DNA of 31,404 nt from a virus: the IMG/VR virus record IMGVR_UViG_3300032893_000219, positions 1-31,404 of that record; one strand, given 5' to 3'. This document shows positions 1 to 31,404 of this stretch, piece after piece (positions within the stretch are counted from its first letter, which is position 1; every line of letters starts with the position of its first letter). Position numbers and translations under genes: made by a program. The notes beneath the pieces are model-generated. The model was not told the DNA's origin, made no database searches, and worked only from the letters and a program-made list of their open reading frames with translations.

Positions 1-1
1 C

Positions 2-271
2 CTCAAGAAGTCGAAGCGCGCGAAGACCCCGCGCCGCGTCCGCTCGCTCGAGGAGGTGGTCGAGCGTCGCGCCAACGGCAACGGCCAACCAAAGCCGGTC
101 GAGCTCGGCAAATCGCTCGAGGTGCTGCCGGGCTACGGCTTCCGCGCCGCGATCGAGGACGACCGTCTCGCCATCGAGCAGGACTCCGGCGAGCGCACCG
201 ACAATGTGACGCTCTCGAAGGCCGAGGCGCGGGCGCTGTTTGCTCAGTTCGGCGAATGGGCCTCGGCCTAA
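2..271 (+). CDS. Hypothetical protein, 5' end cut by window edge
   Basis: An open frame runs from the window edge to a TAA at 269-271, giving 89 visible residues. It begins with a basic stretch (Lys/Arg-rich, about the first 20 visible residues) and ends in a short helical-looking segment (LSKAEARALFAQFGEWA). An internal GTG at 56 could serve as a start, but the frame is open upstream of it and codon usage looks coding from the first base, so I treat the gene as 5'-incomplete. It is read in the same direction as the DUF2303 and recT genes downstream, so it probably belongs to the early recombination operon. I do not recognise the family and assign no function. Confidence 0.55.
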   Translation, partial: LKKSKRAKTPRRVRSLEEVVERRANGNGQPKPVELGKSLEVLPGYGFRAAIEDDRLAIEQDSGERTDNVTLSKAEARALFAQFGEWASA

Positions 272-302
272 TCGCTCTCACCAACAACCAAACGAGGGAT
301 CT

Positions 303-659
303 ATGACGCGACCGTTTTTTGACACCCTGCGCGAACTGCGCAAGGGACGAACGCACGAGGAGCTATCCACAGCCCTCGCGGCAATGGTGACCGCCGTCCA
401 GGACACCGGGAAGTCTGGCGAGATCACGCTGAAGCTCAAGATCAGGCCGCCCCGAAAAGGCAGCATCACGTACATCACGATCGAGGACGAGATCACCTCG
501 AAGCTGCCGCGCGCCGATCGCGATGACACGGTGTTTTTCCCGCTCGCGGATGGGTCGCTGAGTCGACAGGACCCCTCGCAGCTGGGGCTCAAGCTGTCTG
601 CCGTGCCGGACGGCGTCGACCCTCAGACCGGAGAAATCGACGCGCAGAGGAGCGCCTAA
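303..659 (+). CDS. Conserved phage protein upstream of DUF2303/recT, function unknown
   Basis: This encodes 118 residues. The start at 303 (MTRPFFDTLREL) is chosen because a GAGGGA ribosome binding sequence lies just upstream; an in-frame start at 240 would overlap the preceding gene. The protein has a helical N-terminal part (residues 1-40) and a beta-rich middle (EITLKLKIRPPRKGSITYIT). It carries no membrane segment and no motif I recognise. One base separates its stop from the DUF2303 gene, so the two are almost certainly co-translated. Small proteins of this type accompany DUF2303 and RecT in phage recombination cassettes; a role in recombination is inference from neighbours only. Confidence 0.75.
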   Translation: MTRPFFDTLRELRKGRTHEELSTALAAMVTAVQDTGKSGEITLKLKIRPPRKGSITYITIEDEITSKLPRADRDDTVFFPLADGSLSRQDPSQLGLKLSAVPDGVDPQTGEIDAQRSA

Positions 660-660
660 C

Positions 661-1470
661 ATGGATCAGGAAGCAATCGGCCGATTACTTGATGCCGTCC
701 GTTCGAGCGTTGCGGTCCACAAATTCGGCAACGAGCGTGCGGTCGCGCTCGTGCCGGAGGGGTTCACCGTTCACGACATCAGCCTGCTCCTCCCGCCGCC
801 CGACCGCGTTAAAGACGAAGTGACGATGCTCACCGCGAAGTCATTCGTCGACTATGTCGCGCGCTACGGGTCGCCGGGCGCGACGACGATTTTCGCCGAC
901 GAGGGGCGCTCGACCTACGTCGCCGTGATCGACTATCACAATCCGAATGACTTGGAGGATCGGCGCGGGACCTGCGAGCACATCGTCCGGTATGAATGCC
1001 CGACCTCGCTCGAATGGCGCGCCTGGACCGGCGCGAGCGGCAAACTCATGCCCCAGCAGGACTTCGCCCGGTTCATCGAAAACAACCTGCCGGACATCAA
1101 CTCGCCGACCGCGGCCGACATGCTTGCGATCGCGCTGACTCTTCAGGTCAAGAAAGACGCCCACTATTCAAGCGACCTGCGCCTCGACAACGGTCAGACA
1201 CAATTCCGCTACGAGGAGACGATCCGCGGCAGCAGCCGAGCCGGCGATCTCAGCATTCCCGACAGCTTCCGAATCGCGATACCGGTATTCATTGGCGAGC
1301 CGGTGAAAGCGATCGAGGCCAAGCTCCGTTACCGGATCAGCGACCAGAAGCTCGTGATCGGTTTCGAGCTCGTCAGGGCGGAGGCTGTGCTGCTCGAGGC
1401 GGTCCAGAAGGTCACCGAGGGGATCCGTTCCGACCTCGTGGGATTCCGCCTCTTTATCGGGCGTCGCTGA
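661..1470 (+). CDS. DUF2303 family protein (YfdQ-like)
   Basis: This is a 269-residue protein matching the DUF2303/YfdQ family seen in many prophages. The N-terminal region (about residues 1-110) includes HDISLLLPPP and a FVDYVARYG segment. A middle segment (KLMPQQDFARFIENNLPDI, about 125-145) and a C-terminal beta-rich part (FRIAIPVFIGEP onward) resemble the family as I remember it. The biochemical function is not established. The gene lies between a small ORF and recT, with one base between its TGA and the recT ATG. That is the usual setting for DUF2303 genes and suggests an accessory role in phage recombination. Family assignment is from pattern memory, not a search. Confidence 0.82.
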   Translation: MDQEAIGRLLDAVRSSVAVHKFGNERAVALVPEGFTVHDISLLLPPPDRVKDEVTMLTAKSFVDYVARYGSPGATTIFADEGRSTYVAVIDYHNPNDLEDRRGTCEHIVRYECPTSLEWRAWTGASGKLMPQQDFARFIENNLPDINSPTAADMLAIALTLQVKKDAHYSSDLRLDNGQTQFRYEETIRGSSRAGDLSIPDSFRIAIPVFIGEPVKAIEAKLRYRISDQKLVIGFELVRAEAVLLEAVQKVTEGIRSDLVGFRLFIGRR

Positions 1471-1471
1471 G

Positions 1472-2407
1472 ATGAACGCCAACGCCAAACAAGCGACCCC
1501 CCGCGAGTTCGGGGTCCAGCTGATCGAGATGAAGGGCCACATCGAGCAGGCGCTCCCGGCCGGCATCGCCGCCGACCGGTTCATGCGCATCACGCTGACC
1601 GCGATCCAGCTGAATCCGGACCTGCTCAACTGCGACCGGAAGTCGCTCCTCCTGGCATGCCTGCGCGCCGCGAATGATGGGCTCATGCCCGACGGCCGCG
1701 AGGGCGCGTTCGTGGTCTTCAACGACTCGAAACGTAAGGTCAAGCTCGCGCAATGGATGCCGATGTACGCGGGCCTCCTGAAGAAGGTCCGCAACACCGG
1801 CGAGCTCCTCTCGATCTCCGCCAACGTCGTCTATGAGCGTGATCACTTCGACTACCAGCTCGGCGACGAGGAGCGGATCGTGCACAAGCCCTCGATGGGC
1901 AATCGCGGCAAGCCGATCGGCGCCTACGCGATCGCCTGGCTGAAGGACGGCGGGATTCAGCGCGAGGTCATGGACGCGGAGCAGATCCGCCAGGTGCAGG
2001 CGGTCTCACGCGCCACGAGCGAAGGCACGCCCTGGGACCGCTGGCCGGATGAGATGGCCCGCAAGACGGTCATCCGACGGCTCTACAAGCGCCTGCCATC
2101 CTCGACCGAGATGGACCGGTATCTGAATTCCACGCCGGCCGTCGAGCGCGAGCTCGCGCCGCAGATTGCCGACACGCTGAAGCATGCAGCGCTCCCGGAC
2201 CCGGCGAGCTACGAGTCGAGCGTCTTTCACATGATCACTGACGCCCGCGTCGCGATCTCTGAGGCGGAGTCTCCCGACCAGGTGAACCACATTTTCGGAT
2301 CGGTCTGCGCGCGGCTCGTTGAGCTCGAGGCGGAGGTGCCGGACGACCTGAAGCGGGCGCGGGATGATCGGCTCGAATCGTTCGGAGCGATCGCTAGCGC
2401 GAAATGA
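1472..2407 (+). CDS. recT: RecT family single-strand annealing protein
   Basis: This 311-residue protein is the length expected for RecT. It would bind single-stranded DNA and anneal complementary strands during phage recombination, normally with a partner exonuclease. Recognisable family blocks are LLACLRAANDGLMPDG (about residues 51-66), FVVFND...QWMPMYAGLLKK (about 73-100), the GAYAIAWLKDGG segment (about 150) and the helical MARKTVIRRLYKRLP (about 192-206). The C-terminal quarter is helical and variable, as in the family. No exonuclease gene is visible, so it may lie left of the window. The downstream small ORF overlaps the stop (ATGA), indicating an operon. Confidence 0.95.
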   Translation: MNANAKQATPREFGVQLIEMKGHIEQALPAGIAADRFMRITLTAIQLNPDLLNCDRKSLLLACLRAANDGLMPDGREGAFVVFNDSKRKVKLAQWMPMYAGLLKKVRNTGELLSISANVVYERDHFDYQLGDEERIVHKPSMGNRGKPIGAYAIAWLKDGGIQREVMDAEQIRQVQAVSRATSEGTPWDRWPDEMARKTVIRRLYKRLPSSTEMDRYLNSTPAVERELAPQIADTLKHAALPDPASYESSVFHMITDARVAISEAESPDQVNHIFGSVCARLVELEAEVPDDLKRARDDRLESFGAIASAK

Positions 2408-2622
2408 GCGACGAGGGAAGCGCCGGCCCTCAACCAGACCGGCGCTGCTTCATCTGCTTGGAGGTGGTCATGAAGCGTTTAGGTATTACATCGCCCACGG
2501 CGAATAGGATCCTTTTTGGCGGATACGCGATCGAGGTGGCAATGATCGGACCGGCAGAGGCCGCCGAAATGCTCGCTCGAAATTCAGCTAACCGCCGCCT
2601 TCGGAAAGACGTCGTCCTCTGA
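2404..2622 (+). CDS. Small hypothetical protein, possibly the 5' part of a frame-broken gene
   Basis: This encodes 72 residues and starts at an ATGA overlap with recT; an internal ATG at 2470 (MKRLGITSPT) is an alternative start and probably begins the conserved part. The protein has an N-terminal Cys pair (CFIC) and a segment MIGPAEAAEMLARN that reads like a short helix. No domain is recognised. The frame closes at 2620-2622 while another frame, open from 2546 to the TGA at 2750-2752, continues with good-looking coding sequence and no ATG, GTG or TTG near its beginning. Either the two belong to one gene broken by a frame change, or the second is a separate short gene with an unusual start. 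Confidence 0.5.
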   Translation: MSDEGSAGPQPDRRCFICLEVVMKRLGITSPTANRILFGGYAIEVAMIGPAEAAEMLARNSANRRLRKDVVL

Positions 2623-2752
2623 CAAAGCGACGACTCAGCCGGACCCTGCTCGACTGGAGGCTTTACGGGAATTGCAGCGGGAGTCCGAAGAACTCGGCCT
2701 GTACGACTCACCCGCTGACAGCGCAGCAGATCGGGAGGAGCCTGTTAAATGA
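2546..2752 (+). pseudogene. Startless open frame following the 2404-2622 gene
   Basis: This frame is open from just after a TGA at 2543-2545 to a TGA at 2750-2752. Its second half reads like a genuine acidic helical protein end (LEALRELQRESEELGLYD followed by a Ser/Asp/Glu-rich tail). The stop overlaps the next start (AAATGA), the same coupling used throughout this operon, which argues that translation normally ends here. No ATG, GTG or TTG occurs in the first 120 bases of the frame; ATT at 2582 and CTG at 2654 are the only weak options. I read it as the 3' part of the preceding gene after a single-base frame change, or a product of recoding. It could also be a chance open frame. Confidence 0.35.
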
Positions 2753-2949
2753 TCGCTCTTACACCAGAACAGGTCGCGGATGCCAAGATGGTATTCGATA
2801 AGTGGTCATCCACCATGAACGTCACAGGATGCTACGGTAAGGACGCACAGGTCTACCAGACAAAGTGCGCCCTTATGGACTTCCAAGGGTTCGTTCTGGC
2901 GTTGGGCGAACTGCGAGCTGCTGACAGTGCACCAGAGGTGAAGCCGTGA
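2749..2949 (+). CDS. Small hypothetical protein
   Basis: This encodes 66 residues, starting at an ATG that overlaps the preceding frame's stop (ATGA) and preceded by a GGGAGGAG ribosome binding sequence about six bases upstream. The N-terminal part (LTPEQVADAKMVFDKWSS) looks helical, and two cysteines lie in the middle of the protein. There is no signal peptide or membrane segment. The next gene starts at a GTGA overlap with its stop, so it belongs to the early operon between recT and xis/int, a stretch where phages commonly carry small exchangeable genes. I do not recognise the family and assign no function. Confidence 0.6.
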   Translation: MIALTPEQVADAKMVFDKWSSTMNVTGCYGKDAQVYQTKCALMDFQGFVLALGELRAADSAPEVKP

Positions 2950-3152
2950 CCATCGAAACAGACTGCACCGATTCCCCGGTGTGCCCGCATTGCGGCACTG
3001 TCTACGAGGACGCATGGGAGTGGAACTTCGACGGCGCGGAACAGCGCAAGGAGGACTGCGATCATTGCGGTAAATCTTTCCTCTGCGAGCGCGACATCTC
3101 TGTTACCTACTCGACCAGACCCGCTGAAACCGTGGACACTAGCCATGAGTGA
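2946..3152 (+). CDS. Small zinc-ribbon protein
   Basis: This 68-residue protein starts with GTG at 2946, overlapping the previous stop (GTGA). Two CxxC pairs, CPHC at about residues 13-16 and CDHC at about 38-41, are spaced as in a zinc ribbon and would bind one zinc ion. A further Cys follows the second pair (FLCERD). The segment between the pairs is acidic and aromatic (YEDAWEWNFDG). Small zinc ribbons of this type are common in phage early regions and may contact nucleic acid or a host protein; the target cannot be told from the sequence. Its end overlaps the next ORF by eight bases. Confidence 0.7.
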   Translation: MTIETDCTDSPVCPHCGTVYEDAWEWNFDGAEQRKEDCDHCGKSFLCERDISVTYSTRPAETVDTSHE

Positions 3153-3855
3153 CATCACAGAGAGATTGCGCCACACAGGATGGATGCACGACACGCTGGC
3201 AATTCGCAACGAAGCCGCCGACGAGATCGACCGGCTGCGCAAGTCGAACAATGTGCTTCACCGCCGCTGTCAGGATGCCGAGGCGGCGCTGGTCGATTAC
3301 GCGAAGCTGCTCGCGCTCCCGCCTAATGGAGACGGGATCCGGTTCGTGAATGGCAGTATGGGGAGGGCGCTGCTTGTTGGGCTGTGCGATAAGCAGCAAG
3401 GGGAGATCGAGACGCTGCGCGGGGCATTGCAGCGTTCGCCCTGCCCGGCCGCGCTCGTCAAAGATGACGGAACCGTAGCCGACTGCGTCCGCAAAGGACA
3501 CTGCGGCTGCGAGAACGCGCCGGCCCTGAAATTCGGAGCTGCGCTGGAGAACCCGGCAACGAGTATTGAGGCCACGCCCGACGGTAGCCCTGACGGGGAG
3601 CCGAAGCGGAACCGCGTGCCGCCTCTTACGGTCGGCCGGCAGATTGACGGCGGAGCTCCGACCCTTTCCGATCGGCTGGCGAAATACAACGAACTACGCG
3701 CCGCAGCGGAGGCTTATTACAACGATTACTGCCTGGACGAGGCAGAGGGCCTATTTGCTGGCGTGATCGACGGCGTGGCCGAGCAACGCGATGCGGCCCG
3801 ACGACTGAGAGACGCCATTAAAGCAACGGCGTTCATAAGGGAGCTATTGCCGTGA
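3145..3855 (+). CDS. Ea22-like accessory protein with EIDRLR coiled-coil motif
   Basis: This 236-residue protein carries near its N-terminus the motif EAADEIDRLRKS (about residues 23-34), common in small phage accessory proteins of the Ead/Ea22 kind. A helical, probably coiled-coil stretch follows. The middle contains a Cys/His cluster (CVRKGHCGCENAP, about 113-125) and a Pro/Gly-rich linker (about 140-175). The C-terminal part is helical and rich in Tyr (AEAYYNDYCLDEAEG). The mosaic look suggests a gene put together by exchange. The same 17-bp stretch encoding EIDRLR occurs twice more right of the integrase, in the 5187-5684 gene. The stop overlaps the xis-like GTG start. Function is unknown. 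Confidence 0.6.
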   Translation: MSDITERLRHTGWMHDTLAIRNEAADEIDRLRKSNNVLHRRCQDAEAALVDYAKLLALPPNGDGIRFVNGSMGRALLVGLCDKQQGEIETLRGALQRSPCPAALVKDDGTVADCVRKGHCGCENAPALKFGAALENPATSIEATPDGSPDGEPKRNRVPPLTVGRQIDGGAPTLSDRLAKYNELRAAAEAYYNDYCLDEAEGLFAGVIDGVAEQRDAARRLRDAIKATAFIRELLP

Positions 3856-4157
3856 CGACCTCGACGCCGCTGCCGCGCTTGATGACCGAGGCCGACGTGG
3901 CCCAGTATCTCGGCGTCCACCCCGAGACGGTCGCCAGGGAGCGCCGCCGGGGCCGGCTGCCCTGGCGGAAGATCGGGGGCCTGATTCGCTTCACGGCCAA
4001 CGACGTGCAGGAGTACCTGGAGCGATGCGCTACTACCTCAAAGACCGAGGCGGCGTCTGGTACATCTGCTGGACCGAGCGGGGCATTCCCGGACGCCTCA
4101 GCACTCGCCTGCGAGATCGCGGGCAGGCGGAGCTCGCGCTCGCCCGTCACGTCCTGA
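3852..4157 (+). CDS. xis: Excisionase-like helix-turn-helix protein
   Basis: This is 101 residues from a GTG start overlapping the preceding stop (GTGA). Residues 10-57 form a MerR/excisionase-type winged HTH (HTH_17): MTEADVAQYLGVHPETVARE, then RRRGRLPWRKIGGLIRF, then a helix TANDVQEYLER. Such proteins bind bent att DNA and direct integrase towards excision; Xis fits its place directly before int. Residues after about 60 are Ala/Ser/Thr-rich and look like a by-product of the reading frame, because this part (4025-4157) overlaps the integrase start by 133 bases in another frame. The HTH domain alone is probably the functional part. A transcription-regulator role is the alternative. Confidence 0.8.
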   Translation: MTTSTPLPRLMTEADVAQYLGVHPETVARERRRGRLPWRKIGGLIRFTANDVQEYLERCATTSKTEAASGTSAGPSGAFPDASALACEIAGRRSSRSPVTS

Positions 4158-5245
4158 TCCATGGGAACCCGCGCCACCAGGCGGCGGAGGCCGTCACCGT
4201 TCAGTCGGTCGTGTTGCGCTACTGGCAGCACCACGGCCGCAACATCGCGAGTCGCGACAGCGTGACTGCAGCCCTCAAGGCCGTGAATACCTACCTCGAG
4301 CGCGTTTCGGTCGCCGACTTCGGCCTGACGCGGCAGGAGGCCTTCATCCGCGCGCTGCGATCGGACGGCCTGGCCTCGAGCACGATCAAGCGCTGGATGG
4401 GGATCGTCGGAACGGCGCTGCGCTGGGCGCACGCGCGCCAGGAGGTCGTCGAGATCCCGCCGATGGTCGCGGTGAAGTCGGCGAACGAGGAAGGCGAGCG
4501 CCCGGCGACCGTCGAGGAGCTTCGGGCCCTCTGCGGCGCCTGCCTCCACGAGCATCAGCGGCGCTTCCTACTCCTGATGATCGGGACGGCCGCTCGGCCG
4601 ATCTCCGTCCTCGAGCTCGACTGGTCCCGCATGGATTTCGAGTCCGGGACGATCGCCCAGTCGGTGCCCGGGGTCGACCACGGGAAAAAGCGTCGGCCGA
4701 GGGTGCCCATGGCGGCGAGCGTGCGGAGGTATTTCGAGGGGAAGCGTTCGATCGGACCGGTGGTCCAGTGGAACGGAAAGCCCCTGGCAGGCCATAAGCG
4801 GCTCTATGCGGGGCTCGCGGAGCGGGCGGGCGTCGAGGTGGGGGCTTACGGGATCCGTAAGGCCTGCGCGACGTGGATGCGGCAGGAGGGCGTCCCGGAA
4901 TGGGACGTCCTGGGGATGTTGGGGCACCGGGCCGGCAGCTCGCAGACCGAGCGCTATGCCCACTGGCGCCCGGAATTCATGAGGGCCGCGGCGGAGTCAC
5001 TCGAGCGCCTGATCCGCGCGGTGGACCCGCCTTGGATGGTGGGCGCTGCTGGGATCGAACCAGCGACCCCCACGATGTCAACGTGGTGCTCTACCGCTGA
5101 GCTAAGCGCCCGGACTGGCAAGGGGCTTAACAGCGCGGCAGCTGTGGCCCTTCAAAATCAGGCGCTTAGGGAGGCGAGCGACTACCATGTCAAGGACGAG
5201 GCCCAGCCCATTATTCTGCCACTTACGGCTGCAAATGACGACTAG
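4025..5245 (+). CDS. int: Tyrosine recombinase (phage integrase)
   Basis: This 406-residue site-specific recombinase would join attP and attB. An arm-binding-like N-terminus (MRYYLKDRGGVWYICWTERG) supports this start. A core-binding helical domain spans about residues 55-150 and the catalytic domain about 160-335. Visible catalytic residues are Arg191 (AARPISVLELDW), a lysine at 221 or 222 (DHGKKRR), Arg278 in YGIRKACATW, His301 in LGHRAG and the nucleophile Tyr311 in TERYAHWRPE. The first position of the HxxR box is Tyr275 instead of His. Residues 338-363 are simply the complement of the tRNA-Val gene (the familiar GAAGIEPATP signature), and 43 more residues follow, so everything past about 335 is probably dispensable and would change on integration. 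Confidence 0.95.
   Translation: MRYYLKDRGGVWYICWTERGIPGRLSTRLRDRGQAELALARHVLIHGNPRHQAAEAVTVQSVVLRYWQHHGRNIASRDSVTAALKAVNTYLERVSVADFGLTRQEAFIRALRSDGLASSTIKRWMGIVGTALRWAHARQEVVEIPPMVAVKSANEEGERPATVEELRALCGACLHEHQRRFLLLMIGTAARPISVLELDWSRMDFESGTIAQSVPGVDHGKKRRPRVPMAASVRRYFEGKRSIGPVVQWNGKPLAGHKRLYAGLAERAGVEVGAYGIRKACATWMRQEGVPEWDVLGMLGHRAGSSQTERYAHWRPEFMRAAAESLERLIRAVDPPWMVGAAGIEPATPTMSTWCSTAELSARTGKGLNSAAAVALQNQALREASDYHVKDEAQPIILPLTAANDD
5037..5111 (-). tRNA. tRNA-Val(GAC), complete, antisense inside the integrase 3' end
   Basis: The reverse complement folds into a perfect 75-nt cloverleaf including an encoded CCA. It has a 7-bp acceptor stem (GGGCGCT with AGCGCCC), a 4-bp D stem (GCTC with GAGC), a 5-bp anticodon stem (CCACG with CGTGG) around loop TTGACAT, a 5-nt variable region and a 5-bp T stem (GCTGG with CCAGC) around TTCGATC, then discriminator A. 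The anticodon GAC reads valine GUC/GUU codons. Integrases often target tRNA genes, and this one lies where attP should be. Unusually the whole gene is present and undamaged, not only the 3' half, so it could be an active phage-borne tRNA as well as the crossover region. Confidence 0.95.
5112..5155 (-). promoter_or_regulatory. Possible sigma-70 promoter of the tRNA-Val gene
   Basis: On the minus strand TTGAAG (5155-5150) and TGTTAA (5132-5127) are separated by exactly 17 bases. The -10 element ends 15 bases before the first base of the tRNA. Four of six -35 positions and three of six -10 positions match consensus, so the match is moderate. One inverted copy of the ACTTGCCAG repeat (5114-5122) lies between the -10 and the tRNA. 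Confidence 0.35.
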
Positions 5246-5684
5246 CGGCGACAAAGAAATCAAAGACTTGGCAGACGGTACTTGCCAGTCACTTGCCAGC
5301 CGGCCGAGACTGGTGATCAAGATGGCGACTGATTGGATGTGGTGCTATGAAGACCCCGAAGCGGCCGCCGGCGAGATCGACCGGCTGCGGAAGTTGGTGG
5401 ACGACGCCGAAGCTGTAATTCGACGGCAGCGTGATCGGCGCATTGAGCAAGATGCCGAGATCGACCGGCTGCGCGAGGTCGTCAAATACCTGCGTGCGAT
5501 CCTTCCGCAGGAAAAATGGGCAGACGATGGCCGAAAGATGGCAGACGCCGCGCTAGGCACAGCCAATCAACCGGCAGCGGGTTTCGTTCAGGACGACACG
5601 GGATGGGAAGCCGCCGCGTTGAAATTATGGCCCACCGTCAAATCGCCCGCGGCTGTGCCCGCTGGTCGGGAGACGGAACCATGA
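5187..5684 (+). CDS. Small accessory protein with two EIDRLR motifs
   Basis: The frame allows starts at 5187 (weak, with GGGAGG twelve bases upstream and overlapping the integrase end), 5235 and 5322 (MATDWMWCYEDPE). The recognisable part begins at about 5322, so the real protein may be only about 120 residues. It contains two copies of EIDRLR (encoded at 5373-5389 and 5457-5473) in a strongly charged helical stretch, probably a coiled coil, followed by a Trp-containing C-terminus (DDTGWEAAALKLW). The motif is shared with the 3145-3855 gene left of the integrase. Its stop overlaps the next start (ATGA). No function can be assigned. Such genes are typical exchangeable cargo next to att sites. 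Confidence 0.55.
   Translation: MSRTRPSPLFCHLRLQMTTSGDKEIKDLADGTCQSLASRPRLVIKMATDWMWCYEDPEAAAGEIDRLRKLVDDAEAVIRRQRDRRIEQDAEIDRLREVVKYLRAILPQEKWADDGRKMADAALGTANQPAAGFVQDDTGWEAAALKLWPTVKSPAAVPAGRETEP
5266..5299 (+). repeat. ACTTGCCAG repeats, candidate integrase/Xis arm sites of attP
   Basis: ACTTGCCAG occurs at 5280-5288 and again at 5291-5299, an 11-base period that is about one helical turn. A variant ACTTGGCAG lies at 5266-5274, and an inverted copy (CTGGCAAG core) lies at 5114-5122, immediately beside the tRNA. The cluster lies within 190 bases of the tRNA on the side away from int. Phage attP regions carry such short directly repeated arm sites for integrase or Xis; this assignment is inference. 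Confidence 0.5.
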
Positions 5685-6181
5685 GCGCCGGAGAGGAACT
5701 GCTGCGGGATCTGGCAAATGATCGCAAGGACACGGCGCTTGGCAACGAGATACTCGCGGTGCTGGCTAAGAAGGCGGAAGCGGGTCGACTGCTGCGCCTG
5801 TGCATCCCGTCATTGAAAAAGGACGGCCGACCGCATGCTGTAATGATGGTGCAGGCATGGTTGAGCGACATAAAAGCCGTCAGCACAGCACCTCGGGAGG
5901 GGAAAATGAGCGGCATACCCGACAACATCGTGATTGAGGACCAGAAGCGGCAGCTTTTGGAGTTGTCCTATGAATTGGCCGAGGCGGAGCGCGACGCGAA
6001 ACGATGGCGCTATCTTCGCGTTCGACCCATCGCTGACCCAAGCGAGCAGTTCATCACCGGCTTTTACATAGGCACCAATCCGGATACGGGCGTCGATCCC
6101 GAGATCTGCGACCTAGCAGTAGATCAGGCCATCGCAGCGGCAGCTGCTGTTACATCCTCGGCTGAGCCCCTGGAGCCCTGA
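5681..6181 (+). CDS. Hypothetical accessory protein, with a likely internal start at 5906
   Basis: This encodes 166 residues from the ATG at 5681, which overlaps the preceding stop (ATGA). The first 75 residues are helical (EELLRDLANDRKDTALGNEILAVLAKKAEA). A second in-frame ATG at 5906 follows a very strong GGGAGGGG sequence; from there the product would be 91 residues with a helical segment ending in the common phage motif DAKRWRYLRVRP, then a region with FITGFYIGTNPDTGVDPEICD. This may be two proteins from one frame or a fusion of two small genes. It ends 32 bases inside the convergent Rz1 gene (stop at 6150), so the two transcription units overlap tail to tail. Function is unknown. Confidence 0.6.
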   Translation: MSAGEELLRDLANDRKDTALGNEILAVLAKKAEAGRLLRLCIPSLKKDGRPHAVMMVQAWLSDIKAVSTAPREGKMSGIPDNIVIEDQKRQLLELSYELAEAERDAKRWRYLRVRPIADPSEQFITGFYIGTNPDTGVDPEICDLAVDQAIAAAAAVTSSAEPLEP

Positions 6182-6458
6182 GCCCCCGCACCGCCTGGAT
6201 CGACCGCAGGCATTCCGCCAACCGGTCGCCCCTGCTCCGCCATGACTCGAGGAGCTCGCCATTCGTGGCGGGCGCGTCGGCGTCACCCTGGCACTTGAGC
6301 AGCTCGGCCGGGACGGGGATGTACTGGGTCGGCCCGGGCACCGGGACCGGCTTCGGGATTGGGACCTGCGTCGGCTGGCCAGCGCAGCCGGCGACCAGGA
6401 TCGCCACGATCGCGATCACGGCGCAGATCAGCAGGCAGGCGACTAGTTGACGGGGCAT
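6150..6458 (-). CDS. Rz1: Rz1-like outer membrane lipoprotein (o-spanin)
   Basis: This 102-residue lipoprotein starts MPRQL, has a hydrophobic signal segment (about residues 5-24) and a lipobox LVAG with Cys25 as the lipidated residue, directly followed by a proline-rich stretch (IPKPVPVPGPTQYIPVP). That is the classic o-spanin layout. After cell-wall digestion it would pair with the Rz-like protein encoded just upstream to fuse inner and outer membranes. Its start lies 16 bases inside the end of the Rz gene, in another frame, the overlapping type of Rz/Rz1 arrangement. The need for spanins shows the host has an outer membrane. At 102 residues it is longer than lambda Rz1 (60). Confidence 0.85.
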   Translation of the reverse strand: MPRQLVACLLICAVIAIVAILVAGCAGQPTQVPIPKPVPVPGPTQYIPVPAELLKCQGDADAPATNGELLESWRSRGDRLAECLRSIQAVRGLRAPGAQPRM

Positions 6459-6904
6459 CGTATCGACTCCCGTGACCAGGCCGCACAGCTTCCGTCCGGC
6501 GCCTTGAGGGCCGCCTCGTATTTCGCCCGCCATGCGTCAGCCTTTGCCGTTGCATCTCTCGCGGCCGCCGCCAGGCGATCGCGCTCTGCCTGAGCTTGGC
6601 TAGCCAGTTGCGCCTGCTGCGCCCTGGCGGCCTCCTGGGCGCTCTGCAGGGCCTCCTCGACCGCCTTCGTCCCGTCCGCCTGCAGATTGATCAGGCGCCC
6701 GGCGCAGGCCGATCCCGGCGAGCAGGCCTTCTCCGCCTTCAGCTCCGCCGAAACCGCAGCCAGGGCGTGCGAATCTGCACGCCAGGAATGCACTTTCCAG
6801 CCAGCCAGGCCGACCAGGCACAGGACGGCGACGGCGAGGCCGAGCTGGATCAGCTCGAGGTAGGGCGCGATCGCCGCCTTGATTGGGTCAAGGGTCATGT
6901 CCAT
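6443..6904 (-). CDS. Rz: Rz-like spanin inner membrane subunit (i-spanin)
   Basis: This 153-residue protein has one N-terminal membrane segment (about residues 18-38, LIQLGLAVAVLCLVGLAGW) and then a long Ala/Gln/Glu/Arg-rich helical periplasmic part (about 60-135) that would form a coiled coil. Cysteines lie at about 65, 71 and near the C-terminus. The layout and the overlapping lipoprotein gene downstream match i-spanin/o-spanin pairs. Position at the end of the lysis cassette, after the endolysin, also fits. The start could be ATG 6904 or ATG 6898; 6904 gives a ten-base overlap with the preceding gene. It ends with TAG, one of several genes here using amber as the stop. Confidence 0.85.
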   Translation of the reverse strand: MDMTLDPIKAAIAPYLELIQLGLAVAVLCLVGLAGWKVHSWRADSHALAAVSAELKAEKACSPGSACAGRLINLQADGTKAVEEALQSAQEAARAQQAQLASQAQAERDRLAAAARDATAKADAWRAKYEAALKAPDGSCAAWSRESIRCPVN

Positions 6905-7215
6905 TCCCCGCGCCGCAGCCAGCCGTGATAGGCCCCAGGCGTGTTCTTGCTGTAATCGAGCGAAGGGCTGACGGTGATCGTCCCGTCCTCGTGCTCTTCG
7001 ACCGTGTGAATCGATGGATCAAGGCGGCCGCCGGTCCCGTCGGGAGCCGTGGCTTGCCAATGCAGCCAAGGGTGATCGCCTGCGATTGGATACCCCTTGG
7101 CCTCCATTCGCGCGAGGACCTTCGCTGCGTCCACGCGGCCGTAGGCTCCGGGCTGGTTGATCTGCGCCGGGTCGAGCCAGCCGTCCTCATTCGGATAGAC
7201 GCGCGTGCCTTTCAC
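6895..7215 (-). CDS. Hypothetical protein in lysis cassette
   Basis: This 106-residue soluble-looking protein starts with GTG at 7215, overlapping the stop of the upstream small membrane frame (GTGA), and ends ten bases into the Rz gene. It is rich in Trp, Gly and Asp (VYPNEDGWLDPAQINQPGAY, HPWLHWQATAPDGTGG, GAYHGWLRRGEW). The repeated Gly/Trp/Asp-rich motifs suggest a small beta-rich fold. There is no signal peptide or membrane segment. I do not recognise the family. Being between lysis genes, it may be a lysis accessory gene or a late cargo gene; the sequence does not decide. Confidence 0.6.
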   Translation of the reverse strand: MKGTRVYPNEDGWLDPAQINQPGAYGRVDAAKVLARMEAKGYPIAGDHPWLHWQATAPDGTGGRLDPSIHTVEEHEDGTITVSPSLDYSKNTPGAYHGWLRRGEWT

Positions 7216-7334
7216 GGCTGACTCTGCCGCGACCAGGCGATGATGGCAGCGATCGCAAGCGCGCCGAAAATGGCGAGCAGGATCAGCGCGAGGACTCCGA
7301 GGCCCTTCAGGAATATCAGGAAATCAGCCTACAT
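7212..7334 (-). pseudogene. Small membrane protein frame interrupted by an amber codon at position 2
   Basis: On the minus strand AGGAG is followed eight bases later by ATG (7334-7332), and the very next codon is TAG. The frame then stays open for 38 codons and encodes one strongly hydrophobic segment (LGVLALILLAIFGALAIAAI) ending in WSRQSQP. Its TGA overlaps the GTG of the next gene. The good ribosome site, the membrane segment and the coupled stop all suggest a real 40-residue membrane protein, perhaps a holin or antiholin, whose second codon became amber (for example TCG to TAG). Use of a downstream CTG as start is an alternative. Amber recoding is unlikely because TAG ends several other genes here. 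Confidence 0.5.
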
Positions 7335-7345
7335 GGCACGCGCTC

Positions 7346-7528
7346 CTATCTGGCTCCGATGAGGTGCAGGACCCGGCGGGCCGAGGTCTCGATGCTGGCG
7401 ATCTCCCGCTCGGCCGGCTCGCGTTCCGGGATGAATTCCGTCCGGAGAAGCTCGCGCAGGTTGTCGGCCCGCTCGAGGATGGCCTTGATCTCCGCCGAGA
7501 GGGCCGGCCCGACGTCGCGGGCGGTCAT
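7346..7528 (-). CDS. Small helical hypothetical protein in lysis cassette
   Basis: This encodes 60 residues from an ATG that overlaps the stop of the upstream membrane protein gene (ATGA). The whole sequence is predicted by eye to be helical and charged (LSAEIKAILERADNLRELL, then PEREPAEREIASIETSARRV), compatible with a short coiled coil. There is no membrane segment. It ends with TAG and is followed, after a ribosome binding sequence (AGGAG), by the amber-interrupted membrane frame. Tight packing shows it is part of the late lysis operon. No known lysis regulator is recognised; a partner of the neighbouring membrane protein is only a guess. Confidence 0.55.
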   Translation of the reverse strand: MTARDVGPALSAEIKAILERADNLRELLRTEFIPEREPAEREIASIETSARRVLHLIGAR

Positions 7529-7902
7529 GGTTCATCCCCCCAGGCCTTCGCAAAGGCCGGGAATTTCCACCCGACGACGGCCTTCGTGATGCGGTAGACG
7601 TAGGGCGCGGAGACGCCGGCCACCACCGCGACGGCGTGATGCAGCCCGGTGTGATGGTCGCCGATCATCATGTCCCAGATGCGGCCCGTTAGGAGCCCGG
7701 TCGAGAGCACCGCGAGCCACATCACGCTCACCCGGTAACGGGGCTCGCTCACCCGGTCGGCCGCCGCCACGAAGCCGAGATAGGTCCGCTTGACGAGCTG
7801 GGTGACCCCGGCGCCGCCGACGAGGCCGGCCAGGAGCACGAGCAGGACCGGATAGTCGCTCATGATCCGGAGCCACTGATCCGGGTGGAACTCGAAACCC
7901 AT
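7525..7902 (-). CDS. Multi-span membrane protein, candidate holin
   Basis: This 125-residue protein starts at ATG 7902, six bases after a perfect AGGAGG ribosome binding sequence. Three hydrophobic segments are visible: about residues 18-38 (PVLLVLLAGLVGGAGVTQLV), 58-75 (VSVMWLAVLSTGLLTG) and 87-105 (HHAVAVVAGVSAPYVY). The C-terminus is basic and aromatic. A small three-span protein directly beside the endolysin is the usual appearance of a holin, which forms the holes that time lysis. I cannot name a holin family with certainty. The endolysin stop (TAG at 7913-7915) lies just upstream of the ribosome site, so the two genes are translated from one message. Confidence 0.65.
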   Translation of the reverse strand: MGFEFHPDQWLRIMSDYPVLLVLLAGLVGGAGVTQLVKRTYLGFVAAADRVSEPRYRVSVMWLAVLSTGLLTGRIWDMMIGDHHTGLHHAVAVVAGVSAPYVYRITKAVVGWKFPAFAKAWGDEP

Positions 7903-7912
7903 GGGGAGCCTC

Positions 7913-8413
7913 CTAGACGGTCGCCTGCATGGCGGTGCGCACGGCCCGGCGGACCCAGCCGCGGCCGTTGCCTGGCCATCCGGCGTCACGTGTGTAATTG
8001 ACGATTGCGGCGGAGATGAAGTCGACCACGGCGTCGACCGGCGGCTTGCGATTCGCGGCCGCCACCGTGACCGGGCCGAGATCCCCGTCGACCGCCACAT
8101 TGAGCGAGGCCTGCAGCTCGATGATGGCGCGCGCGGGGCCCTGATTCACGGCCTGCTTGAAGACGCACGAGGCGAGCGCCGGCTGCAGCTTGTCGCCGCA
8201 TACCCCGTCCCAGTACTCCCGGTATATCGGGCGCACCGGGTCGGGAGTCAGGTCGTCGACCTTCTCGGGCAGGTTCCAGTCGGGGTGCTTCGCGCGGGCC
8301 TCATCGAGCCGTGCCTGGGTGACGCCGAGGTTCGTTCGGCCGCCCAGGGGATCGTCGACGAGGCCGCCCTCGAGGCCGAGGAGCTCGGCGAGGGCCTTGT
8401 CGAACGCGCTCAT
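7913..8413 (-). CDS. Endolysin, GH108 muramidase family
   Basis: This 166-residue enzyme would cut the glycan strands of peptidoglycan. The N-terminal GH108 domain (about residues 1-95) has the family signature E-G-G with catalytic Glu15 (LGLEGGLVDDP), followed by GRTNLGVTQ. A C-terminal peptidoglycan-binding domain (PG_binding_3 type, about 95-166) includes FKQAVNQGPARAI, DGDLGPVTVAAAN and the GWPGNGRGWVRR end. There is no N-terminal signal, so it should accumulate in the cytoplasm and depend on a holin. Its ATG overlaps the stop of the upstream membrane protein gene. Length and domain order match the family. Confidence 0.93.
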   Translation of the reverse strand: MSAFDKALAELLGLEGGLVDDPLGGRTNLGVTQARLDEARAKHPDWNLPEKVDDLTPDPVRPIYREYWDGVCGDKLQPALASCVFKQAVNQGPARAIIELQASLNVAVDGDLGPVTVAAANRKPPVDAVVDFISAAIVNYTRDAGWPGNGRGWVRRAVRTAMQATV

Positions 8414-8703
8414 GTCTCGTGATCGCTCTTTGCCGAGTGGCGATCTCGTTCGTCGAATCGGCCCTGCATGCGTGCCACCTGCGACCCGAGCTCGGCGAGC
8501 TTCTCGTACACGTTGCCGAAGTCCTGCTCGTTCCGTTTGAAACCCGCGTCGACCTTCTCGCTCAGGGTGTCGATGCCCTTGAGGTGCCGATTCAGCGCCG
8601 AGCCGAAAAGCAGCTTCAGGAGCCAGGCGCCGGCCGCGACCGAGAATGTAGCGATCCAGCCGCCATGCTCGGCCACCGTCGGCGCGAAGTCTTGCGAATC
8701 CAT
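8410..8703 (-). CDS. Small single-span membrane protein with coiled coil
   Basis: This 97-residue protein has one hydrophobic segment (about residues 16-34, WIATFSVAAGAWLLKLLF) followed by a long helical stretch (about 40-85, LSEKVDAGFKRNEQDFGNVYEKLAELGSQV). A longer frame begins at 8748, but ATG 8703 follows an AAGGGTG ribosome sequence and starts the plausible protein. Its stop overlaps the endolysin start (ATGA). Position and layout suggest a lysis accessory membrane protein, such as a second holin-like or antiholin-like component. It also resembles small tail-linked coiled-coil proteins, and I cannot separate these possibilities. Confidence 0.65.
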   Translation of the reverse strand: MDSQDFAPTVAEHGGWIATFSVAAGAWLLKLLFGSALNRHLKGIDTLSEKVDAGFKRNEQDFGNVYEKLAELGSQVARMQGRFDERDRHSAKSDHET

Positions 8704-8726
8704 CGGGACACCCTTTTTTTGTTCGA

Positions 8727-9443
8727 TCAGGAGATGCGACGGAACCAATCAAAGGCGGCGATCGCGGGAAGCGTGGCGTTCTCGGCGTCGACGTTGATTC
8801 CGATCGTGTCCGGCGTCCCGAGCCAAGAGGCGGCGGTCGCCGTGTAGAGCTGCGCGAAAGTCGTGTTATAGCCGCTCATGCTGATCCGCGCGATGACGTT
8901 CGTGCCGTCGTATTCGAACTCGAGATAAGCCGGCGGCGCCTGCCCGTTGACGCTCGACAAAATCGACTCCGCAGAGCCGAGCGCGAGGTTCGACGACAAG
9001 GTCGTCGGGTTCGTGAGCGCTTTGACGTACCACCGGCAATCGATCGCGGTGCTCGTGTAATAAATGCCGAGCGCGTAATACTTGCCGCTTCCGCTATTGC
9101 CGACGACGAGGCCGGCGCCGTTATAGGCGCCCTGGCCGAAGAGCTGGCATTTCGTGCGCACCTTGAACGAGGCGGCGGCGATCGACTGCTGGATGATGCG
9201 GTGGCTTTCCGCTGCGGCCGCTTCCGAGGTCATGATGCAGGCGCCCTGCGCCACAACCGCGGTCGAGGTGCCCTGATTTACCCAGGTCCATTTCGCATCG
9301 AGGCTCGGTTCCTCAAACTCATCGTCGAACGGCGTCGCGATCAGCGGATGCGAGTCCGGCGTGACGTTCGAGCCCGCGCCAGCGCCATAGAACGAAAGCG
9401 GCCAGGGGAAGCCCGGCGGATAGATGATGTGCGGGAGCGCCAC
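8727..9443 (-). CDS. Concanavalin A-like lectin/jelly-roll protein, candidate virion surface protein
   Basis: This 238-residue protein starts with GTG at 9443, one base after the stop of the upstream gene. From about residue 40 to the end it reads as a concanavalin A-like beta-sandwich: DDEFEEPSLDAKWTW near the start, repeated beta strands (GAGLVVGNSGSGKYYALGIY; AYLEFEYDGTNVIARIS) and the typical last strand with FDWFRR. The fold is used for binding sugars. A proline/aromatic-rich leader (MALPHIIYPPGFPWPLSFY) precedes it. Being last in the tail block, it may sit at the tail tip or on a fibre and bind host surface glycans; that role is inferred from fold and position. Confidence 0.72.
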   Translation of the reverse strand: MALPHIIYPPGFPWPLSFYGAGAGSNVTPDSHPLIATPFDDEFEEPSLDAKWTWVNQGTSTAVVAQGACIMTSEAAAAESHRIIQQSIAAASFKVRTKCQLFGQGAYNGAGLVVGNSGSGKYYALGIYYTSTAIDCRWYVKALTNPTTLSSNLALGSAESILSSVNGQAPPAYLEFEYDGTNVIARISMSGYNTTFAQLYTATAASWLGTPDTIGINVDAENATLPAIAAFDWFRRIS

Positions 9444-9800
9444 TTACTGAATCCGGTTGACGTATCCGGTCATGACGAGCACGTTCGCCACGCTCGCGAA
9501 GGCGAGCACCGCGAGGCCATTCTGCAGGTTCTGCCCCGTCACGATCGGGATCGGCGGGCTATTCGCCGGGATCGAGCATGTGTCGACCACGTGGTCGTCG
9601 GGCGTTGATGTGCCCCCGAACTCGATCGTCAGCCCGACCGGCGAGGCGCTCGAATTGCTTACCCAGAGATACACCTCGTCGAAAGCGCTCGTGCCGGTCA
9701 CGGCCGTATGCAGGAGGGTTCCCGGCGTGGCGGTGGCGCCGACCTTGATGCCGCGACCGTTCGTCGATGCACTCAAAAGCTGGCGTGTGTAGCTGGGCAT
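9444..9800 (-). CDS. Small beta-rich phage protein, putative tail-associated
   Basis: This 118-residue protein looks almost entirely beta (GTLLHTAVTGTSAFDEVYLW, VGLTIEFGGTSTPDDHVV, LVMTGYVNRI). There is no signal peptide, cysteine pattern or catalytic motif beyond a single Cys in VVDTCSIPANSPP. Proteins of this size and pattern are common after the large tail hub gene in siphophages and in surface modules. It lies between the hub gene and the lectin-like gene in a tightly packed order, with an AAGG ribosome sequence before its ATG. A structural or decoration role is inferred from location; the family is not recognised by name. Confidence 0.6.
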   Translation of the reverse strand: MPSYTRQLLSASTNGRGIKVGATATPGTLLHTAVTGTSAFDEVYLWVSNSSASPVGLTIEFGGTSTPDDHVVDTCSIPANSPPIPIVTGQNLQNGLAVLAFASVANVLVMTGYVNRIQ

Positions 9801-9809
9801 GGTCGGCCT

Positions 9810-12752
9810 TTAGGGTCCGAAGACCTGCTGGAAAATGTAGTCGGCTTGCAGGCTTCCGTTCGAGTCGAAAGTGAGGCCGCCCGCCTGGACGGAGGCGCCG
9901 GAGCTCGTGAAGTCGACCGGCGTCGACTCGGCGACCGTCTCGCCCTGGGAGACCGCGACGATCTTCTGCGCCTTCCCGACGAGGCTCGGCGCAAGCGGGC
10001 AGCGCAGGATGCCGGGCGCGCTCATGAGCACCACCCGGTCCTCGGCGCCGCTCGAGTTTTCATGCGCCGAGGTGCCGAAGAGGCCGCGGGCGTAGACGTT
10101 CAGCGTCCAATAGCCGCCGCTCAGAGTCGCGGTGTCGAACTGCAGGAGCTCCCACCGGCCCTGGGCACCGACCGCGATCAGGTTGGCGCCGGCGGCAAGC
10201 TGGTCGGTGGTGGCCGATGAGAAGGTGCCCGACTGCAGCGCGACCGTCAGGGTCGTCGAGGTTGAGTCGAGCGAGGACTCGAGCGTGCCCATGGTCGCCG
10301 CATCGGGCGTGCTCGCGAGGTTCTCCCAGGTGCTCCCGCCGTCCCAGCTGCGGAAGACCGTGTAGCCCTTCCAGGCCGGCAGGTAGCCGCGGCCGGCGAC
10401 GTAGAAACCCGCGTCGTTGTCCTGGGATCGAACCGCCGGGATGTCCAGCACCACGAAGTCGGTGGGGCCGATCAGCCAGGCGGCGAGCAGGCTGTTTGCG
10501 TAACTGAAGAGCGAGCCGACCGTGGCGTAAGAGGTCAGGACGCCCGGGTCGTCGCCGCAGGCGGACATCGTGAGGGTCGACGGCCATGCGAAATCGGCCT
10601 TCTTGATCCGCACGCGCTGCGTCACCCCGTCGACCGGCACCTCGATGCAGTCGGTGGGCTCGAGCAGCAGCGACTTCAGCGGGAGGATGAAGCTGTAACT
10701 GTTGCGGCTTCGCCACGCGTCATAGAGCTGGATCTCGGCGAGCCGGAGCGCCGCCTGGTCCTGCATCGAGACCGGGAGGTCGATCGTTACCGTATTGAAC
10801 GCCGTGGTCGTGACCCGGTCCGCGCTCTGCTGCCCGGCCTGGTAGTCGAGAGCCGGCGATGCGTACTTAATCCACAGGAGACGCGGCAGGTCCACGTCCT
10901 GCGCGCGCTGCGGCTTCATGGCGGATGGCCGCTGGTCGGTCGACAGGTAGGCGCCCAGGTCGTCGGAGGTGAGCGTGGCGACCACCGAGCCGCCCCTGGG
11001 CACAAATTTGAGCTTCTCCTGGCTCTCGACCGCCTCGAAGAGTCCGAACGACATCAGCGGCAGCAGCGCCGAGCGCCCCGGCATCACGTTCGTCAGTGCA
11101 TACCCGTCGCAGGTCCCGGAGATCGCAGACAGGTCGTAGTTCGCCGAGGTGATCCCCGAGCGCTGCAGGATGTCGGCCACGATGTCGGCGACGTTGACCG
11201 GATTGACGTCGTAGGCGCCCGGGCCGCTCGCGCCCACCCACGCCCAGGACTGCACCACAGGGTACTCAACGTTATAGGTGTACCCGGCCGGCATGTAGCC
11301 GAGCGCGACCGCATCGGCGTATTCCTGCTCCCAGTAAATCTGACTCGAGTAATTCGGGTCGTCACTTCGCAGGCAGGGATTCAACGGGTACTGGGTGACC
11401 GTGCCGGTGTAATCCGCGCCCGATTGCCGATAGGGTGCGAGGACCTTGTACGTGTGGCTGGTGTCGTAGGTCCAGGTCTGCGCGCGGAGGATCTCCCCCG
11501 TGGCCTGGAAGAAAAGCGCGTCGATCGCGGAAATCTGCACGGCTCCGGCGCCGGCCGCACTGGGGGGCGCCTGCGGTTGCCGCTTGATCGCGATCTGGGT
11601 GCAGGTCCACCGCTTTTCGTCATAAAACGGCGGCGGCGTGAGCCCGCTCTGGTCGGGCAGAATGGCACTCGTCCATAGGGGATCGGTCGAGAGATAGCGC
11701 CACTGCACAATCTCGCCGCCCCAATGGTAGCTGTAGGCGCTTCCGATGCGATCGCAGAAGAAGAATGGCCCCACCCCGTCGTCGCCGTTCCCGGCTTGCA
11801 GGCGCGTGATCGTCGGCGCGCTCGGCACGTTCAGGAAGACGAACGCCGCGACGTTCTCGCCATAGAACTGCTGCTGCAGCGGATAGGAAAAATGCGGATT
11901 GACCGTGTCGAAATAGCTCGAGGACGACCATGCGTAGATGTAGTCTTTGACCCCGCAGCCGGCGAGCGCCGTGGCCCAGGTGTCATTGATCGCCGTCCCG
12001 GCCGAGTCGTAGGTGTAGCTTCCGACCGAGAGCCTCGGGTCTGAGCCGTTTTTCCATGGGTACAGCACCGAATTCGAGAAGTCGCCGAGGTCCGGCGAGC
12101 CCGAGGTGTAGACCTCGAACTGCATCGACGGCATCCGGTTCGCGTAGTCGGTCAGGTTCATGTCGGTAAAGACGACATACGACAGGTCGAGATAGGCCGG
12201 CACGTTGCCAACGCCCTTGAAGGTCTCGATGGTCGGGTCCGGCGTCGTCTGCAGGCCCTTGTAAACCGTCATGATCGAATCGAGCTTGTCGCTCGCCGCG
12301 ATCCGGGCCTTGAACGCGCGCCATGTCTCGTTTGGTTGCTGCGGCCGGCGGTCGTAGATGACCTTGCCGTTCGCCCAGATGCGCAGAATGCCTTCGATCA
12401 CGTTGGCGCAGAGCCCGACCGCGACCGACTGGGTGTAGGTGTAGTACTTCTGCTGCGCGCCGCCCTTGCCGCCCTGGGACTGCGTGTGCTGGTGCTCTTT
12501 CAGGTCAGAGGCCCAGAGGACATTGCCCGAGATGGCGTAGGTGCCATAGACGATGGGGATCGGAGCGCCGAGCTCCGAGGTTTGCGCCTTCAGATCCTTG
12601 AGGCGGGGCCCGGGCGGGAGCTGGGTCGGGAAGATGAACGAACCGGCACCGACGCCGATCTCGAACCCCCACATCGCGCCGGTCGGGCCGCCATAGATGA
12701 AGCCGATCGCACCGCCAATGATGCCGAGCGCGGCTTGTCCTGGGTTACTCAT
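9810..12752 (-). CDS. Large tail tip/hub protein, gpJ/GTA gp15-like
   Basis: This is a 980-residue tail protein. The Gly-rich N-terminus (residues 1-45) and the LKDLKAQTSELGAPIPIVYG segment are typical of the family of phage tail hub proteins found after NlpC/P60 genes. The region of about 500-770 (including SALLPLMSFGLFEAVESQEK and LLEPTDCIEVPVDGVTQRVR) matches the conserved Phage-tail_3/gpJ-like core as I know it. The C-terminal 200 residues are beta-rich. It would close the tail tube and help contact the host. It is shorter than the roughly 1300-residue GTA gp15 and shows no clear TIM-barrel region. The start overlaps the NlpC/P60 gene by eight bases. Confidence 0.88.
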   Translation of the reverse strand: MSNPGQAALGIIGGAIGFIYGGPTGAMWGFEIGVGAGSFIFPTQLPPGPRLKDLKAQTSELGAPIPIVYGTYAISGNVLWASDLKEHQHTQSQGGKGGAQQKYYTYTQSVAVGLCANVIEGILRIWANGKVIYDRRPQQPNETWRAFKARIAASDKLDSIMTVYKGLQTTPDPTIETFKGVGNVPAYLDLSYVVFTDMNLTDYANRMPSMQFEVYTSGSPDLGDFSNSVLYPWKNGSDPRLSVGSYTYDSAGTAINDTWATALAGCGVKDYIYAWSSSSYFDTVNPHFSYPLQQQFYGENVAAFVFLNVPSAPTITRLQAGNGDDGVGPFFFCDRIGSAYSYHWGGEIVQWRYLSTDPLWTSAILPDQSGLTPPPFYDEKRWTCTQIAIKRQPQAPPSAAGAGAVQISAIDALFFQATGEILRAQTWTYDTSHTYKVLAPYRQSGADYTGTVTQYPLNPCLRSDDPNYSSQIYWEQEYADAVALGYMPAGYTYNVEYPVVQSWAWVGASGPGAYDVNPVNVADIVADILQRSGITSANYDLSAISGTCDGYALTNVMPGRSALLPLMSFGLFEAVESQEKLKFVPRGGSVVATLTSDDLGAYLSTDQRPSAMKPQRAQDVDLPRLLWIKYASPALDYQAGQQSADRVTTTAFNTVTIDLPVSMQDQAALRLAEIQLYDAWRSRNSYSFILPLKSLLLEPTDCIEVPVDGVTQRVRIKKADFAWPSTLTMSACGDDPGVLTSYATVGSLFSYANSLLAAWLIGPTDFVVLDIPAVRSQDNDAGFYVAGRGYLPAWKGYTVFRSWDGGSTWENLASTPDAATMGTLESSLDSTSTTLTVALQSGTFSSATTDQLAAGANLIAVGAQGRWELLQFDTATLSGGYWTLNVYARGLFGTSAHENSSGAEDRVVLMSAPGILRCPLAPSLVGKAQKIVAVSQGETVAESTPVDFTSSGASVQAGGLTFDSNGSLQADYIFQQVFGP

Positions 12753-13161
12753 ACTTGAGCCCCGGCAGGCGCCAGATGCTATGCGTGAGGCGGACCCATC
12801 GCCCGCGGTAGCCGTGCTCGATCACGCGGCCGACGTTTTCGTAGGAGTGGATCATCGTCTCGCCGGTGCAAATGGCCACGTGCGCGGCCTCGCGCGCCCA
12901 GGCGACGACGAGGAGCGTGCCGGGCTCGGCGACCTCCACGCGCGTGCACAATGAGGTGATCCCGGCGTCGAGGATGCCGTTCGCCGGCATGCGCCCGTAG
13001 ACGGGGAGCGCGAAGTCCTCCGGCAGGAGGCCTCGGGCCCGACAGACCGACACGACCAGGCCGATGCAATCGACCCCGTCCCAGTTGCTGCCCTGGTGCA
13101 GGAATGGGCGCCCAATCCACCGACGGGCCTCGGCAATGAACGCGGACACCTCGGGCGTCAT
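12745..13161 (-). CDS. NlpC/P60 family cysteine peptidase, tail tip
   Basis: This 138-residue protein has an NlpC/P60 fold. The catalytic Cys32 lies in GVDCIGLV after the typical WIGRPFLHQGSNWDG lead-in, and His94 lies in AREAAHVAIC. A third polar residue follows in the MIHSYENVGRVIEHGY part. In siphophages and in RcGTA (gp14) this peptidase sits at the tail tip and can open peptidoglycan crosslinks during DNA entry. It sits between the DUF2163 and hub genes, as expected. The gene overlaps both neighbours (ATGA at its start, eight bases at its end). The length is standard for the phage version, which lacks extra domains. Confidence 0.93.
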   Translation of the reverse strand: MTPEVSAFIAEARRWIGRPFLHQGSNWDGVDCIGLVVSVCRARGLLPEDFALPVYGRMPANGILDAGITSLCTRVEVAEPGTLLVVAWAREAAHVAICTGETMIHSYENVGRVIEHGYRGRWVRLTHSIWRLPGLKYE

Positions 13162-14042
13162 ACCGGGCCCGCCCCCGTGGGGCCTGCGATAAGGCTATTC
13201 ACGGTCGGCGTGAAGACGCCGAGGCCGCGGAACCGGTAGACGTTGCTGAAGGTGTCCCGGCAGGTCCCGATCTGCTTGTCGCAGCCCTGCTTGATGATGA
13301 AGGCATCCGCAACGGTCACGACGTTCGGGAAGGGCTCGAACAGCTCGATCTGATTCGTGAGGGACCCGAGCTTGATCTCGCGGGTGTACCCGGAATTCGC
13401 CCCGCTCGTGAACTTGAGCGAGCCGTGGGTGAACTGCGCCGCCGGGGAGGCCGAGCAGGTGATGGTAACGACGCGATCACTGACGACGCTCGAGATGGCC
13501 CCGGTAAAGGTCCGGGAGGTCATGTCGACACCGCAACGGGTGTCGCCTAAGTCGGCGTCGCAGGTCGCGGAATAGGTGCGGATGATCGGCTGCGTGAGGC
13601 GCTGCGCCAGGCCGCGGAGCTCGGCCGTGAACTGACCCTCGGCCGTCCGGCTGATGTTGCCGAGCGTCCCGAAGCGCAGCACGAGCTGGCCGTCGCTCGG
13701 CGAGGCCCAGTTGACCGCGAAAAGGACGCACTGGGCATTGTCGAAGAGCCCGGCCTCAATGTCGGCCGCCGACAGGCCGAGCACGCTCACGATCGGGAGG
13801 GTCGACCCCGCGACCTCGAGATTGTCGACCGACAGGTCGTTGCCCGAGACGATGTTGCTGCCGCTGATGCCGGAGGCGGCCTTGTAGGTGCCGGCGTAGG
13901 CCCCGCTCGGGACCACGATGTCGAAGTCCGCGCTCGTCCCGAGGATGCTTGTCCCGTCGTTGCGGGTGATGTTCCAGCAGAGCGCCAGCGTCGTGACCGG
14001 CTGGGCGATGTGGTTGGCGAGCGCCGTCGGGACCGACTTCAC
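13158..14042 (-). CDS. DUF2163/BR0599-type tail hub protein (GTA gp13-like)
   Basis: This 294-residue protein has an N-terminal DUF2163 domain (about 1-160; ALANHIAQPVTTLALCWNIT, and VSVLGLSAADIEAGLFDNA) and a C-terminal phage_BR0599 domain (about 165-290). Conserved cysteines are visible in CDADLGDTRCGVDM and in GCDKQIGTCRDTF, with the end motif YRFRGLGVF. The homologue in the Rhodobacter GTA forms the hub of the baseplate; as I recall, its clustered cysteines were modelled as holding iron-sulfur clusters. It sits between the DUF2460 and NlpC/P60 genes and shares four-base overlaps with both, so stoichiometric co-translation is likely. Confidence 0.9.
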   Translation of the reverse strand: MKSVPTALANHIAQPVTTLALCWNITRNDGTSILGTSADFDIVVPSGAYAGTYKAASGISGSNIVSGNDLSVDNLEVAGSTLPIVSVLGLSAADIEAGLFDNAQCVLFAVNWASPSDGQLVLRFGTLGNISRTAEGQFTAELRGLAQRLTQPIIRTYSATCDADLGDTRCGVDMTSRTFTGAISSVVSDRVVTITCSASPAAQFTHGSLKFTSGANSGYTREIKLGSLTNQIELFEPFPNVVTVADAFIIKQGCDKQIGTCRDTFSNVYRFRGLGVFTPTVNSLIAGPTGAGPV

Positions 14043-14677
14043 AGGCGGATCTCGGTGAGCGTGAAGCTAACCGACTGCATTCCGTGCTCGACCTGCTGGG
14101 CCGGAAACGTCGAGTCGAACCGCACCGGGACGTCGAACTGCCCGCCCCATGTCATCGCGCCGGCCGGGGTGTAGAGCATCGTCACGATGCCGGTCGTGTA
14201 GTCGATCGTGTAATCGGTCGTTTCGGTCTTGAGCGTGCCACCGTCGGCGATCAGGATCGTTCCAGAGACCGGCTTTTTTATCGGCCGATCCTGCGTCTGC
14301 GAGCCCGCGGCGTAGCGCTTCGTGATCTGGTAGGTGTAGTGCGGCGAGGTGCCGAGCAGCACGAGCGGCTGGTCGGTCGAGGCCGGCGTCTGTGAGACGC
14401 GGCAGCTCTTGTAGTCGATCCAATCCTTGTATCTGAAGCCGATCGCGGAGCCGCCGACGGCGTGCCAGAACTCGAGCAGCTGCTGGATCTCGTCGTCGGC
14501 CCGGGGACCCGGCCCGACCGTAACCGTCACCTTCAGCAGCGGCAGCAGCCAGTTGCGGTTGCGGGTTTCCCAGCCGCCGGAGGTCGTGATCGTCGTCACG
14601 CTGTAATCGGGCTCGGAAATGAGCCCGAACTTCGGCGTCGCCGGAAAGCGCGGCGTCTCGATGAAGCTGGTCGTCAT
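14039..14677 (-). CDS. DUF2460 distal tail protein (GTA gp12-like)
   Basis: This 212-residue protein matches DUF2460. Recognisable blocks are FIETPRFPATPKFGLIS at the N-terminus, TSGGWETRNRNW, the helix QQLLEFWHAVGGSAIGFRYKDW (about 60-85) and the C-terminal strand block VPVRFDSTFPAQQVEHGM followed by SFTLTEIRL. The family forms the distal tail ring that links the tail tube to the hub. Its ATG overlaps the tape measure stop by one base (TGATG) and its stop overlaps the next start (ATGA). Length is normal for the family. Confidence 0.93.
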   Translation of the reverse strand: MTTSFIETPRFPATPKFGLISEPDYSVTTITTSGGWETRNRNWLLPLLKVTVTVGPGPRADDEIQQLLEFWHAVGGSAIGFRYKDWIDYKSCRVSQTPASTDQPLVLLGTSPHYTYQITKRYAAGSQTQDRPIKKPVSGTILIADGGTLKTETTDYTIDYTTGIVTMLYTPAGAMTWGGQFDVPVRFDSTFPAQQVEHGMQSVSFTLTEIRL

Positions 14678-16899
14678 CAGTTATTCCGCAGGTTTGCGCG
14701 GGAGACGCCCATCGCGGCCGTGGCGGCGATCTGCAGTTGCGTCGCCCGCGAGACGCTGCCTTGCGGCGCCTGGATCGTGAAGTAATTGTGAACCGTGGTC
14801 CCGCGGCTGACCGCGTAATCACTCGCCGACGGCAGGATCTGCCCATCGGACGATGGCACGAAGATTTCCGGCACGCCGCGCTCGCCGACGATCATCGGGA
14901 CACCGGCGTAAGCCGGACCGCCGACCGCGGCGCCACCGAGCGCCGTGCCGGTAGCCATCGCGTAGGGGTCCATCCCGCCGCCGCCTCCACCGAGGATGCT
15001 GCCCAAGATGCCTCCACCGCCGCCCACCTGGCCCATGAACCACTGCGCCAGCGGCTTCATGATCGTCTCTTGAATGGAGAGCCGCACCAGGTCGGCGATC
15101 ATCGAGTCGATCAGCGACCGGAAATTGAGCTTGCCGGTCATCACAAAATTCGTGAGCGCGTCCTCCACGCCCTTGAGCATCTTCGTCGTGATATCCTGGA
15201 AGGACTTTCCGATGTCGTTGATATTTTTGAGGTAATCGCTCGCCGCGCGCTGCATCCCGGCCTGCGGGGTGTTCGTGGCGCGCAGGATGCGGTCCTTCTC
15301 GAGGGCGTCGAGCTTGGCGAGCGCGTCGACATTGCCCTCGATCTCGAGCTTCGAGCGGAGCATCGCGTCCGCCTGGGCGATCTGCTCGCGGGTCGCACCC
15401 TCGGTGTCGCCGATGAGCAGCCGATACTGAACATCGAGGTCGGTCAGCTGCTTCGCGTATTCCTCGGAGGCCTTGCGGAGCTCCTCCACGGCCTTCGCCT
15501 GGTCGGCGGTCGCCTTGATCAGGTCCTGCGCCTTCCGCATCTGCGTCTCGGAGAGCGTCGCGATCATCTCCTGGCGCTTGTTGGCGTCCGTCTCGCGGGC
15601 GATCGCGCTCTCGACCGCCGCGATCTCCTGGTCGTAAATCTGCTGGGAATCGGCGAGCCGCTTGTCCAGGAGGGCGATCTTCTGGGCGCCGTAGTCGGAG
15701 AGCGAGACCAGGCTCAGCTTGTAGTCGTCGTCGAGCTTTTTGTCGGCCGTCTTCCAGAGCTCGTCCTCGAGCTTTAGTTGCTCGTTCAGCGCCTTGAGCT
15801 GCTCGGCGAGCTGCTGCTTGATGCGGTCGACGGGCGTGGTCGGATTGAAATTGAGGTTCTGCGTGCCACCACCCGTCTTTGGCTTCTCCGGATTCGGGTT
15901 GTATGACGGTCCGGCCCATATGGCATCGATCATCGCCTGCCCGGCAATGGCCGTTTTCTCGATCTCGGCCGTCCCCTTCTTGTATTCGTCGGCCGCGGCC
16001 GAAATGTTGCCATGGGCGAGCTGGCCGGCGACGTTGTAGAGCGATACAAGCCGCTCGCCAATGCTGCCGATGATCGTCGCCGCCGTCACCGCTCCCGTCG
16101 CGATGACTCGGAAGCCGATAGACACGATGGACGTGAAGGCCTCCACGGTATCCTTGTTTTTGACGAGGTCCGCGAACGCCTCCGTCAGGCCTTGCATCTG
16201 CGGCAGCAGCGGCAGAATCGCGTTCCGCCGCATCGTGTCGAACTCGATGCCCAGCTGCCGAATCTTCTGCTGGAACTTCTCCGCCTCCTCGGCCTGCTGA
16301 CCCGTGACCGTCGCGTTGAGCTCGCCGGTCTCCGCCAGCTGCTTGAGAAAGAGCGCCATCTCGGCGCCCGAGCGCCCGAAAAGCGCCATCTCGACGGCAT
16401 TCTTCGCGGTGCCATCCTTGAAGTCGTCGAGCCGCTTGGCGATCTCCTGCAGCATCGTCGCCGGGTCTTTGAGATGCCCGGCCGCGTCCGTGACCGAGAG
16501 CCCCAGCGCCTTGAAGGCCTGGGCGGCCGCTCCGGTCCCGTTCTGGGCTCCGGCCATGCTCTTCGAGAGCTTGTCGACCGCCCCGGCCACCTGGCCGAAG
16601 TCGGTGCCCGACAGAACCGCGACGTTGCGGAGTGCCGAGAGGCTTTCGACCGAGATACCGGTCTGCGCGGAGAGCTTCTCGAGCGAGGCGGCCGACTCGA
16701 TGCCTTTGTTCACGAACTCGACCATCTTGTCGATCGCGAATGCCGCGGCGAGGCCCTCGAGGGCGTGCTTTGCCCCTTCCACGGCCGACTCGACCTTGTC
16801 CATGGCCGATTCGGCAGTCTTCGCCGCCCGGTCCATGTCTGAGGTGAACTTCGCCATGTTCGCTTCGAGCGAGATGACGAGGCTGCCGATGGTTGCCAT
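14677..16899 (-). CDS. Tail tape measure protein
   Basis: This 740-residue protein sets tail length and is ejected ahead of DNA. The N-terminus (GSLVISLEANMAKFTSDMDR) is typical. A mainly helical region with hydrophobic patches follows (about 250-290), then a long coiled-coil-like part (about 345-540). The lambda tape measure C-terminal signature is present (VEDALTNFVMTGKLNFRSL, about 585-605), then a Gly-rich stretch and the MIVGERGVPEIFVP motif. At the usual 1.5 angstroms per residue the tail would be about 110 nm. The gene follows the G/GT chaperone pair and precedes DUF2460, the canonical siphophage order. The ribosome site is weak (AAAGAG). Confidence 0.95.
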   Translation of the reverse strand: MATIGSLVISLEANMAKFTSDMDRAAKTAESAMDKVESAVEGAKHALEGLAAAFAIDKMVEFVNKGIESAASLEKLSAQTGISVESLSALRNVAVLSGTDFGQVAGAVDKLSKSMAGAQNGTGAAAQAFKALGLSVTDAAGHLKDPATMLQEIAKRLDDFKDGTAKNAVEMALFGRSGAEMALFLKQLAETGELNATVTGQQAEEAEKFQQKIRQLGIEFDTMRRNAILPLLPQMQGLTEAFADLVKNKDTVEAFTSIVSIGFRVIATGAVTAATIIGSIGERLVSLYNVAGQLAHGNISAAADEYKKGTAEIEKTAIAGQAMIDAIWAGPSYNPNPEKPKTGGGTQNLNFNPTTPVDRIKQQLAEQLKALNEQLKLEDELWKTADKKLDDDYKLSLVSLSDYGAQKIALLDKRLADSQQIYDQEIAAVESAIARETDANKRQEMIATLSETQMRKAQDLIKATADQAKAVEELRKASEEYAKQLTDLDVQYRLLIGDTEGATREQIAQADAMLRSKLEIEGNVDALAKLDALEKDRILRATNTPQAGMQRAASDYLKNINDIGKSFQDITTKMLKGVEDALTNFVMTGKLNFRSLIDSMIADLVRLSIQETIMKPLAQWFMGQVGGGGGILGSILGGGGGGMDPYAMATGTALGGAAVGGPAYAGVPMIVGERGVPEIFVPSSDGQILPSASDYAVSRGTTVHNYFTIQAPQGSVSRATQLQIAATAAMGVSRANLRNN

Positions 16900-16901
16900 A
16901 G

Positions 16902-17602
16902 TTACTCTTTCTTGCCTAGCAGAGCCGCGAGCGCTCGGCTTTGAGCTTCGAGATCGATGATTTCGGCCGCCGGCTCGGCCTCCTCCGGCGGTTCGCGCAG
17001 CTCAGGCATGAAGTCCGCCGGGGTGAAGGCCTTTGAGTCCTTTCCGCGGTGAATGTTGCCGAGCGTCGCGCAGACCTGGCCGGCCCGGAAATCCGCCCGG
17101 AGCTCGGGCAGGCCCCGGAGGTTCGCATAGGCCCGCCACTCGGCGACCTGCCGGCTCGTAAGGACCGCCAGCAGGTCGTCGGGGTGGGCATATCCGAGCG
17201 CCAGACACAGGTCGAAGGCGAACTGGCGCTCGGGCCGGTCTCTTAGTTTTTTTCCAGCTCCTCGACGTCCTGGGAGGACAGGCCGTTGAGCCGCTGGCAG
17301 GCACTAAACACGCGATCGAGGGCCGCGGCGCTCTTCGCGCCGAGGGCCGCGATCTCCGTGTCCTCGAACTCCCGCGCGCCCGTCTCGTCGACGATGCACA
17401 TTGCAACCAGCTTCGCGCGGATGTTGGCGAGGTCGACCTTTCGCTTTTTGCCTTCCCCGGTCGTGAGCGATGCCTCAAAGAGGTCCCGCTCCCGGCCGGT
17501 GAGGGTGCGCACGCGCACGGTGCCGCCCCACTCCGGGACGTCGATGTCCTCGGTGGCGAGGTCGCGCGCGTTGAGAATGTCCTGTTTCGTGAGAAGGCCC
17601 AT
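16902..17602 (-). CDS. Tail assembly chaperone GT-type fusion, made by -1 frameshift
   Basis: The second frame begins where the G-like gene ends and has no start of its own. If ribosomes slip back one base on A AAA AAC (17252-17246), reading continues from CTA at 17246 for 114 codons to TAA (16904-16902), giving a 233-residue fusion. The added part carries the T-domain pattern: LTSRQVAEWRAYANL, then GLPELRADFRAGQVCATLGN and FTPADFMPELREPP. In lambda the equivalent gpGT bridges tape measure and tail tube during assembly and is made at a few percent of gpG. The slippery site, an 11-bp stem after it and the recognisable product together make this a strong call. Confidence 0.9.
17194..17252 (-). 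promoter_or_regulatory. Programmed -1 ribosomal frameshift signal of the G/GT pair
   Basis: Slippery heptamer A AAA AAC in the zero frame at 17252-17246 is followed directly by the stop codon TAA. After a 12-base spacer comes a perfect 11-bp inverted repeat: CCGAGCGCCAG (17233-17223) and CTGGCGCTCGG (17204-17194) with an 18-base loop. A strong GC stem behind A AAA AAC is the textbook form of a stimulated -1 site. A pseudoknot between the loop and downstream sequence is possible but not evident by eye. Confidence 0.9.
17243..17602 (-). CDS. Tail assembly chaperone, gpG-like
   Basis: This 119-residue protein starts at ATG 17602 (MGLLTKQDIL) with AGGGG just upstream. The frame is open much further upstream, but that part is the shadow of the tail tube gene. 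The protein contains VPEWGGTVRVRTLTGRERD (about 22-40) and helical segments, a pattern common to siphophage tail chaperones that coat the tape measure protein before the tube forms around it. It ends with GAA AAA AAC TAA, so the last sense codons are themselves the slippery site for the longer GT form. It lies between tail tube and tape measure genes, exactly where G genes are found. Confidence 0.9.
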   Translation of the reverse strand: MGLLTKQDILNARDLATEDIDVPEWGGTVRVRTLTGRERDLFEASLTTGEGKKRKVDLANIRAKLVAMCIVDETGAREFEDTEIAALGAKSAAALDRVFSACQRLNGLSSQDVEELEKN

Positions 17603-17613
17603 GTATACCCCTA

Positions 17614-18252
17614 TCAGGACCAGGTGACGGCGCCGGTGACGCGCAGGTCGACCGCCCGCTTCAGCGGCTGGTCTACCGCGCCGGAGGCGCCGACCTTCTT
17701 GACGTAGGCGTTGAAGGTGGCGACCGCGTTGTTCGGCAGCGTGAACTTGAACTGCGCGAGCGCCTGCGAGCCCTGCTTCGACAGCAGCGCGAGTTGGCCG
17801 GCGTCGGTCGTGTCGAGGTCGAGCTCGAGCGTGACCTGGCCCATGTCGCGGAGCCCGATCAGGAACTCTTTCGCCGTCGAGTCGAGGTTCGTGACGTCCA
17901 CGTCGGCCGCCGAGCCGTCGAAGGCCGAGAAGGTCTTCACGTTGGCGATCTTCGTCCACGTGACCGGGGTCGCCGTGCCGCCCGAGGTGTAGGACGTGTA
18001 CCCGCTCGCGTCCACGCCCGACAGCGCGAAGGTGTTCGCGGTCGTGTATTGCACGACGTAGGTCCCGCCGTTCAGCTGCGTCATGCCGCCGACGCTGGCA
18101 ATGGTGACCACGTCGCCGCGGCTCAGGCCGTGGGCCGTTGCCGTCACGATGCAGGGGTTCGTGGCAGAAATGCCCGTGATGGATACCGGGCTCGAAGTCG
18201 AGGACGCGATTTTCAGCGTCGTCAACTGGGCAATGATCGCCGTGCTGGTCAT
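17614..18252 (-). CDS. Major tail tube protein with inserted FCCH-like domain
   Basis: This 212-residue protein forms the tail tube. The tube-protein pattern is split: residues 1-20 (IIAQLTTLKIASS) and about 97-212 (VTWTKIANVKTFSAFDGSAA, LDSTAKEFLIGLRDMGQVTL, FNAYVKKVG and the end LRVTGAVTW). Between them lies about 72 residues resembling an FCCH/E1-type beta domain (VTATAHGLSRGDVVTIASVG through SGYTSYTSGGT). Insertions of this kind would sit on the outside of the tube as small knobs. Without the insert the length is about 140 residues, normal for the family. A hairpin with a T-tract and AGGAG lie directly before the ATG, which fits strong expression. Confidence 0.88.
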   Translation of the reverse strand: MTSTAIIAQLTTLKIASSTSSPVSITGISATNPCIVTATAHGLSRGDVVTIASVGGMTQLNGGTYVVQYTTANTFALSGVDASGYTSYTSGGTATPVTWTKIANVKTFSAFDGSAADVDVTNLDSTAKEFLIGLRDMGQVTLELDLDTTDAGQLALLSKQGSQALAQFKFTLPNNAVATFNAYVKKVGASGAVDQPLKRAVDLRVTGAVTWS

Positions 18253-18265
18253 CGAAGTTGCTCCT

Positions 18266-18289
18266 AAAAAAATGCCGCCTTGCGGCGGC
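18266..18289 (-). terminator. Terminator-like hairpin before the tail tube gene
   Basis: On the minus strand GCCGCC-GCAA-GGCGGC (18289-18274) is followed by A and seven T (18272-18266), then by AGGAG and the tail tube ATG. It has all features of an intrinsic terminator with a GNRA loop. As it precedes an abundant structural gene within an otherwise continuous operon, it may instead be a partial terminator or a 5' stabilising hairpin after processing. Confidence 0.8.
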
Positions 18290-18317
18290 TGGCTGGTTGC
18301 TCAGGGACGGACCATCG

Positions 18318-18686
18318 CTAGGTGTAATGCCAGAGCGAATAGTCCTGAATTACGCGGTGGTACTTGATATCGCCCTCGTACTGGTCGAGCTCGAGCACCT
18401 GGACGACGGAGACGCCCGTCGGAGGGCCCGCTGCCGTGTTCAGGCCGAGCATGGCGGCGGTCACGGCCGCGGCGAGCTGCTGCGCCGCGACGTAGGTGGC
18501 CCCGTAGACGTCCACCTGAAGGCGGGTCTGCTGGATCGGCTGCGTCGGGTCGAGCGTGTTCTCGGGCACCGACGACACGCGGGAATAGACGATGTACGGC
18601 GGCAGCGTCCCGTCGGGCGCGACGCCCGGGTAAACCGCCGAAGCGACGAGGGGCGCGAGCGCGGTGTAGACGAGCTCTTGAATCAT
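18318..18686 (-). CDS. DUF3168 tail completion/terminator protein
   Basis: This 122-residue protein starts at ATG 18686 (MIQELVYTALAPLV), overlapping the upstream stop (ATGA); a longer in-frame extension from 18917 is a shadow of the upstream gene. The family pattern is clear: APDGTLPPYIVYSRVS (about 25-40), TRLQVDVYGATYVAAQQLA (about 53-72) and the end YHRVIQDYSLWH. DUF3168 proteins, like lambda gpU, cap the tail tube and connect it to the head. It lies between the gp10-like gene and the tail tube gene, the canonical location, and is followed by the hairpin at 18266-18289. Confidence 0.92.
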   Translation of the reverse strand: MIQELVYTALAPLVASAVYPGVAPDGTLPPYIVYSRVSSVPENTLDPTQPIQQTRLQVDVYGATYVAAQQLAAAVTAAMLGLNTAAGPPTGVSVVQVLELDQYEGDIKYHRVIQDYSLWHYT

Positions 18687-19237
18687 GGCCCACCGAGCTT
18701 CCGGGCCTCGTCCTCGACGCCCTGGGCGAGGTCGGCCTTGATCTGGTCGAGGGCGGCCTCTTTCTTCGACTCCCACGCCGGCCGCATGAAGGGCTGCGCC
18801 TGAACGAAGCCGATCGCCGCGCCGCCCCTGCGGGCCCCGCGGTGACGCGAGGCCAGGCGCGCGAGCGTGCCGGTCGCGGCGTTGCCGATGCGGTGGCCAA
18901 ACTCCACGAACCGCCAATAGTAGGCGTCCATGTTGCGTTTCTTCTTGCCGACCGCCCGGGAGTCCTTACCGTGCCGGACGGCGACCACGTAGATCGCCTG
19001 CGTAGCGTCGCTGAATGCGCGCTTGATCACGATCGAGCGCTTGAGCGTTCCCGGCGGCGGGTGCCCGTCGGAGACCGGCCCGGTGGAGACCGGCGCGCGG
19101 ATTTTCGCCTCGTCGCGGATCAGCCGGGCGCCCTCTGCGACCGAGCGGCTCAGCACGTTGCGAGCGATCTTCGGGCCCAGTTGGTTGAGCGCGTACTGCA
19201 GCTCGCGCAGGCCTTCGACGTGTTGGAACTCAGCCAC
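18683..19237 (-). CDS. HK97 gp10-like head-tail/neck protein
   Basis: This 184-residue protein begins with GTG at 19237 (read MAEFQHVEGLRELQ), eight bases inside the end of the head-closure gene; upstream in-frame ATGs would lie deep in that gene. The family pattern includes LNQLGPKIARNVLSRSVAEG (about 17-36), a segment on modification of charged residues (IRDEAKIRAPV), DAYYWRFVEFGH (about 107-118) and the end motif QAQPFMRPAWESKKEAAL. HK97 gp10 family proteins act at the neck of the particle. The order connector, closure, gp10, DUF3168, tube is standard. It shares ATGA with the next gene. Confidence 0.92.
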   Translation of the reverse strand: MAEFQHVEGLRELQYALNQLGPKIARNVLSRSVAEGARLIRDEAKIRAPVSTGPVSDGHPPPGTLKRSIVIKRAFSDATQAIYVVAVRHGKDSRAVGKKKRNMDAYYWRFVEFGHRIGNAATGTLARLASRHRGARRGGAAIGFVQAQPFMRPAWESKKEAALDQIKADLAQGVEDEARKLGGP

Positions 19238-19562
19238 TGGCGAGACCTTCGACGGCGAGAATCTCGAGCTGGCGGCTCCGCTCGTCGACGTTGCGGACCA
19301 GGACGATGTTGAAAAACCGGTCTTTGTAGACGATACGCATCGCGGCCGTGACGCCGTCGATGTAGCGCATGGAGACCGTGTGCGAAATGCGCTCATGCAC
19401 CGCCTGGGCGGCCATGACCTCGGACCCGGAGGCCGGCGAGATCTGCGCCCAGACGGTTTGCCAGTCCGTCCAGGTCGACGACTGGCCGCCGAAGGTGTCC
19501 TGCGCCAACGCGCGCCGCTGGATCGTGATCCGCTTGCGGAGCTGGCCGGCCTGCATGGCCAT
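19230..19562 (-). CDS. Phage head closure protein (SPP1 gp16/HK97 gp7-like)
   Basis: This 110-residue protein matches the phage head-tail joining/closure family: QAGQLRKRITIQRRALAQD at the N-terminus, FGGQSSTWTDWQTVWAQI (about 24-41), a SGSEVMAAQ helix and DRFFNIVLVRNVDERSRQLE near the end. These proteins plug the portal channel below the connector. The start may be ATG 19562 or ATG 19556; both follow the stop of the connector gene closely, with one base between stop and first ATG. The end overlaps the gp10-like gene by eight bases. Confidence 0.92.
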   Translation of the reverse strand: MAMQAGQLRKRITIQRRALAQDTFGGQSSTWTDWQTVWAQISPASGSEVMAAQAVHERISHTVSMRYIDGVTAAMRIVYKDRFFNIVLVRNVDERSRQLEILAVEGLASG

Positions 19563-19563
19563 G

Positions 19564-20190
19564 TCAGAACACCGTTACAACGTAAGGGTCGAGCATGCCG
19601 TCGAGGAACGGCAGCTCGGCGACCACGATGCGCGTGCCGACGGCGACCTCCTCGCGGTTTTCATAGAGGGCGCCGAGCCGCAGCTTGATCCACTGCCGGA
19701 GCTCCTGCGGGACCGTGTCGGCCGTATCGCCGAAGCCGGCGACAAATTGGACCTGCACCGAGCCGATCTGCGGCAGGTTGATCGGCCAGATCTGCCCGAA
19801 GATCGGCGTAATCCGGGCCGGTTCGCCCGAAAGGTCCGCGACGTAGTTCGCGCTCGGCATGGTCTGCAGCGTGCTTCCCATGTCGAGATAGGTGATCGAG
19901 GTGATCGACTGCACCGGTCCGCGCTCGAGGAGGATCGCGTGCCCGGGGAGCGAAAACGGGGTTCCATAGGGCACGCCCATCAGGGACGGGCCCGGGAACG
20001 AGTCGAGCGTCAGCCGCCACGTCTGGGTGATCAGGCTGCGGCGGGTCAGCGTTTCGCAATACTGGCGGGCGGCCGTCAGCATCATGCTGATCAGGAGGTC
20101 GTCGTCGTCGGTGTCGACGCGCAGGTGCGCCTTCGCCTCGTCGAGCGAAATGGGCTCGACGGTCGGAGGCGTGATCAGTTGCAGACCCAT
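19564..20190 (-). CDS. Head-tail connector protein (gp6-like)
   Basis: This 208-residue protein shows the head-tail connector pattern: LITPPTVEPISLDEAKAHLR (about 4-23), DDLLISMMLTAARQYCETLT (about 29-48), then a beta-rich middle and the helix QELRQWIKLRLGALYENRE near the C-terminus. The family forms the ring under the portal that receives the closure protein. It is the first of the connector set, and its ATG is preceded by GTGGAGT and a GC-rich hairpin (20209-20234). It fits the HK97 gp6/phiE125 gp8 type by length and motif order. Confidence 0.92.
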   Translation of the reverse strand: MGLQLITPPTVEPISLDEAKAHLRVDTDDDDLLISMMLTAARQYCETLTRRSLITQTWRLTLDSFPGPSLMGVPYGTPFSLPGHAILLERGPVQSITSITYLDMGSTLQTMPSANYVADLSGEPARITPIFGQIWPINLPQIGSVQVQFVAGFGDTADTVPQELRQWIKLRLGALYENREEVAVGTRIVVAELPFLDGMLDPYVVTVF

Positions 20191-20200
20191 GCGCTACTCC

Positions 20201-20234
20201 ACGAAGAAGGGCCGGAAGGTTTCCCCTCCGGCCC
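20201..20234 (-). terminator. Hairpin before the connector gene
   Basis: On the minus strand GGGCCGGA (20234-20227) pairs with TCCGGCCC (20216-20209), with further inner G-C pairs, and is followed by TTCTTCG. The T-tract is poor, so termination would be weak. It is placed directly ahead of a GTGGAG ribosome site, like three other hairpins in the head-tail block. Confidence 0.55.
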
Positions 20235-20258
20235 CTCGTCTTCTCAGGACCGATCGAC

Positions 20259-20705
20259 TCAGCCGACGACCTGGACGACGCCGGCCTGGTTGCTGCCGGA
20301 GGCCGGATCGAACCGGCAGGTCGCCAGCAACGCCGCCGAGATCAGCGACGCGGCCGTCCCGACGGTCACGCTCAGCTGGATGTAGTCGAAACCGTTCGCG
20401 GTATCGAGCTCGTCGACGCGCAGGTTGATCAGCGCCTGGTTGTTGTCGTTCGAGGCCTTCACCAGCTGCGTGAGGGCCTTGCCGGTGACGTCCTTGGCCG
20501 AGGTGCCCGAGGAGTCAACGGCCTGCTGGATCTTCGCGTCCACCGTCGCCGACGCGCCGAGCACGCCGGTCTGGATCAAGGCGAGGAACCGGTGATAGGT
20601 GCTGACGGAGACCCACCCGGAGGTGGCCGTGCCGGCGCCCTGGCTCACCGGGTTGATCGTTGCGAGGACTGCGATCTCCTCGCTGATCTTGCTGTTCAAT
20701 TCCAT
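20259..20705 (-). CDS. Putative head decoration or structural protein
   Basis: This 148-residue protein lies directly after the capsid gene. It starts MELNSKISEEIAVLA and reads beta-rich, with TATSGWVSVSTYHRFLALI, then VDAKIQQAVDSSGTSAKD, a DELDTANGFDYIQLSVTVG strand block and the end FDPASGSNQ. I have seen this pattern (VDxKxQQAxDSSGT) in many proteobacterial phages without an assigned function. Its strong ribosome site (GGAG, eight bases from ATG) and the hairpin leader resemble those of the capsid and tube genes, so an abundant particle protein such as a decoration protein is a reasonable inference. Confidence 0.68.
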   Translation of the reverse strand: MELNSKISEEIAVLATINPVSQGAGTATSGWVSVSTYHRFLALIQTGVLGASATVDAKIQQAVDSSGTSAKDVTGKALTQLVKASNDNNQALINLRVDELDTANGFDYIQLSVTVGTAASLISAALLATCRFDPASGSNQAGVVQVVG

Positions 20706-20717
20706 GTTACTTGCTCC

Positions 20718-20753
20718 AAAAAGGGGAAGACGGGGCCGGCATCACCCGGCCCC
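20718..20753 (-). terminator. Hairpin between capsid gene and the next structural gene
   Basis: On the minus strand GGGGCCGG (20753-20746) and CCGGCCCC (20739-20732) form a perfect 8-bp stem around GTGATG. Nine bases later follow five T (20722-20718) and then GGAGCAAG before the ATG at 20705. The T-tract is displaced from the stem, so it is a less certain terminator than the other two T-tract hairpins. Confidence 0.55.
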
Positions 20754-20767
20754 TGGGTTGCTGTGGG

Positions 20768-22054
20768 TTACGAGCGGACCGCGACCGTCACGAACGGCGA
20801 CAGGTTGTTGCTGCCGTTGGCGGGCGTGATGGCGGCCGAGATCTTCGACTGGCCGTCGAGGCGGAAGGTCGTCCGGAAGGCCGTCGCATCTGCATCGAAA
20901 TACAGGTGCATCGAGGTCGCCGTCTCCATGCCGCCGGACTTGGTGATCGTCCGATAGTAGGAGAGATCCGCGAGCATGATGTCGCCCACCGTTCCCACCG
21001 TCTTCGCGTGCTGCGAGACGAGGATCGGGCGGCCGAGCAGCGTGCCGTAGGGAGTACCCTGCGCACCGGCCGAGATCGGCAGGTAAATCGGGTAGTTGCC
21101 GAGGGTCATCTGGAACAGCGACGGCAGGACATCGTTATTCAGCAGCCACACGGCGCGCGAGAATGACCCGGGCGGAAGCCGCGCGATCATGTTCGTCACG
21201 TTGCCGATGGTGACCGTCTTGCCGGTCTGGGAGCCGTCCTTCGCGACCGACACGACCGCGTTCGAGTTGAACACGCCGAGCGGGGTGCCGTTGCCGAGGC
21301 CCCAGAGAATGGCCTCGTTGGCCTTCCACCGGATGCTGTCGGCGACCTTGCCCGGGAGGTAGGACTCGAGGGCCGAGGTGTCCGCGAGGAGCTCGTCGGT
21401 CAGCGGCACCAGCGCCATGAGCTTATGCAGGCGCAGGGTCGTGGTGCTGAGCTTCGGCTTCGTCTGGGTCGCCGCAGAGGCCTCGACCTGCCAGTAAGCG
21501 CGGACGCCGTCCGTGCCCCAGGGCGTGGTTTCGTCCTTCGGGAACACCATGCTATTGCCCTGAACCGAGGTCTCGTCGGTGTACGGGATCAGCGAGTCTT
21601 CACCGAGCGAGAGCGTGTAGATCTCGCGGGCGAACTCCGGCGGGACCGCATAGCCGCCGTCGACGCCGGCCGCTTCGTTGCCGTAGGTCGTGGGCGCGGC
21701 CGCGAGGCGCTGGTCGGCAAAGTTGCGATCGATCGAGGCGTGCTTGACCGACTGGGCGAACTCCCCGAAGGTCTTGAACCCGCGCTTGCCGTCGAGGGCT
21801 GCGCGATCTTCGCCGCCGGTGATCAGCGCGTCGGGGGCGATCACCGCACCGACGGAGGCCTCGGCCGCCGCGAGCTCGCGCTCCCGGTCGATGGCCGCAT
21901 CGGCGGACCGGATGGCGGCGGTCGCCGCGGCGAATTCGGCCGTTTCGGCCTCGTTCAGGTCGCGGTCTTCGGACGTTGCCTTGTCGGTAATGGCGCGGGC
22001 GGCGGCGACTGCCTTCGCCTTGCGCGCCTGCAGCTCACGTAGACGCTTGTTCAT
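20768..22054 (-). CDS. Major capsid protein, HK97 fold
   Basis: This 428-residue protein is the main shell subunit. Residues 1-75 are helical and charged (the delta/scaffold part that the protease would remove), then come a FGEFAQSVKHA helix (about 97-107), GGYAVPPEFAREIYTLS (about 133-149), the DELLADTSALESYLPGK helix region (about 218-234) and the typical GNGTPLGVFN and GTPYGTLLGRPILVSQ blocks. The end with YFDADATAFRTTFRLDGQ is characteristic. Order protease then capsid, and length, are as expected. The ATG follows GGAG and a T-tract hairpin at 22076-22094. The exact protease cleavage site cannot be read from the sequence. Confidence 0.96.
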   Translation of the reverse strand: MNKRLRELQARKAKAVAAARAITDKATSEDRDLNEAETAEFAAATAAIRSADAAIDRERELAAAEASVGAVIAPDALITGGEDRAALDGKRGFKTFGEFAQSVKHASIDRNFADQRLAAAPTTYGNEAAGVDGGYAVPPEFAREIYTLSLGEDSLIPYTDETSVQGNSMVFPKDETTPWGTDGVRAYWQVEASAATQTKPKLSTTTLRLHKLMALVPLTDELLADTSALESYLPGKVADSIRWKANEAILWGLGNGTPLGVFNSNAVVSVAKDGSQTGKTVTIGNVTNMIARLPPGSFSRAVWLLNNDVLPSLFQMTLGNYPIYLPISAGAQGTPYGTLLGRPILVSQHAKTVGTVGDIMLADLSYYRTITKSGGMETATSMHLYFDADATAFRTTFRLDGQSKISAAITPANGSNNLSPFVTVAVRS

Positions 22055-22075
22055 GATTCATGCTCCGTAGAAATG

Positions 22076-22094
22076 AAAAACCGCCTTCCGGCGG
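22076..22094 (-). terminator. Terminator-like hairpin before the capsid gene
   Basis: On the minus strand CCGCC-GGAA-GGCGG (22094-22081) is followed by five T (22080-22076). The loop is a GNRA tetraloop. CGGAGCATGAATC and the capsid ATG follow within 25 bases. The gap between protease stop (22170) and capsid start (22054) contains nothing else I recognise. Confidence 0.78.
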
Positions 22095-22169
22095 CTGATG
22101 GATAGGTCGACACTTCGGCCATCGGGCCGATTGCCGCTGCTCAACGGAGCACCGGCTGCGGGCGTGTCC

Positions 22170-23099
22170 TTAGCCCACAATCTCCAGTTCGCGCTTCGCC
22201 GCCTGTAGCCGGGTCGCGTTCTGCGGCCTCGTGGCTGCCCGGGCGCTGCGCTGCATCTTCTTGATCACATCGTCGAACGTCGCGATGCCGTCGACCATGT
22301 TCCGGCCGAGCGCATCCTCGGCGCCGAGCACGCGGCCCTGGCCCATGTTGTCGCGGACATCACCCACGCCGACCCCGCGGCCACGCGCGACCGCCTTCAC
22401 AAAGGCGCCGTAATAGTCGTCGATCCGGGTCTGCATGAAGGCCTGCGCCTCGGCGTCCAGCGGCTCGTAGGCGTTGCCCTCGACCTTGAACTTGCCGGCG
22501 CTGATCAGCGTCACCTTGACGCCGTCGTCCTCGAGGGCCTTCGAGTAGTCGTAGTGCGCCTGCCAGACGCCGATCGACCCGACCTCGCCGCTCGGGGTGA
22601 CGTAGAGCTCCGAGGCGGATGCGCCGATCCAGTACGCGGCCGACGCCGCGAGCGAGTTGGCGATCGCGACGATCGGCTTCGCGCCGCGCGACTGATAGAT
22701 CTCGTCGGCGAGCTCCGGCGTGCCGTAAACAGACCCTCCCGGGCTGTCGATGTCGATCAGCACCTGGGAGACCGACGGATCGGCGATCGCGTCCCGAAGC
22801 GCCTGCGTGAAGCGCTGGGTGCTCACCGATCCGGGCCCGCTGACGTCGTCGACCATATTGCCGCGCTGCGTCACGACGCCATAGAGCGGCAGGACGGCGA
22901 TCGAGCCAGGCTGGGCCGAGACCGAGGCCTTCCTCGCCTCTCGCGCATCCCGAGCGGCCTTGATCTCCTCGGCGGTCCTCTCGGACGCCGGGATGCCGGC
23001 CTGCCAGCGTGCCATCACGCCGGCAAAGGCTCGCATGCGCTCGGGCATGAGCGCCCAGGGCGTCGAGAGAAATTCGGAAATCAGCAGCTCACGCTTCAT
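22170..23099 (-). CDS. Head maturation protease, S49 (SppA-like) family
   Basis: This 309-residue protease would process the capsid precursor. The start MKRELLISEF at 23099 overlaps the portal gene by 11 bases; a longer frame upstream is portal shadow. The S49 core is clear: GSIAVLPLYGVVTQRG (about 65-80), LIDIDSPGGSV (about 114-124, oxyanion region), the nucleophile Ser153 in NSLAASAAYWI, GSIGVW (about 174-179) and the general base lysine in SAGKFKVEGNAYEPL (Lys205, less likely Lys203). The C-terminal part (about 225-309) is helical and could act as scaffold, as in lambda C/Nu3, but no internal start stands out. It is located between portal and capsid as usual. Confidence 0.95.
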   Translation of the reverse strand: MKRELLISEFLSTPWALMPERMRAFAGVMARWQAGIPASERTAEEIKAARDAREARKASVSAQPGSIAVLPLYGVVTQRGNMVDDVSGPGSVSTQRFTQALRDAIADPSVSQVLIDIDSPGGSVYGTPELADEIYQSRGAKPIVAIANSLAASAAYWIGASASELYVTPSGEVGSIGVWQAHYDYSKALEDDGVKVTLISAGKFKVEGNAYEPLDAEAQAFMQTRIDDYYGAFVKAVARGRGVGVGDVRDNMGQGRVLGAEDALGRNMVDGIATFDDVIKKMQRSARAATRPQNATRLQAAKRELEIVG

Positions 23100-24693
23100 C
23101 GTTTTCCCCTTCGGCGGCCACCAGCGCGGCCAGGTGGGCCGGCGCGGCGTCTTCCCAGTCGCGCAACGTCGTCTCGATGTCACTCGACAAGAGAGCCTCG
23201 GCGAGTTGCTGGTCGCACCACTGCGCCGCAGTCTCGGCGGAGCAGCCCATCGAGGACGCAACGTATGCGCGGTGCTTGGCGTAGAACTCTCCGGCGGCTT
23301 TACCGCCGCCATCGGTCCAGCAGGCTCGGCGCAGGGCCTGCGTCTCCTTTCGGACCACCCGCCCGGCCACCGCGAGCACGAGGCGCTCCTGCCAGGCGCT
23401 GCCCTGCTTCTTAGGGCGGCCAGGGGGCGGAGGCGGCGTCTGCGGCTCGCCCTTGTCGGTCGAGTCGCCAGGTGCGGGAGGCTGGCCGGCGTCAAGCGCC
23501 TCGTCGTCCTCTTCCGCGTCCTTGACCGTGACCATGTTGAGCGGCTGCAGCGGCTCGTCGAGCCCCGGGAGCGGGTTGCGGTTCTCCGACGCGCGGGCCT
23601 CGTTGCGAGTCAGCCAGCCGTTCTGAATGCCGGACTGGTAATAGGCCGAGCGCGCGGTCTGATCACCCCGCAGGAAGCGCGAGAAGTCGAACTCGACCTC
23701 GAGCTCTTCCTGGTCTCCTTCCAGCAGGAGATCCGCCTCGATCGAGGCCTCCCAGCGCTCGGCCCACGGGGTCATCGTGTTCGTGATGAACTCGAGCGAT
23801 TGCTGCTCGATGTTCGAGAAGGTCGCTTTCGAGAGGTCGCCGATCAGGTGCGGCGGGACCCGGAACAGGCGCGCGATGTCGGCGACCTGAAATTGCCGGG
23901 TCTCGAGAAACTGGGCGTCGTTGTTCTTCATCCCGAGCTCGTGGAATTTCATCCCGAACTCGAGGACGCCGACCTTGTGGCGGTTTCCGCCCGTCTGCGC
24001 GTTCTGCCATGATTCCCGGAAGGTATCCCGGGCCGCCTTGTCCTTGAACGTGCCCGGGTGCTCGATCCAGCCGCCAGGGCGGGCGTCGTTGCGGAAGAAT
24101 CGGGCGCCGTATTCCTGCGCCGCTAGCCCCATGCCGATCGATTCCCGCGCGACCTCGATCACCGACAGGCCCATGACGCCGTCGGAGGATAGCCCTCGGA
24201 GGTGCCAGACCTGGTCTCGGGTCAGGACGATCTCGCTGCCATCTGCAAGCCGCTGCCGGTAACGATAGCCGCCGTTCACGAGAGGCTCGACCCGGATGTT
24301 GTCCGGGTGGATCGGCACGAGCTCCGTGATCTCGCCGCGGCCGTTCGTGTACGTGCGGTTGTAGGCGTTGCCGCGCAGGCAGAGATGGCCCTCGAGCATC
24401 TCCCGCCACTCGAAACCGTTCTGGTATTCGTTCGGCTGCCGCGCGATGAGCGGATAGAGCCAGTGATCGGTCGCCGGGATCTTCGCGTTGTTCGCGTCCC
24501 GCCGGTAGAGCTTGAACGGCAGCACCGCAAAGGTCTCGGAGAGCACGCGCACGCATGCGTAGACCGCCGACAGGCGCATCGCGGTCTCGGCGGACACGCG
24601 CACACCGGCGCTCGACCGCACCGAAACCGGCTCGAACCAGAAATTACCCCACGGTGAGCGGTCATCCATCGCGGAGCGGGAGCTCAGGAACAT
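23089..24693 (-). CDS. Portal protein, HK97 family
   Basis: This 534-residue protein forms the dodecameric DNA entry ring. Recognised blocks include SAETAMRLSAVYACVRVLSE (about 34-53), LPFKLYRR, EWREMLEGHLCLRGNAYN (about 95-112), QVWHLRGLSSDGVMGLSVI (about 160-180) and RLFRVPPHLIGDL (about 260-272), then ERWEASIEADLLL. After about residue 395 there is an acidic and proline-rich linker (PPAPGDSTDKGEPQTPPPPP) and a C-terminal helical extension of about 100 residues that standard HK97-type portals of about 420 residues lack. The ATG overlaps the small membrane gene by one base (TAATG). Confidence 0.95.
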   Translation of the reverse strand: MFLSSRSAMDDRSPWGNFWFEPVSVRSSAGVRVSAETAMRLSAVYACVRVLSETFAVLPFKLYRRDANNAKIPATDHWLYPLIARQPNEYQNGFEWREMLEGHLCLRGNAYNRTYTNGRGEITELVPIHPDNIRVEPLVNGGYRYRQRLADGSEIVLTRDQVWHLRGLSSDGVMGLSVIEVARESIGMGLAAQEYGARFFRNDARPGGWIEHPGTFKDKAARDTFRESWQNAQTGGNRHKVGVLEFGMKFHELGMKNNDAQFLETRQFQVADIARLFRVPPHLIGDLSKATFSNIEQQSLEFITNTMTPWAERWEASIEADLLLEGDQEELEVEFDFSRFLRGDQTARSAYYQSGIQNGWLTRNEARASENRNPLPGLDEPLQPLNMVTVKDAEEDDEALDAGQPPAPGDSTDKGEPQTPPPPPGRPKKQGSAWQERLVLAVAGRVVRKETQALRRACWTDGGGKAAGEFYAKHRAYVASSMGCSAETAAQWCDQQLAEALLSSDIETTLRDWEDAAPAHLAALVAAEGENDEA

Positions 24694-24848
24694 TAGAACT
24701 TCCTCGCCATGGAGGCCGTCACCAGCGTCAGCGCAATCACGATCGCGCCGACGAGGATCAGGGCGCGCGGGATGCTCAGCAGGCCTTCGCCGATGCCGAT
24801 CAGGAGCACGCCGGCGGCCATGGACCCGTTATAGATTGCTGGCTTCAT
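24693..24848 (-). CDS. Small two-span membrane protein between terL and portal
   Basis: This is 51 residues, starting MKPAIYNGSMAAGVLLIG. Two hydrophobic stretches (about residues 10-25 and 28-46, the second LILVGAIVIALTLVTA) are separated by GEGLLSIPR; the end SMARKF is basic. The ATG lies inside the terL stop (ATGA), and the stop overlaps the portal start (TAATG), so it is firmly embedded in the packaging operon. Very small membrane proteins at this location occur in several proteobacterial siphophages. The function is unknown; anchoring of packaging at the membrane or superinfection exclusion are only possibilities. Confidence 0.75.
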   Translation of the reverse strand: MKPAIYNGSMAAGVLLIGIGEGLLSIPRALILVGAIVIALTLVTASMARKF

Positions 24849-26551
24849 ACCACCGTAAGCTCGTAGTCGGCCCCGATTGTCACGAGGCCTGTCTGGTTGG
24901 CCATGGCGCGGTTCATCGCCATGCAGAGCGCGACGAAGCCGTCGATCTTCTTTTCCTCGCGCTCTTTGCGCGGATAGACGTTATCTTTCGCGTCCATCTT
25001 CGCGACGACATTGCTCATCATCCAGGTCATGACCGGGTCGCCGTCGTGCTCGAGCTTGCGGTCCCGGATCAGCGCGTCGATCTGCTTCATCGGCTCGCTC
25101 AGGCTCAGCACCGTCGGCCGGACCTCGACGCATGGCAGCCCTGCGTTCATGAGCTCCGTCACGAGCATCGTCGCCTGGAAGGGGTCATAGGCCAGCGCCT
25201 CGACCTGAAACCGGGTCGCGAGCGCCACCACGTCCTCGAGGATGCGGTTAAAGTCGATGATGTTGCCGTCCGTGACGGTCAGGATCCCGGCCCGGGCCCA
25301 CGCCCGATAATGGTCGTTCTGCGGCAGCTGCACCGTCTCGTCGGGCAGGTAGTACCGGCCGAATCGCGCATACCGGCCGTTCTCGCCCGGAAACAGCAGC
25401 TCGACGGCCGCGATGTCGATTTTCGAGGCCAGGTCCATGCCGAGCAGGCATCGCTTGCCGGCGAAAGCCTCGAGCTCGATCGCCGCCTTGCACTCGGCCC
25501 AACGCTGCATGTTGATGAACGCGTCGCGGGCGCTTTCCCAGATATTCAGGTGCTTCGTCTTGAAGACACCCTGTTTCCGGGGATTGCTGATCGCATCGCG
25601 CAGCTGGCTCTGCAGGAACTCGATCGAGACCGACACCCCGGCGTTCGGGTTTGCCTTCCGGATCGCAATTTCGCTCGTCCAGTCGTCGTCCGGGTCCGCG
25701 GCAAAGATCACCCCGAAATGGGTGTCGTCCTTGGCGGTGCCCTCGAGGATCTTCTGCACCGTCAGCCAGTCGTCATAGCACGGCCCGGCGATGTTGTAGC
25801 CGGCCGTCGAGATCACCAGGAGGAGCGGCTGCTCGCGCGCTCCCATGCCCGTCAGCATCGTGTCGTACAGGTCCGCCGTGTCGTGCTCGTGGTATTCGTC
25901 CACGATCGCGCAATGCGGGCTCGCGCCGTCGCCAGGCTTTCCGATGATCGGCTCGAACTTCGACGCGTCCTCGAGCCGGATCATGTTCGAGGCGTTGACC
26001 GTGACCCCGAGGCCCTCCGGCAGCAGCGGCTCGGCGAGCGCCATCTGCCGGGCCGGCCCGAAGACCTCCCAGGCCTGTTTTTCGGTCGTGGCGCCCGAGT
26101 AGACCTCGGCGCCTGGCTCGCCATCGACCGCGAACATGTACCAGCCGATGCCGGCGCCGATGATCGACTTACCGTTTTTTCGCGGCTCGTATAGCGAGGC
26201 CTTGCGGAATCTTCGGCGCCGGGTCCCCTTGCGGACCCATCCGAAAATGTTCATCACGACGAAGCACTGCCAGCCCTCGAGCTTCAGCTGCCGGGCGCCC
26301 GGATTCTTCGGGTCGCGCCGGGCCCACCGCCCTTTTACGTGCGGCAGCAGCTCGAGAAACCGGCAGGCCCGCTCGGCGAGCTCCGGCTCGAACTTGAACC
26401 GGAAGGCCTTCGTCCGTTCGGCGCGCCGATCGGCGAAGTACCGCTCGCACGCCAGGCGCTCCCACTTCCCGGCAGGCCTGCGCCCGGCGATCGCGTCGCG
26501 GGCATACTTCTCGGCAGCCGTGACGTGCGGCCGCCGCGGCGCTTTCTTCAC
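24845..26551 (-). CDS. terL: Terminase large subunit
   Basis: This 568-residue packaging motor and nuclease belongs to the Terminase_1/HK97 gp2 type. The ATPase part has a Walker A variant EPRKNGKS (about 122-129) and Walker B CAIVDEYHEH with Asp218 and Glu219, followed by motif III (LLLVISTAGYN). The nuclease part has an acidic residue in LLGMDLASKIDIAAVEL (Asp373), YDPFQA (Asp456) and a third in the KKIDGFVALCMAMNRA region. The N-terminus is basic. The ATG overlaps the terS stop (ATGA). Length and motif order are standard. Confidence 0.96.
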   Translation of the reverse strand: MKKAPRRPHVTAAEKYARDAIAGRRPAGKWERLACERYFADRRAERTKAFRFKFEPELAERACRFLELLPHVKGRWARRDPKNPGARQLKLEGWQCFVVMNIFGWVRKGTRRRRFRKASLYEPRKNGKSIIGAGIGWYMFAVDGEPGAEVYSGATTEKQAWEVFGPARQMALAEPLLPEGLGVTVNASNMIRLEDASKFEPIIGKPGDGASPHCAIVDEYHEHDTADLYDTMLTGMGAREQPLLLVISTAGYNIAGPCYDDWLTVQKILEGTAKDDTHFGVIFAADPDDDWTSEIAIRKANPNAGVSVSIEFLQSQLRDAISNPRKQGVFKTKHLNIWESARDAFINMQRWAECKAAIELEAFAGKRCLLGMDLASKIDIAAVELLFPGENGRYARFGRYYLPDETVQLPQNDHYRAWARAGILTVTDGNIIDFNRILEDVVALATRFQVEALAYDPFQATMLVTELMNAGLPCVEVRPTVLSLSEPMKQIDALIRDRKLEHDGDPVMTWMMSNVVAKMDAKDNVYPRKEREEKKIDGFVALCMAMNRAMANQTGLVTIGADYELTVV

Positions 26552-26949
26552 AGCTTGGCGAACGGATTACCCGACTCGTCCGCTTCCTTCACCGGCGCGA
26601 TCTTCGTGCGCGCGGCCGGCGTCATCCCGAGCTGCCCGAGCCACTGGCGGAGCTCGGCGGAGAGCTTCCCGAAGTTGGGGTGCATTGCCGCCATCGGGCC
26701 GATCGCCCAGATGCCAGCCAGGCACCGGGCCGCGGCTTCGACCGCGACCTCGTCGGAGCTCGTAAGCGCCACCTTCGGCAGGCGCTCGACGATGTAGCGC
26801 CAGGCGGGCACTGTGTCTTCGCTCATATGCGTCGGCGGGTCGCGCTCGAATGGTCCGGCACCGGCGGCGTCGACCCTGCGTCGGCTCGGGTCCTTCTTGA
26901 AGGCACCGCGGAGCTCGAGGACCTTGGCGGGAGTGCGTGGACGGCCCAT
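26548..26949 (-). CDS. terS: Terminase small subunit, P27 family
   Basis: This 133-residue protein begins MGRPRTPAKVLELRGAFKKD, the typical start of P27/Terminase_4 small subunits, followed by EDTVPAWRYIVERLPKVALT and a helical region AAARCLAGIWAIGPM; the C-terminal segment ELRQWLGQLGMTPAARTKI is also a family hallmark. It recognises the packaging start and regulates the large subunit. The ATG lacks a strong ribosome sequence. The 103-base gap before it (26950-27052) is relatively AT-rich, with no promoter I would defend; a packaging site could lie there. Confidence 0.92.
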   Translation of the reverse strand: MGRPRTPAKVLELRGAFKKDPSRRRVDAAGAGPFERDPPTHMSEDTVPAWRYIVERLPKVALTSSDEVAVEAAARCLAGIWAIGPMAAMHPNFGKLSAELRQWLGQLGMTPAARTKIAPVKEADESGNPFAKL

Positions 26950-27052
26950 CTCAAAACTCGCTTACCGGCTTCCCATTTTGCGGATGTGAAAATTTGAGGT
27001 GGCGCACGGTCCCGGCGCGAATTGCCGTGGAGATTGCGTGCCCCTTACCTAA

Positions 27053-27952
27053 TCAAAGACTTACAGACTGTTCGAGCGCGACCGTCGAGGCATCCGCGCG
27101 TCCATTCATCCATTCGACAAAGTCGACGAACCGTTGCGTTCCTTTGATCTGATTGCATAACCGGCATAAGCACTGCACGTTGTCCATCGTATGCGGGCCG
27201 CCACGCGATATCGGAACGATGTGATCCAGCTGAGGTGCGTTATCCTTTATCAGGCCCATCAATGACCTTGGCGTTTCGCATCCGCAGGCTTGGCACCGCC
27301 AGCCGTCTCGCTCGAACACATCTATCCTTCTAACGTGCTCGTGTGCGACGCCGTAGTAGCGCGCCCTCGCTGCGCTAGACGTTCGATGGCGCGTCCCCTT
27401 CTCTTTGCAGGCCGCGCGGCAATAGCGCGTACCATGCCATCGCGAGGAGAATGCGCGCCCACAAGACGCGCAATTTTTAAAATAAACGCACCACACCGAT
27501 CGTCCGCCGTCGGAGTTATCGGCTTTCTCCTTGCGGTCCGCGACGTCGCATTCGCGACTGCAAAACCTAGTCCTGTTTGACTCCTTCGGAATGAACGATG
27601 TTCCGCAATGCTCGCAAGAAGCAAGACTTCTTCGCTTTTGTGCAGCAAGTTTTTTCGCGCAATCGGTCCCGCAAACCCTCCGGGACCCGCCCCGCAAATT
27701 CCATCGACTTAGACTAGCAACCATAGGCGTCGAGCAGATCGAACAATACCCGGCAATGAAGACGGTCTTCGGTCCACGCTTCGGCTTTGATGAACGCAGC
27801 CTTCTGCTTCGCTTCTCTGCTTTTGCCTTTCGCTCGTCGCGCGATGCGTAATTGCATTCGGCGCTGCAATATTTCGCGTGCTTTCCGCTCGAAACAAACA
27901 CCTTCGTCGGCTTGCCGCAAAAGCGACAGCCGCTATCATGGCAATCAGCCAT
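27053..27952 (-). CDS. HNH endonuclease with four treble-clef zinc fingers
   Basis: This 299-residue protein begins after a GAGGAGG ribosome site. Four CxxC...CxxxC units (CRFC/CSAEC, CSIC/CGTDC, CEHC/CSREC, CASC/CRAAC) cover about residues 8-185. A C-terminal HNH domain follows (about 215-285): RDGWRCQACG, LDHIVPISRGG, DNVQCLCRLCN and a closing QIKG, with Asn at the last metal position as in HNN variants. The fingers would bind DNA and the HNH part would nick or cut it. Codon and base use are visibly less GC-rich than in neighbouring genes, for example the AT-rich run near 27475. With a second HNH gene next door, a mobile homing-type nuclease is the best reading. Confidence 0.85.
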   Translation of the reverse strand: MADCHDSGCRFCGKPTKVFVSSGKHAKYCSAECNYASRDERKAKAEKRSRRLRSSKPKRGPKTVFIAGYCSICSTPMVASLSRWNLRGGSRRVCGTDCAKKLAAQKRRSLASCEHCGTSFIPKESNRTRFCSRECDVADRKEKADNSDGGRSVWCVYFKNCASCGRAFSSRWHGTRYCRAACKEKGTRHRTSSAARARYYGVAHEHVRRIDVFERDGWRCQACGCETPRSLMGLIKDNAPQLDHIVPISRGGPHTMDNVQCLCRLCNQIKGTQRFVDFVEWMNGRADASTVALEQSVSL

Positions 27953-27983
27953 GCAGCCTCCTCGACAGGTTGTGTGGTCAGAG

Positions 27984-28020
27984 GCCGGTCAGCGTTGACG
28001 CGCTGGCCGGCTTCGTTTTA
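27984..28020 (+). terminator. Terminator-like hairpin pointing rightwards, between the two HNH genes
   Basis: On the plus strand GCCGGTCAGCG (27984-27994) and CGCTGGCCGGC (28001-28011) pair with one mismatch around TTGACG and are followed by TTCGTTTTA. The T-tract is on the plus strand, opposite to both flanking genes. It would stop antisense transcription, or it may be a leftover of an inserted cassette. Read on the minus strand it has no T-tract. Confidence 0.45.
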
Positions 28021-28392
28021 TGACTTCGCGGAGCGTCCGAACGACTGCTCGCGTGCCGTGCGTGCGTTGTGACACGACTCGCATAGCGCGCGGAGGTTAC
28101 TCGGCTCGAGCCGGAGCTCCGGCGCCTGGCTGATCGGCACGATATGGTCGACGACCGTTGCCGGCGTCGTGCGGCCACGCTCGGAACAGAACCGACACAG
28201 CGGCTCGCGCCGCAGCACGTAAGCTCGCAGCTTGCGCCATGTCTCATCGTAGCCGCGCTCTTGAGGCGTGCCGCGGTCTCGGTCCTGATAGCGTCGCAGC
28301 GCCTGCTCGTGCTTCTTGCAGCGCCGTGTTCCACGTGGCACAAGCGCCCGGCAGCCCGGGTGCGTGCAACCATGCGGAGCGGCGAACGGCAT
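28018..28392 (-). CDS. HNH endonuclease (terminase-associated, HK97 gp74-like)
   Basis: This 124-residue protein has a short N-terminal zinc motif (CTHPGCRALVPRGTRRCKKH, about 8-27), the RGYDETWRKLRAYVLRREPLC... lead-in, then the HNH motif: DHIVPIS (about 82-88) with the catalytic His, NLRALCESCHNART with the Asn and final His. Small HNH proteins of this size beside terminase genes are required with the terminase for specific DNA cutting in HK97-type phages. Here a larger HNH gene separates it from terS, which is unusual. Its ATG follows the upstream stop by three bases. Confidence 0.9.
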   Translation of the reverse strand: MPFAAPHGCTHPGCRALVPRGTRRCKKHEQALRRYQDRDRGTPQERGYDETWRKLRAYVLRREPLCRFCSERGRTTPATVVDHIVPISQAPELRLEPSNLRALCESCHNARTAREQSFGRSAKS

Positions 28393-28395
28393 CGA

Positions 28396-28890
28396 TCAGC
28401 TCACCACGATGTCGATCGTGGCGTCGTCCTGCGTGCCATCCGAGAAGGTCACGTGATTGGTGAGGCGGTAAATGCCGCCGGTCGTGCCACCCGTGACGAG
28501 CGTGTATGCCTGCTGCGTCGAGTACGAATTCGTAATGCTCTGACCGCTGAGCGTGATGCCGGTCGGAACGTTCGGCCAGGTGCTGCCCGAGATCGTCTTG
28601 CGCAAACCGCTCGCGCTCAACGCACAGCAGGTCCACACGACCGATCCGTCGGTGACCGTTGCACCGATGACTGCGGCCTGATTCCAGGACGGCTCTTTGT
28701 CGCCGTCGCTCTGGCCGCCTGTCGTGCACTGGTACTCAAAGCCGTTCGCGACCGTCGGGCGAACGTGCTGGCCGGCCGTGTAGGCGAAGGCCGGCTGCCA
28801 GAAATTGAGGCACTTCGCGGTCCAGTCGACGATCGTCGGCTCGATGGCCGTCGCAGACTGCCGCAGCGTGCCATTCGGCCGAGTGCTCAT
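28396..28890 (-). CDS. Putative structural protein with CBM5/12-like segment
   Basis: This 164-residue protein has, at about residues 30-88, the segment FAYTAGQHVRPTVANGFEYQ through CTTGGQSDGDKEPSWNQA to GSVVWTC. It resembles the small chitin/sugar-binding domains (CBM5/12 type) and phage structural repeats. The C-terminal half is beta-rich (IYRLTNHVTFSDGTQDDAT). Its ATG overlaps the upstream stop (ATGA). This kind of protein is often found with other beta-rich genes upstream of the terminase in proteobacterial siphophages. Attachment to the head or tail surface is inferred; there is no enzymatic motif. Confidence 0.62.
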   Translation of the reverse strand: MSTRPNGTLRQSATAIEPTIVDWTAKCLNFWQPAFAYTAGQHVRPTVANGFEYQCTTGGQSDGDKEPSWNQAAVIGATVTDGSVVWTCCALSASGLRKTISGSTWPNVPTGITLSGQSITNSYSTQQAYTLVTGGTTGGIYRLTNHVTFSDGTQDDATIDIVVS

Positions 28891-29252
28891 AGGCGACCAG
28901 CAGCACCGATTGATTCAACGGGAAGCGGCAGCACGATATGAACGTCGACGCCTTCGACTTTCGGGCTCGTCTTGAAATCCGACCGCAGGCAATGGCCGTC
29001 GGTGAATTCGATCAGCAGCTGCGTCCCATCGGTCCAGACCGCTTTCACGACCTTGCCGATGATGTAGCGAAACTGCGGATGCAGGTCGGTTTCGCTCGTG
29101 ACGACGCCGGTCGCGAAGGTCACGATTTCCGGGCCCGATGAGGCCCATTCGACCGTGACCTCGAGGCCGTCCAGGAACCGGATCCGGAACCGTTCGCCGT
29201 CCGGGATCACGTCCCGGATGGCGCGACCGACGGCGAGGTCGTGAATCCTCAC
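28887..29252 (-). CDS. Hypothetical protein, beta-rich
   Basis: This 121-residue protein has alternating strands (RFRIRFLDGLEVTVEWASS, QFRYIIGKVVKAVWTDGTQL, LIEFTDGHCLRSDF) suggesting a small barrel. Its N-terminus (MRIHDLAVGRAIRDV) is helical. No known motif is visible. Its start overlaps the coiled-coil gene's stop (ATGA) and its own stop overlaps the next start, so it belongs to the same translated block. A role in virion surface structure is possible by association only. Confidence 0.6.
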   Translation of the reverse strand: MRIHDLAVGRAIRDVIPDGERFRIRFLDGLEVTVEWASSGPEIVTFATGVVTSETDLHPQFRYIIGKVVKAVWTDGTQLLIEFTDGHCLRSDFKTSPKVEGVDVHIVLPLPVESIGAAGRL

Positions 29253-29476
29253 AACTTCGCCTTCAGCGCATCACGGTGGGCAATGGCCGCGGCGACGCGC
29301 TCCTGCAGATGCGCGACGTGCGCCTCCGCATCGGCGATGTCGGCTTGCAGCGCGAGCTTCTCGCGGTTGGCGAGCTTCTCGGCTTCGGCCTTGGCGGCGC
29401 TTTCGGCCTGCGCGGCCGATTCGGCGGCTTTGGCAGCGGCGAGCGCCGCCTCGAGCTCTGCGACTGTCTGGCTCAT
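29249..29476 (-). CDS. Small Ala-rich coiled-coil protein
   Basis: This encodes 75 residues from ATG 29476 (MSQTVAELEAALAAAK), chosen because GAGGTG lies six bases upstream; a GTG at 29485 would add three residues but has no ribosome sequence. The whole protein is heptad-like and rich in Ala, Glu and Lys (AEAEKLANREKLALQADIAD), so it should be one long helix forming a coiled coil. Such proteins may act as trimerisation or assembly factors for fibres; here that is a guess from neighbours. It lies between two beta-rich structural candidates. Confidence 0.6.
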   Translation of the reverse strand: MSQTVAELEAALAAAKAAESAAQAESAAKAEAEKLANREKLALQADIADAEAHVAHLQERVAAAIAHRDALKAKL

Positions 29477-29486
29477 CGTCGTCACC

Positions 29487-29933
29487 TCAAGCCAGGCGGA
29501 GGATCGCGTTCGACGCGTCCGCCGTCGGCATCTGGATCGTGAAATCGCCCGCGGTGGCGGTCTTCGTGCCGCCGAAGTCGTGCACGCTGACGGCCTTGTT
29601 GCTCTGCGAGCTGTTGTAAATCATGCAGGCGACCGCCGAGAGCGTGACCGTCGAAAACACGAGATTGGAAAACGTCGTGTATGCGGTCGTGCCCGAGATC
29701 GTCGGGTCGACACGCGTGAGCGAATTGCCACCGGCGGAATAGTTCGTGCCGGAGGCCTCGTCGCTGTTGCCGGTGATGTTCGAGTAATTGGTCGAGGCCG
29801 CACCGTAGGTGCCCGCCATGCCGACCTTGATCAGGCAGAGCTTGAAGGTGCTGCCGCCTGAATTCAGGAAGTTGTGCAGCGCCTGCAGAAGCTCCGACTT
29901 GAAGCTCGTGCACATTGCGGTGGTTGCGGACAT
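29487..29933 (-). CDS. Putative phage structural protein
   Basis: This 148-residue protein starts MSATTAMCTSFKSELLQALH after a GAGGAAGAGG ribosome sequence. It continues with FKLCLIKVGMAGTYGAAST, EASGTNYSAGGNSLTRVDP, VACMIYNSSQSNKAVSVHDF and FTIQMPTADASNAILRLA. I recognise this as a pattern widespread in proteobacterial and marine phages, usually annotated only as structural or hypothetical. The Ser/Thr/Asn-rich beta composition suits a particle surface protein. It sits next to the repeat protein gene, a pairing I associate with this pattern in other phages; that association is from memory. Confidence 0.65.
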   Translation of the reverse strand: MSATTAMCTSFKSELLQALHNFLNSGGSTFKLCLIKVGMAGTYGAASTNYSNITGNSDEASGTNYSAGGNSLTRVDPTISGTTAYTTFSNLVFSTVTLSAVACMIYNSSQSNKAVSVHDFGGTKTATAGDFTIQMPTADASNAILRLA

Positions 29934-29945
29934 TTTTCCTCTTCC

Positions 29946-31379
29946 TCAGTTGATCAGGACGGTCCGGGCCTCGGCCTGGATGACAATGGTTCTGGAATCG
30001 AGATCAAGCACGATGGTCCGTCGGTCGGGGTCGATCGTTACTATTCGTCCCGACGGAGCCAAAAGCAGGCCGGCATATGCGAACAGGACGCCGATAGCGG
30101 CTTCCGCCTCGACGCCGGTGAGCGCCACATTCGCCGCGGCGCTGATCTGCAGGATTCCGGCCGAGCCGTTCGCCAAGACGGCCGGCAGGGTCAGCACGAC
30201 GTTCGAGATGGCGGTCAGGCTGCCGGCGGCGCACGAGGCAGAAACGCCCGTAATTGCGACTGACCCGTTGCCTACGACGCCGAGCGCACCGGCAGCCCCG
30301 GCCGCCGAAACACCACCGATCGGCACGACGGTCGGGCTGATCAAGCTGACCGTTACCGACCCGGCTGCACCGGCGGCGGAAACTCCCGTCAGCGTGGCCG
30401 TCGCAGCGACCGAAGCACTCACGGTCCCGGCCGAGCCGGTCGCCGCGACGCCATTGATGGCGATCAGCGCTCCCGTCAAAACCGTCAATGAGCCGGCAGC
30501 TCCGGAAGCCGCGCTTCCGGTTACTGGGACGTTTGAGGCGCCCGTTTCAGTCAGCGAGCCGACCGCTCCGGATCCAGAGACGCCAGTGATGGCGACAACC
30601 GAGCCGGTTAGGACGGAAAGCGTTCCGACGGCCCCGGATCCCGCATTGCCGGTGATTGGCGCATTAGCAGCTGCCGTCGTGCTGACCGTTCCGGCCGCGC
30701 CGGTGCCAGCGTTGCCCGTGATAGGCACGTTCGCGGCGCCGACGGCGGTGACCGCTCCGGCCGCTCCCGTCCCGGCGACACCGGTGATCGAGACGCCGGC
30801 TTTACCGGTGGCCGTGACCGTCCCGGCTGCGCCCGAGGCCGCGTTCCCGGTGACCGGGACGTTGGCCGCGCCGGTGATGCTGACGGTGCCGATCGCGCTC
30901 GTCGAAACGACGCCGGTGATCGAGACCGTGACCGGGCTCGAGGAGACCTCACGGCATTCCCAGACGACCGCGCCGACCTCGATCGATGCCGTGGCATCGG
31001 CCGTGCCTTCGATCGACAGCCGGACGCCGCTCCCGTCGGGCGTGATCAGGCTCGCCGCGTCCCAGTAGGCCGTGACGATCGTGCCGGTCGTCGAACTGAT
31101 GACCGTTCCGGTCGCCAGCGTCGAGATGAGCGACGCGCCGTCGTACAGCCGGAGCGTGACGGTCGGAGATCCCGCCGCGCTCGCTCTCAGCAGTACCCGG
31201 AAGCGCTGATTGCTGGCCCCGGTGAGCGGGGTCCGGGTCGGGGTCGCGAAATCGACCAGGGCGACCGTATTCGGCGGCTCGTAGCCGATCAGGTCCGGGT
31301 TAAACCACCCATCCGGATCAGCGTTCTCGTCCCACCATCCGAGCGAAAGCGCCTGGCGAGTGAAGACGCCGAGCGCCAT
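29946..31379 (-). CDS. Repeat protein with about thirteen 22-residue TG/GAAG repeats, putative fibre
   Basis: This is a 477-residue protein. Residues 1-150 form a distinct N-terminal domain (MALGVFTRQALSLGWWDEN, then a beta-sandwich-like part ending VGAVVWECREV). From about 152 to 440, thirteen repeats of about 22 residues follow the pattern x-x-[IVL]-T-G-V/N-x-x-x-G-A-A-G-T/S-[VL]-T, each probably two short strands, suggesting a repeated beta solenoid or fibre shaft. One unit is extended to 24 residues. The last 35 residues (RIVTIDPDRRTIVLDLDSR and the closing VQAEARTVLIN-like end) form another strand-rich cap. No enzyme motif is visible. A tail or head fibre is likely by composition. GGAG lies eight bases before the ATG. 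Confidence 0.72.
   Translation of the reverse strand: MALGVFTRQALSLGWWDENADPDGWFNPDLIGYEPPNTVALVDFATPTRTPLTGASNQRFRVLLRASAAGSPTVTLRLYDGASLISTLATGTVISSTTGTIVTAYWDAASLITPDGSGVRLSIEGTADATASIEVGAVVWECREVSSSPVTVSITGVVSTSAIGTVSITGAANVPVTGNAASGAAGTVTATGKAGVSITGVAGTGAAGAVTAVGAANVPITGNAGTGAAGTVSTTAAANAPITGNAGSGAVGTLSVLTGSVVAITGVSGSGAVGSLTETGASNVPVTGSAASGAAGSLTVLTGALIAINGVAATGSAGTVSASVAATATLTGVSAAGAAGSVTVSLISPTVVPIGGVSAAGAAGALGVVGNGSVAITGVSASCAAGSLTAISNVVLTLPAVLANGSAGILQISAAANVALTGVEAEAAIGVLFAYAGLLLAPSGRIVTIDPDRRTIVLDLDSRTIVIQAEARTVLIN
30058..30926 (-). repeat. Degenerate tandem repeat, about 66-bp period, inside the fibre-like gene
   Basis: Thirteen diverged units of about 66 bases each encode the TG...GAAG protein repeat. 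The DNA copies differ at many third positions, so the repeat has been kept by protein selection rather than by recent duplication. The most similar units are in the middle of the array. Confidence 0.75.
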
Positions 31380-31382
31380 GGA

Positions 31383-31404
31383 TTACTCCGAAATGACGAT
31401 CATG
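31383..31404 (-). CDS. 3' end of an upstream gene (partial)
   Basis: Only the last residues (MIVISE or a longer protein ending in these) before TAA at 31385-31383 are inside the window. The stop lies four bases before the ATG of the fibre-like gene, and its last codons contain the GGAG ribosome sequence used by that gene. The gene therefore probably belongs to the same rightmost late block. Nothing more can be said. Confidence 0.3.

Follow-up and report, generated by a model that had tools for sequence, protein, structure and literature searches.

The window, that is, the whole 31,404-nt stretch of DNA analysed here (IMG/VR virus record IMGVR_UViG_3300032893_000219), almost certainly contains a programmed −1 ribosomal frameshift of the phage lambda G/GT type. 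The site is an added member of the known G/GT programmed frameshifts, a device familiar from long-tailed phages, and it is regarded as an ordinary one because its sequence is intact and conserved. All of the sequence elements, the homology of T, the order of the genes and the conserved −1 relation were seen directly. The coordinates in the initial annotation were those of the plus strand; the genes are encoded on the minus strand, and a plus-strand reading of the region was dropped for that reason. The features of the region are given below, from upstream to downstream.

17614 to 18252, minus strand: gene for a lambda-like major tail (tail tube) protein, directly ahead of G (PF16460, 3.8e-13; PF08813, 4.7e-12; phrog_584, 6.1e-30)
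17243 to 17602, minus strand: zero-frame gene for a G-like tail assembly chaperone of 119 aa, ending in GAA AAA AAC TAA
17246 to 17252, minus strand: slippery heptamer A AAA AAC, zero frame
17243 to 17245, minus strand: zero-frame stop codon TAA, abutting the heptamer
17223 to 17233, minus strand: 5' arm CCGAGCGCCAG of a perfect 11-bp stem, 12 nt past the heptamer
17194 to 17204, minus strand: 3' arm CTGGCGCTCGG of the same perfect 11-bp stem, behind an 18-nt loop
16905 to 17246, minus strand: T-like extension of 114 codons, read in the −1 frame and lacking a usable start; its stop codon is at 16902 to 16904
14677 to 16899, minus strand: gene for the tape measure protein, directly after T (PF09718, 5.5e-20; phrog_339, 4.2e-33)

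As shown in this list, G and T sit between the tail-tube and tape-measure genes, as they do in lambda. The G-like protein matches the tail assembly chaperone family phrog_344 of PHROG with an E-value of 4.2e-31, and no Pfam TAC family lies above the cut-off for it, the best being PF16459 with an E-value of 0.15. A T-like domain had been proposed in the 114-residue extension, and the HMM check bore this out, with matches to PF06223 (Phage_tail_T, lambda minor tail protein T; E = 1.5e-15, 57.8 bits against a cut-off of 25.9) and to phrog_337 (E = 1.1e-11); in the genome search, T was matched with an E-value of 2.8e-17.

The G gene starts with ATG at 17602 and ends with TAA at 17245-17243, and the GAA AAA AAC TAA end, where the heptamer touches the stop codon, was found exactly as the initial annotation had described it, to the base. 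The same is true of the perfect 11-bp stem, its 18-base loop (17222-17205) and its spacer of 12 nt from the heptamer, and of the −1 frame of 114 codons, which opens with CTA at 17246 and closes at 16905. The heptamer lies in a GA7C tract, which has seven A's. The predicted GT fusion has 233 aa, and its junction reads E-K-N-L-R (EKN-LRD). The T frame contains a single ATG, GTG or TTG, namely an ATG as its codon 80 with 35 aa remaining, so that a gene finder based on start codons misses T, as had been anticipated; T without a start is a gene that standard annotation would lose. A +1 shift was also considered, and the +1 frame does open, yet the T match sits in the −1 frame.

We infer from these elements that slippage occurs with some efficiency, that the stem has a stimulatory role, and that the two proteins have the functions of their lambda counterparts. 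Most likely, two tRNAs undergo ordinary −1 slippage on the A AAA AAC heptamer, stimulated by the hairpin, and GT is the minority product. The majority of ribosomes would read G through to TAA and release the 119-aa chaperone, while a minority would slip back by one base on A AAA AAC (from AAA AAC to AAA AAA), probably aided by the downstream hairpin, and would go on as Leu-Arg into T to produce the GT fusion of 233 aa. If the proteins act as in lambda, G would form a coat on the tape measure protein and GT would bring in tail-tube subunits through its T part, in which case a fixed low GT:G ratio would be needed for tail assembly. The G/GT signal places this phage among the lambda-type tail builders.

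The lambda frameshift model has been described, together with the requirement for a defined G:GT ratio (PMC5009743), and in an HK97-like cluster two tail-chaperone genes gave 6–7% frameshifting by experiment (PMC3711429). The window shares with lambda the order of tube protein, G, T and tape measure, the −1 shift at the end of G, a T domain that belongs to PF06223 in both, and a T without a start of its own. The heptamer is different: lambda has G_GGA_AAG, with Lys as the second codon, whereas the window has A_AAA_AAC, with Asn. In addition, the stop of the window abuts the heptamer, a hairpin lies downstream, and its G is recognized through phrog_344 and not through a Pfam TAC family. Homologous G and T genes, with T in the −1 frame and a heptamer at the end of G, are found in the Streptomyces phages Dubu (13/14) and phiSASD1 (35/35.1) and in the Rhodococcus phage Jflix2 (18/19). 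In the deposited genomes of these three cultured phages, which have actinobacterial hosts, a joined CDS of two pieces covers the G start. Their identity to the window is approximately 46% over G and T in Dubu and phiSASD1, and 53% over G alone in Jflix2. Unlike the window, they carry G_GGA_AAC or G_GGT_TTC and have no significant hairpin directly past the heptamer. By site and gene pair, the window can also be likened to the g-t genes of the haloarchaeal siphoviruses HCTV-1, HCTV-2 and HCTV-5, whose hosts are archaea and in which G_GGA_AAC and A_AAA_AAC sites occur in the same gene pair (PMC5009743).

Relatives were collected from IMG/VR by a scan with G, which gave 79 relatives (the first set), and by a profile scan and three more scans reseeded with other members, which gave more than 250 additional loci; a protein scan with T alone gave four loci, and one scan of genome contigs gave two. 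Every T match obtained in the first set lay in the −1 frame, apart from that of one relative. In the exception (L055, 2679-3357), the G and T matches share one continuous frame, which is either a natural in-frame fusion or an indel. The initial annotation had staked its reading on an open −1 frame conserved in relatives. Among 200 distinct held-out G-T junctions from IMG/VR, 172 have an in-frame slippery heptamer that leads into an open −1 frame, and each of these 172 extensions matches a T HMM that was built from the first set only, so the expected conservation is present. In the 28 held-out junctions without a canonical heptamer, T is in the −1 frame wherever it was matched, with one exception (L254), in which T is in the +1 frame relative to G; either +1 shifting or an indel may account for this locus. 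Six relatives (L163, L164, L165, L170, L206 and L234) have a G that ends in the non-canonical GGGGGAA followed by the stop (GGG GAA TAA/TGA/TAG in the zero frame), and T is still in the −1 frame.

The substitutions in T follow the −1 frame as well. Counted at the first, second and third codon positions of that frame, they are 36/27/60 between the window and its nearest relative (L083) and 31/28/69 between the window and L091, and this excess at the third position shows that the −1 frame is translated.

The heptamers at 222 junctions were A AAA AAC (126), G GGA AAC (45), G GGA AAA (17), G GGT TTC (10), A AAA AAA (8) and others (16), and these differing sequences all lead into the same frame. 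AAC dominates as the second codon (171 of the 222 junctions), and none of the 222 heptamers ends in AAG, although the search pattern permitted it. AAG is the second codon most prone to shifting in E. coli, where A_AAA_AAC is much less shift-prone than A_AAA_AAG (PMC5009743), although the host here may be another one. The absence of AAG and the dominance of AAC may reflect the tRNA-Lys sets of the hosts; the dominance may come from hosts with a separate tRNA for AAG that would resist slipping on this codon. The weakness of the AAC site in E. coli, the marginal energy of the stem and the long spacer were the points counted against the frameshift reading.

Apart from this stem, the window has no perfect hairpin with 11 bp or more and a loop of 3–20. 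When the same peptide was re-encoded with the codon usage of the window, a perfect 11-bp stem appeared in 113 of 20,000 sequences (P ~0.006). The folding energy gave a weaker result: an equal or better energy was found in 408 of 5,000 re-encodings over 24 codons, and over 22 codons, with codon usage taken from the annotated genes, the stem has a z of −1.81 (p = 0.037), so that the overall P by energy is 0.04–0.08 beside ~0.006 for perfect pairing. Dinucleotide shuffles of 81 nt gave a z of −3.5 by a method that ignores the coding constraint. A z of −3.08, computed with codon usage from every long stop-free frame, was rejected, as this source is contaminated in GC-rich DNA and overrates the stem. 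By folding energy, the stem is marginally stronger than its peptide requires, which is suggestive but not compelling. In the relatives that combine an abutting stop with a strong hairpin, the modal spacer is 4–5 nt, and the 12 nt of the window are longer; several of the relatives (L057, L032 and L182) have stems that are stronger and better placed. The site had been put forward as a quantitative frameshift model on account of its clean form. The signal elements are indeed exact, but this valuation was overstated: the stem is modestly unusual once corrected for GC-rich coding, and with a spacer beyond the family mode, the window is not the cleanest model.

Among the relatives of the first set, strong hairpins appeared to accompany stops that abut the heptamer. 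The stop classes were fixed before new loci were tested, as stops within 3 nt and stops at least 9 nt away (in practice at least 12 nt), with A runs of at least 8 set apart. The new loci were clustered at 70% identity. The first held-out sample, with four abutting clusters only, gave P = 0.21 and was then enlarged. In the enlarged held-out sample, with synonymous shuffles based on the codon usage of G, T and the longest frame at each locus, the mean z was −2.06 for 36 abutting clusters and −0.46 for 62 distant clusters (P = 3.5e-7); in all data it was −2.24 (51 clusters) and −0.47 (83 clusters), respectively. Relative to a control region further into T, the abutting class is clearly more structured (−2.24 versus −0.19, P = 2e-11), whereas the distant class shows no difference from its control region (−0.47 versus −0.39, P = 0.28). 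The contrast between the stop classes survived a switch of the codon-usage source. Among 24 path-disjoint pairs on the tree, 20 showed more structure in the abutting member (P = 0.0008). The window (z −1.81) and L083 (z +0.56), its nearest relative, form one such pair. A Shine-Dalgarno-like stimulator was also considered as a compensating element. Its strength upstream of the site is hardly above that of synonymous shuffles (window z −0.95) and shows no difference between the two stop classes (mean z −0.33 versus −0.52, P = 0.38), and it was rejected in this role.

These results suggest that the phrog_344-like G family, which carries a VPEWGG motif, has two designs: a stop that abuts the heptamer with a selected hairpin just downstream, as in the window, or a stop 12–100 nt further on without a selected hairpin. 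The two designs interchange within clades, and the window and L083 differ in exactly this way. The hairpin may compensate for the abutting stop or act jointly with it, if such a stop lowers the yield of GT or moves the slippage to termination. With a distant stop, on the other hand, the overlap is read in two frames, which may leave less freedom to build a hairpin. Mainly because this reading by two-frame constraint remains, our confidence in the functional relation of stop and hairpin is evenly divided. In a limited literature search, no published report of the pattern was found; as a family-wide feature the relation looks new, and it is the part worth following. The family comparison is a natural experiment, in which the stop distance and the hairpin strength vary together over more than 130 sequence clusters, so that the effect of a stop touching the slip site on bacterial −1 frameshifting can be tested with simple reporters.

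The position of the stop also bears on the step at which the ribosome slips. In a variant of the main explanation, which we consider a minority possibility of some weight, slippage is post-translocational, and the AAC codon in the P site slips while UAA occupies the A site. A ribosome waiting at the abutting stop would then be subject to competition by the release factor, which would set the ratio, and the hairpin would act at that step. The stop directly after the heptamer and the strong hairpins that accompany abutting stops throughout the family are consistent with this variant, as is the 12-nt spacer of the window, which would lie 9 nt beyond the A-site codon. However, the modal family spacer of 4–5 nt suits ordinary pre-translocation slippage, and the protein product is the same in both cases, so that the sequence does not distinguish them.

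Transcriptional slippage, in which RNA polymerase would insert an extra A within the A7 run and some mRNAs would encode GT without any slip of the ribosome, is very improbable here, although the GA7C tract would be a place for it. Some relatives (L068, L069, L070-L072 and L074-L078) have runs of about eight to nine A's at the junction and no hairpin, and in these, transcriptional slippage possibly replaces ribosomal frameshifting. A run of seven A's is short for efficient transcriptional slippage in bacteria, for which a homopolymer of about nine or more A's, with neither heptamer nor hairpin needed, was taken as the mark. Moreover, other members of the family have the non-homopolymer heptamers GGGAAAC or GGGTTTC, at which slipping of RNA polymerase is not expected, and the abutting-stop class shows selection for a hairpin close to the heptamer.

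An assembly or sequencing indel in the run of seven A's, which would make the stop an artefact and G and T one continuous or differently arranged frame, deserves still less credence. The window is a single virus contig and homopolymers are error-prone; nevertheless, the same −1 arrangement occurs in more than 200 distinct junctions and in isolate genomes, and the many relatives with GGGAAAC or GGGTTTC have no long homopolymer, by which this explanation is largely refuted. Translation of T by itself through re-initiation near the G stop, as might be supposed from relatives annotated with separate second genes (Rooney 21/22), is equally implausible, since the T frame has no ATG, GTG or TTG before codon 80 and in almost every relative the conserved T motif starts no more than a few codons away from the heptamer.

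Outside this region, the window is a fragment of a siphophage genome that carries genes for terminase, portal, capsid and integrase (the last at 4025-5245) and baseplate genes resembling those of gene transfer agents. The baseplate genes lie at 9810-14677 on the minus strand, where the TIGR02218 hub match is above the cut-off and the TIGR02217 distal tail, NlpC and megatron-like matches are below it. The tail tube protein (17614-18252, minus strand) carries an insert at residues 37–97 that matches PF16190 (E1_FCCH, 3.6e-13), a model named after the ubiquitin-activating enzyme, and this insert adjoins the tail tube fold.
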